Positions 1 to 58,722 of a stretch of 58,722 bases of DNA are shown piece after piece; the stretch's first letter is position 1; each line of letters starts with the position of its first letter. The position numbers and the translations under genes are program-made. The DNA is from Lysobacterales bacterium (lineage in GTDB: Bacteria; Pseudomonadota; Gammaproteobacteria; Xanthomonadales; SZUA-36): the NCBI GenBank assembly GCA_013042915.1, contig JABDPF010000029.1, forward strand, positions 1 through 58,722, in the 5' to 3' direction. The notes beneath the pieces were generated by a model. The model searched no databases. It saw nothing but the letters and a program-made list of their open reading frames with translations, and was not told the DNA's origin.

Positions 1-221
1 TCCGTGGGCACTCTTCAGGCGTTCCAGACACCTGAAGCCCCTGGAAGGAGGCACCCAACGCCTTCCCTGATTTCCGAATTTGCCGGCGTCACGGTCTGCG
101 TCCGAAAGAAACCCCGCGTTTGCCATCATCCCCGCGGGTAGCACGTCAAGGGAGGCACCCTCCGCAACCCTGGCTTGTCCCGACTTCCGCCGGTGGTAAA
201 ACGCCAGTTTCCCGTTTGCTC

Positions 222-854
222 TTACAGCACTTCTGATCTCAGGTCATCGAGAAAACGCCGCATGATATCCGCCCTGCGCTGCGCTTCGCGGCGCCCGGAT
301 TCGGTTTGCATCGTTGCCGGCAGTTTCAGCAGCTTGGTATAGAAATGGTCCAGGGTGAACTCGCCGTCATCCGGATCCCGGTGATCGCAAAACGGATCGT
401 CCGGGTCGAACAGGGGGCGGCCGAGTTTGCCGCCGACCAGCATGCACCGGGCGATACCGATCGCGCCGAGTGCGTCGAGACGGTCGGCATCCTGCACGAC
501 GCGCGCTTCGATCGTTCGGCAGGGGATTTTCGCGCTGAAACTGTGCGCTTCGATGGCGTGGGCAACGGCCGGGATCAGTTCGCCGGGGTAGTCAATTCGG
601 TTCAGAAAGTGAGCGGCCCTCTCGGCCGCAAGACGTGAACTCTCGGACCTCTTCGGGCTGTCCTTCGGAACATTGACGCAATCGTGCAGGCAGGCTGCAG
701 GGAGCGTAATCTTGATTTCAGCGCGTTCAAAATCAGTAAGATAACGAGTATTCTTAATAACGCGCTTTATATGCGATATATCGTGGGCCGAATCAACCGG
801 GCCGAGCGACCCGAGAAAGGCCAGGCACCGGGCCTGCAGAGTATCCAGGTTCAC
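222..854 (-). CDS. yedJ: HD-domain phosphohydrolase, YedJ-like
   Basis: Predicted metal-dependent phosphohydrolase of 210 residues; the substrate of the YedJ family is not established. The HD signature is visible: His24 and His28 near the N-terminus, the HD pair at 57-58, His99 and His104 (AHSFSAKI), and Asp122 in VQDADRLDALGAIG. The C-terminal DHFYTKLLKLPATMQT block matches my memory of E. coli YedJ. I chose the GTG at 854 because the longer frame upstream only reads through rluB. This GTG overlaps the rluB stop as GTGA, so the gene is probably translationally coupled as the last gene of the segregation block. Function beyond hydrolase is unknown. Confidence 0.85.
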   Translation of the reverse strand: MNLDTLQARCLAFLGSLGPVDSAHDISHIKRVIKNTRYLTDFERAEIKITLPAACLHDCVNVPKDSPKRSESSRLAAERAAHFLNRIDYPGELIPAVAHAIEAHSFSAKIPCRTIEARVVQDADRLDALGAIGIARCMLVGGKLGRPLFDPDDPFCDHRDPDDGEFTLDHFYTKLLKLPATMQTESGRREAQRRADIMRRFLDDLRSEVL

Positions 855-1729
855 CGTCGACGTCGTTTTCCCGGGGCCGGTTTGCGCCTGCCGCGGGTTT
901 TCTTGCCAGCCGGCCCTCCGACCTTGCCTCGCAAGCCCTGCAGAACCAGTCCCGATGCCGGTCCCGACAACCCCACGTCCTCGCGCAGGACTCTGTGGTC
1001 GCGGGCTTCGACCTCGTGCCATTTGCCGACCAGCAGGCGCTTGGGCAGGAAGGCGGCGCCGTAGCGGACGCGTTTGAGCCGGCTGACGACCAGTCCCTGC
1101 GAATCCCAAAGCCGGCGGACCTCGCGGTTGCGGCCTTCCATGATGGTGACGTGGTACCAGTGGTTCTCACCGCTGCCGCCGGCCGGCTGAATATCACTGA
1201 AGCGGGCCGGGCCATCGTCGAGTTTGACGCCTTCGCGAAGCGCCTGGAGTTGCTTTGGGCTCGCTTCTCCGCGAACGCGGCAGGCGTATTCCCGGTCGAC
1301 GTTGCTCGAAGGATGCATCATTGCGTTCGCCAGTTCTCCATCCGTGGTCAGTAGCAACAGGCCGGTGGTGTTGAGGTCGAGGCGGCCAACGGCCACCCAG
1401 CGTTGGTTGTGCAGTCGCGGCAGCCGGTCGAATACCGTGGGGCGACCGTCCGGGTCGGAGCGGGAGGTCACCTCTCCCTCGGGCTTGTTGTAGATCAGCG
1501 TGCGATGGGACAGTGCCTTGCTGGCCACCTTCCAGCGCCGTTGGCCGTAGGTCACCGTGTCGCCCTCGCGGACGGTGGCGCCCAGCGTGGCCGGCTCGTT
1601 GTTGACCATCACCTCGCCCGACTCGATGACTTTCTCGAGGGCGCGACGCGACCCGAGGCCGGCGGCGGCCATCAGTTTCTGCAGACGCTGCGGCGCAGCG
1701 CTCCTGGGTGTCTCGTTTCGGGGCGTCAC
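851..1729 (-). CDS. rluB: 23S rRNA pseudouridine(2605) synthase RluB
   Basis: Isomerises a uridine in 23S rRNA (position 2605 in E. coli) to pseudouridine during large-subunit assembly. The 292-residue protein has an N-terminal S4 RNA-binding domain (about 14-75, RLQKLMAAAGLGSRR) and a catalytic domain with the RsuA-family motif GRLDLNTTGLLLLT, whose Asp118 is the expected nucleophile. The basic C-terminal tail (RGRRKPAPGKRRRR) fits RluB. Its start overlaps the scpB stop by four bases, so it is coupled to scpB. RluE/RluF-type paralogues are the alternative, but the scpAB neighbourhood is typical of rluB. Confidence 0.92.
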   Translation of the reverse strand: MTPRNETPRSAAPQRLQKLMAAAGLGSRRALEKVIESGEVMVNNEPATLGATVREGDTVTYGQRRWKVASKALSHRTLIYNKPEGEVTSRSDPDGRPTVFDRLPRLHNQRWVAVGRLDLNTTGLLLLTTDGELANAMMHPSSNVDREYACRVRGEASPKQLQALREGVKLDDGPARFSDIQPAGGSGENHWYHVTIMEGRNREVRRLWDSQGLVVSRLKRVRYGAAFLPKRLLVGKWHEVEARDHRVLREDVGLSGPASGLVLQGLRGKVGGPAGKKTRGRRKPAPGKRRRR

Positions 1730-2436
1730 GTCCTCGTGGACTCCCCGTCTTCCGGCTCGCTTTCCGAACTCTGCGGGACGACCGGCTCTCGGTCGCCTCG
1801 ATTCTCTTCCACGTCAGGCGCGCCTTTTTCTGAAGCCGCCTTGTCCTCGGTCGCGGAACCGCCCTCGAGGTCGAGCTCGGGCTCGAGGTTTTCCATGTCC
1901 TTGATCTCGGCCAGGGAGGGCAAGTCGTCGAGATTGCTCAGGCCGAAATAGTCGAGAAAGGCCTTGGTCGTTCCGAACAAGGCGGGTTTGCCCGGCACGT
2001 CGCGATGGCCGACCACGCGAATCCACTCGCGCTCCTGTAGCGTGCGAATGATCGATGAGCGCACCGACACGCCACGCACCTCCTCGATGTCGCCGCGGGT
2101 GATCGGCTGCCGATAAGCGATCAGGGAGAGGGTCTCTAGCAAGGCGCGGGAATAACGTTGGGGGCGTTCCTCCCACAAGCGGGCGACCCACGGATTGACC
2201 TCTTCGCGAACCTGGATGCGAAAACCGCTGGCGACTTCCTTGAGCTCGATGCCGCGGTCGGCATAATCTTCCTGGAGCTCCGACAAGGCCGTCCCGATTT
2301 CGGCGTTGGAGGGTCGCTCCTCTTCGCCGAACACCGAGGCCAGTGCCGCCATGTTGAGCGGCTCGTCGGTGGCCATCAAAACGCCTTCCAGCAGGCTTTT
2401 CAGTGAAGTGCGTGTGGTATCTCCGATTCGTGCCAT
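1726..2436 (-). CDS. scpB: Segregation and condensation protein B, ScpB
   Basis: Kleisin-interacting winged-helix subunit of the Smc-ScpAB condensin-like complex that compacts and segregates the chromosome. The 236-residue protein shows the two winged-helix repeats (GVLMATDEPLNMAALASVF, then ALLETLSLIAYRQPITRGD and RTLQEREWIRVVGHRDVPG) and an acidic, probably disordered tail. I chose the ATG at 2436 over the upstream one at 2475 because AGGAA sits seven bases before it and because the longer version would overlap scpA. The gene lies directly downstream of scpA on the same strand; smc itself is about 2.7 kb away on the other strand. Confidence 0.93.
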   Translation of the reverse strand: MARIGDTTRTSLKSLLEGVLMATDEPLNMAALASVFGEEERPSNAEIGTALSELQEDYADRGIELKEVASGFRIQVREEVNPWVARLWEERPQRYSRALLETLSLIAYRQPITRGDIEEVRGVSVRSSIIRTLQEREWIRVVGHRDVPGKPALFGTTKAFLDYFGLSNLDDLPSLAEIKDMENLEPELDLEGGSATEDKAASEKGAPDVEENRGDREPVVPQSSESEPEDGESTRT

Positions 2437-2449
2437 CAGGGGTTCCTGT

Positions 2450-3295
2450 TCAATCCGTCTCGTGCTCGCCGCCATTGGGAAGTTTCAGGTAAATCTGACC
2501 CATGGGTTCGTTCTGGATGAAGTCGATGACCCGCTCTCGGGTGAGCTCCATCATGGCCAGAAACGTCACGACCACACCTCTGCGGCCTTCTTCTGCGGTG
2601 AAAAAGCCCTGGAATTCGAGGTAAGGAGTTCGGCGCAAACGGTCGACGATGGCGGTCATCCGCTCGCGCACGGACAAGGGTTCCATCTGAATCTGGTGGG
2701 TGCTGAACAGCTCGGCGCGACCAAGCACGTCGCGCAGGGCGGCCAGCATGTCGTCCAACGCCACGTCCGGCGGCACCTGGACGATGCGGCGATCAGGGAC
2801 GAAGGCGCCTCCGACCACCCAGTCCCGTCCCTCGCGCGGCAGGTCGTCAAGGTCTTCGGCGGCCTGCTTGAATCGCTCGTACTCTTGAAGTCGGCGAACC
2901 AGTTCGGCACGGGGGTCATCTTCGTCTTCGTCTTCGCTGGGTCGCGGCAGCAGCATACGCGACTTGATCTCGGCCAGTATCGCGGCCATGACCAGGTACT
3001 CGGCGGCCAATTCGAACTGCAGTTCCTTGAGCATCTCGATGTAGCCGATGTACTGCCGGGTGATCTCGGAAATCGGAATATCGAGTATGTCGAGGTTCTG
3101 GCGTCGGATCAGGTACAGCAGCAAATCCAGCGGCCCCTCGAACGCCTCGAGAATCACTTCCAAAGCGTCCGGCGGAATATAGAGATCCTTGGGAACCTGC
3201 GTCAGCGGTTGCCCCTGAACGATCGCGAACGGCAGCTCTTCCTGCTGAACGGGTGGGGTCTCGCTCGGGTTTTGCGGGTCGGTAACGGATGCCAT
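2450..3295 (-). CDS. scpA: Segregation and condensation protein A, ScpA
   Basis: Kleisin subunit that bridges the Smc heads in the Smc-ScpAB complex. The 281-residue product has the ScpA N-terminal signature EAFEGPLDLLLYLIRRQNLD, followed by DIPISEITRQYIGYIE and ELAAEYLVMAAILAEIKSRM. The C-terminus carries the winged helix that contacts the Smc head (RERVIDFIQNEPMGQIYLKL). About 50 residues precede the core and look disordered. It is the second gene of the yciO-scpA-scpB-rluB block. Confidence 0.94.
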   Translation of the reverse strand: MASVTDPQNPSETPPVQQEELPFAIVQGQPLTQVPKDLYIPPDALEVILEAFEGPLDLLLYLIRRQNLDILDIPISEITRQYIGYIEMLKELQFELAAEYLVMAAILAEIKSRMLLPRPSEDEDEDDPRAELVRRLQEYERFKQAAEDLDDLPREGRDWVVGGAFVPDRRIVQVPPDVALDDMLAALRDVLGRAELFSTHQIQMEPLSVRERMTAIVDRLRRTPYLEFQGFFTAEEGRRGVVVTFLAMMELTRERVIDFIQNEPMGQIYLKLPNGGEHETD

Positions 3296-3318
3296 CGGCG
3301 GGCTGCGGTAGGGGCAGG

Positions 3319-3933
3319 CTAGAAGTCTACCACGCCCTGTCCCATGCGCAGCACGACGGGTTCGGTGCCCGTGAGGTCGAGCAGGGTCGTGGGTTCGAGT
3401 GGACAGTAGCCGGCGTCCACGAAGAGGTCGATGTCCTGGTGGACGGCGTCGTACAGGTCTTCCTGGTCGTAAATTTCCTCTTCCATGTCCGGCACGATAA
3501 GCGAAGAGCTCAGGATAGGCTCATCGATGGCCTCCAGTATGGCCTGCACCACTGCGTGGTCCGGAATCCGGATGCCGATGGTGGCCGGGCGCTTGTTCTT
3601 GTGATTTCGGGGTACATGACTGGTGGCCGGCAGAACGAACGTGTACGGCCCAGGTGTCAACTGCCGCACCAGCCGGTGGGCCCAGTTGCTGACCTTGGCA
3701 AACCGGCTGACGTCCGAAATGCTGCGGCACAGGTAGGTAAAATGATGTTGGCCCTCGATCCGCCGAAGCCGGACGACCCGCTCGGCCGCTTTGCGGTTGT
3801 TAGCACGCCAGCCGAGGGCATAACCGGAATCCGTCGGGTAGGCGATCAGGCCTCCCCGCACCAACTCGGCAACGATATCGTTAATTCTCCTGGGCTGGGG
3901 TCCGTTACCCCGAACCTCTATTCTCTGTGCCAT
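3319..3933 (-). CDS. yciO: YciO/Sua5/YrdC-family protein
   Basis: A 204-residue member of the Sua5/YrdC/YciO fold. TsaC/Sua5 makes threonylcarbamoyl-AMP for tRNA t6A; YciO is a paralogue with a less certain role. Family motifs are clear: LVRGGLIAYPTDSGYALG, the KRPATIGIRIPDH block and LTPGPYTFVLPAT. Position immediately upstream of scpA is the usual place of YciO. A HypF protein in this window contains another YrdC domain, so this copy is not needed for hydrogenase maturation. Assignment to YciO rather than TsaC is by context and the basic nucleotide-pocket residues, not proven. Confidence 0.85.
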   Translation of the reverse strand: MAQRIEVRGNGPQPRRINDIVAELVRGGLIAYPTDSGYALGWRANNRKAAERVVRLRRIEGQHHFTYLCRSISDVSRFAKVSNWAHRLVRQLTPGPYTFVLPATSHVPRNHKNKRPATIGIRIPDHAVVQAILEAIDEPILSSSLIVPDMEEEIYDQEDLYDAVHQDIDLFVDAGYCPLEPTTLLDLTGTEPVVLRMGQGVVDF

Positions 3934-4033
3934 TACTCGTTCTCTCAGGTTCGCGCCATTCTAATGCAGTGTCCGGTTGCGCGAAACCACCGATTAGCTT
4001 TACCTGCGCCGGTGCAGGTTTTAAGCTTGCGGC

Positions 4034-4333
4034 ATGTGGTACGTCATCTACTCGCGGGACCGGGACAATGCCCTGCAAGCCCGCCTCAACGCACGGCCCG
4101 ATCATCTCGAGCGGGTCTCCCGCCTCGTCGACGAGGGCCGTATCCTCCTGGCGGGCCCGCGGCCCGCCATCGACTCGCCCGACCCCGGTCCGGCGGGCTT
4201 CGAAGGTTCGTTGATCGTGGCAGACTTCGACTCGCTCGAAGACGCCCGGGCCTGGGCCGAGAGCGATCCCTATGTGCTGGCAGGGGTGTACGAATCGGTG
4301 GAAATCTCTCCGTTCATCCAGGTGTTGCCCTGA
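4034..4333 (+). CDS. yciI: YciI-like protein
   Basis: Small 99-residue YciI-family protein (ferredoxin-like fold; enzymatic role unproven). The sequence has the family pattern MWYVIYSRDRDNALQARLNA, a central His (RPDHLERV), GRILLAGPRP and the end YVLAGVYESVEISPF. Its TGA overlaps the ATG of the next gene as TGATG, so it is cotranscribed with bolA. YciI pairing with a BolA-like partner is common near septation genes. Confidence 0.88.
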   Translation: MWYVIYSRDRDNALQARLNARPDHLERVSRLVDEGRILLAGPRPAIDSPDPGPAGFEGSLIVADFDSLEDARAWAESDPYVLAGVYESVEISPFIQVLP

Positions 4334-4614
4334 TGAATCCGAAAGTACGCAAGGCGGAAATCGTCAAGCGCCTGAACGATGCCTTCGAGCCGGAAAACCT
4401 GGGCGTGGAGGACGAGAGCTACCTGCACAAGGGGCACGAAGGCGCGAAGGACGGCCGCGGTCATTTTCGTGTGCTGATCATCGCCGAGGCCTTTACCGGC
4501 AAAAACCTGCTGGACCGACACCGAATGATTTACCGCGTGCTGGACGAAATGATGCGCATCGACATCCACGCCCTGGCCATCGACGCCTGGGCCCCGGAAG
4601 AACTCGACCGCTGA
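4333..4614 (+). CDS. bolA: BolA family protein
   Basis: A 93-residue BolA protein. BolA proteins partner with monothiol glutaredoxins in iron-sulfur handling and, in enteric bacteria, affect morphology under stress. The features seen are ESYLHKGHEG, GHFRVLIIAEAFTGKNLLDR, the RHRMIYRVLDE helix and the HALAI segment. That arrangement is closer to BolA proper than to IbaG/YrbA. The start is set by the TGATG overlap with the yciI-like gene. A much longer open frame beginning at 3289 covers this region but is a shadow of yciO upstream. Confidence 0.9.
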   Translation: MNPKVRKAEIVKRLNDAFEPENLGVEDESYLHKGHEGAKDGRGHFRVLIIAEAFTGKNLLDRHRMIYRVLDEMMRIDIHALAIDAWAPEELDR

Positions 4615-4637
4615 TCGAACGGATCGCCTGCGGCTCC

Positions 4638-5003
4638 TTAGGATTCCTCTTCCGGCCAGTACTCCGCCTCCACGGACGTGTACACCCCGCCGCGCACATT
4701 GAACGTCGCGTTCAGGCGGGCAAAGCGGGGCTTCAGTACGGCGACCAGGTCATCCAGGATTCGATTGGTCACGGCCTCGTGGAAGGCGCCCTCGTCGCGG
4801 TAGCTCCACAGGTAAAGTTTCCAGGATTTCAACTCCACGCAGAGTTCGTTGGGAACGTATTCCAGTTCGAGGTGGGCGAAGTCGGGCTGGCCGGTCTTTG
4901 GGCAAAGGCAGGTGAATTCGGGAGTTTCAATTCGAATGGTATAATCCCGGCCCGGTTTGGGGTTGGGAAAGACGTCGAGATCTTTGCTGGGTTCGGTGCT
5001 CAT
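4638..5003 (-). CDS. queF: NADPH-dependent 7-cyano-7-deazaguanine reductase QueF (short form)
   Basis: Reduces preQ0 to preQ1 in queuosine biosynthesis. The 121-residue length is that of the unimodular type. The catalytic region reads [14 protein letters not shown], with Cys34 as the expected thioimide nucleophile and Asp41 beside it. The NADPH-binding motif [13 protein letters not shown] and the HE pair at 75-76 are present. The gene is monocistronic, convergent with bolA and divergent from smc. No preQ1-type leader was recognised upstream. Confidence 0.94.
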
Positions 5004-5168
5004 GGCATCTCCGTAAAATTCCCTGTAGATTAGCCCGATACCCTGAAGGGACCGGGCCTCGTGATCGGTTCAAAACAAGATTAAACCACGAAAGACCAGG
5101 CAGTTTAGCGACTTCATGAACAGAACTTCAACGGCTTACGAAGCGGCTGGCCACCGCGGGTATCCAGG

Positions 5169-8100
5169 ATGAGGCTATCCGCAATCAAACTGGCCGGATT
5201 CAAGTCCTTCGTCGACCCGACCGTATTCCAGGCTCCATCCAATCTGACCGGCATCGTCGGCCCCAATGGCTGCGGAAAGTCAAACATCATCGATGCCGTG
5301 CGCTGGGTGATGGGCGAGGGGTCGGCCAAGGTGCTGCGCGGTGAATCCATGGCGGACGTGATTTTTTCCGGTTCCAGCACCCGCAAACCGGTCAGCACCG
5401 CGCAAGTGGAACTCGTGTTCGACAACTCGGCGGGCCGGGTCGGCGGCCAGTTCGCGGGCTATAACGAAATCTCGGTCAAGCGAACCGTCTCGCGCGACGG
5501 CATCTCGCTGTATCACCTGAACGGCACGCGTTGCCGCCGCAAGGACGTGCGCGACCTGTTCCTGGGCACCGGCTTGGGTGCGCGCAGTTACTCGATCATC
5601 GAGCAGGGCATGATCTCAGAAGTGGTCGAGGCCAAGCCCGAAGAGATCCGCGGTCACCTCGAAGAAGCTGCGGGCATCAGCAAATACAAAGAGCGGCGGC
5701 GCGAAACCGAGCGGCGTATCCAGCATACGCGAGACAACCTGTCGCGCCTTGCCGACCTTCGCGAGGAAGTCGGCAAGCACCTCGCGCGACTGAAACGCCA
5801 GGCAAACGCCGCCGAACGATACAAGAAATTTAAGCAGGAGAAGCGCGATCTCGAGTCCCGCCTGGCTTCCTTGCGCTGGAAAGCGCTGATGGATGACGCC
5901 CGGGCCGGCAAAGAGCGGCTGGCGAAAAAAGAGACGGGACTGCAGGAAAGCATCGCCCGCCAGCGCGCGGCCGAGGCGGCCCTGGAAGATCTGCACCAGA
6001 ACCAGGGCGAGGCGAGCGAGGCGCTCAACGGTGTGCAGGGTGAGCTCTATTCCGTGGGCAGCGACATCGCGCGTCTCGAGCAGACCATCCAGCACGCCCG
6101 CGAACTGCAGGAACGTCAAAAGGCGGAATTCACCGAAACCGAGACCGCTCTGCGCGACCTGGAAAAGCACATGGGGCTGGACAAGGCTCAGGTCGGGGAT
6201 TTGACGCATGCGCTGGCCGAGGTGGAACCGCGGTTGGGTAAGTCGCGGTCCGAAGAGGCGGCGGCGCTGAAAGCGCTCGAGGCGGCCGATGCTGAGGTGG
6301 CGGCCTGGCAGCAGGCGTTTGAGAAACACCACCGGGAAAGCACCGAGCAAAATCGCGAGGCGGACCAGGCGCGGGCCGGCATCGAAGTGCTCGATCAGCG
6401 CTTGCTGCAGGCTTCTCGCCGAATAGAGGCCCTCGATGCCGAGGCCGGAACGATTGATACCCGGAGCCTCAAGGATGAATTGGAGCGGCTCGCTGCGGAG
6501 ACCCGCCAGCTTGGCTCGACAGAACAATCCGGCCAGCAGAAACTCGACCGACTGCGAACGGAACTGGCAGAAACGCGGCAGCGGTTGGAGCAGCTCGAAG
6601 AGCAGCGGCGCATCGTTCGCCGGGATCTTCACAGCCGGGAAGGCCGCCTCGAATCTCTGCGCGCCATGCAAGAGGCGGCGCTCGAAGACGAGAATATCAA
6701 GGGCTGGCTGAAGCAGAACGACCTGGGCGATGCCCCCCGGCTGACCCGGATTCTCCAGGTCGAGGAAGGTTGGGAGGCCGCCGTGGAGGTGGTGCTGGGT
6801 CACTGGCTGAAATCCGTCGTGACCGGAGAACGCCAGGAACACGCCATGGACCTCGGCACCCTCGAGCAGGCGTCCATGGACCTGCTGGTCGACCGGCGCG
6901 GCCAGGTCAAGCCGCTTGGCGGCACGCTGGCTGAAAAAGTTCAGGGTCCGGACGCGGTGCTGAGTTGGCTCAACCGCGTGAGTCCGGTCGACTCGCTCGA
7001 GGGCGCCTGGGCTGCGCGCGGCCAACTGGAGGAGGACCAGTCGTTCGTGACCCCGGCCGGAGAATGGGTCGGCAACGGCTGGGTTCGGGTGGCCAGGGGA
7101 CAGGCCGGCCAGGAAAGTACGCTCGAACGTGAGAAGATCATCTCGCGGCTCGATAGCGATGTCGAAAAGCTCAGCCGCGAGGCCGAGAAGTTGACAGGCG
7201 AAGTCGAGTCGGGCCGGCGGCGGGCCGCTGAACTCGACAGTGACATCCAGGGCCTTCAGGCAGATGTGAACGCAGCTCATCGCCGGCGCAACGAGGTCGA
7301 TGGCCGGTTGGAAAGCCGCCAGTCCAGTATCGGCATGATGGGCGAGCGCCAGCGCGCGATCGGCGAGGAAGCCTCCCAGTTGCGTGAACAGGTCAACGTC
7401 GACGAAGCCGCCGTTCGTGAGGCGCGTGGCAAGCTTGAAAAACTGGTTGGCGCCATGGCCGGCCTGAAAAGCGAACGCGATGCGCTTGAGTCGCAGCGCA
7501 ATGAACTGATGCAGCGCCGCGAGACGGCCCGTCAGCGGGTGGCCGAGACCCGAAACACCCGGCATGAACTGGAATTGAGGACCGAATCGCGTCGCGCCAG
7601 CCTGGACTCGCTGCGCCAGTCTCTCGAACGCATGGATACCCAGCTCAGCCAGCTACAGGCGCGCTATGTAAAACTGAGCGAACTCACGGCCAGGGCGGAT
7701 CAACCCGAGAATCAGCATCGCGACAAAATGAACGCTTTGCTGGAACAGCGTCGAGAGACCGAGGAGCGGTTGACCGGGGCGCGCCGTAAAGTGCAGGAAT
7801 TGGAAAACGAGTACCGCGAAAAAGACGGAGAGCGTCAAAAAGCGATCCAGCATTCCGATGAAATTCGACAGGACCTGGAGCACGCGCGCCTGCAACAGCA
7901 GGAACTCGAACTCAACGCACGGGCCATCCAGCGACAGGTCGAGGAACTTGGCGGGCAGGTCGAGGAACTTGCCGAAGCGCTGCCCGAGGGCGTGGCGCCG
8001 CACGATTGGCAGGAGCAAATCGAACAACTCTCCACGCGAATCGCCCGCCTCGAACCGGTCAACCTGGCGGCGATCCAGGAGTTCGACGAAGAGAGCCAGC

Positions 8101-8663
8101 GAAAACACTACCTGGACGAGCAGAACGACGATTTATGCGAAGCACTGGCAACGCTGGAGAACGCGATCGCCAAGATCGACCGTAAAACGCGAACTCGTTT
8201 TAAAGAGACGTTTGAAAAGGTGAACAAGGGCGTGCAGGAACTCTTCCCGCGCCTGTTCGGCGGTGGCCACGGCTACCTCGAACTGACCGGTGAAGACCTG
8301 CTGACCACGGGTGTCGCCATCATGGCGCAACCCCCCGGCAAGCGCATCAGCAGCCTCCACCTGCTCTCCGGCGGGGAAAAGGCGCTGACCGCCGTGGCGT
8401 TCGTGTTTGCGATCTTCCGCTTGAACCCGGCGCCATTCTGTCTCCTCGACGAGGTCGACGCGCCGCTGGACGACGCCAACGTGGTTCGGTTCTCCACCAT
8501 GGTGAGCGAGATGGCGGAGTCGGTGCAGTTTATTTTTGTTACGCACAACAAGATCACGATGGAGATGGCCCGCCAGATGAGCGGTGTTACGATGAGGGAA
8601 CCGGGCGTCTCGCGCCTCGTTCAGGTCAATATCGACGAGGCGGCCGAGCTGGCCGCCAGCTGA
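5169..8663 (+). CDS. smc: Chromosome partition protein Smc
   Basis: ATPase of the Smc-ScpAB complex; 1164 residues, normal family length. The N-terminal head has Walker A (GPNGCGKSN, residues 31-39). Two long coiled-coil arms, rich in E, R, Q and A, flank a hinge at about 510-640 (IKGWLKQNDLGDAPRL through QSFVTPAGEWVGNGW). The C-terminal head has the signature LLSGGEKALTAVAF and Walker B FCLLDEVDAPLDD. Its partners scpA and scpB lie 2.7 kb upstream on the other strand. It begins a plus-strand run with zipA and ligA. The several long antisense frames across it are artefacts of coiled-coil codon bias. Confidence 0.97.
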   Translation: MRLSAIKLAGFKSFVDPTVFQAPSNLTGIVGPNGCGKSNIIDAVRWVMGEGSAKVLRGESMADVIFSGSSTRKPVSTAQVELVFDNSAGRVGGQFAGYNEISVKRTVSRDGISLYHLNGTRCRRKDVRDLFLGTGLGARSYSIIEQGMISEVVEAKPEEIRGHLEEAAGISKYKERRRETERRIQHTRDNLSRLADLREEVGKHLARLKRQANAAERYKKFKQEKRDLESRLASLRWKALMDDARAGKERLAKKETGLQESIARQRAAEAALEDLHQNQGEASEALNGVQGELYSVGSDIARLEQTIQHARELQERQKAEFTETETALRDLEKHMGLDKAQVGDLTHALAEVEPRLGKSRSEEAAALKALEAADAEVAAWQQAFEKHHRESTEQNREADQARAGIEVLDQRLLQASRRIEALDAEAGTIDTRSLKDELERLAAETRQLGSTEQSGQQKLDRLRTELAETRQRLEQLEEQRRIVRRDLHSREGRLESLRAMQEAALEDENIKGWLKQNDLGDAPRLTRILQVEEGWEAAVEVVLGHWLKSVVTGERQEHAMDLGTLEQASMDLLVDRRGQVKPLGGTLAEKVQGPDAVLSWLNRVSPVDSLEGAWAARGQLEEDQSFVTPAGEWVGNGWVRVARGQAGQESTLEREKIISRLDSDVEKLSREAEKLTGEVESGRRRAAELDSDIQGLQADVNAAHRRRNEVDGRLESRQSSIGMMGERQRAIGEEASQLREQVNVDEAAVREARGKLEKLVGAMAGLKSERDALESQRNELMQRRETARQRVAETRNTRHELELRTESRRASLDSLRQSLERMDTQLSQLQARYVKLSELTARADQPENQHRDKMNALLEQRRETEERLTGARRKVQELENEYREKDGERQKAIQHSDEIRQDLEHARLQQQELELNARAIQRQVEELGGQVEELAEALPEGVAPHDWQEQIEQLSTRIARLEPVNLAAIQEFDEESQRKHYLDEQNDDLCEALATLENAIAKIDRKTRTRFKETFEKVNKGVQELFPRLFGGGHGYLELTGEDLLTTGVAIMAQPPGKRISSLHLLSGGEKALTAVAFVFAIFRLNPAPFCLLDEVDAPLDDANVVRFSTMVSEMAESVQFIFVTHNKITMEMARQMSGVTMREPGVSRLVQVNIDEAAELAAS

Positions 8664-8682
8664 AAATACGGAGAGGAACCGG

Positions 8683-9405
8683 GTGGAAGCTTCAACCTTG
8701 CGATGGATACTCGTCGTGGTCGGCATCATCGTCGTCGGCTCGATCTTCCTGTTTGGCAACCCCAACAAGAAAAAAACACCAACGGCGTCGCGACGGCGCA
8801 AAGAAAGACTGCAAGGCAAGGAACGGGTACGTCGCGAACCGACCCTGGCAGGCGAGGCAGAGCCGGACGATCCCATGGCACGTGTGGAGGCCGGCGGGCA
8901 GGGTGAGCTCGCAATCGAACCGGAGACGAGCCCCGCAGTTGCTGAGCACAAGCCGAAACCCAGGGCACCCCTCGAGCCGCCGCCCGACCGGATCGTGACC
9001 CTGTTTTTGCTGGCCCGTGAATCGCACACCATCACCGGCGCCGAACTGCTCCAGGCCACGGTGAGCACCGGCCTCGAGTTCGGGGGCATGAAAGTCTTCC
9101 ATCGCATGGCAGACGGCGAAGAAAAGCCGGTGTTCAGCCTGGCCAATGCGGCCAAGCCCGGCCATTTCGAGCGTGACGAGTGGAATACCTTTGAAACCTC
9201 CGGCGTTGCGCTGTTCATGACGCTGCCGGGGCCGATGCATGCCCTGGATGCCTGGGACGCGATGTTGGCAGCCGCGCGCCGCATTGGCGAGCTACTCGAT
9301 GCCGACCTGCTGGATGCGGAGCGCAATCCCTTCAGCCGTCAGCGTGAGGCGCAGATCCGCGAGGAAATGCGCGAGTACGACCGCGAGAAGAACCCGGTCC
9401 GCTGA
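8683..9405 (+). CDS. zipA: Cell division protein ZipA
   Basis: Membrane anchor for FtsZ at the division septum. The 240-residue protein starts with one transmembrane helix (residues 7-23, WILVVVGIIVVGSIFLFG), then a basic and proline/glutamate-rich linker of about 85 residues, then the FtsZ-binding C-domain (about 105-240; VTLFLLARESHTITGAELLQ, GMKVFHRMADG, ALFMTLPGPMHALDAWDAM). The start is a GTG at 8683 with GAGAGG upstream. The smc-zipA-ligA order is characteristic of gammaproteobacteria. The linker is shorter than in E. coli ZipA. Confidence 0.93.
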   Translation: MEASTLRWILVVVGIIVVGSIFLFGNPNKKKTPTASRRRKERLQGKERVRREPTLAGEAEPDDPMARVEAGGQGELAIEPETSPAVAEHKPKPRAPLEPPPDRIVTLFLLARESHTITGAELLQATVSTGLEFGGMKVFHRMADGEEKPVFSLANAAKPGHFERDEWNTFETSGVALFMTLPGPMHALDAWDAMLAAARRIGELLDADLLDAERNPFSRQREAQIREEMREYDREKNPVR

Positions 9406-11427
<2,022 letters not shown>

Positions 11428-11471
11428 AACGGTTCATTTCAATCTGAAAAACAAGGGCCTTTCGAGACGTG

Positions 11472-11483
11472 CGTCGCTCCTAC
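11472..11483. repeat. REP-like half element
   Basis: The 12-mer CGTCGCTCCTAC is identical to the right arm of the REP pair at 53367-53378. It lies at the convergent end of ligA and the 11480-12421 gene and contains that gene's stop codon. A single arm could be chance, but GTAGGAGCGAC-type elements are common extragenic repeats in gammaproteobacteria. Confidence 0.5.
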
Positions 11484-12421
11484 CTTGGGAACGTTTTGTG
11501 GTTCTTTCGTTGCGGCGTCTGCTCCGGGTGCAGATCCAGGCGATGCAGGGGGGCAGGGCGCCGCTCCGTGGTCACGTACACCGAGTAGCCATCGGCACTG
11601 AACGCCACGGCTTCCTGGTGGGTTCCCGGTGGACCGACGATTTCGATAGGCGCTTTTTGAAACGCCTCGACCCAAGTCTCGTCTGAGCATCGTTCGAACA
11701 AGTACAGGCTGCGGTAGGTGATAACAGCGGCGCGCCGGCCATCGGGGCTGATATCCATACCGGTGGGTTGGGATACGTAAAAACCCCGCCCGGGCTGAAC
11801 CAGAATGTCCTGGGCAGTGGGTGGTCTGAAGCCGGGCACTTCGGCCAGGAACTCAGCCTCGACGCGGCGCTCGGCCAGTGCGGTGGCCAATGGCACCCCG
11901 TACAACCGCGGCGGTCTATCGCGTTTCGTCAGCAGGAACATCATCCCGGATGACGGATCGTAGGCCATCGATTCGGTGTCACGTGGTCCGTCGGGATACC
12001 GCAGGCTCACGGTGTGAATAACCTCGTGGTGTCGGTTGAATTCGTCGGGCCGGGGTTCATCGAAAAAAAACAGCTCCACGTCCTTGCGCCGCGCCCGGTT
12101 GTCGCCGACATCGCCGATCACCAGCAAGGGTCCGTTTGGACCAGGTGCCCGGGCGATATCCTCCCAATCTCGGCTCCTGGCGCCGTCGAGCTTGAACGAT
12201 CCCAGGTCCCGGCCGCTCGGATCAATGACGAAAATATCGCGTTTTTCGTCGTTGTGAACGAAGAAGACATCGCCTCTTCCGGCCTGCAGTCCACTGGCCT
12301 CATCGATGCGGCGGTTTTCCAAAGTGCCGGCCACGATGAACTGGGGCGTTTCCCCGGCGATGCCCAACGGGGTGATTCCGATCGCCAGGACAGCGGCCAA
12401 AAACAATTTCAGGTGAGTCAT
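11480..12421 (-). CDS. Secreted beta-propeller-like protein of unknown function
   Basis: A 313-residue protein with an N-terminal signal peptide (MTHLKLFLAAVLAIGITPLG, cleavage probably before GETPQF). The mature part has repeated WD/phytase-like strands: DEASGLQAGRGDVFFVHND, DPSGRDLGSFKLDGARSRDW, DTESMAYDPSSGMMFLLTKR, TGMDISPDGRRAAVITYRS. This looks like an esterase-like or propeller fold reading out stepwise data, but I recognise no specific enzyme. I use the ATG at 12421, which starts the signal peptide, rather than the upstream one at 12505 that would overlap the divergent gene. The stop codon lies inside a REP-like 12-mer. Confidence 0.7.
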   Translation of the reverse strand: MTHLKLFLAAVLAIGITPLGIAGETPQFIVAGTLENRRIDEASGLQAGRGDVFFVHNDEKRDIFVIDPSGRDLGSFKLDGARSRDWEDIARAPGPNGPLLVIGDVGDNRARRKDVELFFFDEPRPDEFNRHHEVIHTVSLRYPDGPRDTESMAYDPSSGMMFLLTKRDRPPRLYGVPLATALAERRVEAEFLAEVPGFRPPTAQDILVQPGRGFYVSQPTGMDISPDGRRAAVITYRSLYLFERCSDETWVEAFQKAPIEIVGPPGTHQEAVAFSADGYSVYVTTERRPAPLHRLDLHPEQTPQRKNHKTFPR

Positions 12422-12496
12422 TCGGCTGTCTCGTCTTTCGGGACAGTATAGAATTTCGACAACCCCGCTTCCCGAAAAATTTTCCCGGCTCTGATC

Positions 12497-13525
12497 ATGA
12501 AACAATTCCTTGCTCTTCTCAGCTTGATGTTACTGGTGCTGGTTCCGTGCGGGCCCGCCTTGGCCGCCAAGACCGATATCGTCGTGCTCAAAAACGGCGA
12601 CAAGATGACGGGCGAAATCAAGAGCCTGTTGCGCGGCAAGCTTGAATTCAGCACCGACAGCATGGGCACGGTGTACATCGATTGGCAGGACATCGGTACC
12701 GTGATCAGCGACACCGGCCAGTCCCTGGAATTGGCCAACGGCCAGCGATTCTTCGGGCCTCTCGCACAATCCGGCAGCGAGGAGATGGTCGCTATCGAGA
12801 CGGCCCAGGGCCAGGTCGGTCTCAGCCTGGACGACGTCATCGCGATGTACCCGGTCGAAGCCGGCTTCTGGGATCGTCTCGACGTGCGAGCCAGCCTGGG
12901 CCTTTCCTGGGACAAGGCCAGTTCGGTCGGAAAATACAGCGTTGGGCTCGAGGCTGAGTATCGGCAGCCGAAAGCGATGACCCGGGCCAACCTGGCCGCC
13001 GAGATCACTTCTCAGGAAAATGCAAGCGACACTCGTCGGGCGAATGCGTCGATCAATCACATCCGTTTCAACCGGCAAAAGCGCTTCGTCAGTTACTTCG
13101 GCAACGTCGAGAGCAACGATCAACTGGGTATCGACTTGCGTGCATTGGCCGGTGTCGGTTATGGCTGGGTTCCTATTCGTTCCAACAGCAATTGGTTTCT
13201 GCTGACCGCCGGTTTGGACGTCAACCACGAAATTCCATCCGGGGGAAGTGCTGAGACCAACGTGGAGGCTGTTGGTCGCGTCAGCTATGAGTATTTTCGG
13301 TATTCGAACCCCGAGCGAAGCGTCAGCGTCAACCTGACCGTTTTTCCCAGCCTGACCGATTTTGGGCGATGGCGCGCCGACTTCGACACGGATTTCCGGC
13401 TGGAATTCGTCAATGACCTGTTCTGGGTATTCAGCGTGTTCGCCAACTTCGACAGCGACCCGATCGACCCCGAGGCCTCAAACAGCGACTACGGCGTCAA
13501 TTCGTCCCTGTCGTACAAGTTCTGA
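12497..13525 (+). CDS. DUF481 family outer-membrane protein
   Basis: A 342-residue protein with a signal peptide (MKQFLALLSLMLLVLVPCGP, cleaved after ALA). The N-terminal part (KTDIVVLKNGDKMTGEIKSL) is the small beta-domain often fused to DUF481. The C-terminal two thirds have alternating aromatic strands and end in a Phe (SLSYKF), as in outer-membrane barrels. DUF481 (YdiY-like) proteins are thought to be salt- or stress-induced outer-membrane proteins, but their role is unknown. It is divergent from the propeller-like gene with a 75-base spacer. Confidence 0.8.
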   Translation: MKQFLALLSLMLLVLVPCGPALAAKTDIVVLKNGDKMTGEIKSLLRGKLEFSTDSMGTVYIDWQDIGTVISDTGQSLELANGQRFFGPLAQSGSEEMVAIETAQGQVGLSLDDVIAMYPVEAGFWDRLDVRASLGLSWDKASSVGKYSVGLEAEYRQPKAMTRANLAAEITSQENASDTRRANASINHIRFNRQKRFVSYFGNVESNDQLGIDLRALAGVGYGWVPIRSNSNWFLLTAGLDVNHEIPSGGSAETNVEAVGRVSYEYFRYSNPERSVSVNLTVFPSLTDFGRWRADFDTDFRLEFVNDLFWVFSVFANFDSDPIDPEASNSDYGVNSSLSYKF

Positions 13526-13557
13526 TTGCCGGCGGATTCGTAGTAGAGTCGCACAGC

Positions 13558-14454
13558 ATGAAATCGCTCCTGGTGCTCAATCCTCACGCGGCAGGCGGCC
13601 GGGCCGGCCGCCTGGCCCCGATGCTTGAAACAGCCATGTCGGGCCTCGGCCCCGTCGATCTGCACCGCACAGTCGGGCCGGGAGACGCACGCCGCTTCGT
13701 GGAGACCGCGGACCTGTCCGCGTACGGCGCCGTGGTGGCCGCGGGAGGGGACGGTACGTTGTTCGAGGTGCTCAATGGGCTGTATTCCCATGCAGCGCCG
13801 AACCGCCCGCCACTGGGCGTGCTGCCGATCGGCACGGGCAACGCTTTTTCGCGTGACCTTGGCCTTCAGCCCGGAGATTGGCAGGGCGGGATCAACATCC
13901 TCGCGGCAGGCCAACCCCGCCGCTTCGACACCGGGCGCGTGCAGTGGAGCGGCGGGGCCTATCACTTTTTGAACATTGTCGGTGCCGGGCTGCCGGTGGA
14001 CGTGATGGCCTCCACGCGGCGTCTGAAGGTCCTGGGTCGCTCGGCCTACACGCTGGCGACCCTCTGGAAGGCGATGCAGATGCACTGCTACCCGCTGCGA
14101 ATCACCCTGGACGGGCGCTCAATCGAGCGCGACTGCCTGTTTATCGAGGTTGCCAACACGCGGTATACGGGCACGTCGTTCCTGATCGCCCCCGACGCCC
14201 GGCCGGACGACGGCGTTCTGGACGTCGTTCTCGTATCCCGCCTGGCGCGGACGCGCGTGCTGCAACTTTTCCCTTCGATCTACTCGGGGTCACACGTTCA
14301 TTACGACGAGGTCGAAACGTTCCGTGCTAGGGAGATTCGGATTGAAGCGGATGATGCGCTTGGGCTGGCGCCCGACGGCGAGACCGAGGGCGCCATGCCG
14401 GTCACGATTTCCTGTCGGCACCGGGATATCGAGGTGTTCTGCAAAGCCGGGTGA
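13558..14454 (+). CDS. Diacylglycerol/lipid kinase family protein (YegS/BmrU-like)
   Basis: A 298-residue lipid kinase of the DAGK catalytic family. It has LLVLNPHAAGGRAG at the start, the nucleotide-binding motif VVAAGGDGTLFEVLNGL, LGVLPIGTGNAFSRDLGL, and the C-terminal beta domain with LAPDGETEGAMPVTI. The likely reaction is ATP-dependent phosphorylation of a lipid hydroxyl at the inner face of the membrane; diacylglycerol or sphingosine-like substrates cannot be told apart by sequence. It follows the DUF481 gene by 32 bases, so the two may be cotranscribed. It is convergent with fhs. Confidence 0.87.
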   Translation: MKSLLVLNPHAAGGRAGRLAPMLETAMSGLGPVDLHRTVGPGDARRFVETADLSAYGAVVAAGGDGTLFEVLNGLYSHAAPNRPPLGVLPIGTGNAFSRDLGLQPGDWQGGINILAAGQPRRFDTGRVQWSGGAYHFLNIVGAGLPVDVMASTRRLKVLGRSAYTLATLWKAMQMHCYPLRITLDGRSIERDCLFIEVANTRYTGTSFLIAPDARPDDGVLDVVLVSRLARTRVLQLFPSIYSGSHVHYDEVETFRAREIRIEADDALGLAPDGETEGAMPVTISCRHRDIEVFCKAG

Positions 14455-14458
14455 GGCG

Positions 14459-16141
14459 TTACCCCAGCCCCTCCACGGTTCCGTCGGCGTGGAACTTCAC
14501 GGATTCGGCCAGCGGTTTGCGGGGCAAACCCGGCATGCGCATGATCTCGCCGGTCAACACCACCAGGAACCCGGCGCCGGAGTTGATCTGGATGTTGCGC
14601 ACGGTGACCTGGAAGTCGCGCGGCCGGCCGCGCAGCGCCGGGTCGTCGGAAAGCGAGCTCGGCGCCTTGGCAATGCAGACGGGTAACGAATCCAGACCGA
14701 GCTCCTCGACCCGCTTCAAGTCGTTTTCGGCGGCTTTGGTGAAGGACACGTCGCCGGCTCCGTAGATCGCGCGGCTGACCGCGCAAATTTTTTCAGGCAC
14801 CGACAGCGTCAATTCGTAAAGCGGGTGGTACGCGGTCGTTTGGCCGGCCGCCGTCATCACTTTTCGGGCCAGGTCTTCGGACCCGGCACCGCCCTGTTCG
14901 AAGTGCCTCGAAACCGAGAACGGCACGTCATGGCGTTCGGCACGTTCGCGCACCAGGCGAATTTCTTCCTCGGTGTCGCCGGCGAAGTGGTTGAGCGCCA
15001 CGACCGGCCTCTTGTGGAACAAGCCCACGCTCTCGATGTGCTTGTCCAGGTTTTCCAGGCCCCGTTGAACCGCCGCCGGGTCGGGGTGCCCGCACGCCGA
15101 ATCGTCCGCTCCGCCGTGCGACTTGAGGGCGCGAATGGTTGTCACCAGCACCACCGCGTCGGGGTTGAGGCCGGCCGACCGGCACTTGATGTCGAAAAAT
15201 TTCTCCGCGCCCAGGTCGAAACCGAATCCGGCTTCGGTGATGGCCCAGTCGGCGAAGTGCATGGCCATGCGGGTGGCGAACACGCTGCTGCAACCGTGGG
15301 CGATGTTGGCGAAGGGGCCGCCGTGCATCAGAACCGGGGTGCCCTCCAGCGTTTGGACCAGGTTGGGGTGGAGCGCGTCGCGAAGCAGCGCCATCAGGGC
15401 GTCGGTAATGTTGAGGGATGCGAGATAAACCGGTTCGCCCGCGTAGTTGCTGCCAATCAGGATGCTGTCGAGGCGCAGGCGCAGATCGTCGAGGTCATTG
15501 GCCAGGCAGAGGATCGCCATGATCTCCGAGGCCGCCGTGATGTCGAAGCCCCCTTCGCGAGGAATTCCCTGGTAGCGTCCGCCCAGGCCGAGAACGATAT
15601 GCCGCAGGCTGCGGTCGTTCATGTCCATCACCCGTCGCCAAGCCACCATGCGCGGATCGATCCCCAGCTCGTTTCCCCAGTAAATGTGGTTGTCGATTGT
15701 CGCCGCCACCAGGTTGTTGACGGTTGTGATCGCGTGAAAATCACCGGTGAAGTGGAGGTTGATCCGGTTGGCGGGCACGGCCTGTGCATAGCCCCCGCCG
15801 GTTGCGCCCCCCTTGATGCCCAGGCAAGGCCCAAGGGAAGGTTCTCGAAGGGCGATGCAGGCCGATTCGCCCAGCCGCGTCAGCGCCTGTCCCAGTCCGA
15901 TCGAGGTGGTCGTTTTGCCCTCACCGGCCCGGGTCGGAGTCGTGGCCGATACCAGGATAAGCTTGCCCGGCGGCTTGGGTCGGGTTCGGTTCGCGGGCGG
16001 GGCATTCAGCGCGTCGATGTGGATCTTGGCGATTTCGTGCCCGTAAGGGATCAGGTGTTCAGCGCCCACGCCCAGCCGGTCCGCGATATCTGCGATGGGC
16101 GCACGGGGCGTGGAAGCGGCGATTGCGGTGTCTGAGAGCAT
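14459..16141 (-). CDS. fhs: Formate-tetrahydrofolate ligase
   Basis: ATP-dependent ligase making 10-formyl-tetrahydrofolate from formate, feeding C1 metabolism. The 560 residues match the family length. The P-loop TPTRAGEGKTTTSIGLGQAL lies near residue 68, followed by SLGPCLGIKGGATGGGYAQA, HFTGDFHAITTVNNL and GGPFANIAHGCSS. No folD or purU neighbour is present, so it stands alone here. A hairpin lies just upstream, between it and the SYLF gene. Confidence 0.96.
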   Translation of the reverse strand: MLSDTAIAASTPRAPIADIADRLGVGAEHLIPYGHEIAKIHIDALNAPPANRTRPKPPGKLILVSATTPTRAGEGKTTTSIGLGQALTRLGESACIALREPSLGPCLGIKGGATGGGYAQAVPANRINLHFTGDFHAITTVNNLVAATIDNHIYWGNELGIDPRMVAWRRVMDMNDRSLRHIVLGLGGRYQGIPREGGFDITAASEIMAILCLANDLDDLRLRLDSILIGSNYAGEPVYLASLNITDALMALLRDALHPNLVQTLEGTPVLMHGGPFANIAHGCSSVFATRMAMHFADWAITEAGFGFDLGAEKFFDIKCRSAGLNPDAVVLVTTIRALKSHGGADDSACGHPDPAAVQRGLENLDKHIESVGLFHKRPVVALNHFAGDTEEEIRLVRERAERHDVPFSVSRHFEQGGAGSEDLARKVMTAAGQTTAYHPLYELTLSVPEKICAVSRAIYGAGDVSFTKAAENDLKRVEELGLDSLPVCIAKAPSSLSDDPALRGRPRDFQVTVRNIQINSGAGFLVVLTGEIMRMPGLPRKPLAESVKFHADGTVEGLG

Positions 16142-16150
16142 CGCTCTGGA

Positions 16151-16176
16151 GTGGGGGCGGCAGGCGCCGCACCCAC
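16151..16176 (-). terminator. Stem-loop between SYLF gene and fhs
   Basis: An 11-base stem with one mismatch (GTGGGGGCGGC against GCCGCACCCAC, loop AGGC) lies 19 bases after the SYLF stop and 10 bases before the fhs start on the minus strand. It lacks a clear U-tract, so it may be a weak terminator or simply an mRNA hairpin. Confidence 0.35.
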
Positions 16177-16194
16177 GTGTTCATCCTCCGTTCG

Positions 16195-16740
16195 TTACTT
16201 CTTGTACTTCGGGTCGTAGGTGAATTTCTGGCCGCCGATGGTGCCCTCGACCATCAGGCCGCCGCCGGCATGCGTGAAGACGACCACACCCTTGTCGTAG
16301 TTGGCATCCGTCGATGCGCCCTTGCTGATCGCCACGGCCGAGGCCTGGGCGCCGAATTCAATGTTGCCACGTTTGAAATTCTCCAGTGCAGCCTGGTCGC
16401 GGAAAAAGATGAACTGGCTGTATTTCTGGCCGCCTGCCTGCAGTCCGACCGTGGCCTGGGACATGGTGGTGAAGCCGTCGACCTGCTGGTTGACGATCAC
16501 CAGACCCTTACCGTAAGCGCCTCCAACGATCAAACCGCCTTTGCCCACGTTGGGATAGACCGCGTAACCGGCGGCGTTGTCGAAAAAGGTCTCCATGCCC
16601 GGGTCGGCCGTCTTGACCGCAACGATCGCCCGCGCAACATCGAGCTCCATGGCGTCGTTGGTGTCGGGCTCAAAAGCCATTGCGTTCAGGCTGAAGATCA
16701 GGGTGGCCACAAGGGCTGTCAGGGTCGTGAAACTACGCAT
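16195..16740 (-). CDS. SYLF (YSC84) domain secreted protein
   Basis: A 181-residue protein with a signal peptide (MRSFTTLTALVATLIFSLN, cleavage after AMA) and a SYLF domain: AAGYAVYPNVGKGGLIVGGA, YGKGLVIVNQQVDG, SQATVGLQAGGQKYSQFIFF, TDANYDKGVVVFTHAGGGLM. SYLF domains bind phospholipids; bacterial members are periplasmic or lipid-associated and of unknown role. I use the ATG at 16740 because GGAGA precedes it and the signal peptide begins there. It lies downstream of the AraC-type gene on the same strand. Confidence 0.85.
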   Translation of the reverse strand: MRSFTTLTALVATLIFSLNAMAFEPDTNDAMELDVARAIVAVKTADPGMETFFDNAAGYAVYPNVGKGGLIVGGAYGKGLVIVNQQVDGFTTMSQATVGLQAGGQKYSQFIFFRDQAALENFKRGNIEFGAQASAVAISKGASTDANYDKGVVVFTHAGGGLMVEGTIGGQKFTYDPKYKK

Positions 16741-16795
16741 GGTGTTCTCCGTTGGTGAATTTGCGTGGCAGTTAATCACATTCAATCGCCTTGCG

Positions 16796-17782
16796 CTACG
16801 CCTGTCGGGCTGCGCTGGGCGGCATGCCGGTCCAGTTTTTGAACGCGCGGGAAAACGAACTGACCTCGGAGAAGCCGAGCAGGTATGAAATCTCCGTCAG
16901 GGTTTTACTGCGATCCTGGATGTACTGGCGCGCCAATTCCTGTCGGATTTCGGTCAGCAGGTGCTTGAACGAGGTCTCTTCCTTCATCAGCTTGCGATGC
17001 AGGTTGCGCGGCGTCGTGAACAGAGATTCGGCAACGGATTTCTCGGTGACCGAACCGCTGGCGAGCCCGTCGATGATGGCCGCCTTGGCCTGGTTGACGA
17101 TGTCTTGGCGCTCGCTGTGGGCAAGGTACTTGACCACGATGTGCTCGTTCAGGTTGGCCAATTCATCATTGGATCCCAGCAGCCGCTTATCTACATCCCG
17201 ACGTTCAAAAGCCATTTCCGTGTGCTCGCGTCCGAATTCGATCGGGCTGCGGAACAATTCGTAGTGAAAGGACGTGTTTGCCGGTTCGACCTGGCGAAAC
17301 CGAACGCGGGCCGGGCTGAGATCCTCACCCGCGATCACGCGACAGAAGCGAATCAGTGCGGCCAGGGCGCTGTCTTCGCGGGTGCGCCAGTCATCCTCTT
17401 TCACACGCGGGTCGACGCGGACCCAGAACAACCCGTCCTCCTCGTGAGTCTCGACCAACAGATTTTCCTGGATCACGCGGGCATATCGGCTGATGCGGTG
17501 AAAGGCTTCGCGCAACGTGGCGCTTGCCAGCCAGGCGAATCCCAGTGCCCCGAGGTGCGCCGGCCTCAGGTATTCATAGGCGCGCAGACCGAACTGGGGG
17601 TCCCCTGACAGCTCGAACGCGAGGTCTCTGACCGCTTGCTGATTTTCAATTGGCACGCGGGCGCCCGCGTCGAACATCGTTTCGGGGTCAATGCCTGCTT
17701 TGCGGAACACGGGGTCGGGATCGATCCCATACCCTTCCAGCTGTTTCCACAGCGCGCCCAGTGTTGGAGCAAAAACGGACAT
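16796..17782 (-). CDS. AraC-family transcriptional regulator (arabinose-binding-like N-terminal domain)
   Basis: A 328-residue regulator. Residues about 15-200 form the OruR/ArgR-type ligand-binding domain (DPDPVFRKAGIDPETMFDAG, HLGALGFAWLASATLREAF). The C-terminus has the paired AraC helix-turn-helix: VTEKSVAESLFTTPRNLHRK and LTEISYLLGFSEVSSFSRAF followed by KNWTGMPPSAAR. I use the ATG at 17782, which has GAGGT upstream, instead of 17824. It is divergent from the unknown two-gene operon at 17923, and 8-base direct repeats lie between them. The ligand is unknown. Confidence 0.88.
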   Translation of the reverse strand: MSVFAPTLGALWKQLEGYGIDPDPVFRKAGIDPETMFDAGARVPIENQQAVRDLAFELSGDPQFGLRAYEYLRPAHLGALGFAWLASATLREAFHRISRYARVIQENLLVETHEEDGLFWVRVDPRVKEDDWRTREDSALAALIRFCRVIAGEDLSPARVRFRQVEPANTSFHYELFRSPIEFGREHTEMAFERRDVDKRLLGSNDELANLNEHIVVKYLAHSERQDIVNQAKAAIIDGLASGSVTEKSVAESLFTTPRNLHRKLMKEETSFKHLLTEIRQELARQYIQDRSKTLTEISYLLGFSEVSSFSRAFKNWTGMPPSAARQA

Positions 17783-17837
17783 GGACGGACCTCGGCAAGC
17801 GGAAGTGGTGCCCTGCATTCTCACTGAGCCTGGCCGG

Positions 17838-17860
17838 GTCCGTCAACAGGGAGTCCGTCA
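17838..17860. promoter_or_regulatory. Direct repeats in divergent spacer, possible AraC-type operator
   Basis: GTCCGTCA occurs at 17838-17845 and again at 17853-17860, a 15-base step. A second motif, CAGGCA-TAAAG-TGCCTG (17883-17899), is an inverted repeat closer to the plus-strand gene. AraC proteins usually bind tandem half-sites spaced about two helical turns or less, so either could be an operator of the adjacent regulator. Confidence 0.35.
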
Positions 17861-17922
17861 CGGTCAAGCGATCGGCATGCACCAGGCATAAAGTGCCTGC
17901 ATACCGAATTCAGGAGCCGGCA

Positions 17923-18192
17923 ATGGCCGACACAAAGCACATGGCCTGCGCGCAGACGGATATCGCAAACGCGCCTGGCCAATTGAATGAATCCCTGCTC
18001 TGGTCCGAAATCGAGTTCTGGCAGGAGATGATCGAGACCCGGTGCGACGACCTTCCCGGGCCCACCGTGGAGCGGATGCAGTTCGCGCTTGCCCTGGCGA
18101 AACGACGCCTGGCCGAAATTCGCGATCCGGCGCGGCACGACCAGCCGGATGGCGTCGTAACTAACCCTCAAACAAGGAGTGCACAGCCATGA
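17923..18192 (+). CDS. Small hypothetical protein, first gene of a coupled pair
   Basis: An 89-residue protein starting at 17923 with AGGAG nine bases upstream. The centre is a predicted amphipathic helical hairpin (NESLLWSEIEFWQEMIETR and TVERMQFALALAKRRLAEI). There is no signal peptide or membrane segment, so it is probably cytosolic. It overlaps the next gene by four bases (ATGA), which implies translational coupling. I do not recognise a family. The divergent AraC-type gene suggests it is regulated. Confidence 0.7.
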   Translation: MADTKHMACAQTDIANAPGQLNESLLWSEIEFWQEMIETRCDDLPGPTVERMQFALALAKRRLAEIRDPARHDQPDGVVTNPQTRSAQP

Positions 18193-18917
18193 GCAATCCC
18201 GAAAAGACCCTGGCACGGGACCTCGTCACCATGATTGGTCGCGTACCCGAGCCGCAACTTTGGTGTGCGCTGCAGGAAATCGCCCGAACGGGCACCGATC
18301 TGGACGAAATCACGTTTGAACGCCTCGATGGCCACATGCAGGGGTTTTTGTTCCTGCAGGAACACATCCACATGCGCGAAGCGCGCATAGCCTTTGCGCG
18401 TTCGCCCAAAAACATGGCCTACCTGCGCGATGCGGCGGGTGGCCGCAATGTGTGGATGACCGATGCCGAGTTCGGTGAGTTGGTCGAGCAGGACGATGCC
18501 GAGACACTGGCCTGTTTCGGCCGCTGCGAGGACATGGAGCCTCACCACCTGCTATACATCGAATACACGCTTACAAAGCAGCCACATCGCAACGACGCGC
18601 TGGCGAGTGCCGACGAGGCCATGATCACGACCAAGAAGGCGCTCGAGCGTCGGGGCTCGACACGCAGCATGGCGCTGATGCGTCTTGCCAAGGCAGCGCT
18701 AGAGGGTTCCGCGGACATCGAAACCTCGCTGGCCGCGCGCCTGCGCCGCTCGGTGGCAGTGGCGGTGGCGGGCGATGAGCCTCGCGCGCTGTGGCAGGCA
18801 TACCTCAACCTGGAATCTCTGGACGTCAAGACGCTGGTTCACCTGATCGAGCAGGGCGCGGCGTCAAGCGATCGTCCGGCCGGGTCAAGCGGTATCGTTT
18901 TGCGCTCCGTACACTAG
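18189..18917 (+). CDS. Hypothetical cytosolic protein, second gene of a coupled pair
   Basis: A 242-residue, mostly helical protein without signal or membrane segments. Noticeable parts are RVPEPQLWCALQEIARTG, LFLQEHIHMREARIAFA, ETLACFGRCEDMEPHHLLYI and a basic C-terminal third (SLAARLRRSVAVAVAGDEPR). The His/Cys cluster (HIHM, CFGRC, EPHH) could bind metal, but this is a guess. It is coupled to the 89-residue gene by ATGA and followed by a strong terminator at 18970, so the two form a complete small operon. Family unknown. Confidence 0.72.
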   Translation: MSNPEKTLARDLVTMIGRVPEPQLWCALQEIARTGTDLDEITFERLDGHMQGFLFLQEHIHMREARIAFARSPKNMAYLRDAAGGRNVWMTDAEFGELVEQDDAETLACFGRCEDMEPHHLLYIEYTLTKQPHRNDALASADEAMITTKKALERRGSTRSMALMRLAKAALEGSADIETSLAARLRRSVAVAVAGDEPRALWQAYLNLESLDVKTLVHLIEQGAASSDRPAGSSGIVLRSVH

Positions 18918-18969
18918 ATTCATGGGCTCACATCGAGCCTGGTCTCTCCTCAAAGAGTGTGTGCCTTCG

Positions 18970-18997
18970 AGGGGCGGGAAACCGCCCCTTTTTTTTT
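18970..18997 (+). terminator. Rho-independent terminator
   Basis: A perfect 8-base stem (AGGGGCGG / CCGCCCCT) with a GAAA tetraloop is followed by nine T. It lies 53 bases after the stop at 18917 and ends the two-gene operon. Confidence 0.9.
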
Positions 18998-19012
18998 AAC
19001 GGGGACGGTGAA

Positions 19013-19249
19013 ATGAAAAAAGCGACCAAAAGTGCCTTGGAAAACCTGTTCAGGCTGTTCCGCTTTATCGTTTTGTACGGGGCTGCCCTAACTATTCTCA
19101 TCCTGGTGATGCCTGCGATCGGATCACTGCTGGAAGTGCAGTACGAGGCTCTGAGTGGCACGGTCAAAGTGGCGTTCCTGTCCGGTTTCCTCGCGGTCAT
19201 CGCCATTTGGCAGGGCATGCGCCAACGTGAACGCATACGCCGGAGATGA
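19013..19249 (+). CDS. Small two-helix membrane protein
   Basis: A 78-residue protein with two hydrophobic segments: about 18-40 (FIVLYGAALTILILVMPAIG) and about 50-66 (TVKVAFLSGFLAVIAIWQG). Both ends are basic (MKKATKS and RQRERIRRR), which suggests cytoplasmic N- and C-termini. The start at 19013 lies just after the terminator; a short GGGGACGG is the likely ribosome site. No family recognised. Confidence 0.6.
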   Translation: MKKATKSALENLFRLFRFIVLYGAALTILILVMPAIGSLLEVQYEALSGTVKVAFLSGFLAVIAIWQGMRQRERIRRR

Positions 19250-19297
19250 CCGTCTACTCAAGTAAAGACGACCGGTAGGTCAGGGCTCTTCGGCCTC

Positions 19298-19552
19298 TCA
19301 GGGGAAGCGATCGCTCGCGCGTGCCCGACATTCTTCGTAAGTCAGATCGAGCCGCTCGTTCGTCTCTCGATGGACGCAGACACAGGTGCCGAGGTCCGGG
19401 TTGGTAACCCGGCAGACCTTGTCACTGTCGAGCACCTCCTGTTGCCTGGCCTGGAAGCCGCCTGATTGGTACCGATCCCAGGACCACAAGACGACTTGCA
19501 CCAGTATCAGAAGAACGGCTATCCGGACGATCCATGTCATCAGTTTCCGCAT
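19298..19552 (-). CDS. Small membrane-anchored protein with Cys pairs
   Basis: An 84-residue protein with one N-terminal hydrophobic helix (MTWIVRIAVLLILVQVVLWS) and a polar exported part containing four Cys (VCRVTN, TCVCVHRET, EECRARA), which may form disulfides in the periplasm. No family recognised. It is convergent with the small two-helix protein and divergent from transaldolase. Confidence 0.55.
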   Translation of the reverse strand: MRKLMTWIVRIAVLLILVQVVLWSWDRYQSGGFQARQQEVLDSDKVCRVTNPDLGTCVCVHRETNERLDLTYEECRARASDRFP

Positions 19553-19712
19553 GATATTGCACCTGTTTCAAACTCTCTTCACCTTCCTACAGCATACCAG
19601 CGCATGCCACCCGCGTGCTCAATGCTTGAATTTCCACGCTCCGGACAGCATTTGATCAACGGTGTGGGTTGGGTTTGGACGCACATCGCATGAATTGCAC
19701 GGGAGCGACGAA

Positions 19713-20666
19713 ATGAAGAGCAAGCTGGAACAGCTGAGGGAGATGACCCTCGTGGTCGCGGACACGGGCGACATCGAGGCCATGAAGCGATTCAGACCGC
19801 AGGACGCGACGACCAACCCCTCGCTTTTGCTCAAAGCTGTAAACCTGGAAGGCTACGACCGGAAACTCGAGCTCGCTCGGGAATGGGCCGCCAAGCTTGG
19901 CGGTTCGGATGCGGAACAGTTGGCCAACGCCTGCGACCGTTTCGCGGTGTCCGTCGGCAGGGACATCGTGTCACTGATCCCCGGCCGAATCTCAACCGAG
20001 GTCGACGCGCGACTCTCATTCGACACGACCGCGAGCATCGAGCGCGCCCGGAAACTCATCGGCCTGTACGAAGAGGCAGGCGTGCCCCGCGATCGAATCC
20101 TGATCAAGCTCGCGTCCACCTGGGAGGGTATTCGCGCGGCCGAGCAGCTCGAGAGGGAACAGATCAACTGCAATTTGACCTTGCTGTTCGGCTTTTCCCA
20201 GGCGGCCGCCTGCGCGGACGCGGGTGTCTACCTGATCTCGCCGTTCGTCGGCCGGATTCGTGACTGGTACCTTGCTAATACCGACCTAGAGATCAAGCGC
20301 CCCGAGGACGATCCGGGCGTGCAGTCCGTGCAGCGCATATACGCGTACTACAAGCAGCACGGCTATCAAACAGTGGTGATGGGCGCCAGCTTCCGCAATA
20401 CCGGGGAGATCGAGGCCCTGGCTGGCTGCGACCGCCTGACCATCAGCCCGGATCTGATGGAGGAACTGGACCACGACATGGGCGAACTGCCGCGGCAACT
20501 CTCGCCCGGCAACGTCCGCAGCGACGACCCCAAGGTAGCGCCCTCGGAAGCCGTATTCCGCTACGACCTGAACGACGACGCGATGGCCATTGAAAAACTG
20601 GCGGAGGGCATCAGGAATTTCGTCAAGGACCAGGTCAAACTCGAGAACCTGATCCGTCAAGGCTGA
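19713..20666 (+). CDS. tal: Transaldolase
   Basis: Transfers dihydroxyacetone units in the non-oxidative pentose phosphate pathway. The 317-residue length and the motifs [25 protein letters not shown] (Schiff-base Lys132, as in E. coli TalB) and [20 protein letters not shown] identify the TalB class. The ATG at 19713 has GGGAGCG upstream; the frame extends to 19662, but the extra 17 residues are not conserved-looking. It stands alone between small genes. Confidence 0.96.
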
Positions 20667-20783
20667 GCCCTCACAGCTCCGCGGATACGGCGAACACTCA
20701 ATGCTATGCAGCGCACAAGTTAAGTTGGACCCGTTCGGATCTCATTACAGATCCTCAGCATCCCGGATCGCTTGGGCCACGTC

Positions 20784-21215
20784 ATGAAAAAGATTCTGCC
20801 GCTCCTGATCCTGGCCGCGCTGTATTTTGCTTATGAGCTGAACCGGGACGCCCCCCCGACATCACAGCCTTCGCCGGCGGTCGCCGAGTCGGTGCTGCAG
20901 CAGGCCTATGCCAATCGCCAGAGTGACGTGCAGGTCCGCGGCGTGGCGACCGTGGTCAAAGTGCTGCGTGATGATTTGCAAGGCTCTCGACATCAGCGGT
21001 TCATCGTTGAACTGCCGTCCGGCCAGACCTTGCTGGTCAGCCACAACATCGACCTGGCGCCCCGCGTCGAGGGCATCAGGGCAGGGGATCGGGTGGAGTT
21101 TTTCGGCGAATACGAGTGGAATGACCGCGGAGGGGTCATCCATTGGACGCATCACGATCCGGCGGGCCGACACGTCGGGGGTTGGCTCAAGCACAGAGGG
21201 CAGATTTACCAGTGA
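20784..21215 (+). CDS. DUF3465 family protein
   Basis: A 143-residue protein with an N-terminal hydrophobic segment (KKILPLLILAALYFAYEL) that is either a signal peptide or an anchor. The domain has SRHQRFIVELPSGQTLLVSH, NIDLAPRVEGIRAGDRVEFF and the ending EYEWNDRGGVIHWTHHDPAG, a pattern I recall for DUF3465. The role of the family is unknown; an OB-like fold is plausible. Start taken at the ATG at 20784. Confidence 0.78.
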   Translation: MKKILPLLILAALYFAYELNRDAPPTSQPSPAVAESVLQQAYANRQSDVQVRGVATVVKVLRDDLQGSRHQRFIVELPSGQTLLVSHNIDLAPRVEGIRAGDRVEFFGEYEWNDRGGVIHWTHHDPAGRHVGGWLKHRGQIYQ

Positions 21216-21302
21216 GGGCCGAAAAACGGTGCAGATGCGCCGGTCTCACAATTCACGTATCTTCATGACGATAGAAAAACCATTACTTTAGGAGAACATA
21301 CC

Positions 21303-21728
21303 ATGGGCTTGCTCGATAACCTGACCAAAAACCTCGATTTGGGCGGCATCGCTGAAATGGCGTCAAACAACCCGGACCTTGTCAACGCGGCGATGAGCCT
21401 GTTGAATCCCAAAGACGGTTCCGTGGGCGGGAACGGCGGCTTGGATGAAGTGATGGGAGCCTTGGCCAGCGGTGGCCTGGCAGAGAAAGTGACTTCCTGG
21501 CTGTCGCAGGGCGGTAACGAGTCGATTTCCGGGGAAGAGGTTTCACGGGCTCTCGATAACGACACCCTGGCGCAATTCGCGGCCAAGGCCGGGATCGACG
21601 CCGACAAGGCCGGTGAGGCGCTGGCGGGCGTGCTGCCCGGTCTGGTCGACAAACTCTCGCCCCAGGGAGAAGCGCCTTCCGGCGATGCACTGGCAAACCT
21701 GATGTCGCGCCTTGGCGGGCTGAAGTAG
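21303..21728 (+). CDS. YidB-like (DUF937) protein
   Basis: A 141-residue, Gly/Ala/Leu-rich cytosolic protein. The start MGLLDNL and the C-terminal half (GGLAEKVTSWLSQGGNESIS, GEEVSRALDND, LAGVLPGLVDKLSPQGEAPS) match E. coli YidB in order and spacing. The function is unknown. AGGAGA lies eight bases before the ATG. Confidence 0.8.
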   Translation: MGLLDNLTKNLDLGGIAEMASNNPDLVNAAMSLLNPKDGSVGGNGGLDEVMGALASGGLAEKVTSWLSQGGNESISGEEVSRALDNDTLAQFAAKAGIDADKAGEALAGVLPGLVDKLSPQGEAPSGDALANLMSRLGGLK

Positions 21729-21762
21729 GTTTCGAGTCACAACATCCAAAGGGACTTGATAC

Positions 21763-22689
21763 GTGACCATCTCCAAGTCAAAGCTCGACGCCACCGTAGA
21801 CGCCATCAGTTCGGTGCTGATCGGCAAGGAGCAGGAGGTACGCCTCGCGCTGGCCTGCCTGCTTGCCCGTGGACATTTGTTGATCGAAGACCTGCCCGGA
21901 ATGGGCAAGACCACGCTGGCGAACGCCATGGCGCGTGTCCTGGGTCTCGATTTCAACCGGATACAGTTCACCAGCGATCTGCTACCGGCCGATATCGTGG
22001 GCGTATCGGTCTACGACAAGAACCAGGCCGCGTTTCAGTTTCATCCGGGTCCGGTGTTCTGCCATCTTTTGCTGGCGGACGAGATCAACCGCACCACGCC
22101 CAAAACCCAGAGCGCGCTGCTGGAGGCCATGGCCGAGGGCCAAGTCACGGTCGAGGGCGAGACACGCGACCTGCCTGGGCCGTTTTTCGTTGTCGCCACG
22201 CAGAACCCGGTGCAGTATTCCGGTACCTTCCCGCTGCCCGAGTCGCAACTCGATCGGTTTCTGATGCGGTTGTCACTGGGTTACCCGGATCTGGCGTCCG
22301 AGAAGCACATCCTCACGGGCGGTGACCCCCGCTCGCGGCTCGACGAGTTGGAGCCACGGCTCTCTACTCAGGAGCTGCTGGCCTTGCAGAAAGAAGTCGA
22401 TGAGATCGGTGCTGCCGAACCCGTCGTGGATTACTTGCAACGGCTGCTGCAGTTCACGCGCAGCAGCGACGTGTTCGACTATGGATTGTCGCCTCGCGCG
22501 GCGCTCGCCGTTCTTCAATCGGCCAAGGCGGCCGCTCTTATCGACGGACGATCGTTCGTGATCCCCGAGGACATCCAGGCCGTGTTTCCGGCCGTCGCCA
22601 ACCACCGGTTGCAGGGTGCCGGTCGGGGTCACGACAGCGGCAGCCGGGTCCTGATCCAGGAAATGCTCGATACCATCGACGTCATCTGA
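21763..22689 (+). CDS. MoxR-family AAA+ ATPase
   Basis: A 308-residue AAA+ ATPase starting at a GTG. It has Walker A (DLPGMGKTTLANAMA), the strand ahead of Walker B with RIQFTSDLLPADIVG, Walker B LLLADEINRTTPKTQ, sensor 1 (FFVVATQNPVQYSG) and an arginine finger region (LPESQLDRFLMRLSLGYPD). MoxR ATPases act as chaperones for partner proteins. It opens the moxR-DUF58-tgpA operon, a common arrangement linked to protein maturation or envelope stress, though the client is unknown. Confidence 0.92.
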   Translation: MTISKSKLDATVDAISSVLIGKEQEVRLALACLLARGHLLIEDLPGMGKTTLANAMARVLGLDFNRIQFTSDLLPADIVGVSVYDKNQAAFQFHPGPVFCHLLLADEINRTTPKTQSALLEAMAEGQVTVEGETRDLPGPFFVVATQNPVQYSGTFPLPESQLDRFLMRLSLGYPDLASEKHILTGGDPRSRLDELEPRLSTQELLALQKEVDEIGAAEPVVDYLQRLLQFTRSSDVFDYGLSPRAALAVLQSAKAAALIDGRSFVIPEDIQAVFPAVANHRLQGAGRGHDSGSRVLIQEMLDTIDVI

Positions 22690-22707
22690 GCGAGACCGGA
22701 TCGGCAG

Positions 22708-23706
22708 ATGAGCCTTGTGACGCGAGCCCGGCAAGCATTCAAACGTCGTTATCGGCGTTGGGTCGATCGCCGCACGCGGGTCGTCAGCGTGTCGCGTCTC
22801 AATCACAGGCGGCTGTATATTTTTCCGACGAAAGCAGGTTTCGCTTTCCTCGCCCTGGTCGGTGCGATGTGGCTGCTGGCGACCAACTTCGAGAACAACC
22901 TGGTGTTCCTGCTCAGCTTCCTGCTGCTCGCGTTTTTCGTGGTCAGCATCCATTTCACCCACGCCACCTTGTCTGGACTGACCGTTCGACCGGTCCGTGC
23001 AGAATCGGTCTTCAAGGGCGAGGCGGCCGCGGTCGAACTCTGCCTGGCGCAGTTGAGGGCCCGGCGGCGCGAACAACTGGTGCTGCGTTTCGCGGGGGGA
23101 GATCCCGTGATGGCGGCGGTCGAGAAAAGTGGCGATACCTTCGTCACGGTGCTGGCGCCGACAAGCCACCGAGGCTACCTGGAGCCGGAGTTGTTGACCA
23201 TCGACAGCGTTTACCCGGTAGGCCTGTTGCGGGTCTGGACGCACATCCGCTTCCGCTTCGACGCGGTCGTTTACCCTTCGCCCATCGTGGACCGCATCGC
23301 GGTGCGAAACCGGCGCGGTAAAGGCGAGGGGCATTACGAGGGTACATCCGGTTCGGAAGATTACGTCGGTTTGAAAATCTATGAAGTGGGCGAATCGCTG
23401 CGCCACGTCGCCTGGAAGCAATACGCCCGGGAACAGGGCCTCTGGTCCAAGCAGTACGGCGACCTAGTGGACAGCCGGGTGTGGGTCGACTGGGACACGT
23501 TCGACGGTATGGATACCGAGCAGCGGCTGTCTCGCATGTGCTGGCAGGTCTGCGAATGCGAAGCCTCGGGGGGGGTGTACGGTGTGAGGCTGCCCGGGAT
23601 GGAAATGGCACCGGACCGGGGGATGCCACATCGCCAGAAAGCCCTGAAAAGACTCGCACTCCACGGCATCGACAAGCGGACAGGGGCAAACGATGAAGCG
23701 TCCTGA
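22708..23706 (+). CDS. DUF58 domain protein
   Basis: A 332-residue membrane-anchored protein. Two adjacent hydrophobic helices (about 44-85: FAFLALVGAMWLLATN and LVFLLSFLLLAFFVVSIHFT) precede a cytosolic DUF58 domain with GTSGSEDYVGLKIYEVGESL and RHVAWKQYARE. DUF58 proteins are usually partners of MoxR. The stop overlaps the next gene by 14 bases. Confidence 0.88.
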   Translation: MSLVTRARQAFKRRYRRWVDRRTRVVSVSRLNHRRLYIFPTKAGFAFLALVGAMWLLATNFENNLVFLLSFLLLAFFVVSIHFTHATLSGLTVRPVRAESVFKGEAAAVELCLAQLRARRREQLVLRFAGGDPVMAAVEKSGDTFVTVLAPTSHRGYLEPELLTIDSVYPVGLLRVWTHIRFRFDAVVYPSPIVDRIAVRNRRGKGEGHYEGTSGSEDYVGLKIYEVGESLRHVAWKQYAREQGLWSKQYGDLVDSRVWVDWDTFDGMDTEQRLSRMCWQVCECEASGGVYGVRLPGMEMAPDRGMPHRQKALKRLALHGIDKRTGANDEAS

Positions 23707-25702
23707 CTGGCAATTGTCGCGCAATGGCCTGTTCTGGGTGCTGCTGGCCTTCCTCGCCGTGGTCGGCCTGCATTTCACCCACTTGCCCGTCTGGGTGACG
23801 GCGCTGGCGGCGCTTTGCGTGGGATGGCGCGTGCTCGAATACCGTGGTGCCGTGCCGTTTCCGCCCTGGCCGTTCAAGGTGGTGCTGGTGTTGGCGTGCA
23901 TGGTGGGGCTCAGCATGACCTACCCGTCCCTGCTGGGCCTCGAGCCGATGCTGGCCATGCTGGTGGCGGGCTTCGGTCTCAAACTGCTGGAGATGCATCA
24001 CAAGCGGGACGCCGTCGTGCTGGTTTTCCTGTCCTATTTCACGGCAGCTGTGCAGTGCGTTTTTTCGACGGAAATACCCAGTTTCTTGCTGGTGGTGCTC
24101 ACGTTTGTTATCGCCACGACAGCGCTGGTCAGCATCAACCAGTCCAAGGCGCTGGGTTTTTCCCTGCGGCCCTCCGGCATGGCAATGCTCATGCTGGCCA
24201 CCTCATTGCCCCTGATGTTGGCCCTGTTCCTGGTGGTGCCCCGGCTGGGCGCTTTGTGGTCCATACCTGTGCCCAAGAACCAGGCGCGAACCGGGATCAG
24301 CGATACGCTTGCGCCGGGCGGAATATCCAAGCTGGTCAGGTCCGACAAGCTCGCTTTCCGGGTGCGTTTCGATAACGACATACCGGACCGGGCACGCCTG
24401 TACTGGCGCGGCGTGGTGATGTCCGAGTTCGACGGCAGGCAATGGAGCCAGGCGGATTTCTTCGGCCCGGATCAGCCGGTGCTCGACCGCCTGGACGAGG
24501 AAGGGATTGTCCGGTTGGGGGAGCCCGTTCGATACACCCTCACGATGGAACCGACCCAACGGCGCTGGCTGTTCGCCCTGTCCACGCCGGCTTCGGCCGA
24601 GCCCGGCGTGCGCCTGACGCGGGATTCACGCTTGATCAGCATGGACAGGGTCAGCATGTCTCGCGGTTACGAAATACGCTCGTGGCTTGATTATCGATTG
24701 GAGCCGGAGGGGCTGCATCCCTATCGACAGGAACTCGAGCGCTACATACCCCCCGGGTCCAATCCCGAGACGGTGCAGGTTGCGGCCGACTGGGCCCGGG
24801 AAACCCCGGATGCCGAGGCGCTCATTGCGAGGGTGCTCGACCTGTTCTACGAGTCTTTTGTATACACGCTGGAACCGCCCCTGCTGGGCCAGCACTCGGC
24901 GGACGAGTTCCTGTGGGAGAGCCGCAGGGGGTTTTGCGAACATTTCGCCAGCAGCTTCGCGTTCTTCATGCGAGCGGCCGGTCACCCGGCACGGGTCGTC
25001 GGGGGATATCTCGGCGGCGAAATCCATCCCACCAGCCGCTTTGTGACGGTGCGTCAGTACGACGCGCACGCCTGGGCCGAGGTGTGGGTCGAGGGACGGG
25101 GCTGGGTCGTGGTCGACCCTACCGCGGCCGTGGCGCCCGAACGGGTCGAGATGAGTCTGGCCGACCTGTTCGACATCGAGGACGGATTCCTGGCCGACAG
25201 CCCTCTTAGCCTGATGCGCTTTCGTGAAATCGGGGTAATCAACTGGCTGATCCTGCGCCGCGACTATGTCGATTACATGTGGGGCGCCTGGGTGCTGGGG
25301 TACGACAAGCGTCAGGCCGGGTTCCTCAAGCAACTGCTTGGCAAAGTGAGCGCACCCCGCTTGGGGCTGCTGTTCCTGGTGGCCGCCGGCATCACCGGGT
25401 TGCCGTTCGCGATGGCCTGGCTGCTGAAGCGCCGACAGAGCCGGCCTGACCCGCGCGATGCCCTGGTGCTGCAATTCTGCAGAAAAATGGCCAAAGCCGG
25501 CCTGCCGCGCCGGGCGGGGGAGGGCATCTCTGACTACGCCCGGCGCATCGCCCACCAGGACCCCGGGCTCGGCCGGGAAGCATTGGCGATTGCGCAGGCT
25601 TACAACACCGGCCGCTATGACGACCGGTCCCCGTCCGGAATCGAGGAACTCCGTGCCCGGGTGCGCCGTTTCAGGACGGCAAAGGCAAGGCTGCCGGGCT
25701 AG
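23693..25702 (+). CDS. TgpA-type transglutaminase-like membrane protein
   Basis: A 669-residue protein with five or six N-terminal transmembrane helices (residues about 15-190), a periplasmic region, and a transglutaminase core. The expected triad is visible: Cys in ESRRGFCEHFASSF, His in TVRQYDAHAWAEVW and Asp in GWVVVDPTAAVAPE. One more helix (LGLLFLVAAGITGLPFAMAW) leads to a cytosolic tail with a DUF4129-like end (DPRDALVLQFCRKM, RRAGEGISDYARRIA). Pseudomonas TgpA has the same order and is needed for viability there. It shares an operon with moxR and DUF58. Confidence 0.9.
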   Translation: MKRPDWQLSRNGLFWVLLAFLAVVGLHFTHLPVWVTALAALCVGWRVLEYRGAVPFPPWPFKVVLVLACMVGLSMTYPSLLGLEPMLAMLVAGFGLKLLEMHHKRDAVVLVFLSYFTAAVQCVFSTEIPSFLLVVLTFVIATTALVSINQSKALGFSLRPSGMAMLMLATSLPLMLALFLVVPRLGALWSIPVPKNQARTGISDTLAPGGISKLVRSDKLAFRVRFDNDIPDRARLYWRGVVMSEFDGRQWSQADFFGPDQPVLDRLDEEGIVRLGEPVRYTLTMEPTQRRWLFALSTPASAEPGVRLTRDSRLISMDRVSMSRGYEIRSWLDYRLEPEGLHPYRQELERYIPPGSNPETVQVAADWARETPDAEALIARVLDLFYESFVYTLEPPLLGQHSADEFLWESRRGFCEHFASSFAFFMRAAGHPARVVGGYLGGEIHPTSRFVTVRQYDAHAWAEVWVEGRGWVVVDPTAAVAPERVEMSLADLFDIEDGFLADSPLSLMRFREIGVINWLILRRDYVDYMWGAWVLGYDKRQAGFLKQLLGKVSAPRLGLLFLVAAGITGLPFAMAWLLKRRQSRPDPRDALVLQFCRKMAKAGLPRRAGEGISDYARRIAHQDPGLGREALAIAQAYNTGRYDDRSPSGIEELRARVRRFRTAKARLPG

Positions 25703-25956
25703 GCCGGGATAATCCCATGCGCACATCCCGACGGACCGAGCGAGTCGTGCAAGCGATCGGGAAATGTATTCGGGCGACTGGAATGCGGGGTTCGAAAAGG
25801 ACAGAGAAAATCGGGCCTGCGACCGTCATGATTTTGGTCTAAACTCTTACAGGTTACCGGGTGCTTCCGGGATGGTTTCAGGCGTTTGTTTCACGTAACG
25901 CGCAGCAGGATATCGGGGCACCCATCATCCGCACGCAGACACCAAGAGGGAACACC

Positions 25957-28900
25957 ATGCTACCAAGAGGGAAGTGCCGCTCCCGTTATTCATCCCGTCA
26001 TCTTTTAGCCCGCTTCGCACCATCCGGCCTGATACTCGCAGTGGGTCTCGCCGGCGCCCAGCTGGTCCAGGCCGCAGACATCGCCTGGGACATGGTCGAC
26101 GGAACCAGCCAGAATCTCACCAGCTACAGCAATCCCTGGACCGATGCATTCGGATCAGCCGGGGACGGGTTCCAGAAGTACCAGCGCGGCGTTTCTCCGA
26201 GCATCCCCTTTGCGGTGCTGGACGACAGCCTGGTCATTTTTCCTGCCGACAGCCTGGGAATCGTGAAAGACGGCAACGTCAACGAGTTCTTCGGCATCGT
26301 CGATACGGAAAACGGCGACAATGCAGGGGCCGTCAGCGCGACCTGGGAATTTGACGTCAGCGGCGCCACGGGACTGGCGCTGTCGATCGAGATGGGCGCG
26401 ATGGGCGACTTCGAATCCAGTGACTTTTTCGAATGGACCTATTCGATCGATGGCGGTCCGGACCTCGTCGCCTTCGCCAGCACGGTGGACGAGGAGGGAG
26501 CTAATACCTACGTCCTCGAGGGAGGGGCCAGCTTTACGCTCAGTGATCCGATGTTGGTCCAGGACACGATCCTGACCGATGACTTGGCCGCATTCAGCGC
26601 GCCGCTAACCGGTTCGGGTTCCGTGCTGACCCTGACGCTGACGGCCCAGTTCAATGGCGGCACCGAAGCCGTGGTCTTCCAGGATATCGTCATCAGCGAG
26701 AGCGGGGTTCCACCGGACGCGTCGGCCTTCGACATGGTCGGGAGTGAAAGCCAGAATCTCGTGGCCTACACCAACCCCTGGACCGATGCATTCGGATCAG
26801 CCGGAGACGGCTTCCAGAAGTACCGCCGGAATGTTTCGGCCAGCATACCGTTTGCGGTGGCTGACGACAGCCTGTCGATATTTCCTGCCGACTCGCAGGG
26901 CATCATCAAGGAGGTCAACCAGGACGAATTCTTTGGCATCGTCGACACGGTTAACGGCGACACCTCCGACCCGGTGAGCGCCACTTGGGACTTCGATGTC
27001 AGTGGTCTCGGTGGACTCGAACTGTCCATCGACATGGGCGCGATGGGCGATTTCGAATCCAGTGACTTTTTCGAATGGACTTACTCGATCGATGGCGGCC
27101 CGGACCTCGTCGCCTTCGCCAGCTCGGTGGACGAAAACGGGTCATTCACCTACACGCTCGAGGGCGGCGCCAGTTTCACCCTGAGCGACCCGATGCTCAT
27201 GCAGGGCACGATCCTGAGTAATGACCTGGCGACCTTCAGCACGCCCCTGACCGGCTCCGGCTCCACGTTGAGCCTGACGCTGACGGCCCAGTTCAACGGT
27301 GGGTCAGAGGCTGTCGCTTTCCAGAACATCGTGATTACCGAAGGCGACGGGCCACCGCCCACGCCGGAACTCGAGATCTACGAAATCCAGGGCGACGGCC
27401 CGTCCAGCCCGGTAGAAGGGTCAATCGTCTCGACCATGGACAACGTGGTCACGACCCTGGCTCCGGACGGCTTCTTCATCCAGACCCCGAACGAGCGCAG
27501 CGACAACGACGTGAACACGTCCGATGGCGTCTTCGTTTTCACGGGCGCACCGCCAGGCGTCGCGGTTGGCGATGTCGTGGACGTGACCGGTGAAGTCGAC
27601 GAGTTCTTCGGCTTCACGGAAATGAAGAACGCGGAGGTATCGGTCGATGGATCCGCTGCCTTGCCGGATGCGGTGGCATTCAATGGCGCCACGCCGTCAC
27701 CCGACCCCCTCGCGCCCAGCTGTCTGATCGAGTTCGAGTGCTACGAAGGCATGTTGATCGATATTGCCGAGGGTGCCGTGAGCGGCCCCAACCAGCGTTT
27801 CAGCAGCGACCTTGTTGCCGAGGTCTACATCGTTGCCGGCACCCCGCGGGCCTTCCGTGAACCCGGTATCGAATACCCGGGCGAATTCGGCTATCCCGAG
27901 TGGGACGGCAATCCCGAGGTCTTCGAACTCGATCCCGACAAGCTGGGATTGCCCAACCAGGTGATCCCGGCAGGCTCGACGTTCAGCGCCGTGGGCGTGC
28001 TGGGCTTCGAGTTCGGCGGCTACGAATTGTGGCCCAGTTCCCTGACCGTGCAAGCGGCGCCGCTGCCGGATCCCGTCCGGGAATCTCTCGAGGGCGAAAT
28101 GACGGTAGGAACGCTCAACCTGTTCCGCCTGTTCGATGACGTCGACGATGCGCCTGACATCGCGGCCGATGGGCGTGAAAGGGATGACTTCGTGGTCTCG
28201 ACCACCGAGTACGCCCGCCGCCTGGCGAAGCTATCGGAGCACATTGTCAGGGTGCTCGATGCACCCGATATCCTGGCCGTGCAGGAAGTCGAGAGCCTCA
28301 CGGTAATGGAGGATCTCGCGATCGCGATCGGGGTTGTGGACAGTGAAGTGCAGTACTCGGCCTACCTTGTCGAGGGCAACGACGTCGGCACCATCGACGT
28401 CGGTTTTCTTACCCGGCAACGCATACAGGTTGATGCCATCACCCAGTTGGGCAAGGACGAGTTCTACACCAATCCTGTTACCGGAGAGGAGGAGATCCTC
28501 CACGACCGTCCGCCGTTGCTGCTGGAAGGCAGCTACCAGCTGGAATTCGGCGCTTTCCCAATCTCGGTGATGACCGTGCACAATCGTTCGCTTGGGTCGA
28601 TAGACAGCCCCAGCGAAGGCCCACGGGTGCGCCAGAAACGATACCAGCAAGCCGTTTCCATCGCGCAGAAGGTGCAGGCCACCCAGGAGGCTGATCCGGA
28701 CGTACGGCTGATCGTGACGGGTGATTTCAACGCGTTCGAGTTCACGGACGGCTATGTCGACGGCGTCGGCATCATCCAGGGGCTTTATAACCCCGCCGAG
28801 AACCTCGTGTGCGAGACCAACGATTGTCCGGACCTGGTGCAGCCCGATCTGACCAACGAGGTGCAGGGGGTTGCCGCCCTGGATCGCTACTCCTTCATTT

Positions 28901-29385
28901 TCCGCGGTAGCGCCCAGGTGCTGGACCATGCACTTACATCGACCGGGCTGGCTGAGGAGGTCACCGGGGCCGAGTTCGGGCGCGGCAACGCCGATGCGGC
29001 CATCGACCTGATCAACGATGGCAGCGCCGCTAACCTGCCGCTGCGTTCGTCGGATCACGACGGCCTGGTCGTCTACGTGTTGAACGACGAGGATGCGGAC
29101 GGAGTGCCGAACGACAACGATGCCTGCCCGGGCACCTCGATCCCCGAGAGCATTCCCAGCACGGCGCTCGGAATCAATCGCTTCGCCCTGACGGACGGTG
29201 ACGGCGTGTTCGATACGGCTTTACCGGAAGGCGAGGGTCCGGGTGCGCAGTTCACGGTGGGCGACACGGGTGGCTGCTCCTGCGAACAGATCGTCGCGGA
29301 GCAGGGGCTAGGCAAGGGCCATCTGAAATTCGGCTGCAGCATCGGAGAGATGGAGGAGTGGATCGAAATGATCGCCGTGCCCTGA
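25957..29385 (+). CDS. Secreted ExeM/NucH-type nuclease with duplicated N-terminal domain
   Basis: A 1142-residue exported protein. A signal peptide (SGLILAVGLAGAQLVQA) is followed by two homologous domains of about 205 residues each (residues 45-248 and 259-462), an OB-fold-like module (ELEIYEIQGDGPSSPVEG to FGFTEMKNAEV), and an endonuclease/exonuclease/phosphatase domain (TVGTLNLFRLFDD, ILAVQEVESL, IVTGDFNAFEF, LRSSDHDGLVVYV). A thrombospondin type 3-like calcium stretch (DEDADGVPNDNDACPG) ends it. ExeM/NucH proteins degrade extracellular DNA. The repeats resemble no domain I know. No C-terminal sorting signal is visible. The ATG at 25957 has AAGAGGGA upstream. Confidence 0.83.
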   Translation: MLPRGKCRSRYSSRHLLARFAPSGLILAVGLAGAQLVQAADIAWDMVDGTSQNLTSYSNPWTDAFGSAGDGFQKYQRGVSPSIPFAVLDDSLVIFPADSLGIVKDGNVNEFFGIVDTENGDNAGAVSATWEFDVSGATGLALSIEMGAMGDFESSDFFEWTYSIDGGPDLVAFASTVDEEGANTYVLEGGASFTLSDPMLVQDTILTDDLAAFSAPLTGSGSVLTLTLTAQFNGGTEAVVFQDIVISESGVPPDASAFDMVGSESQNLVAYTNPWTDAFGSAGDGFQKYRRNVSASIPFAVADDSLSIFPADSQGIIKEVNQDEFFGIVDTVNGDTSDPVSATWDFDVSGLGGLELSIDMGAMGDFESSDFFEWTYSIDGGPDLVAFASSVDENGSFTYTLEGGASFTLSDPMLMQGTILSNDLATFSTPLTGSGSTLSLTLTAQFNGGSEAVAFQNIVITEGDGPPPTPELEIYEIQGDGPSSPVEGSIVSTMDNVVTTLAPDGFFIQTPNERSDNDVNTSDGVFVFTGAPPGVAVGDVVDVTGEVDEFFGFTEMKNAEVSVDGSAALPDAVAFNGATPSPDPLAPSCLIEFECYEGMLIDIAEGAVSGPNQRFSSDLVAEVYIVAGTPRAFREPGIEYPGEFGYPEWDGNPEVFELDPDKLGLPNQVIPAGSTFSAVGVLGFEFGGYELWPSSLTVQAAPLPDPVRESLEGEMTVGTLNLFRLFDDVDDAPDIAADGRERDDFVVSTTEYARRLAKLSEHIVRVLDAPDILAVQEVESLTVMEDLAIAIGVVDSEVQYSAYLVEGNDVGTIDVGFLTRQRIQVDAITQLGKDEFYTNPVTGEEEILHDRPPLLLEGSYQLEFGAFPISVMTVHNRSLGSIDSPSEGPRVRQKRYQQAVSIAQKVQATQEADPDVRLIVTGDFNAFEFTDGYVDGVGIIQGLYNPAENLVCETNDCPDLVQPDLTNEVQGVAALDRYSFIFRGSAQVLDHALTSTGLAEEVTGAEFGRGNADAAIDLINDGSAANLPLRSSDHDGLVVYVLNDEDADGVPNDNDACPGTSIPESIPSTALGINRFALTDGDGVFDTALPEGEGPGAQFTVGDTGGCSCEQIVAEQGLGKGHLKFGCSIGEMEEWIEMIAVP
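26089..27342 (+). repeat. In-frame tandem duplication of 642 bases
   Basis: Copies at 26089-26700 and 26731-27342 are in register with a 642-base (214-codon) period. Blocks are nearly identical at DNA level: 29 bases from 26134 recur at 26776, and about 45 bases around 26395 recur around 27037 with one change that I see. Synonymous identity of that kind points to a recent duplication. Confidence 0.9.
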
Positions 29386-29406
29386 AGCCGCGTTTCAACC
29401 GGTACG

Positions 29407-29434
29407 AAAAACCCCGCCATCGCGCGGGGTTTTT
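29407..29434 (+). terminator. Rho-independent terminator
   Basis: An 11-base stem AAAAACCCCGC / GCGGGGTTTTT with a six-base loop follows the nuclease stop by 22 bases. The A-rich left arm also makes it usable on the other strand. Confidence 0.88.
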
Positions 29435-29638
29435 CGTTTCGACATGCCTAACCGGGCTTTCGCTCTCACGGGTATACAAATCGTGAATCTTTTCCTACTG
29501 TTAAGTTACGGACTCGGCTTTCGGCGTCAAGTGCGGCCAAGGAATATCTGATTGCGTGAGTGATGACAGTCCTCTGTCGCCACTGACGTCAATTTGGCCG
29601 AGTCAAATTCTTCTACGACGACAGCAACGAGGGAAACG

Positions 29639-30418
29639 ATGAAAAAAACACTGATGGTATTTGTGACGGCTGGGCTGGTTTGCTCCTTGGCGATGGGTCC
29701 GGCGCTTGCTGATTCACACGAGGATGGCCTTGAACCCGCCACGCCTCTCGAGATGTATGCCTGCAGTTACCACGACGGTATGGGTCCGGCAGACCTCGAA
29801 AAGGCCGTCGGCGCCTGGAACGCGTGGGCCGACAAGCATGAATTAACGGATTATTCCGCCTGGACGCTGGTGCCGTACTATTCCGGCCCCGAGCAGGATT
29901 TCGACGTGCTTTGGCTGGGCGGTTCGGACAAGGCAGCGGCCCTCGGTAGGGCGCAGGATCTGTGGCTGGCTACCGGTGGCGATGCCATGGAAGGCTTCAA
30001 TGATCTCTGGGCTTGCGACACGCACGCCAATTACGCCACGCTGCAGTTCAAGCAGCCGCCTGAGCGGGAAAACCCCGGCAACGTCGTGGTCTCGTTCACC
30101 GACTGCAACGTCGCCGATGGCATGGTTTTCGATGACATGGTTCCCGGCCTGATGGAATGGGCGGACTACCGTGAAAGCCACGGCTCGACCTCCGGCATGT
30201 GGGTGCTGTTCCCGGCCTACGGCGGCGGTGGTGAAGCGTTCGATTTCAAGTTCGTCGCAGCCTGGCAGAACCTCGAAGAGCAGGGCGCGGATTACGACTA
30301 TTACAACGAGACGGGTTGGAAAAAAGGTAACGAACTGTTCCAGGGTAAGCTCAGTTGCGATTCATCGCGCGTGTACATCGCCACCAATCGCCGGATGGCA
30401 GAGTCCGACGACGACTGA
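29639..30418 (+). CDS. Secreted protein with two related halves, unknown function
   Basis: A 259-residue protein with a signal peptide (KKTLMVFVTAGLVCSLAMGP, cleavage after ALA). The mature protein contains two similar segments: EMYACSYHDGMGPADLEKAV with YYSGPEQDFDVLWLG, and SFTDCNVADGMVFDDMVPGL with YGGGGEAFDFKFVAAW. Each has a single Cys, a DGM motif and an aromatic strand, like tandem dimeric alpha-beta-barrel or ABM-like units. Family unknown. It lies between the nuclease and another secreted protein. Start at 29639 has CGAGGGA upstream. Confidence 0.75.
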   Translation: MKKTLMVFVTAGLVCSLAMGPALADSHEDGLEPATPLEMYACSYHDGMGPADLEKAVGAWNAWADKHELTDYSAWTLVPYYSGPEQDFDVLWLGGSDKAAALGRAQDLWLATGGDAMEGFNDLWACDTHANYATLQFKQPPERENPGNVVVSFTDCNVADGMVFDDMVPGLMEWADYRESHGSTSGMWVLFPAYGGGGEAFDFKFVAAWQNLEEQGADYDYYNETGWKKGNELFQGKLSCDSSRVYIATNRRMAESDDD

Positions 30419-30757
30419 CAACGAGCGATTCAAACCGCTAATGACCGGGCGCCCGTCCTGGGGGCCCGGTTCCTTTACCCACTTTTACCCCGCCGACGGC
30501 GCCAGACGCGACGCCGTCGGCCCGGTCTCGGATCCAGAGCCGGGCTATATTGGCCCTTCACGAATGGTTACTTCTGTCGGCCAGACGCCGCCTCTAATGC
30601 TGTCGAATTAGTTCCAGGGTAGCTCTCGTCATTTGCTGTTTGAGCAAAATGTTTGCTAGGCTGGTCCGGTTGAAGGACGTATGTCACGTACGTATTGGGC
30701 TTCACACCGGCACACGGAATTGCCGTTCGGAGTGAGAACTCCACAGGGGAGGGAAAA
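30419..30757. other. Intergenic stretch with two stem-loops
   Basis: No coding region is supported. A hairpin at 30444-30470 (ACCGGGC / GCCCGGT, extended by three pairs after a mismatch) is followed by TCCTTT and probably ends the upstream transcript. A second, perfect 10-base stem (GCCGACGGCG / CGCCGTCGGC) lies at 30492-30521. The rest is less GC-rich and probably holds the promoter of the gene at 30758, but I see no convincing -35 and -10 pair. Confidence 0.6.
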
Positions 30758-31303
30758 ATGATTAAGGGTTTCTGTTCGCTTGGGGCACGGCGATTTCTCG
30801 CCTTGTTGGCCCTGGTTCTTCTATCTGTCTCCAGCCACGCGGCTCCGCCGCAGATGCTCCTGTCGTACGAATTGACGCACGACATGCTGAATACGCCGGA
30901 TACGCTGTCGGTCACCGTTTATGACGACGGCATCGCTCTGCTCCACTACCCCGCTCATATGTTGAACGCCGGGGATTACGTGGTTGAGCTGTCTCCTGCC
31001 GAGGTACAACGCATTCGGCTTCTCACGGAACATCCACTGGTCAAGGGTTTCAGCCCGGGCCATGTCAAGGCGCAAAAAAAGGCTATCGTGGACCGGTCCG
31101 GGGAACTGTTCTCGATTTCCGACGACAGTTATTCCAACTTCGAGATTCACACCCCCGGGGCGAGAAAAAGCGTCCGATGGGCCAACCTGTCCATCGACGC
31201 CGACCGCTACCCGGAGATCGGCGTATTTCTGAAACTCGCCGAAATCGAAGCGGAACTGCTGCAGCTGGATCAGCACCCCACGGCCACGATGGTCGTTGAG
31301 TGA
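30758..31303 (+). CDS. Small secreted protein, unknown function
   Basis: A 181-residue protein with a signal peptide (RRFLALLALVLLSVSSHAAP). The mature part starts SYELTHDMLNTPDTLSVTVY and contains DDGIALLHYPAHM and SARKSVRW-like charged strands. It looks like a small beta-rich domain. No family recognised. The ATG at 30758 has GGGGAGGG upstream. It is 43 bases before the zincin gene and probably cotranscribed. Confidence 0.7.
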   Translation: MIKGFCSLGARRFLALLALVLLSVSSHAAPPQMLLSYELTHDMLNTPDTLSVTVYDDGIALLHYPAHMLNAGDYVVELSPAEVQRIRLLTEHPLVKGFSPGHVKAQKKAIVDRSGELFSISDDSYSNFEIHTPGARKSVRWANLSIDADRYPEIGVFLKLAEIEAELLQLDQHPTATMVVE

Positions 31304-31346
31304 ACTGGTCAAGCCAGCCTCGTCAACAGACATTCAGGGGATTACA

Positions 31347-34238
31347 GTGAACAACAGGATCAGAGCGCACGGGACCGCCATGTCCCGTAGTAAGCGTGTG
31401 GGGCGGATAGCACTCGCACTCATTTTTCTTAATTCGATAACTCTCAGCCCGACACTTTGGGCGGGTGCCTACATTTTTGCGGGTGACGGTAATGGCGTCG
31501 ATGTCATCACCCATCCGAAAGACTATTTTGGCGACGGCGGCGTTCTGAACGTCGGGGTCTGCATCGATCCGGCATCGTTCAACATTTCAGAATTGGTGAT
31601 CCCGGTGCAAAACAACATCGCGGTCTGGAACGACCTGCAGCCCGTCGAAAGCAACGTCGAATACGGCGCCGTAAGCGGCCTCGACGTGGAATCGGTGTTG
31701 CTGCACGAACTGGGCCACTGCATCGGTTTGGCTCATGTCAATGCCGCTTCCGAATCGGGCTTGCCCGGCGATGACTCAAACTACACCAAGGCCACCGTGG
31801 GCGCCAACGGAGCATTCGACATCGATCCCGGACCGGACGGTGTCCGGGGAAGCCACGACGACATCCGCGGTGATGACGTCAATCTGCACTGGTTCAACCC
31901 GGCCAACGATCCTTTCCAATTGCCGATCCACACGCCGGTCGATACCACTCAGTACCAGCGCGAACCCGCGTTTCTGCCCGGAAATGACACATTCGCTCAG
32001 AACGCTTCCCGCCAGTTGCGGTCGTACCTCGGCCTGTCACCCGCTGAAGCGGTAATGCAACAAATGACCTACTACGACGAAATTCAACGCGAGTTGGTCA
32101 GCGACGATGCGGCCACCGTTCTGCTGGCCGCCAGCGGACTCGACGAAACATCCGGCACGTCAGACGATTACCAGGTAGTGCTCACTTACGAGGGCGTCAC
32201 CACGGGTTCGAACTGCGACATCACGGTGGCGATAGAGGACACGACCAGCTTCGCCTACTGCAGCACGGGCGGCTCGTTCGTGGGCAACGGACACGTCCGG
32301 ATCACGTCGGCTTCGGTCCACCTGGGCAAGGATTACAACTGGGTGTTCAACACGGTACCGCGGGGCGGGGACAACCAGCCGCCGGTGGCCAATACCGATA
32401 CGGGCGCGGTGGACGAGGACGGTGCGACCGATATCGCCGTGCTGATAAACGACAGCGATCCCGACAACGATCCACTCGACGTCACCGGCGTGACCAATCC
32501 GCCAAACGGCAGCACCACGATCAACCCGGACAGCACCGTTGGCTACACGCCGGACAGCAACTACAACGGGACCGACAGCTTCAGCTACACCGTCTCCGAC
32601 GGCAATGGCGGCAGCGACACGGGCAGTGTCAGCGTGACCGTGAATCCGGTCAACGATTACCCGGTGGCCGCCGACGATTCCGGTATCGTCACCTCGCAAG
32701 ACACCCCGGTGGACATTTACGTGCTGGATAACGACAGCGACGTAGACAACGATCCGCTGAATGTGGCGGCGGTCAACCAGGGAATGATCGGGACGGTAGC
32801 CAACAACAACGGCTACGTGACCTACCAACCGAGTCCCGGGGCAACCGGTTCCGACAGCTTTGCTTATACCGTGTCGGACGGCAACGGCGGCAGTGACAGC
32901 GCAACCGTATCGGTCACCGTGACCGCCCCGAACCAGGCGCCCACGGCGTACTTCACGGCCACGTGTACCGGCCAGACCTGCGACTTTGACGCTTCCGGCT
33001 CCTCCGACCCGGACGGCACGATCACGGGCTATGACTGGGACTTCGGCGATGGCGCGAACGCCAACGGGGCGGCTCCGTCACACTACTACGCGGCGCCTGG
33101 CCAATACACGGTCACGCTGACCGTTACAGACGACCAGGCCGCGACGGGCAACTACGCCGAACTGGTGACTGCAACAGCAGACCCGGCCGATCCGGATTAC
33201 GCGGTCGCCGACTACAACGCCGTGCAGGGCACGCTTAGCGGCAGTTACCTTGACACCCGTAGCCCGGGTGGCGGCGTCCAGTCGATTGTAGAAACCCACA
33301 CGGGCGGCAAACCGAGCAGGCGTGCCGACAGCCTGGAGCACATCTGGCAGTTCAACCTGACCGGGGGCAACCACAAGTTCAACGTGGCAGCCCAGCCCAC
33401 GTTCCCCGGCGGAGACGCCGACGATGCCTTTACGTTCCAGTGGTCGACCAGCCCCAATGGAGGATGGCAAACCATGCTGACCGTACCCGGCGGCAGCACC
33501 ATGTTCGATGTCGGTGAGGGTGTTTCCGGCACCGTGTACGTGCGGGTCGTCGACAACAACAGCGACCCGGGCAACACGGTGTACAGCACCATCGCCGTCG
33601 ATCACATGTACTTCGATGGCGGTGCGCCGCCCACCGATCCGCCGGCATCGGCCGCCAACCCCAGCCCGGCCAATGGCGCCACGGGTGTGCCCGTCAGCGC
33701 GACGCTTAGCTGGAATGCCGGTTCAGGAGCGGAATTGCATGACGTTTACTTCGGAACGGTTTCGGGCAGCCTGTCGCTGGTCAGTGAAGACCAGGTGGGC
33801 ACGAGCTACGAACCCGGCGCGTTGAGCACCGCCACGACCTACTATTGGCGGATCGACGAACAGAACGGCGTGGGAACGACGGCCGGCACCGAGTGGAGCT
33901 TTACGACAAGCTCCTCTACCGGACCTACCGAGCTCGAGGTCGCTTCTATCGTGCTTGGCACCGCGAATGCGGGTAAAGGCAGGAAACACGGACAGGCCGT
34001 CGTGTCGGTCATCGATAACCTCGGCAATGCCGTCACCGGAGCTGCGGTCACCGGCACGTTCAGTGGCAGTTTCAACCAAACCGTTTCGAACGAGACGGGT
34101 GGTGACGGTGCGGCCACGCTGACCACCAGCGAAAGCCCACAGAAGAGGGACATCTCCTATACATTCTGTGTCGACACCATTACTGGCGTTGCGGGCCTGA
34201 CTTACGACCCCAGCACCCCGGACTGCCAGAACTATTGA
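31347..34238 (+). CDS. Large secreted zincin with Ig-like, PKD and fibronectin-like modules
   Basis: A 963-residue exported protein. After the signal peptide (RIALALIFLNSITLSPTLWA) comes a matrixin-like metalloprotease domain with HExxHxxGxxH (HELGHCIGLAH, first His at about 120). Then follow two cadherin-like Ig modules (NQPPVANTDTGAVDEDG and YPVAADDSGIVTSQDTP), a PKD domain (YDWDFGDGANANGAAPSHYY), a carbohydrate-binding-like region, a fibronectin III-like module (TTYYWRIDEQNGVGTTAGTE) and a C-terminal Ig-like strand set. No met-turn is obvious, so activity is uncertain. I use the GTG at 31347 because CAGGGGA precedes it; an ATG at 31380 is possible. Confidence 0.78.
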   Translation: MNNRIRAHGTAMSRSKRVGRIALALIFLNSITLSPTLWAGAYIFAGDGNGVDVITHPKDYFGDGGVLNVGVCIDPASFNISELVIPVQNNIAVWNDLQPVESNVEYGAVSGLDVESVLLHELGHCIGLAHVNAASESGLPGDDSNYTKATVGANGAFDIDPGPDGVRGSHDDIRGDDVNLHWFNPANDPFQLPIHTPVDTTQYQREPAFLPGNDTFAQNASRQLRSYLGLSPAEAVMQQMTYYDEIQRELVSDDAATVLLAASGLDETSGTSDDYQVVLTYEGVTTGSNCDITVAIEDTTSFAYCSTGGSFVGNGHVRITSASVHLGKDYNWVFNTVPRGGDNQPPVANTDTGAVDEDGATDIAVLINDSDPDNDPLDVTGVTNPPNGSTTINPDSTVGYTPDSNYNGTDSFSYTVSDGNGGSDTGSVSVTVNPVNDYPVAADDSGIVTSQDTPVDIYVLDNDSDVDNDPLNVAAVNQGMIGTVANNNGYVTYQPSPGATGSDSFAYTVSDGNGGSDSATVSVTVTAPNQAPTAYFTATCTGQTCDFDASGSSDPDGTITGYDWDFGDGANANGAAPSHYYAAPGQYTVTLTVTDDQAATGNYAELVTATADPADPDYAVADYNAVQGTLSGSYLDTRSPGGGVQSIVETHTGGKPSRRADSLEHIWQFNLTGGNHKFNVAAQPTFPGGDADDAFTFQWSTSPNGGWQTMLTVPGGSTMFDVGEGVSGTVYVRVVDNNSDPGNTVYSTIAVDHMYFDGGAPPTDPPASAANPSPANGATGVPVSATLSWNAGSGAELHDVYFGTVSGSLSLVSEDQVGTSYEPGALSTATTYYWRIDEQNGVGTTAGTEWSFTTSSSTGPTELEVASIVLGTANAGKGRKHGQAVVSVIDNLGNAVTGAAVTGTFSGSFNQTVSNETGGDGAATLTTSESPQKRDISYTFCVDTITGVAGLTYDPSTPDCQNY

Positions 34239-34249
34239 TGAAAAGCCTT

Positions 34250-34273
34250 CCCCGCGCCCACTCGGGCGCGGGG
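34250..34273 (+). terminator. GC-rich stem-loop after zincin gene
   Basis: A perfect 10-base stem CCCCGCGCCC / GGGCGCGGGG with loop ACTC begins 12 bases after the stop. There is no U-tract, so it may act as a transcript end stabiliser or a weak terminator. Confidence 0.5.
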
Positions 34274-34321
34274 GATGAATCCCACGGGCGAAAAGTGGGG
34301 TAGGGCTGCAACGAGCTCGAG

Positions 34322-34758
34322 CTAGTCCGTTGCCGCCAGCGTCAGTCCTTCGGCATATTCGGCAAGCGAATTGATCTTCGCTCTTGCGTACGTTGTCCTA
34401 GGTTGGCCATTCCAGCTGCGGTGAACGTATTGGGATTCCGTCTCCCACAGCGGCATTCCGACAAGATCCTGATGCACTGCGCGAGATTTGCCGGCAATCA
34501 AGCGCTTAAGCTGTGGATGGTCGGTTTTTGCAGGATTAATTGAACGGCGCAACCCCTTCCACCATGGCTCCCGCCAAACAAACCGGCGAGCATCGTGACC
34601 ATCATTGTTATCGCGCGTTGCGTATCGAGAATGCGAGTGGCTTTGACTGCATGGATGAAAGCCTGGCCCAGCAGCTTCAGGCTGTCATGGTGCAGCATCA
34701 ACAGATTGTTTAACGCCTGGGAATTAGCAAGCGCCGCCATCACGGGGCTGTTAATCAA
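34322..34758 (-). pseudogene. Possible decayed gene (two overlapping minus-strand frames)
   Basis: Between the zincin gene and the SDR gene, two minus-strand frames overlap: 34498-34758 (helical; LLMLHHDSLKLLGQAFIHAV, LDTQRAITMMVTMLAGL) and, in another frame, 34322-34552. Upstream of its nominal TTG start the second frame stays open (reading RRFVWREPWWKG) but contains no better start, and it continues as VHQDLVGMPLWETESQYVHR and TTYARAKINSLAEYAEGL. This looks like one gene broken by a frameshift, but I recognise no family. The remaining bases of the 34239-34957 gap hold no other gene that I can support. Confidence 0.3.
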
Positions 34759-34915
34759 ACAGCTGTTTGTGAAACTTGTGATTCGCCGTTGCGTCCCGGT
34801 ATGCGGTCACTGAATCGAAGGAAAAATGCCCGTAAGAGGACGGGTTACCGGCCGTGAGTTGGGGGGCGCCGGTCCTCCGGTCAAACGGCCGCCCGTCCCG
34901 GTCGATGCCGCCGAT

Positions 34916-34943
34916 CGTTGTACAATAAACGTTTAGAACAACG
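34916..34943 (+). promoter_or_regulatory. Promoter-like region of the SDR gene
   Basis: A -10-like TACAAT (34921-34926) overlaps the palindrome TTGTACAA and lies within a 6-base inverted repeat, CGTTGT (34916-34921) and ACAACG (34938-34943). No good -35 is visible. This could be a promoter under an operator. Confidence 0.35.
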
Positions 34944-34957
34944 AGCGGGTAAAGGCC

Positions 34958-35599
34958 ATGTCTAATATCCTGGTGATCGGCGCCAGCCGCGGTATCGGGC
35001 TCGAGACGGTGAAGTGCGCGCTGGCGGACGGTCACCGCGTGCGGGCCTTCGCGCGCTCGGCTGACCAAATCCAGCTGGACGATCCGAACCTCGAGCGCTT
35101 CACGGGGGATGCGATGAAGGAAGCCGATGTGCGCGGGGCGCTCGCGGACATGGACGCGGTCATCCAGACGCTCGGCGTGAAAGCTGGGCCGGAGATGGTC
35201 ATCCGGGGCACGAAGCTTTTCTCGAAGGCGACCCGCGTGCTGGTCCAGGCGATGCAAGCCGAAGGCGTCTCGCGGCTCGTCGCGCTCACGGGCTTCGGCA
35301 CGGGCGACAGCCGCAATCAGGGTGGATGCCTCTACGACCTCGGCTTCAATGCCGTCCTCGGGCGGGTCTACGACGACAAGAACGTGCAGGAACACTTGAT
35401 CCGCTCCAGCGATCTCGCCTGGACGATCGCCCGGCCCGTCATCCTGACCGATCGTCCGGCCACGCTCCGCTATCGGGTCGTGCTGGACCCCGACGACTGG
35501 AGCCCCGGCACCATCGCCCGAGCCGACGTCGCCGATTTCCTCGTCAAGCAGGTCGCGAGCGACGAGTATCTGCACAAGGCACCGGTGCTCATCGGCTGA
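34958..35599 (+). CDS. NAD(P)-binding oxidoreductase-like protein (atypical SDR)
   Basis: A 213-residue atypical short-chain dehydrogenase of the NAD(P)H-binding type. The N-terminal Rossmann motif ILVIGASRGIGLETVK, VRAFARS and DMDAVIQTLG are clear, and LVALTGFGTGDSRNQGG corresponds to the loop of NmrA/YwnB-like proteins. It lacks the classic Tyr-x-x-x-Lys, so dehydrogenase activity is uncertain; such proteins often act as redox sensors or epimerase-like enzymes. A clear ribosome site (GGTAAAGG) precedes it. It is monocistronic. Confidence 0.83.
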   Translation: MSNILVIGASRGIGLETVKCALADGHRVRAFARSADQIQLDDPNLERFTGDAMKEADVRGALADMDAVIQTLGVKAGPEMVIRGTKLFSKATRVLVQAMQAEGVSRLVALTGFGTGDSRNQGGCLYDLGFNAVLGRVYDDKNVQEHLIRSSDLAWTIARPVILTDRPATLRYRVVLDPDDWSPGTIARADVADFLVKQVASDEYLHKAPVLIG

Positions 35600-35748
35600 G
35601 GCGCGGGTGCCACTTGCCCGATATGCTCAATGCCCTCCTCGCTAAAAGACGATTTTTCTAACTATTAGGGTCTGCGTAAACCCTCGACGGCCAATCCAGA
35701 TAGAAACCGATGTCTCCCGAATCACGCTAAGTGAGTGCCGGTCGAGAT

Positions 35749-36285
35749 TCAGTTTCCTATTCGGATAAACACATCCGGAGCATTCCACATCAGAAGATTG
35801 GCGGCAGGGTCGTCGATCCTCTCGATAGTTTCAGGTTTGAGAACATCGAGCAGGACACTCCCGTCAATGACTTTGCCGGGCAATGTTCCCTCTTCTACCA
35901 GAATCTTGAATTGCTCGACATTCGGAGACCACATGATCAGGTAGTTGTCTTCCTTTTTGACTCTGGCCCAAGCATAAGCTTCCGACTGGTTTTCATCCTT
36001 TGCAACAAAGAACATCATGTCGCCCGTCGCCCGGACAGAGCCCTTGGCCACCTCCATGTCAATGCCATCCCCCTGCCGTTCGATCCACGATGCCTGCAGT
36101 AGACCATTCTCCTTGTCCAGAACGGTCGTGGTCACGACGACTTCATGGTGCAGCCACCTGCCTTGCCACTGCTCGGGACTTGTTTGCACCACTGTCTCGC
36201 CCATGGGCTGAGTGGTCATCACCGATTCACAGCCTGTCAGAACAATGATGACGGAAATTAGAACGAACACTGATTTGAGATTCAT
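35749..36285 (-). CDS. Predicted lipoprotein, unknown function
   Basis: A 178-residue protein with a lipoprotein signal (MNLKSVFVLISVIIVLTGC; lipobox LTGC, lipidated Cys19). The mature protein is beta-rich: EQWQGRWLHHEVVVTTTVLD, GLLQASWIERQGDGIDMEVA, and a C-terminal LLMWNAPDVFIRIGN. The overall pattern suggests a lipocalin-like or beta-sandwich fold, but no family is recognised. Codon use is less GC-rich than in neighbours, in keeping with an acquired or fast-evolving locus. Confidence 0.78.
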   Translation of the reverse strand: MNLKSVFVLISVIIVLTGCESVMTTQPMGETVVQTSPEQWQGRWLHHEVVVTTTVLDKENGLLQASWIERQGDGIDMEVAKGSVRATGDMMFFVAKDENQSEAYAWARVKKEDNYLIMWSPNVEQFKILVEEGTLPGKVIDGSVLLDVLKPETIERIDDPAANLLMWNAPDVFIRIGN

Positions 36286-36515
36286 GACTGTCTCCTGGAG
36301 TGAACCCTACAATTATGCTCCTTTCGTATCCTGGTTGTTAACACAGTGCAGCGACGCGGCGTTGTTGACTACCCACCCGAACCCCTTTTTGTTTTTCCTC
36401 CAACATATGTCTATCTTTCGTCGTTGAACAAACATACTTGCCTAATCGAGTTACTCGTGGTTTATTTTCCTTTTCGCTCGAGGCTTAGGCCTGCGAAGCG
36501 TGTCGGAGGAGAAAA

Positions 36516-37196
36516 ATGGATCCCAAGAAGTCAGCCGGGCGGTCCACAGCAGCCAACCTGCTCGGGTTTCTAAGAACCGAGGGGTTACGCTCCATCTTCC
36601 TGCGCGGGTTGCAGGCGCTGGGTGTTTACCGTCAGCTGGACGTGGTGGTGGGACCGACCCCGAGCGGCGACTACGAAGCCACGGTTCCGGTGAGCGGGGA
36701 GATTCTGGACGAGTCCGGCATCGACGAGTATCTGCAGCTGCGGCCCGACCAGGATCACGCTCTCATCGAGGCGCGCTTTGCGGCCGGCGACCTGTGCTTC
36801 GTGGGCCGCGTCAATGGCGCCCTGGCGTCGGCGAGCTGGACCGCACGGGAGCGGGCCTGGATCGACTACCTCGAGTGTGAAATCCTGCTCGGGGGCGGGC
36901 TGGCCTATGCCTATGACAGCTACGTCGAGCCAGAATTTCGGGGCAAGGGCGTGCTCGGTCCGGGGATCCGGCTTCGGGCCGAGACCCTGAAGGCGAGCGG
37001 CCACGACCGTGTGATCGGGCTGTTGTGGCCACAGAACCCCGCGGCGTGGCACCGCAGCTCGCGGCGCGGCGACGAGCGGATCGGCCGCGTCCGTCGCTAC
37101 CGGATCGGGCCCTGGACACGCGTGGTGCTGAAGCTGTGCGAGAGCGGCGGGCAAGGGGAGCCCCTCGTTCGCCTCGGAACAAGCGAGAGACTATAA
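36516..37196 (+). CDS. GNAT-like acetyltransferase
   Basis: A 226-residue protein. The central part has a GNAT motif A: YDSYVEPEFRGKGVLGPGI, followed by LRAETLKASGHDRVIGLLWP and NPAAWHRSSRR, which would bind acetyl-CoA. The N-terminal 50 residues are basic and probably a separate helix region. The substrate is unknown; the layout resembles acetyltransferases of lipid or sugar clusters. It is alone, with a 230-base upstream region that is AT-rich and shared with the divergent lipoprotein gene. Confidence 0.7.
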   Translation: MDPKKSAGRSTAANLLGFLRTEGLRSIFLRGLQALGVYRQLDVVVGPTPSGDYEATVPVSGEILDESGIDEYLQLRPDQDHALIEARFAAGDLCFVGRVNGALASASWTARERAWIDYLECEILLGGGLAYAYDSYVEPEFRGKGVLGPGIRLRAETLKASGHDRVIGLLWPQNPAAWHRSSRRGDERIGRVRRYRIGPWTRVVLKLCESGGQGEPLVRLGTSERL

Positions 37197-37570
37197 ACGT
37201 TATCGCCTGCAATTTTGGGCCTTAAAACAGTTATTGGCGAAACTGCAGTTAGTGGCTGTTTCTAGATCTAAACGCGCCGCTCTTGGTCGCAGGCGGAGAT
37301 TATTACCATCAAAAGGACTTTTTAGTAACTTCGGAAATCTGGCAAAAAGCAGTCGTTGGGTCACTCGTGCTATCCCCAGATATTTTTCAAAAATTATTCA
37401 GAAACCGGCGTTTATCAGGTTGCCACTTTTAGGCAGGCAGGCGAATGCTGTGCGAGGGGTGCGGGGAACAATGAATCAAATACCAAACTTCAACCAACTA
37501 TCAGGCCGACTACAGAATAAACTCCCATAAAGAAAAGGCCTCGCGCTTTCACGCAAGGCCTTAATTTGTT
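37197..37570. other. AT-rich gene-free stretch before tRNA-Asn
   Basis: Apart from the tRNA terminator at its right end, I find no supported gene here. A 98-codon frame (37234-37530) begins with TTG, has no ribosome site and gives a low-complexity basic product, so I reject it. The base composition is markedly lower in GC than the surrounding genes. Confidence 0.6.
37529..37562 (-). terminator. Rho-independent terminator of tRNA-Asn
   Basis: On the minus strand the hairpin AAGGCCT / AGGCCTT (with an added GCG/CGC pair set and loop TGAAAG) is followed by TTTTCTTT. It lies eight bases beyond the CCA end of the tRNA gene. Confidence 0.88.
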
Positions 37571-37647
37571 TGGCTCCCCAGCACGGACTCGAACCGCGGA
37601 CCTAGTGATTAACAGTCACCCGCTCTAACCAGCTGAGCTACTGGGGA
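37571..37647 (-). tRNA. tRNA-Asn (GTT)
   Basis: A full cloverleaf is readable: acceptor TCCCCAG / CTGGGGA, D arm GCTCAGCTGGTTAGAGC, anticodon arm GGTGA-CTGTTAA-TCACT with anticodon GTT, variable loop AGGTC, T arm CGCGG-TTCGAGT-CCGTG, discriminator G and encoded CCA. The length is 77 bases. Confidence 0.97.
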
Positions 37648-37664
37648 TTTGTGTAAGGCGCGGT

Positions 37665-37693
37665 ATTTTCCGTTCTTTGGGCGGGGGAGTCAA
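37665..37693 (-). promoter_or_regulatory. Promoter of tRNA-Asn
   Basis: On the minus strand: -35 TTGACT (37688-37693), a 17-base spacer, -10 GAAAAT (37665-37670) and a GC-rich discriminator before the tRNA, as expected for a stable-RNA promoter. The tRNA starts at 37647, about 18 bases downstream of the -10. Confidence 0.65.
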
Positions 37694-37770
37694 GATGGAT
37701 TGCCTGCTTTTACCGGAAAAACTTCGCCTCTGCCCAGTATAGGCGCTGACGCGCCGATTTTTTTCAGTTT

Positions 37771-38310
37771 TTATGATGAGCACAGCGCTGGGTCGATCTG
37801 CGGAAACGTATCGCGGCGGATGCGCCCGATATTTGAAATGATCAGGCGGCGTGCGTGCCCGGGGCCGCCGCGACCGCAAAAGCCGATACTGCCGTTGCTG
37901 CCCGGGGTGCTGCCGTCGGGAAAAAAACGAAGCTCGCTGCGGCTGGCGGGTGCATGAACGGCCACGCCGGTCACACCCTGTCCCCGGCGCAGCAGGGGTT
38001 CCTCGGCCTGGTAATGGCGGTCGTTGTTCTGGTCTTCGAAAACAATCCAGCCATCGCTCCAGTTGTTGCCTCCCGAACACCCGCCTTGCGGGTTCCCCGG
38101 GCACGCTACGACCATGCCCCGCAAATAGACGGCCTGGCTTCGTGCGGCCAGCAAGTCCTGCTGCAGACTGCCGACGGCCGCTTTCATGCGTTGGCGGTTG
38201 CTGAATGCCTGGTATGACGGAACGGCGAGACTGAGCAGGACGGCGGCGATGGCCAGGGTGACCATCAGTTCCATAACGGTGAAGCCGGTGCCGTGGCCGT
38301 GGATGCGCAT
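37771..38310 (-). CDS. Orphan GspH/FimT-type pseudopilin
   Basis: A 179-residue minor pilin-like protein. It has the prepilin peptidase site GFTVMELM (cleavage after Gly9, Glu at +5) followed by the hydrophobic helix VTLAIAAVLLSLAVPSYQAF and a GspH/FimT globular part (QQDLLAARSQAVYLRGMVVA, NNWSDGWIVFEDQNND, GSIGFCGRGGPGHARRLI). Two Cys pairs may form disulfides. No other pilin or secretion gene is nearby, so it is either a stray minor pilin of a system elsewhere or a solitary remnant. Confidence 0.87.
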   Translation of the reverse strand: MRIHGHGTGFTVMELMVTLAIAAVLLSLAVPSYQAFSNRQRMKAAVGSLQQDLLAARSQAVYLRGMVVACPGNPQGGCSGGNNWSDGWIVFEDQNNDRHYQAEEPLLRRGQGVTGVAVHAPASRSELRFFPDGSTPGSNGSIGFCGRGGPGHARRLIISNIGRIRRDTFPQIDPALCSS

Positions 38311-38440
38311 GGTTTGATTGTGCGCGGGGTATTCACCGGCGTCTGTCGGCGCGGAGAGGTCGTTTGTGTAGGATTTTGCGGTACGTCAGGGCCAGGCTGG
38401 CGGGGCTTCTCTCAAGCCGCGTTTACGATCTCCGGATAGA

Positions 38441-39622
38441 TCAGGCCATGGCCGATTTCAAACGGGCAATCGCGTCCTCGAGGTAATCCATGCCGGCGGC
38501 GTAGGACAGGCGCAGATGCCCGGGGGCGCCGAACGCGGTGCCAGGTACCGTGGCGACCCCCGCGGTCTCCAGGAGCCACTCCGCCAACTCCACGTCGTCG
38601 CTGACTTCCTCGTGCTCATCGATGTATTCCAGGAACGAGGGGAAGGCATAGAACGCACCGTCGCAGTTTTCACAGCTGACGCCGGGGAGGGCGTTCAGCG
38701 CCTCGTGCATGAAGCGGTAGCGGTCATGAAAGGCCTGGCGCATTTCCTCGACACAATCCTGCGGCCCGGTCAGCGCAGCCACCGCTGCCGCCTGGGAAAC
38801 CGAGCCCGGGCAGGAAGTACTCTGGCTTTGTACCTTGCGCATCGCCTTGACCAGTTCTTCGTGCCCGGCTAGAAACCCGATTCTCCAACCCGTCATGGCA
38901 TAGCCCTTGGAGACACCGTTGATGATCACGATGCGTTCGCGCAGTTCCGGGCAGATGTTTAAAAAAGTGCGGTATGGTCCATCACCCCAGTAGATGAACT
39001 CGTAGATATCGTCACAGGCGATCAGCACCTTCGGGTGCTCGATGAGCACGTCACACAACTCGCGGTAATCGCTTTCGCTGTATACCTTTCCGGTCGGGTT
39101 GGAGGGCGAGTTGAGGATCAGCATCCGCGTGTTTTCGGTCAGCGAGGCTTCCAGTTGCCGCGCGGTGATCTTGAAATCGTTCTCAGCGGAGGCGGAGAGG
39201 ATCACGGGTTGCCCGTCGGCCAGCTTGACCATGTCGGGGTAGGAAACCCAGTAAGGCGCCGGAACGATAACCTCGTCGTCGCGATTCAGCGTGGCCACCA
39301 TCAGGTTGAAAAGGCTCTGCTTGGCGCCATTCGAGGCGATGATCTCTGACGGCACGAACTCCAGACCGTTGTCGCGCCGGAATTTTTCGATGATGGCGTT
39401 CTTCAATTCGGGGGTGCCATCGACCGCGGTATAGCGGGTCTGCCCGCCTTCGATCGCGGCGATTGCAGCCTCTCGTACATGCGCAGGCGTATCGAAATCG
39501 GGCTCGCCTGCGCTCAGGGAAACGATGTCCTTTCCCCGGGTTTTCAGCTCCATGGCTTTCATCGTCACCATGATCGTGGCTGAAGGCTTGATCAGGTCGA
39601 GCCTGGAAGAAGTTCTGCTCAT
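38441..39622 (-). CDS. Class I pyridoxal-phosphate aminotransferase (aspartate aminotransferase type)
   Basis: A 393-residue PLP enzyme. The fold-type I motifs are present: LSAGEPDFDTPAHVREAAI, ASNGAKQSLFNLM, LILNSPSNPTGKVY, the PLP-lysine region INGVSKGYAMTGWRIGF and the end PGHLRLSYAAG. The pattern fits AspB/aspartate or prephenate aminotransferases of subgroup 1-gamma. I use the ATG at 39622 preceded by GAGAGAGG rather than 39676. It is divergent from uvrB with a 95-base spacer. Confidence 0.92.
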   Translation of the reverse strand: MSRTSSRLDLIKPSATIMVTMKAMELKTRGKDIVSLSAGEPDFDTPAHVREAAIAAIEGGQTRYTAVDGTPELKNAIIEKFRRDNGLEFVPSEIIASNGAKQSLFNLMVATLNRDDEVIVPAPYWVSYPDMVKLADGQPVILSASAENDFKITARQLEASLTENTRMLILNSPSNPTGKVYSESDYRELCDVLIEHPKVLIACDDIYEFIYWGDGPYRTFLNICPELRERIVIINGVSKGYAMTGWRIGFLAGHEELVKAMRKVQSQSTSCPGSVSQAAAVAALTGPQDCVEEMRQAFHDRYRFMHEALNALPGVSCENCDGAFYAFPSFLEYIDEHEEVSDDVELAEWLLETAGVATVPGTAFGAPGHLRLSYAAGMDYLEDAIARLKSAMA

Positions 39623-39665
39623 GGTGGCCTCTCTCTCTAAACCGCGCCGCGGTTCGCCTGCATCG

Positions 39666-39671
39666 TATAAT
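39666..39671 (+). promoter_or_regulatory. Likely -10 of uvrB
   Basis: A perfect TATAAT lies 46 bases before the uvrB start in the shared divergent spacer. No good -35 and no LexA-type palindrome are visible. Confidence 0.4.
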
Positions 39672-39717
39672 AGCAAATTCCCTGTTCGACCCGTCGCGGT
39701 GGATACCCAGCTAAAGT

Positions 39718-41733
<2,016 letters not shown>

Positions 41734-41854
41734 AGAAAACTTAGGCCCGGATTAACCACTCCTTATGGATCGATAAACAAATATAAATGCATGTAAAACA
41801 TCAGCTTAAAAGCACATAACACTTCCTTTAATACCCGCCTAACCACGACCTTCT

Positions 41855-41860
41855 TACAAT
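41855..41860 (+). promoter_or_regulatory. -10-like element before leader RNA
   Basis: TACAAT at 41855-41860 would place a transcription start near 41867, exactly where the folded leader begins. The -35 side is poor. Confidence 0.4.
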
Positions 41861-41866
41861 GGAGTC

Positions 41867-41947
41867 AGCTGAGAGGAGAACCCGGAATACCGGGGTCGAA
41901 GCAGGTTTTGAGGTTCAACAAAGCGTTGCTCTCAGCAGCGCTTTTTT
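41867..41947 (+). ncRNA. Candidate leader RNA or small RNA with terminator and competing pairing
   Basis: An 80-base RNA is proposed. It holds a small hairpin (CCCGG-AATA-CCGGG, 41881-41894) and an 11-base terminator stem (AAAGCGTTGCT 41920-41930 / AGCAGCGCTTT 41934-41944) with a T-run to 41947. GCTGAGAG at 41868-41875 is fully complementary to CTCTCAGC at 41929-41936, which lies in the terminator loop and stem, so the two pairings exclude each other. This is the layout of an attenuator, a riboswitch or a small RNA. It matches no riboswitch class I can recall. Confidence 0.45.
41920..41947 (+). terminator. Rho-independent terminator upstream of a lipoprotein gene
   Basis: Stem AAAGCGTTGCT / AGCAGCGCTTT with loop CTC, one G-U pair, followed by a run of T. 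It lies 48 bases before the start of the lipoprotein gene at 41995. Confidence 0.8.
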
Positions 41948-41994
41948 GTTTGCAGCCGGCCTGGGCCTCAGCGGAACCAATCAAGGAGATTGTC

Positions 41995-42468
41995 ATGAAA
42001 ACCATCTACAAGGCAGCAGTGGTACTGGGAAGCGCCGCGCTGCTGGCCGCCTGCTCTCCGGGGATGTACACCGGTGGCGGTTGGGCGGAATCGGCAGGCG
42101 CCGTTGATCAGAAAGCCAGTTTCAGCTTCAGCGTAGAGAGCTGTAGCGCGGGCTACATGGGTCATTTCAGCCTGAACGACGAGGGCTGGGATATTCCGGT
42201 AGAAATCAGCGGACACGTGCTGGATTTTGGCGAACTCGGTGATTTCGGTGACAACTGCAACTTTTACGCCCTGCTCGAATACAGCTCCGCCAACCCCGAC
42301 TACCCGGGCGAAGGCCACGCCGTGGTCTGTTTCGGAAACGATTCCGAGGCGGCCCAGGCTTCGATGCACGGCAATATCTGGGTCACCGTCCAGAGCGGCC
42401 CGTTCGAGGCCTACGAAAACTACGGACCGATTTACAGTTCCATCCAGTCACACCAGTGTGACACCTGA
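41995..42468 (+). CDS. Predicted lipoprotein, unknown function
   Basis: A 157-residue protein with a lipobox (LGSAALLAAC, Cys20). The mature part is Ser/Gly/aromatic-rich: SFSFSVESCSAGYMGHFSLN, VEISGHVLDFGELGDFGDNC, EGHAVVCFGNDSEAAQASMH. Four Cys after the lipid Cys suggest disulfides. I recognise no family. The ATG at 41995 has AAGGAGA upstream. An in-frame ATG at 41908 would add a second, Sec-like signal, but it lies inside the terminator leader and is probably not used. Confidence 0.78.
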   Translation: MKTIYKAAVVLGSAALLAACSPGMYTGGGWAESAGAVDQKASFSFSVESCSAGYMGHFSLNDEGWDIPVEISGHVLDFGELGDFGDNCNFYALLEYSSANPDYPGEGHAVVCFGNDSEAAQASMHGNIWVTVQSGPFEAYENYGPIYSSIQSHQCDT

Positions 42469-42471
42469 CAT

Positions 42472-44352
42472 TCAGGAATCTCCACTGGCCGCGGCGTAGT
42501 CCGCGGCCAGTCCCAACTTTCTCATCATCGAGCGTTTCTTGGACTGGTGATCCTGCATACGGTGCAGGATGTCGTTCAGCGTGCGCACGGCGTCCTGCAC
42601 GTAAGGCCCCTTGTTTAGCATCACGCACTCGGCTGACTGGCCGATGGCGGCATCGGTGATCTCGGCGCGGCTGGCGTGGCCCCGCTTGGTCAAGCCCTCC
42701 AAGACCTGGGTCGCCCAGATCACCGGAACGTGCGCCGCCTCGCAGATCCACAGGATCTCCTCCTGCAATTCGGCCATGCGCTCGAAGCCGCACTCGGCGG
42801 CCAGGTCACCGCGGGCGATCATCACCCCGCAGGCCGGAAACTCCAGGGCCTGAAGGATAATGTCAGGCAGGTTGTGGAACCCGCGCCGGGTTTCGATCTT
42901 GATCACGACTCCGACTTCCTCGTGACCCATGTCGACCAACCGCTGCCGAAGCTCCGCGACGTCATCGGGCGTGTTCGTGAAAGACAGGCCGATCATGTCG
43001 GCGTGCGCCGCCACGAAAGGTAATTCGGCGACGTCTTCGGCGCTCAGGGCGGGCAGGTCAAGCGGGGTATCGGGCAGGTTAACGCCCTTGTCCGAACCCA
43101 GTTTCTCGAGGGGCTTGCGGGTGTGGTCGATGCGAACCCGCAGACGATCCGTTTGGCGCTTGTCGATGATTCCGCTGATGCGGCCGTCATCGAAGCCGAT
43201 GCGGTCGCCGGGACGGGCGTCGCGGTAGACTTCGGGTATCGGCAGCGATACCCGGCCCGGTCTCAGCTGGGCGCCGTCGTCCCCGATGAGCGCGGCTCGG
43301 CCCGGTTTCTCGGTGTTGACCAGCTGAAGGTAATCGCTGTGGCGGAGGTGGATTATGCTCTCGCGTTCCGGCAGGTTGTCGGTGATGCATTCGACTGCCT
43401 TACCTTTCAGCACCAGGCGGGTGTTTGCGGTCACGTAGGTCGTTTTCCTGGCAGCAGCCCAACAGCCGCTGTCACCGACCTCGACAATTCGCCAGCGCCG
43501 CTTGGAGCCACGCGCGTCCTTGAGCCGAACCGTGTCACCCGCCTCGCATTGCGACAGCCATGCCCGTGGCACGGACAGGCAGGCGTCGGCGGAGTCGCAT
43601 TCCTTGCCCTGGCCGGGTTCGGCGGTCAGCCAGATGCGCGCAGGGCGCACGATCTCACCGTATTCGTTGCGCCGCGGACGGATTTTCATGACCGGGGCGG
43701 CGGGCTCCATCGGTCCGCTGCGCATCTTCGGGCCGCGCAGGTCCATCAGGACACGGCACGATCGTTTCATCACCCGCTCGGCGTGCGCTTTTTGCTTGAT
43801 CATCCGCGCCCAGCTGTCGGGGTCGCCGTGGGCGCAGTTGATACGCAGGCAGTCCATGCCGCCCTCGACCAGCCGGTGCAGCATCATGTAATCGTCGGCC
43901 GCGTTTTCGGGCATGGTCACCATGATCCGGGCCCGGCGTTGGCTCGGAGGATCGCCGAGCAGGGCAGCCGTGTTGTGCTCGAGGCGCGCAGAGAGATCGC
44001 CGGGGCCACCAAGCGAAGCGGCCCGCCTGGTATCCGGTGAGACCTGTCCGCTCAACAGGTAAAGGTTGTGGAGGACGGCCTCGAGGGTGGCCAGCACGTT
44101 GGATTCCGCACGTCCCAGCGAGGAGAGACCCAATCGGGCCAGTTGCTCCTGCTCCGATCGCAGATCATGGCGCCTGAGGGCGAGGTAGTGCAGCAAGTTC
44201 CGGGCGCTGGCCCGGCGGGCTTCGGGGAGCCTGTCGATGCGTTCTGCGTGGGAGTCGGCAATACGTACCGCGTCGTCGCACAGGAATTTCAGCCTGGCGA
44301 TCAGCGCATCGAAAGCATCCCGCGGCTGTCCGCGGCTCTCTGCGATACCCAT
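42472..44352 (-). CDS. Pyruvate-kinase-barrel protein with novel N-terminal helical domain
   Basis: A 626-residue protein. Residues about 140-600 are a pyruvate kinase barrel: RIMVTMPENAADDYMML, LRINCAHGDPDSWARMI, LMDLRGPKMRSG, the catalytic strand VGVVIKIETRRGFHNLP, VMIARGDLAAECGFERM and HVPVIWATQVLEGLTKRG. The usual C-terminal allosteric domain is missing and replaced by a short helical tail. Residues 1-110 form a helical domain (RNLLHYLALRRHDLRSEQEQ, LGLSSLGRAESNVLATLEA) not found in normal PykA or PykF. It may be a diverged kinase or a regulatory protein. Confidence 0.8.
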   Translation of the reverse strand: MGIAESRGQPRDAFDALIARLKFLCDDAVRIADSHAERIDRLPEARRASARNLLHYLALRRHDLRSEQEQLARLGLSSLGRAESNVLATLEAVLHNLYLLSGQVSPDTRRAASLGGPGDLSARLEHNTAALLGDPPSQRRARIMVTMPENAADDYMMLHRLVEGGMDCLRINCAHGDPDSWARMIKQKAHAERVMKRSCRVLMDLRGPKMRSGPMEPAAPVMKIRPRRNEYGEIVRPARIWLTAEPGQGKECDSADACLSVPRAWLSQCEAGDTVRLKDARGSKRRWRIVEVGDSGCWAAARKTTYVTANTRLVLKGKAVECITDNLPERESIIHLRHSDYLQLVNTEKPGRAALIGDDGAQLRPGRVSLPIPEVYRDARPGDRIGFDDGRISGIIDKRQTDRLRVRIDHTRKPLEKLGSDKGVNLPDTPLDLPALSAEDVAELPFVAAHADMIGLSFTNTPDDVAELRQRLVDMGHEEVGVVIKIETRRGFHNLPDIILQALEFPACGVMIARGDLAAECGFERMAELQEEILWICEAAHVPVIWATQVLEGLTKRGHASRAEITDAAIGQSAECVMLNKGPYVQDAVRTLNDILHRMQDHQSKKRSMMRKLGLAADYAAASGDS

Positions 44353-44437
44353 TGTTGCCTCCTACCTTGACTCTACTCCGCGGTCGAGAAATTTTCCATC
44401 CGTCCTCGACAGGAATCACGACGGGGCCGACCGGGCG

Positions 44438-44863
44438 TCAGCAGGCAAGCTGGCAGACTGCGTCCAACGCGGTCTGCCAGGGTAGCAACACGCACTGTTT
44501 GCGGCTGGGGTAGGGCCGCACGCCATACAGGGGCGCCAGCGGGTTCGACGGATCGGGTTCGTCGACCGAATTCAATGCCTGGCCCAGCTCGGAGCAGAGG
44601 GTTTCCAGGTGATCGACGGGGTTTCCCGGCAGCATCCCGCACATCAGTGAGGCGGAGGCCATGCACAGCGCGCAGGCTTCGCCGTCAAAGGCGATGTCTG
44701 CGACCCGACCCTGCTCGACCCGCAAATAGATCTCGACCCGGTCGCCGCACTGGGGATTCAGCTTCTCGCAGTGGTGCGTGGCGTCGATTTCCCTGCGGTA
44801 GCCGGCGGGGTCGTTGGCGTGGCGACGCACGGTGTCGCGGTAAAGGGATTTCAGGTCGTTCAC
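44438..44863 (-). CDS. SufU/NifU-like iron-sulfur scaffold or sulfur-acceptor protein
   Basis: A 141-residue protein with the SufU pattern: Cys39 in LNPQCGDRVEI, Cys64 in FDGEACALCMASASLM, and Cys124 in RKQCVLLPW. These three ligands match SufU, which accepts sulfur from SufS. The start is a GTG at 44863 overlapping the stop of the upstream gene by GTGA, so it is coupled to the exonuclease-like gene. No sufS or sufB is nearby, which is unusual for SufU. Confidence 0.83.
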   Translation of the reverse strand: MNDLKSLYRDTVRRHANDPAGYRREIDATHHCEKLNPQCGDRVEIYLRVEQGRVADIAFDGEACALCMASASLMCGMLPGNPVDHLETLCSELGQALNSVDEPDPSNPLAPLYGVRPYPSRKQCVLLPWQTALDAVCQLAC

Positions 44864-46029
44864 AAGGCAATATCCACCCAAACGAGGCGGTGATCGGAAG
44901 CTTTCGAGGGATCGCTGTCGATGAGACCAGGTGCGGGCCAGAAAACGCCGCAATCGATCACCTCGAGGTTGGCCGAGGGCAAAACGTAATCCAGCCTCAG
45001 GTTTCCCGTGTAGCGATCATTGAAGTCCGCCGTGTCGTGGGCCGGGTCTCCCGAGTGCTTCTCGTTTACACCGCCCTGTTCGCGCGCGGCATCGAGAGCC
45101 CCGACGCTGGAGGGAACGCAGGCCGTTTGAATCCAGGCGGCGTCCAGCAATTGCTGGATTGCGCCGGGGCGTGAATCGCCGTCGTCGGGGTCGGCGTTGA
45201 GGTCGCCCGCGATCACGAAAGGTGCGTTCGGGGACAGGCCTCCGTGTCGGCCCTCGTCGTCCTCGATCCACGGCGCCGGATCGGGCGAGGTGTATTCCCG
45301 CCAGAAGCGAATCTCATCGAAATTACGGCGGCCGTTGCGGTCCTCGGGGCCGTCGAAGACCGGCGGGGTGGGGTGCGAGGCCAGCAGGTGCAGATCCTTG
45401 CCGCCGACGCGTACAACGAGGTCCCAGTGGCTCTTGGAGCTCAACCGCAGCCGGTTCCAGGTCGCGTCCGGGTAAAACGCGCTGCCGTCCGGGTTGGGGG
45501 GTCGCGCCGCTCCGGGCATGGCGGACCATCGGAAGTGACGGAACGTGCGGCTTTTCCTTCGATCGATCGGATGGCGCGTCAGCACCAGCATGCCGTACTG
45601 GCCGGGGAAATGGCCAAAGCCCCAGGCGTCGCCGGGTCCGCCGGTTTTGCCGTCGCCGTCCAGGTCCAGCCCGCTGTCGATACCGGTATTGACCTCTGCG
45701 CGATAAGAATGCTCGTAGGCAATCGGATCGCGCCCCTCCTGGCTTGTTGCGAGGAAGTGTTCGTTGAACCGGGCCGCGGCGTCGATCGACGGGTCGTAAT
45801 CGAACTCGTTGAGCAGCACGATGTCGGGACGGACGCGCTGCAAAACGGCGGCCACGAGCCGCAGGCGCTCGTGCTGCGCCGACTGCAGCGCTGCCGACAT
45901 CTCGCCGGCCGCCTCGAAACCCATCGCAATGTTGAAGGTGGCGATACGCAGGCGTTGCGTATCGTTTGCTGCACTGCCTGCTGTCATCGTGGTGAGCAAT
46001 AAAAAGCCGAGAAGCGTTATTCGCATCAC
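44860..46029 (-). CDS. Secreted endonuclease/exonuclease/phosphatase family protein
   Basis: A 389-residue protein with a signal peptide (MRITLLGFLLLTTMTAGSAA). The EEP fold motifs are visible: RIATFNIAMGFEAAGEMSAA, IVLLNEFDYDPS, LHLLASHPTPPVFDGPEDRN, FVIAGDLNADPDDG and the C-terminal ASDHRLVWVDI. It probably acts as a phosphodiesterase or phosphatase in the periplasm; DNase, lipid or sphingomyelinase-like activities cannot be told apart. It is coupled to the SufU-like gene and divergent from an AhpD-like gene. Confidence 0.85.
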   Translation of the reverse strand: MMRITLLGFLLLTTMTAGSAANDTQRLRIATFNIAMGFEAAGEMSAALQSAQHERLRLVAAVLQRVRPDIVLLNEFDYDPSIDAAARFNEHFLATSQEGRDPIAYEHSYRAEVNTGIDSGLDLDGDGKTGGPGDAWGFGHFPGQYGMLVLTRHPIDRRKSRTFRHFRWSAMPGAARPPNPDGSAFYPDATWNRLRLSSKSHWDLVVRVGGKDLHLLASHPTPPVFDGPEDRNGRRNFDEIRFWREYTSPDPAPWIEDDEGRHGGLSPNAPFVIAGDLNADPDDGDSRPGAIQQLLDAAWIQTACVPSSVGALDAAREQGGVNEKHSGDPAHDTADFNDRYTGNLRLDYVLPSANLEVIDCGVFWPAPGLIDSDPSKASDHRLVWVDIAL

Positions 46030-46101
46030 CGTATGATATAGCGAAATGCTTAACGGGAGCGGTTTACGCTGCTTTCATGGCGCTCCAGGAGGATCCGAGC
46101 C

Positions 46102-46701
46102 ATGCCGTACATCGAGGTCATTCATCCCGACGAGGCTGAAGGGCGGCTCAGGCGGATTTACGATCGCGTGACCGGCCCGGGCGGGCAGGTCGACAACGTG
46201 CTCCAAATCCACAGTCTGCGGCCGCACACGCTCGAGGGGCACATGGCGCTTTACAAGTCCGTGCTGCATCATCCCCGCAATGATCTGCCGAAGTGGTTCC
46301 TGGAGGCCATCGGCGTGCTGGTCAGCCTGCTCAACGACTGCAGCTACTGCGCGCGCCATCATGCGGCGGGCATGAAGCGACAAATGTCCGGCGACACGGA
46401 AAAGTATGAAGGCTGCCTCGAACAACTGCACCGCGATCATCCGGGCGAACCGTTCAGCGATGCCGAACAGGCGGCGTTGGAGTACGCGCGAAAGTTGACC
46501 ATCGCGCCGGGTTTCGTTGTTGTGGCTGATCTTACGCCGATGCGAGAAGCAGGCTATGGCGACGGCGAGATCTTCGAGGTCAACCAGGTGGCCGCGTATT
46601 TCGCCTATGCAAATCGCACGGTTACCGGCCTGGGCGTGCACACCGAAGGCGAGGCGTTGGGGCTGTTTCCGCCGGACGGGGAAGAGTGGCGGCACGGATG
46701 A
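46102..46701 (+). CDS. AhpD-like (carboxymuconolactone decarboxylase family) protein
   Basis: A 199-residue helical protein with the redox motif CSYCARHH (Cys80, Cys83, His87), typical of the peroxidase-related AhpD-like subgroup. The N-terminal part (IEVIHPDEAEGRLRRIYDRV) and the C-terminal YFAYANRTVTGLGV are also characteristic. It probably reduces peroxides or thiols. AGGAGG precedes the ATG. It is convergent with the hydrogenase operon. Confidence 0.88.
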   Translation: MPYIEVIHPDEAEGRLRRIYDRVTGPGGQVDNVLQIHSLRPHTLEGHMALYKSVLHHPRNDLPKWFLEAIGVLVSLLNDCSYCARHHAAGMKRQMSGDTEKYEGCLEQLHRDHPGEPFSDAEQAALEYARKLTIAPGFVVVADLTPMREAGYGDGEIFEVNQVAAYFAYANRTVTGLGVHTEGEALGLFPPDGEEWRHG

Positions 46702-46738
46702 GGCGGCCCGGCCCCGCATGTGTCAATCGTGCCGGGCG

Positions 46739-48022
46739 TCAATCATCCCACTCGACGGGCTCGCCGTCGTCGTCCACCAGGTACTCGACCAGCAACTCGG
46801 CCAGGCTCTCCAGTTCGCGATCCCACTTCCAGTAGTCCTTGCTGCCGTCCATGGTAAGCCGGCAGTTGGCGCAGGACGAGACCATCATCTGGGCGCCGGT
46901 GTCCTCCACCTGCTTCATCTTGATCTGGAAAACCTTGTGCCGCAGGTCGGCTGCTCGCTCCATTGCCTGCACGCCACCGCCTCCGCCGCAGCACCAGTTC
47001 TCGTCGCCCGTAGGCGTCATCTCGCGGAAGTCCTCGGCGTCGTCCAGCAGAAAGCGGGCAAGGTGGGTTGCACCACCGCGCCGCGAGATCTGGCAGGGAT
47101 CGTGGTACGTGATCGAACCTTCGATGGGGCGGAATTTGAGTTTGCCGTCGGCTTTGAGCCTGGACAACAGCTCGGTGATGTGGAGCACCTCGAAGGGCAG
47201 GGCGCGCCCGAGGATGTTGGCCCCGGACCAGCGCAGCGCCCCGTACGCGTGGCCGCATTCGGGTATCACGACGGTCTTGGCGCCGAGTTCCTCGGCTGCA
47301 TTGACGATGCGCTCGAGCGCCAGCTTGGCGATGTCCGGCTTGCCGGCCAGGAAGCCGAAGTTGGTGGCTTCGTAACCGGTGCTGCTGAACGTCCAGTTGA
47401 CCCCGGCGTGGTTGAGCAGGCGCGCCATCGCGATGATCGATTTCGGATATTTCATCATCTCGATCGAGGAGACCGTGAGCAGGATGTCGGAACCTTCCTT
47501 GTCCATCGGCAGGTCGACTTCGTAGTCGTCTTCCAGCCATTCCACGCGGCCGTCGAACACCGAGGGTGTCATACCGAGCGGGCTGCCCTTTTCGCGCACG
47601 TTTTCTGCGGCCTGCATGAAGTCCTCGGGGCCACGCCCGGCGGCTGCGAACGCCGAGCGCGAGGCGCTGACGATCGACGCGATGTCGATGCCCATCGGGC
47701 ACACCTGGGTGCAGCGTCCGCACATCGTGCAGGAATCGAACAGGAGTTCCTCCCATTCCTGGAGTTCCGCCTCGGTGATCTTGGCTCCGCCGAACCAGCG
47801 CCAGGGCCAGGAGTTCTTCTTGTGGGCGCGGGCCATCGGGAACAGCTTGTAGGCCGGCGTGTACTTGGGATCCCCCGTCACCTCGTAAAAGTGGCAGGCG
47901 GTCGCGCAGAGCCCGCAGCGCACGCAGGACTCCAGGTAGGAGGCCAGGTTGCCGCTGTTGAGCGCCAGGAAGCGATCGGCTGCGGCCTGGGCATCATTTC
48001 GTGCTGTCGTTTGATCTGTCAT
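46739..48022 (-). CDS. isp2: Isp2: HdrD/DsrK-like iron-sulfur subunit of Isp-type hydrogenase
   Basis: A 427-residue cytosolic protein, last gene of the hydrogenase operon. It has two ferredoxin-type [4Fe-4S] sites (CVRCGLCATAC at 33-43 and CTMCGRCTQVCP near 100) and a CCG domain (HDPCQISRRGG, NWCCGGGGGVQAME, CANCRLTMDG) that could hold a noncubane cluster. The region VIPECGHAYGALRW is DsrK-like. In Thiocapsa-type operons Isp2 lies between isp1 and the large subunit; here it follows the large subunit. It would accept electrons across the membrane from Isp1. Confidence 0.9.
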   Translation of the reverse strand: MTDQTTARNDAQAAADRFLALNSGNLASYLESCVRCGLCATACHFYEVTGDPKYTPAYKLFPMARAHKKNSWPWRWFGGAKITEAELQEWEELLFDSCTMCGRCTQVCPMGIDIASIVSASRSAFAAAGRGPEDFMQAAENVREKGSPLGMTPSVFDGRVEWLEDDYEVDLPMDKEGSDILLTVSSIEMMKYPKSIIAMARLLNHAGVNWTFSSTGYEATNFGFLAGKPDIAKLALERIVNAAEELGAKTVVIPECGHAYGALRWSGANILGRALPFEVLHITELLSRLKADGKLKFRPIEGSITYHDPCQISRRGGATHLARFLLDDAEDFREMTPTGDENWCCGGGGGVQAMERAADLRHKVFQIKMKQVEDTGAQMMVSSCANCRLTMDGSKDYWKWDRELESLAELLVEYLVDDDGEPVEWDD

Positions 48023-48078
48023 GGCATTCGTTCCATTTCGATTGATCCGATTCCGTTTTCAGCCGGAGCGGTCTTCGT

Positions 48079-49824
48079 TTACGTCACCTTCACCTGTACC
48101 AGTTCTTCACCATCGGGATCGTTCACGTGCACCGCGCAGGCGATGCAGGGATCGAAGCTGTGAATGGTTCGAAGGATCTCCAGCGGCTGGTCCTCGATCT
48201 CCAGGGCATGATTGTCCATCAACGCCGCTTCGTAGGCGCCCGGCTGACCCGACGGATCGCGCGGGCCGGCGTTCCAGGTGCTGGGCACCACGGCCTGGTA
48301 GTTGTCGATCTTGCCGTCCTTTATCACGATGTAGTGGGCCAGGCCGCCGCGCGGCGCTTCCATCAGGCCCACGCCCTTGGCTTCCTTGGGCCAGGTCGAG
48401 GGATCCCACAGTTCTTCGTTGTGCACGGCCAGGTCGCCGCCCTTGATGTTGTCGACCAGGTTGTCGAGCCAGACGTTCATCTGGTCAGCAATGATCTTCG
48501 TTTCCAGCGTGCGGGCCGCGGTGCGCCCCAGCGTGGAGAACATGGCATCCAGCGGCAGTTCCAGCTTTGACAGCGCCATGTTGGCGATATCCTGGGTGGG
48601 TTCGTGGCCGGAGGCGTACAGCATCAGCACCCGCGCCAGCGGACCCACTTCCATCGCGTGGCCTTTCCAGCGCGGCGCTTTGAGCCAGGAATAGCTGCCC
48701 TCGACGTCAAGGTGGGTGTACGGGGGCTCGGGGCCGGTGTAGTTGAGGTTGGTCTCGCCCGCGTGCGGGTGCAAACCGACGTTCTTACCGCCTTCGTAGT
48801 CGTACCAGGAGTGGCCGATGAATTCCTGCACCTGGCCCGGGTCGTAGGGGTCGAATTCGTGGATCGTGGAAAGGTCGCGGTCGAGGATCACACCGGAGGG
48901 AATCATCCAGCTCGACGGATCGTCGAGGCCGGCTTCGGGGAAGTCGCCGTAGGTCATGAAATTACCCAAACCCTCTCCGCGCCGGAACCAGTCCTTATAG
49001 AAAGACGCCACCGCCAGGGTGTCGGGCACGTAGACCTGGTCGACGAAGGCGCGCATCCGCTTGATGATGTCGCGCACCTGGCCCAGCGTGACGATGTTTG
49101 TCGCCGTGGCCGCGGCGCCGCCCGTCATCGACGAGGGATCGTTGCTGATCGGCGAGGGCATGCCGCCCACCAGGAAATTCGGATGGGGATTCTTGCCGCC
49201 GAAGATCGTGTGGATCTGCACCACGTCGCGCTGCCACTGCAGGGCGTCCAGGTAATGCGCCACCGCCATCAGGTTGGCTTCAGGCGGAAGCTTATAAGCC
49301 GGGTGACCGTAATAGCCGTTCGCGAAGATGCCCAGCTGGCCTGCCTCGACGAAGTCCTTCAGTTTTTTCTGTGTGTCGCTGAAATAACCCGGGCTGGACC
49401 TGGCGTAGCCCGACAGCGACTGCGCCAGCTCGGAGGTGGCTTTCGGGTCGGCCGACAGTGCGGACACCACGTCGACCCAGTCGAGCGCGTGCAGGTGGTA
49501 GAAATGCATCACGTGGTCGTGCACGTACTGCGCGGCGATCATCAGGTTGCGGATCAGCTGTGCATTGGGCGGAATCTTGTAGCCCAGCGCGTCTTCCACG
49601 GCGCGTACCGAGGCGATGCCGTGCACCAGGGTGCACACGCCGCAGATGCGCTGGGCAAAGGCCCACGCGTCCCGTGGGTCGCGGCCCTGCAAAATCAGTT
49701 CGATGCCGCGCACCATGGTGCCGGAACTCCAGGCGCTGGTGATCTGCCCGTCGCTGGAACGCTCCGCCTCGATCCGGAGGTGCCCCTCGATGCGGGTGAT
49801 CGGGTCAACTACGACTCTGGCCAT
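48079..49824 (-). CDS. hynL: [NiFe] hydrogenase large subunit HynL (group 1e-like)
   Basis: Active-site subunit of 581 residues. It begins VVVDPITRIEGHLRIE, has L1 RICGVC (Cys61, Cys64) and L2 DPCIACAVH (Cys560, Cys563, His566). After His566 a 15-residue tail remains, which the HyaD-type protease must remove for nickel closure. All four nickel-ligand Cys are present, so the enzyme should be active. It is exported with the Tat-carrying small subunit. Neighbours isp1 and isp2 place it in the Isp subtype (1e). Confidence 0.96.
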   Translation of the reverse strand: MARVVVDPITRIEGHLRIEAERSSDGQITSAWSSGTMVRGIELILQGRDPRDAWAFAQRICGVCTLVHGIASVRAVEDALGYKIPPNAQLIRNLMIAAQYVHDHVMHFYHLHALDWVDVVSALSADPKATSELAQSLSGYARSSPGYFSDTQKKLKDFVEAGQLGIFANGYYGHPAYKLPPEANLMAVAHYLDALQWQRDVVQIHTIFGGKNPHPNFLVGGMPSPISNDPSSMTGGAAATATNIVTLGQVRDIIKRMRAFVDQVYVPDTLAVASFYKDWFRRGEGLGNFMTYGDFPEAGLDDPSSWMIPSGVILDRDLSTIHEFDPYDPGQVQEFIGHSWYDYEGGKNVGLHPHAGETNLNYTGPEPPYTHLDVEGSYSWLKAPRWKGHAMEVGPLARVLMLYASGHEPTQDIANMALSKLELPLDAMFSTLGRTAARTLETKIIADQMNVWLDNLVDNIKGGDLAVHNEELWDPSTWPKEAKGVGLMEAPRGGLAHYIVIKDGKIDNYQAVVPSTWNAGPRDPSGQPGAYEAALMDNHALEIEDQPLEILRTIHSFDPCIACAVHVNDPDGEELVQVKVT

Positions 49825-49827
49825 GGG

Positions 49828-50502
49828 TCATTCTCCTTTGAGTACGGTGGTGCGCCGGCGGTGTGCGATGTGCGCGCCGGTCTGGCCCCGGGTAATGAAC
49901 ACCAGGAAGAAGTGCATCAGCTTGCCGAACGGGATGTAAATCAGCAGCAGGCACACGCTGAGTATGTGCAGGGCCAGCAGGGTTTCGTAGCGGGCGCCGA
50001 TGTGCATGGTGGCGACGATGCCGGACAGCACCGGCAGGAACGTCACCAGCCAGCTGAAGTAATCGTCGAAGGTCGAGATCAGGCGCTGCGGTGGGTTGGA
50101 TGCCCGCATGATCAGCGCGGCAATCAGCGAAATCAGGGTCACGATGCTGATCGCGTACACCAGGTTGTTCGGCAGGTGCCCCCAGGAAAGCCCGGTCAGG
50201 TCGTTGATGAACAGGATGTGCGGCAACAGGAAAAACACGACGATGAACAGCCCGATGTGGAACACGTAACCGTTGATCCACTGGAACAGCGAGCGTTGTC
50301 GATACGTCGCCAGCGGCCACATGCGCCGCAGGATGTCGCTCAATGCCGCCATGATCTCCGGTTTTTGCCCGGGGTGCGCCGCGGACGTGTCCTTGGTGCG
50401 CCACATGAACAGCAGGGAAAAAATCCGGAACAACACACCAGCGATGAATACCGTGATCGAAAACATCAGCGCCGGGCCGCGAGCAAATTCTAGAAGTTCC
50501 AT
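49828..50502 (-). CDS. isp1: Isp1: cytochrome b subunit of hydrogenase (NarI/DsrM-like)
   Basis: A 224-residue membrane protein with five hydrophobic helices (LMFSITVFIAGVLFRIFSLL, YVFHIGLFIVVFFLLPHILF, LVYAISIVTLISLIAALIM, TFLPVLSGIVATMHIGARY, LLALHILSVCLLLIYIPFGK). His residues in the second helix and around HIGARYETLLALH can ligate haem b. The start at 50502 overlaps the hynS stop by one base. It takes electrons from HynS to quinone or to Isp2. Confidence 0.91.
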   Translation of the reverse strand: MELLEFARGPALMFSITVFIAGVLFRIFSLLFMWRTKDTSAAHPGQKPEIMAALSDILRRMWPLATYRQRSLFQWINGYVFHIGLFIVVFFLLPHILFINDLTGLSWGHLPNNLVYAISIVTLISLIAALIMRASNPPQRLISTFDDYFSWLVTFLPVLSGIVATMHIGARYETLLALHILSVCLLLIYIPFGKLMHFFLVFITRGQTGAHIAHRRRTTVLKGE

Positions 50503-51623
50503 TATTCGGCCTCCTCTTTGATCGCCTGGGGTGCCGCGTTGGCCTCCAGCAGTTTCTTGCGTTTGCTGCGAACGGACACGGCGGAAGCGGCGCCGATAGC
50601 CGCACCCGCGACGGCCGCTCCCGCGGCGTATTTGAGCGTATCGTCCTTGCCGGTCGCCAGCGGTTTGTAAAACCCGCCGAAGTCCCAGAAGCCGGGCTCG
50701 GAGCAACCGAGGCAGCCATGGCCCGACTGGATCGGGAAACTGACGCCCTGGTTCCATTTCAGGGTGGCGCAGGCGTTGTAGGTGACAGGGCCCTTGCAGC
50801 CGACCTCGTACAGGCACCAGCCTTGGCGGGCGCCCTGGTCGTCAAAGGACTTGGCGAACATGCCTTTCTCATAAAACGGCCGGCGATAGCAGCGGTCGTG
50901 GATGGCCTCGCCGAAGAACGCCTGGGGCCGCCCGAGGTGGTCCAGTTCCGGAATGCCCGCGAAGGAGAGCAGGTAGGCGATGGTCCCCGTCATTGCCTCG
51001 GGGATCGGCGGGCAGCCGGAAATGTTGATGACCGGCTTGTCGGTCAGTTCCGATACCGGCACGGCGCCCGTGGGATTCGGACGCGCTGCCGGAATGCCGC
51101 CGAACGCGGCGCAGGTTCCAACCGCGATCACGGCCTTGGCATGCTCGGCGGTCTCCTCGAACATCTCCACGTTCGACATGCCGGCGATCGTCGAGTAACC
51201 GTTGTTCCCGGCGGGTATCGAACCGTCCACGACCACCAGGTATTCGCCCTTGTTTTCCTCCATCGCCTGCATGCGCGCGTGTTCGGCGGCGTCGCCGGCG
51301 GCATTCTGCAGCGTGTGATGGTAGTCCAGCGAGATGAAATCGAAGATCAGGTCTTCGATAGACGGTGACGAGGCGCGCGTGATCGATTCCGTGCAGCCCG
51401 TGCATTCCTGGAAGGAAAGCCATATCACCGACTGGCGCCGGGCCGTGGCCAGGCCCTCTGCAATAGCGGTCGCGGCGGTGGGCGGCAGGGCCAGTATCGA
51501 TGCCGTGTACGACGCGAACTTCAGGAAGCTGCGTCGTGAGACGCCGCGTTCCGCTAGCGCTTCGCCCAGTGTCCGCGACACCGGTTTGCCATGCAGTTGC
51601 GAATTTCGGTTGTTGTCAGCCAT
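50502..51623 (-). CDS. hynS: [NiFe] hydrogenase small subunit HynS with Tat signal
   Basis: A 373-residue small subunit. The Tat motif RRSFLKF lies at 30-36 within an unusually long N-terminus, followed by the proximal cluster ligands ECTGCTES (74, 77), AVGTCAAFGG and GCPPIPEAM, then the distal and medial sites in DRCYRR, GWCLYEVGCKGP and SGHGCLGCSEPGFWD. It ends with an Ala/Gly-rich membrane segment (YAAGAAVAGAAIGAA) and a basic tail that would sit in the cytoplasm. The ATG at 51623 has GGAGG seven bases upstream. Confidence 0.95.
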   Translation of the reverse strand: MADNNRNSQLHGKPVSRTLGEALAERGVSRRSFLKFASYTASILALPPTAATAIAEGLATARRQSVIWLSFQECTGCTESITRASSPSIEDLIFDFISLDYHHTLQNAAGDAAEHARMQAMEENKGEYLVVVDGSIPAGNNGYSTIAGMSNVEMFEETAEHAKAVIAVGTCAAFGGIPAARPNPTGAVPVSELTDKPVINISGCPPIPEAMTGTIAYLLSFAGIPELDHLGRPQAFFGEAIHDRCYRRPFYEKGMFAKSFDDQGARQGWCLYEVGCKGPVTYNACATLKWNQGVSFPIQSGHGCLGCSEPGFWDFGGFYKPLATGKDDTLKYAAGAAVAGAAIGAASAVSVRSKRKKLLEANAAPQAIKEEAE

Positions 51624-52041
51624 CAGAGGCCTCCGGGTGGATTGAGGGGTTTTGCGAAAGCTCCTGCTGAAGGCGCAGGGCGGCCGCCGTGATATCAGCC
51701 GGCTGTGATGTGAGGATGTCGGGTACGCGGCACACGGAAATTTCTTCCGAGGAGACTTTTTCCTGGGCGCCGCGATGCCGAATCCACCACACGCCCGCAT
51801 ACCGGGTTTCCCAGATGCTGGACCGGCCCGCCAATTCCAGTTCGACGGCCACTTCGCCGCGGCCGAGCGCGTCCTCGAGTTGCCGGCGATCAGCCTGGGT
51901 CAGGGGGAGGCTGCGCAGGTCGACGGATCCTGCCGTTTCGTTGTTTGCCAGGGCCTGCAGCATCCCTGATATTTCGGACAGCACGGAACGCGCCATACCG
52001 GTCACGTTCTCGGTCTGGCAGGGTGCGGCGGCGTTTGTCAT
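51616..52041 (-). CDS. HyaF/HupH-like hydrogenase assembly protein
   Basis: A 141-residue protein in the place of hupH/hyaF. The central DLRSLPLTQADRRQLEDALG followed by GEVAVELELAGRSSIWETRY and GVWWIRHRG matches the C-terminal HupH domain, which functions in small-subunit maturation. It is shorter than full-length HupH. The start overlaps the protease stop as TGATG, and the end overlaps hynS by eight bases, so all three are coupled. Confidence 0.78.
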   Translation of the reverse strand: MTNAAAPCQTENVTGMARSVLSEISGMLQALANNETAGSVDLRSLPLTQADRRQLEDALGRGEVAVELELAGRSSIWETRYAGVWWIRHRGAQEKVSSEEISVCRVPDILTSQPADITAAALRLQQELSQNPSIHPEASDG

Positions 52042-52541
52042 CAAGCAGCCACCCCGGTTTGGGTCCAGTCGTGCACGAGGTCTTCAATCAATGTGCATGC
52101 CCGCAGCGTCGCCTCGCGCACGGGCCCGGTACATCCGCTTCCCCAGTCAGTGCAGCCCGGCTGGATCGCGACCAGGGTGCGGCGGGCCGGCAGTCGGCCG
52201 CCAATCGCGGCGGCGGCGAACAGGTCGAGCAGGGCGACTTCGTGAACGGTTCGGCGCTTGCCCGAGAGCAGCGCGTCGATTTCTTCGTTGTGGAAAAGCT
52301 GCAAGGTGCCCGGCGGGGCGCCAAGTTCGGACGCGTCGACGACGATCACGGCGTCGGCGTCCTCGATTTCAGGCAACAGGGCCAGGCCGATGGTGCCTCC
52401 ATCGACGATGCGCAGGGAAGGGTGTCGGTCCGAGTTCTCGGTCAATGCCCGGGTGACTTCGATGCCGACGCCGTCGTCCTGCATCAGGGTGTTGCCCACA
52501 CCCATGACGAGCACGTTTTCGACCGGTACGGCGGTATCCAT
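52041..52541 (-). CDS. Hydrogenase maturation protease (HyaD/HupD family)
   Basis: A 166-residue endopeptidase that removes the HynL tail after nickel insertion. The N-terminal VMGVGNTLMQDDGVGIEV carries the Asn-Asp nickel-sensing region (acidic residue in MQDDG), then LRIVDGGTIGLALLPEIEDA, VVDASELGAPPGT and HEVALLDLF follow. First gene of the minus-strand hydrogenase operon. The start could also be Met13; I keep 52541. Confidence 0.92.
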   Translation of the reverse strand: MDTAVPVENVLVMGVGNTLMQDDGVGIEVTRALTENSDRHPSLRIVDGGTIGLALLPEIEDADAVIVVDASELGAPPGTLQLFHNEEIDALLSGKRRTVHEVALLDLFAAAAIGGRLPARRTLVAIQPGCTDWGSGCTGPVREATLRACTLIEDLVHDWTQTGVAA

Positions 52542-52633
52542 CGGGACAGACCTTAAATTAGATTATTTATATATTAATAAGACCTTAATAAAGGACGTTT
52601 TGCAATAGGGGCAGACCCTTAGTCACGGGAGGA

Positions 52634-52647
52634 TTGACCCACATCAA
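52634..52647. promoter_or_regulatory. FNR/Anr-like palindrome between the hydrogenase and hyp operons
   Basis: TTGAC-CCAC-ATCAA differs from the FNR/Anr consensus TTGAT-N4-ATCAA at one base. Its centre (52640.5) lies about 41 bases before a plausible start of hypC transcription, downstream of a -10-like TAATAAAATT (52666-52675). This would be a class II FNR promoter for hypC. It is also about 100 bases upstream of the protease gene on the other strand, so both operons could respond. Confidence 0.7.
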
Positions 52648-52738
52648 GCGGCCCGCCTGGCGGACTAATAAAATTCCACTCAATGCATTAATTATTATCG
52701 TCAAATGCGACGTGAGTCGCGAAAGGAGCATCCCGAAC

Positions 52739-52984
52739 ATGTGTCTCGGCGTCCCCATGCGCATCGTTGAGATCGACGGTTTCACGGCCCGTTGCGAAGC
52801 TCGAGGCATAGAGCGCAAGGCCAACCTCTTTCTTCTGCAGCACGAAAACGTGCAGGTGGGCGACATGGTCATGATCCATGTCGGCAACGCCATCCAGAAG
52901 ATGAGCGAGGAAGACGCGCAGACCGCCTGGGAACTGTTTGACGAGATACTGGCGCTGGAAGACGAGGCCAACGCAAGTGCATGA
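52739..52984 (+). CDS. hypC: Hydrogenase assembly chaperone HypC
   Basis: An 81-residue chaperone that carries iron, CN and CO with HypD and then contacts the large subunit. The N-terminal MCLGVPMRIVEIDG has the essential Cys2. AAGGAG precedes the ATG at 52739; the open frame extends further upstream but only through the promoter region. Its stop overlaps the hypA start by eight bases. Confidence 0.95.
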   Translation: MCLGVPMRIVEIDGFTARCEARGIERKANLFLLQHENVQVGDMVMIHVGNAIQKMSEEDAQTAWELFDEILALEDEANASA

Positions 52985-53327
52985 ACTGTCCGTCTGCCAG
53001 GGCTTGATACGGCAGGTGGAGCGGATCGCGGCGGAAAACGCGGCCACCTCGGTGGACCGTATCGTGTTGAAGGTCGGTCCGCTTTCCGGCATCGAACCCG
53101 AATTGCTTCGGCACGCGTTCACCATCGCCCGGGAGGGCACGGTGGCCGCGCTCGCGGAACTTGAGCTGTCGCAGGGCTCGATCAAGGTGCGCTGCCGTCT
53201 CTGCGGTGGCGCCGGCGAAGCCGCGGTCAATCGCCTGCTTTGCCCCGACTGCGGCGAATGGCAGGTTGACGTGACGGAAGGCGAGGAGCTGCTGCTGCTG
53301 AGCCTCGACCTCGAAACTTCCCTGTAG
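52977..53327 (+). CDS. hypA: Nickel metallochaperone HypA
   Basis: A 116-residue protein that delivers nickel to hydrogenase. The start is the GTG at 52977, giving (M)HELSVCQGL, so His2, the essential nickel ligand, is retained. The zinc site is present as CRLCGG and CPDCGEW. It overlaps hypC by eight bases. Its stop codon lies in the left arm of a REP pair. Confidence 0.93.
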   Translation: MHELSVCQGLIRQVERIAAENAATSVDRIVLKVGPLSGIEPELLRHAFTIAREGTVAALAELELSQGSIKVRCRLCGGAGEAAVNRLLCPDCGEWQVDVTEGEELLLLSLDLETSL

Positions 53328-53378
53328 GAGCGACGTAAGTCGCGATCGAAAAGTGCTCGCGGCTCCCGTCGCTCCTAC
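53324..53378. repeat. REP-like inverted pair between hypA and hypB
   Basis: GTAGGAGCGACG (53324-53335) and CGTCGCTCCTAC (53367-53378) form perfect 12-base arms. The left half also has an inner hairpin GCGAC-GTAA-GTCGC. The right arm recurs at 11472-11483. The pair is typical of REP/REPIN elements in gammaproteobacteria and may affect hyp mRNA stability. Confidence 0.8.
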
Positions 53379-53404
53379 ATGGCTACTGAGCGGAGTAATA
53401 AACA

Positions 53405-54178
53405 ATGTGTGACACTTGCGGCTGCAATGTAACCCCCGGCAACGCGCACCTCGTGGACAAGAAAACCGTGGACGTGCTCACCAACCTGCTGCAGGAAAAC
53501 GACCACGTGGCGGCCCACAACCGCGAGCACTTCGAGCGCCATGGCGTCCTGGCGGTCAACTTGATGTCTTCGCCGGGTTCCGGCAAGACCAGCCTGCTCG
53601 AGGCGACGATCGAGGCGCTGGGAAACGAGTTGTCGATGGCGGTCATAGAGGGTGACCTGGAGACCGAGAACGACGCCGAACGCATTCGCGCCAGGGGCGT
53701 GCCGGCCGTTCAGATCACTACCGGGCAGGCCTGCCACCTGGACGCGCACATGGTTCACGACGCCCTGCACGACATGGCACTGGACGACATCGATGTCCTG
53801 TTCATTGAAAACGTCGGCAACCTGGTGTGCCCCGCCAGCTTCGATTTGGGTCACCATGCCAACGTAACCCTGTTGTCGGTCACGGAGGGTGACGACAAGC
53901 CGGCCAAGTACCCGGTGATGTTTCGGGCGGCAGACCTGGTGTTGCTCAGCAAAAGCGATTTTCTGGAAATGATCGACGATTTCGATACGAACCGCGCCGA
54001 GCGCCACGTGCGCGAATTGGCCAACGCGGCCCCGGTGCTGACGCTTTCCGTAAAACGTCCCGACAGCCTTGGCCCCTGGTTCGACTGGTTGCGCGAATCG
54101 GTGATCGCGCTCGGGGAGGGGCGGGTGATGAACCCCCGGGTCCAGCCCGAGGGCGCCACCTTGCACAGCGGTCCCTGA
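53405..54178 (+). CDS. hypB: Hydrogenase nickel-insertion GTPase HypB
   Basis: A 257-residue GTPase. It has the N-terminal nickel motif MCDTCGCN, Walker A SSPGSGKTSLLE, the switch regions with ITTGQACHLDAHMV and DVLFIENVGNLVCPASFD, and the specificity motif VLLSKSDFLEM. No His-rich stretch is present, so storage is not expected. It starts 27 bases after the REP pair. Confidence 0.96.
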   Translation: MCDTCGCNVTPGNAHLVDKKTVDVLTNLLQENDHVAAHNREHFERHGVLAVNLMSSPGSGKTSLLEATIEALGNELSMAVIEGDLETENDAERIRARGVPAVQITTGQACHLDAHMVHDALHDMALDDIDVLFIENVGNLVCPASFDLGHHANVTLLSVTEGDDKPAKYPVMFRAADLVLLSKSDFLEMIDDFDTNRAERHVRELANAAPVLTLSVKRPDSLGPWFDWLRESVIALGEGRVMNPRVQPEGATLHSGP

Positions 54179-54182
54179 TTCC

Positions 54183-55280
54183 ATGACCGACGCCCGCGGT
54201 TGGCTGGCGCGCATTCGTGCGCTGCCCTTGCCCGGAACCATCCGGGTGATGAATGTCTGTGGCGGGCATGAACGGTCGATCACGATGGCGGGCCTTCGCG
54301 GCGCGTTGCCGGACCAGGTCGAGTTGATCCCCGGGCCCGGCTGTCCGGTGTGCGTGTGCCCCGAAGAGGACCTGTACGCTGCGATACAGCTGGCAAGGCG
54401 CCAGGACGTGATCGTCGCGGCGTTTGGTGACATGCTGCGCGTGCCCTGCAATGCCCCGAAGTCCGAACCGCGTTCCCTCGAGCAGGCACGCGCGGCCGGC
54501 GGCGATGTGCGGCCGTTGTCGTCACCCGAAGAGGTGTTGCCGATCGCCCGTGACAACCCGGGGCACGAGGTCGTGTTTTTTGCAGCCGGGTTCGAAACCA
54601 CGGTCGCACCCGTCGCTGCCCTGGTCGCCCAGGGCCTGGAAGCCGATCTTCCATCCAATCTCAGCATCCTGCTTTCCGGGCGCCTGACCTGGCCCGCCGT
54701 CGCAATGTTGCTCGATAGCGGCACCCCCGGCTTCGACGCTTTGATCGCGCCGGGCCATGTCTCCACCGTGATGGGGCCCGAGGAATGGACGTTCGTATCA
54801 GAACGACACGGGATTCCCGCAGCGGTAGCGGGCTTTACGCCGGAGAGCCTGCTGGCCGCGATGTACTCGGTGCTGCGGCAGGTTATCGAGAAGCGCCCGT
54901 TTCTCGACAATTGCTATCCCCAGCTGGTCCGCCCCGGCGGCAACCCCACTGCACGGCAGACATTGGAGCGGGTAATGGATGTCGTGGACGCCAACTGGCG
55001 CGGTATCGGCATCATTCCATCGTCCGGTTTCGCGCTGAGCGCCGAATGCGGGTCGCTCGATGCGCGCCTGCGCTTCGGCATCGAGCCGGACGAGGATCGC
55101 AAGCGGGCAGGGGAGATGCCGCCCGGTTGCGATTGCGCCCGCGTGGTGCTGGGCAAAATCTATCCCAACGAATGCGACCTCTACGGCAAGGCCTGTACCC
55201 CGCGCAAGCCGATCGGGCCGTGCATGGTGTCCGACGAGGGCGCCTGCCGGATCTGGTGGGCGTCGGGGGTGAGGGACTGA
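54183..55280 (+). CDS. hypD: Hydrogenase Fe(CN)2CO assembly protein HypD
   Basis: A 365-residue iron-sulfur scaffold that works with HypC. Motifs: RVMNVCGGHERSITMAGLRG, PGPGCPVCVCPEEDLYAAIQ, FAAGFETTVAP, IAPGHVSTVMG and the C-terminal cluster with CDCARVVLGKIYPNECDLYG and ACTPRKPIGPCMVSDEGAC. Starts five bases after the hypB stop. Confidence 0.96.
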   Translation: MTDARGWLARIRALPLPGTIRVMNVCGGHERSITMAGLRGALPDQVELIPGPGCPVCVCPEEDLYAAIQLARRQDVIVAAFGDMLRVPCNAPKSEPRSLEQARAAGGDVRPLSSPEEVLPIARDNPGHEVVFFAAGFETTVAPVAALVAQGLEADLPSNLSILLSGRLTWPAVAMLLDSGTPGFDALIAPGHVSTVMGPEEWTFVSERHGIPAAVAGFTPESLLAAMYSVLRQVIEKRPFLDNCYPQLVRPGGNPTARQTLERVMDVVDANWRGIGIIPSSGFALSAECGSLDARLRFGIEPDEDRKRAGEMPPGCDCARVVLGKIYPNECDLYGKACTPRKPIGPCMVSDEGACRIWWASGVRD

Positions 55281-55317
55281 CGTGAATCTTCCATCCCTCG
55301 AAAGCGGTCACTGACCG

Positions 55318-57579
55318 ATGGACCTGCACGCCCGAAAGCTCGTTATCACCGGCCGCGTCCAGGGCGTGGGTTACCGGCCATTTGTCTACAACCGCGCGAT
55401 CGAGTTGGGCCTGGCCGGTACGGTGCTGAACGGTGCAGGCAAGGTGTTCGTGCACGTCGAAGGCCCCGGCGACGCGCTCGATCGCCTCGAGCACGACCTC
55501 CAGCACGACGCGCCGCCGCTGGCCCGTCCCGTGTTGAATTCGAGCGAGGGGGTCCCGGTCGAGGGGCTGGACGGGTTCTCGATACTGTCCAGTGAGTCGG
55601 CAACCGAGGCCGAGATCCACGTGCCACCGGACCTGTTCACCTGCGGCGATTGCCTCGCAGAATTGACCTCCCCTGAACAGCGCCGGTTCGGCTATCCCTT
55701 CATCAACTGCACGCAATGCGGTCCGCGCTACACCTTGATCACCGCGATGCCCTATGACCGCCCGAATACCTCGATGGCCGGTTTTCCGCTGTGCAACGAC
55801 TGCCGCGACGAATATGAAAATCCGGCTGACCGGCGGTTTCACGCCCAGCCGTTGGCCTGCGCGGTCTGCGGGCCGAGCCTGGAATTCGAGCAGGAGCGAG
55901 CTCTGGTGTCGGCCGAGCCTTTGGACCAGGCGGTCCGCTCGCTGCAAGACGGACTCATCCTGGCCATCAAGGGAGTCGGCGGTTATCACCTGGTCTGCGA
56001 TGCGTGCAATGAGCGGGCGGTTCAGCGTCTGCGCGCACGCAAGCGCCGGCCCGACAAGCCGCTGGCCGTGATGTTTCCCATGACCGGTCACGACGGCCTC
56101 GCGACCCTCCGTGACTATCTGAAGCTGGACGACACGACCGAAAAAGCCCTCCTCGATCCGGCACGACCGATTGTTCTGGTTGCGATGCGTGGGGCGGAGG
56201 TCACGGAACCGCTCAGCTCCGCCCTTGCGCCCGAGCTGCGCGAACTGGGCGCTTTCCTGCCCTACAGCCCGCTGCACCACGAACTCCTGGCCCGCTTCGG
56301 TCGCCCGATCGTGGCGACATCCGGAAATGTGAGTGGCGAGCCGGTCATCACGGACAACGACGAAGCCCGTGAGCGACTGGCCGGCGTGGCCGACGGCTTT
56401 CTGCATCACGACCGCCCCATCGTACGTCCCGCGGACGACCCGGTCGTGCGGCCGACAGCCGGCAAGGCGCGCATCATCCGGCTGGGCCGCGGCATGGCGC
56501 CCCTCGAGCGACCATTGCCCATCGAGCTGAAGCAGCCCTTGCTGGCCACGGGCGGTCATATGAAAAACACGGTTGCCCTTGCATGGGGCAAGCGTGTCGT
56601 ACTGTCGCCCCACGTGGGCGACCTCGATAGCCCAAGAAGTAATGATATATTTAGACTTGTAATCAATAATTTAAAAGATTTATATCAAGTAAAATATAAC
56701 CAAATTGCATGCGACCTGCACCCTGGCTACGCGAGCACGCGATGGGCCCTGGAGTCCGGTTTGCCGGTCGTTCAGGTTCAGCACCATGCCGCACACGCCT
56801 CCTCGCTTGCCGGAGAGCACCCCGAGGTCCGGGACTGGCTCGTCTTTACCTGGGACGGCGTGGGGTTTGGCAGCGACGGGGACCTCTGGGGCGGCGAGGC
56901 ATTGCATGGCGGTCCCGGCCGCTGGCGTCGAGTGGCCAGTTTCCGGCCGTTTCGCCTCATCGGGGGCGACAGGGCAGGCCGGGAGCCCTGGCGGTCGGCA
57001 GCCGCTCTGCTGTGGGCCGAGAACGCCGAGGTGAACCTGGGCATGGCCGATGGCGCCGTGGAACTGGCGTTCCAGGCCTGGCAAAAGGAGCTCAACACGT
57101 TTCAAACCTCCGCGGTGGGCCGGCTGTTCGATGCGGCGGCCGCCCTGGTGCTGGGACGCACGATGGCCAGTTTCGAGGGCCAGGGACCGATGGAGCTCGA
57201 GCAGGTCAGCCGGGCGACTGAATCGTCGGTTGCGCTACCCCTCGAGCCCGACCGGCGTGGCGTGCTGCGCGCAGACTGGTCTCCGCTGCTTGCGATCCTG
57301 CAGGACAAGAGGGCCGCGGCCGAACACCGGGCCAGCGTTTTTCACGAGACCATGGCGAGAACCATCGTCGACCAGGCAAAGGCCGTCAGGGCGCGCTGCG
57401 GGTTCGAGGCCGTCGGCCTCAGCGGCGGGGTGTTCCAGAACCGTCTGCTGGTCGAACGGGCGACGGACCGATTGGAAGCCGCGGGTTTCGAGGTTCGCCT
57501 GCATGAGAACATACCGGCCAATGACGGCGGTCTGTGTTTTGGACAGGTCATCGAGGCGGCGGCACGGCAGAACCGTTAG
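55318..57579 (+). CDS. hypF: Carbamoyltransferase HypF
   Basis: A 753-residue enzyme that makes the thiocarbamate precursor of CN on HypE. Domains in order: acylphosphatase (GRVQGVGYRPFVYNRA), two zinc fingers (CGDCLAEL, CTQCGPRY; CNDCRDEY, CAVCGPSL), YrdC (KGVGGYHLVCDACN, VATSGNVSGEPV) and Kae1-like (HVGDLDSPRSNDIF, VQHHAAHASSLAGEH, GVFQNRLLVERATDRL). Codons around 56635-56712 are AT-rich in contrast to the rest of the gene, although the amino acids there stay conserved-looking. Confidence 0.96.
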   Translation: MDLHARKLVITGRVQGVGYRPFVYNRAIELGLAGTVLNGAGKVFVHVEGPGDALDRLEHDLQHDAPPLARPVLNSSEGVPVEGLDGFSILSSESATEAEIHVPPDLFTCGDCLAELTSPEQRRFGYPFINCTQCGPRYTLITAMPYDRPNTSMAGFPLCNDCRDEYENPADRRFHAQPLACAVCGPSLEFEQERALVSAEPLDQAVRSLQDGLILAIKGVGGYHLVCDACNERAVQRLRARKRRPDKPLAVMFPMTGHDGLATLRDYLKLDDTTEKALLDPARPIVLVAMRGAEVTEPLSSALAPELRELGAFLPYSPLHHELLARFGRPIVATSGNVSGEPVITDNDEARERLAGVADGFLHHDRPIVRPADDPVVRPTAGKARIIRLGRGMAPLERPLPIELKQPLLATGGHMKNTVALAWGKRVVLSPHVGDLDSPRSNDIFRLVINNLKDLYQVKYNQIACDLHPGYASTRWALESGLPVVQVQHHAAHASSLAGEHPEVRDWLVFTWDGVGFGSDGDLWGGEALHGGPGRWRRVASFRPFRLIGGDRAGREPWRSAAALLWAENAEVNLGMADGAVELAFQAWQKELNTFQTSAVGRLFDAAAALVLGRTMASFEGQGPMELEQVSRATESSVALPLEPDRRGVLRADWSPLLAILQDKRAAAEHRASVFHETMARTIVDQAKAVRARCGFEAVGLSGGVFQNRLLVERATDRLEAAGFEVRLHENIPANDGGLCFGQVIEAAARQNR
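56635..56712 (+). other. AT-rich codon island inside hypF
   Basis: About 26 codons from AGA at 56635 to GCA TGC at 56712 have only about 16 G or C in 78 bases by my count, against roughly 60% on both sides. Many are rare in this genome: AGA twice, ATA, TTA twice, CTT, GTA twice. The frame stays open and encodes a plausible conserved segment of HypF's Kae1-like domain. Confidence 0.9.
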
Positions 57580-57623
57580 ACGGCCGCGGCAGATGGCGCC
57601 CGCAGCGGATAGAGAGATCACGT

Positions 57624-58640
57624 ATGGAAGAAAAATACATAGGCCTGGCCCACGGTAACGGCGGGCGCTACATGCGCGAACTGATCGCCGAGATTTTCGC
57701 TCGCCATCTTTCCGATCCGGAACGAGCCGACGGGCTGGACGTCACGCTGGATGCGGCCCCGATCGCGGTGGACGAGGGCGATGTGTTCATGACCACCGAC
57801 GGGTTCATCGTGCAGCCACTCGAATTTCCGGGTGGAGATATCGGTTCGCTGGCGGTCAACGGCACCGTTAACGACCTGGCCGTGTCCGGCGCAACGCCGC
57901 GCTATCTCTCGCTCAATGCCTTTATCGAGGAAGGCCTCGAAATCGAAACGCTGGACCGGATCGTCGCCAGCCTGGGCCGGGCGGCGCGCGAAGCGGGGGT
58001 CCAGGTCGTCGCGGGCGACACGAAGGTACTTCCGCGCGGCGAGGGAGGCGGACTGTACCTGGCCACGACCGGCGTGGGTTCACGCCCACCGGGGCTCGAC
58101 CTCGGCATGCACCGGATCGAGCCGGGCGATGCCCTGCTGGTCAGCGGTCCGATTGGAGATCACGGCATTTCAGTGCTGCTGGCCAGGCAGGACTTCGAGA
58201 TCAGAGGTGACGTCCGTTCCGACTGCGGCAACGTGATCAGGCTCGCACGCCGCGCGATGGCGCACGACGGATTGCGCTTCATGCGTGATCCCACGCGGGC
58301 GGGCCTGGCCGGCGTTTGCTACGAGATCACCCGGCAGACGGGTCGGACCCTGCGGTTGAGGGAAACCGATGTGCCGGTGCGCGACCCGGTCAGCATGGTG
58401 TGCGAGATGCTCGGCTACGACCCGTACTACCTGGCCTGCGAGGGCCGCTGCGTCGCGGTTGTCGCCGCGGACGAGGCCTCGGATCTTCTGGCCGATTGGC
58501 AATCCCTGCCGGAGGGCGAGGGCGCGGCGATTATCGGTTCGATCGAGGCGGGCGCACCGAGAACCGTGCTCGAAACCGAACTGGCGGGCGAGCGTATGCT
58601 CGACGACCTCGAAGAAGATCCGCTGCCCCGGATCTGCTAG
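57624..58640 (+). CDS. hypE: Hydrogenase maturation protein HypE
   Basis: A 338-residue ATP-dependent dehydratase that turns the carbamoylated C-terminal Cys into a thiocyanate. It starts GLAHGNGGRYMRELIAEI, has LDAAPIAVDEGDVFMTTDGF and GDIGSLAVNGTVNDLAVSGA, and ends in the essential PRIC tail. I use the ATG at 57624 preceded by AGAGAGA; the open frame upstream overlaps hypF. Last gene of the hyp operon; only 82 bases of sequence remain, in which I see no further gene. Confidence 0.96.
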   Translation: MEEKYIGLAHGNGGRYMRELIAEIFARHLSDPERADGLDVTLDAAPIAVDEGDVFMTTDGFIVQPLEFPGGDIGSLAVNGTVNDLAVSGATPRYLSLNAFIEEGLEIETLDRIVASLGRAAREAGVQVVAGDTKVLPRGEGGGLYLATTGVGSRPPGLDLGMHRIEPGDALLVSGPIGDHGISVLLARQDFEIRGDVRSDCGNVIRLARRAMAHDGLRFMRDPTRAGLAGVCYEITRQTGRTLRLRETDVPVRDPVSMVCEMLGYDPYYLACEGRCVAVVAADEASDLLADWQSLPEGEGAAIIGSIEAGAPRTVLETELAGERMLDDLEEDPLPRIC

Positions 58641-58722
58641 TGGTTATGGGGACAAAGTAGCTCGGCCAGCCTGGCCCCGGCTTTCGCCGGTCTTCCATGC
58701 AACCTGTCATGGCGGTATCGTG

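Follow-up and report, generated by a model that had tools for sequence, protein, structure and literature searches.

The 5' leader of a lipoprotein gene in a Lysobacterales bacterium contains an intrinsic terminator on the same strand as the gene and near its start codon, and for transcripts starting near 41852-41868, and for these only, folding predicts a mutually exclusive structure of comparable stability. We interpret the leader tentatively, with a probability of about 0.45, as a lineage-specific transcription attenuator acting in cis, i.e. a conditional terminator. It resembles an ordinary switch, and as it comes from a single genome with no relative found it is an unconfirmed candidate. 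The window, by which we mean the whole stretch of DNA analysed, comprises 58,722 nucleotides with a GC content of 0.62 and belongs to a genome of 2.69 Mb in 105 contigs. Within it uvrB (39718-41733, plus strand; UvrB domains identified by Pfam) is followed by the leader, by the gene for a 157-aa lipoprotein (41995-42468, plus strand) and by a convergent pyruvate-kinase-like gene (42472-44352, minus strand; PF00224 barrel). By eye, the lipoprotein has the lipobox LAAC, and a Shine-Dalgarno-like AAGGAGA (41983-41989) lies 5 nt before its ATG at 41995.

The terminator occupies 41920-41950 of the plus strand. Its stem has 11 pairs, formed by 41920-41930 with 41934-41944 around a loop of 3 nt and followed by the T-rich tail TTTGTTTG, with a calculated stability of -14.0 to -14.6 kcal/mol; a strong terminator upstream of the lipoprotein gene had been proposed in the earlier note, and a terminator is indeed present there. 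The stem is separated by 50 nt from the lipoprotein ATG, whose strand it shares, and by 186 nt from the uvrB stop codon upstream. It therefore passes a published filter for candidate attenuators, which asks for the same strand, a distance of at most 300 nt from the start codon and a nearer downstream gene (PMC2965389).

Scanning the window with a limit of -8 kcal/mol gave six terminator-like sites. Besides that in the leader, two lie 51 and 23 nt 3' of plus-strand open reading frames (18969 and 29409), two lie within long open frames, and one lies just 3' of tRNA-Asn (GTT; 37535-37647, minus strand), which is thus followed by its own strong terminator. Given the terminators found 3' of other genes in the window, intrinsic terminators of this kind seem to be used by this genome. 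The leader hairpin might then simply be an unregulated terminator for transcripts of uvrB, or of the added stretch that follows it, in which case the complementarity described below would be due to chance and the lipoprotein gene would live on read-through or on an unrecognised promoter. It is the sole terminator-like site found 3' of uvrB here, in keeping with such a role. Yet it stands 186 nt from the uvrB stop codon, compared with 51 and 23 nt for the two other terminators that follow open frames, and in 28 of 29 relatives there is no terminator-like site within 500 nt 3' of uvrB (166 nt only for one of the 28), so that uvrB is not usually followed by one. We consider this simple role somewhat unlikely.

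The competing fold begins with GCTGAGAG (41868-41875), which is a perfect 8-base complement of CTCTCAGC (41929-41936), the terminator loop and its flanks. It had been claimed that this complement would break the terminator stem. The complement is indeed perfect and forms part of the antiterminator, but alone it reaches just 2 nt into the terminator 5' arm and 3 nt into the 3' arm, besides covering the loop. Folding reveals a second pairing, absent from the earlier note, between 41901-41910 and the terminator 5' arm at 41919-41929; this is the stronger half, and a working antiterminator needs it in addition to the 8-bp pairing. The result is a three-way junction. P1 is formed by 41868-41874 with 41930-41936, P2 is the hairpin CCCGG-AAUA-CCGGG (41878-41897), and P3 (41901-41929) pairs 41901-41910 with 41919-41924 and 41926-41929. 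P3 occupies all of the terminator 5' arm bar its last base; this base pairs in P1, as do the loop and part of the 3' arm. A Shine-Dalgarno-like GAGGAGA is found at 41873-41879 in the P1 strand; by eye there is no suitably spaced ATG, GTG or TTG.

The minimum-energy fold of the RNA 41867-41946 is the P1/P2/P3 junction (-28.3 kcal/mol) and not the terminator, while with two more bases in the RNA the terminator fold (-28.4) is ahead by 0.4 kcal/mol. For starts near 41852-41868 only, the two are thus predicted to be equally stable within error. The probabilities calculated are likewise equilibrium values, not kinetic ones. When the transcript ends at 41940 the alternative fold has a probability of 0.97-0.99 for all four starts tested. 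The RNA 41867-41946 forms the terminator with a probability of 0.34, and for starts at 41860 or 41867 with five ends from 41944 to 41952 this ranges from 0.23 to 0.68. Once the end is at 41956 or beyond, the terminator reaches 0.96-1.0 whatever the start, for all start-end pairings tested but one (0.93-0.95 in the longer RNAs). The decision between the folds would therefore have to occur with the polymerase on the U tract. With starts at 41734 or 41839 and the 3' arm complete the terminator has a probability of 0.93-1.0, and the value of 0.95-1.0 for transcripts from just after uvrB agrees with an unregulated terminator there. A third layer was considered, in which 41850-41856 would pair with 41870-41876 and hide the P1 strand in longer RNAs as an anti-antiterminator; this is not specific, as the terminator is no less probable in 460 of 500 shuffles of 41839-41866. 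What the in silico analysis shows is that two folds exist, that they are nearly equal in energy when the RNA starts near 41852-41868, in which order they form at equilibrium, and that they lie in front of the lipoprotein gene.

Transcription of the leader, and regulated termination within it, are inferred. A polymerase in the leader would first make the P1/P2/P3 junction, which uses the terminator 5' arm and loop. As the 3' arm emerges, either the junction would be kept and the polymerase would read on into the lipoprotein gene, or the RNA would refold into the terminator and transcription would stop at about 41945-41950. The balance could be tipped by an RNA-binding protein, a metabolite, the speed of the polymerase or the choice of start site, and anything that stabilised P1 would turn the lipoprotein gene on.

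We have assessed how readily such an arrangement arises by chance. An 8-mer perfectly complementary to the terminator turned up within the upstream 52 nt in 0.6% of 1000 dinucleotide-shuffled sequences and in 1.2% of 1000 random 52-mers from the window. When the upstream 52 nt were shuffled 1000 times, 0.8% of the results gave an alternative fold at least as good, and for 1000 random 52-mers of the window the figure was 1.9%. The terminator probability fell to 0.34 or below in 17 of 1000 shuffles. The whole 141-nt stretch is modestly more stable than its shuffles (z of -1.94; 10 of 200 at least as stable). Both the position of the leader and the comparison of its folds with two nulls support the terminator/antiterminator logic put forward previously. 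For a find made post hoc, nulls of 1-2% are not extreme, which leaves room for an unregulated terminator with fortuitous complementarity.

We extended the comparison to 366,275 bases of this genome, in which 41 terminator-like hairpins reach -10 kcal/mol or better (five of them counted on both strands), using three upstream lengths and counting an energy gap of zero between the folds at any one of them. For the leader the gap is 0.0 at an upstream length of 53 nt only, rising to 2.0 at 70 nt and 4.2 at 40 nt. A zero gap was found at five of the 41 sites including the leader, the other four being weaker and perhaps not terminators. Among the 27 hairpins at or beyond -14 kcal/mol, a cutoff that is the leader hairpin's own energy and was set afterwards (weaker stems balance more easily), the leader is the one case of a zero gap, the next gap being 3.0. 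Since complementarity was the reason for singling out this feature, the rarity of the balanced fold is suggestive but does not decide the matter.

The start of transcription is critical for the attenuator. The sequence TACAAT is present at 41855-41860, and a transcript beginning at 41867 and ending in the U tract at 41946 would have the length of 80 nt given previously. As a promoter, however, this predicted -10-like element is weak: its best -35 partner is the poor TACCCG, and sites scoring as well turn up 2.5 times per kb of the plus strand. These scores come from a simple in-house sigma70 matrix and refer to sigma70 only. The best site of the region is predicted to be TTAAAA-15-TTTAAT (41806-41832, plus strand; elements at 41806 and 41827), with a score found at 0.22 per kb and equalled at 13 sites on the window plus strand, while a stricter consensus scan of 41500-42300 gave no site. 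Transcripts from TTAAAA-15-TTTAAT would start near 41839, from where the terminator is dominant at equilibrium, unlike the starts at about 41852-41868 that the balanced folds need. Between the terminator and the ATG no sigma70-like site stands out, the best being of a quality seen 20 times per kb. Lipoprotein transcripts therefore probably cross the terminator. Were the hairpin a plain terminator of upstream transcripts, no recognisable promoter would remain for the lipoprotein gene itself. Control by a leader peptide was also considered and rejected: an open frame of 82 codons begins with the ATG at 41859, but no Shine-Dalgarno sequence is seen by eye in front of it.

A usual layout of a small RNA is a hairpin, a less structured middle and a terminator with a U run. 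The leader has all of these, with a run of U6, and could give an independent trans-acting RNA of about 80-110 nt, driven by the TACAAT or the TTTAAT site and ending in the U tract. The upstream region 41734-41850 is low in GC (0.38) and includes the best predicted promoter-like site (41806-41832), which fits with such a transcript. Nevertheless there is no matching Rfam family and no second copy or credible homologue, and the lipoprotein gene would again lack a recognisable promoter; we regard an independent small RNA as unlikely. Such an RNA and attenuation would not exclude one another, since 5' leaders can also yield small RNAs (PMC7815308).

A different possibility is that part of the hairpin is coding. 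In the lipoprotein frame, 41908-41994 reads LRFNKALLSAALFCLQPAWASAEPIKEIV, which could mark a start upstream of ATG 41995 as the true one, or a relic gene. By a simple rule this reading resembles a Sec signal, ending in ASA before EPIKEIV, as do 1.5% of 5000 shuffles, and its GC content by codon position (0.48/0.45/0.66) leans towards coding. But 47% of shuffles contain an open in-frame stretch at least 29 codons long, ATG 41995 has AAGGAGA 5 nt upstream and, by eye, its own lipobox signal, and two signal peptides in tandem make little sense. Moreover, in an alignment from which the longer version was left out, the N termini of two homologues, with MK and a lipobox, coincide with that of the ATG 41995 version. 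We find a coding role quite improbable, and take the signal-like reading of 41908-41994 as chance or a relic.

The leader and the lipoprotein gene lie in a stretch of 738 nt (41734-42471) between uvrB and the pyruvate-kinase-like gene, with a GC content of 0.54 compared with 0.60 for uvrB and 0.62 for the window. The kinase-like gene adjoins uvrB tail to tail at three of the 29 uvrB loci of relatives (L024, L026 and L027), with stop-to-stop gaps of just 4, 26 and 10 nt, respectively, and the 738-nt stretch is missing between the two genes in all three. Nor was any lipoprotein match found in 1200 nt 3' of uvrB in the 29 relatives (166 nt only for one). The adjacent genes in the three relatives argue that leader and lipoprotein gene were added in the present lineage, and loss in the three relatives appears less likely. 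In 41600-42600 there are no direct repeats, and none of three inverted pairs frames the added stretch. The pyruvate-kinase-like protein has 626 aa, with a long N-terminal part without Pfam match in addition to the PF00224 barrel. A search of genome contigs with it gave eight loci at 43-54% identity and no close relative; these are in metagenome-assembled genomes labelled Binatus, delta- and betaproteobacteria, Propionibacterium and others.

The lipoprotein is rare: a profile finds it in one of 39 genomes of the family (its own) and in two of 398 in the order sample, its own and G338. Six matches at E <= 0.01 were obtained in the order sample, comprising itself, L055 of G338, L054, L056, L057 and L058, and L055 was shown to be a homologue. 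The profile, which contains the G338 protein itself, added no further genome, and a class sample of 369 genomes held the lipoprotein of the present genome only. Pattern scans of genome and viral contigs confirmed no relative, and a plasmid search gave one record, the same whether the window protein or L055 was the query. The homologues in G338 (L055, 1150-1728) and on a Pseudoalteromonas donghaensis plasmid (L059, 1141-1722) are 27% and 30% identical to the window lipoprotein, respectively. Together the three have 31 invariant columns of 214, with the family positions GG...S-G...KA and Y-S-NP--PG-G...GP---Y-N-G......Q-H-C, and two of them that were scanned gave sub-cutoff matches to NCBIfam post-COAP-1 (E of 0.013 and 0.12). 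Both distant homologues lie directly upstream of a gene for an S8 (subtilisin-like) peptidase, annotated in L059 and recognised by eye in L055; the window lipoprotein has no such neighbour. Neither homologue is preceded by a leader terminator within 400 nt, which weighs against attenuation.

We have also sought relatives of the leader. BLAST against its own genome gave the window itself and a 24-base chance match, with no second copy. Across 60 relatives and this genome, short matches (E <= 1) occurred in 42 of 61; the best outside match (34 bases in L003, 1.9e-4) lies by eye inside an open frame resembling a GHMP-type kinase, and the remainder are taken as chance, that in L003 being the only one inspected. 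The 1200 nt 3' of uvrB in the 29 relatives gave blastn matches of 11-18 bases only, and among phages and plasmids only the terminator stretch was matched (31-36 bases, E of 0.07-0.9). A covariance model built from the single sequence gave a match in L089 (E of 0.04) among the 39 family genomes, its own included, but by eye this lies in a flavoprotein-like gene and was rejected, leaving no credible homologue in the 38 others; with stricter filters nothing else was found at E <= 0.01 in the order sample (398 genomes, 397 of them others). With no credible homologue there is no covariation, which counts against an attenuator and, as far as the data extend, is the outcome that the earlier note had named as refuting its proposal. 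However, the relatives searched also lack the lipoprotein gene, with the exception of G338, so that the missing conservation tests little. The relatives covered by BLAST and the family genomes covered by the covariance model include no member of the same genus. At Rfam gathering thresholds the window has no match except a tRNA at 37574-37647, and a permissive search of 41700-42100 gave a single hit of 11.4 bits against a cutoff of 49, at 41965-41997. General literature searches returned nothing on this leader RNA, which may still be in print. Of the original proposal, the switch logic and the lack of fit to a known RNA family are supported; a ligand-binding aptamer, the TACAAT start and conservation in relatives are not.

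In some riboswitches a P1-closed junction is combined with a terminator platform. Here there is no Rfam match and no conserved core, and the gene encodes an uncharacterised lipoprotein; what is shared is a P1 that closes a two-hairpin junction and has bases in common with the terminator. That the leader is an orphan riboswitch-like ON switch, recently acquired with the lipoprotein gene and sensing a ligand or an envelope signal through P1/P2/P3, seems to us most improbable.

If real, the attenuator would add to the regulatory RNAs that arise in one lineage along with an added gene, and it would offer a bistable terminator that is small and easily tested. The general picture of attenuation would be unchanged, as thousands of 5' terminators have already been predicted, 15,930 in 302 genomes (PMC2965389). 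The mobile attenuators described in the same paper differ from the present case, which has no framing repeats and no second genomic copy and where no insertion-sequence gene was noticed; like them, the leader terminator was possibly carried in with the added stretch, before the gene. Compared with the 5' leader terminators of Naville and Gautheret (2010, PMC2965389), ours is found in one genome and the gene is not of a family that frequently bears them. Such terminators tend to be weak, according to the same paper, and in its low stability, as in position, orientation and the presence of an exclusive fold, the leader terminator is like them.
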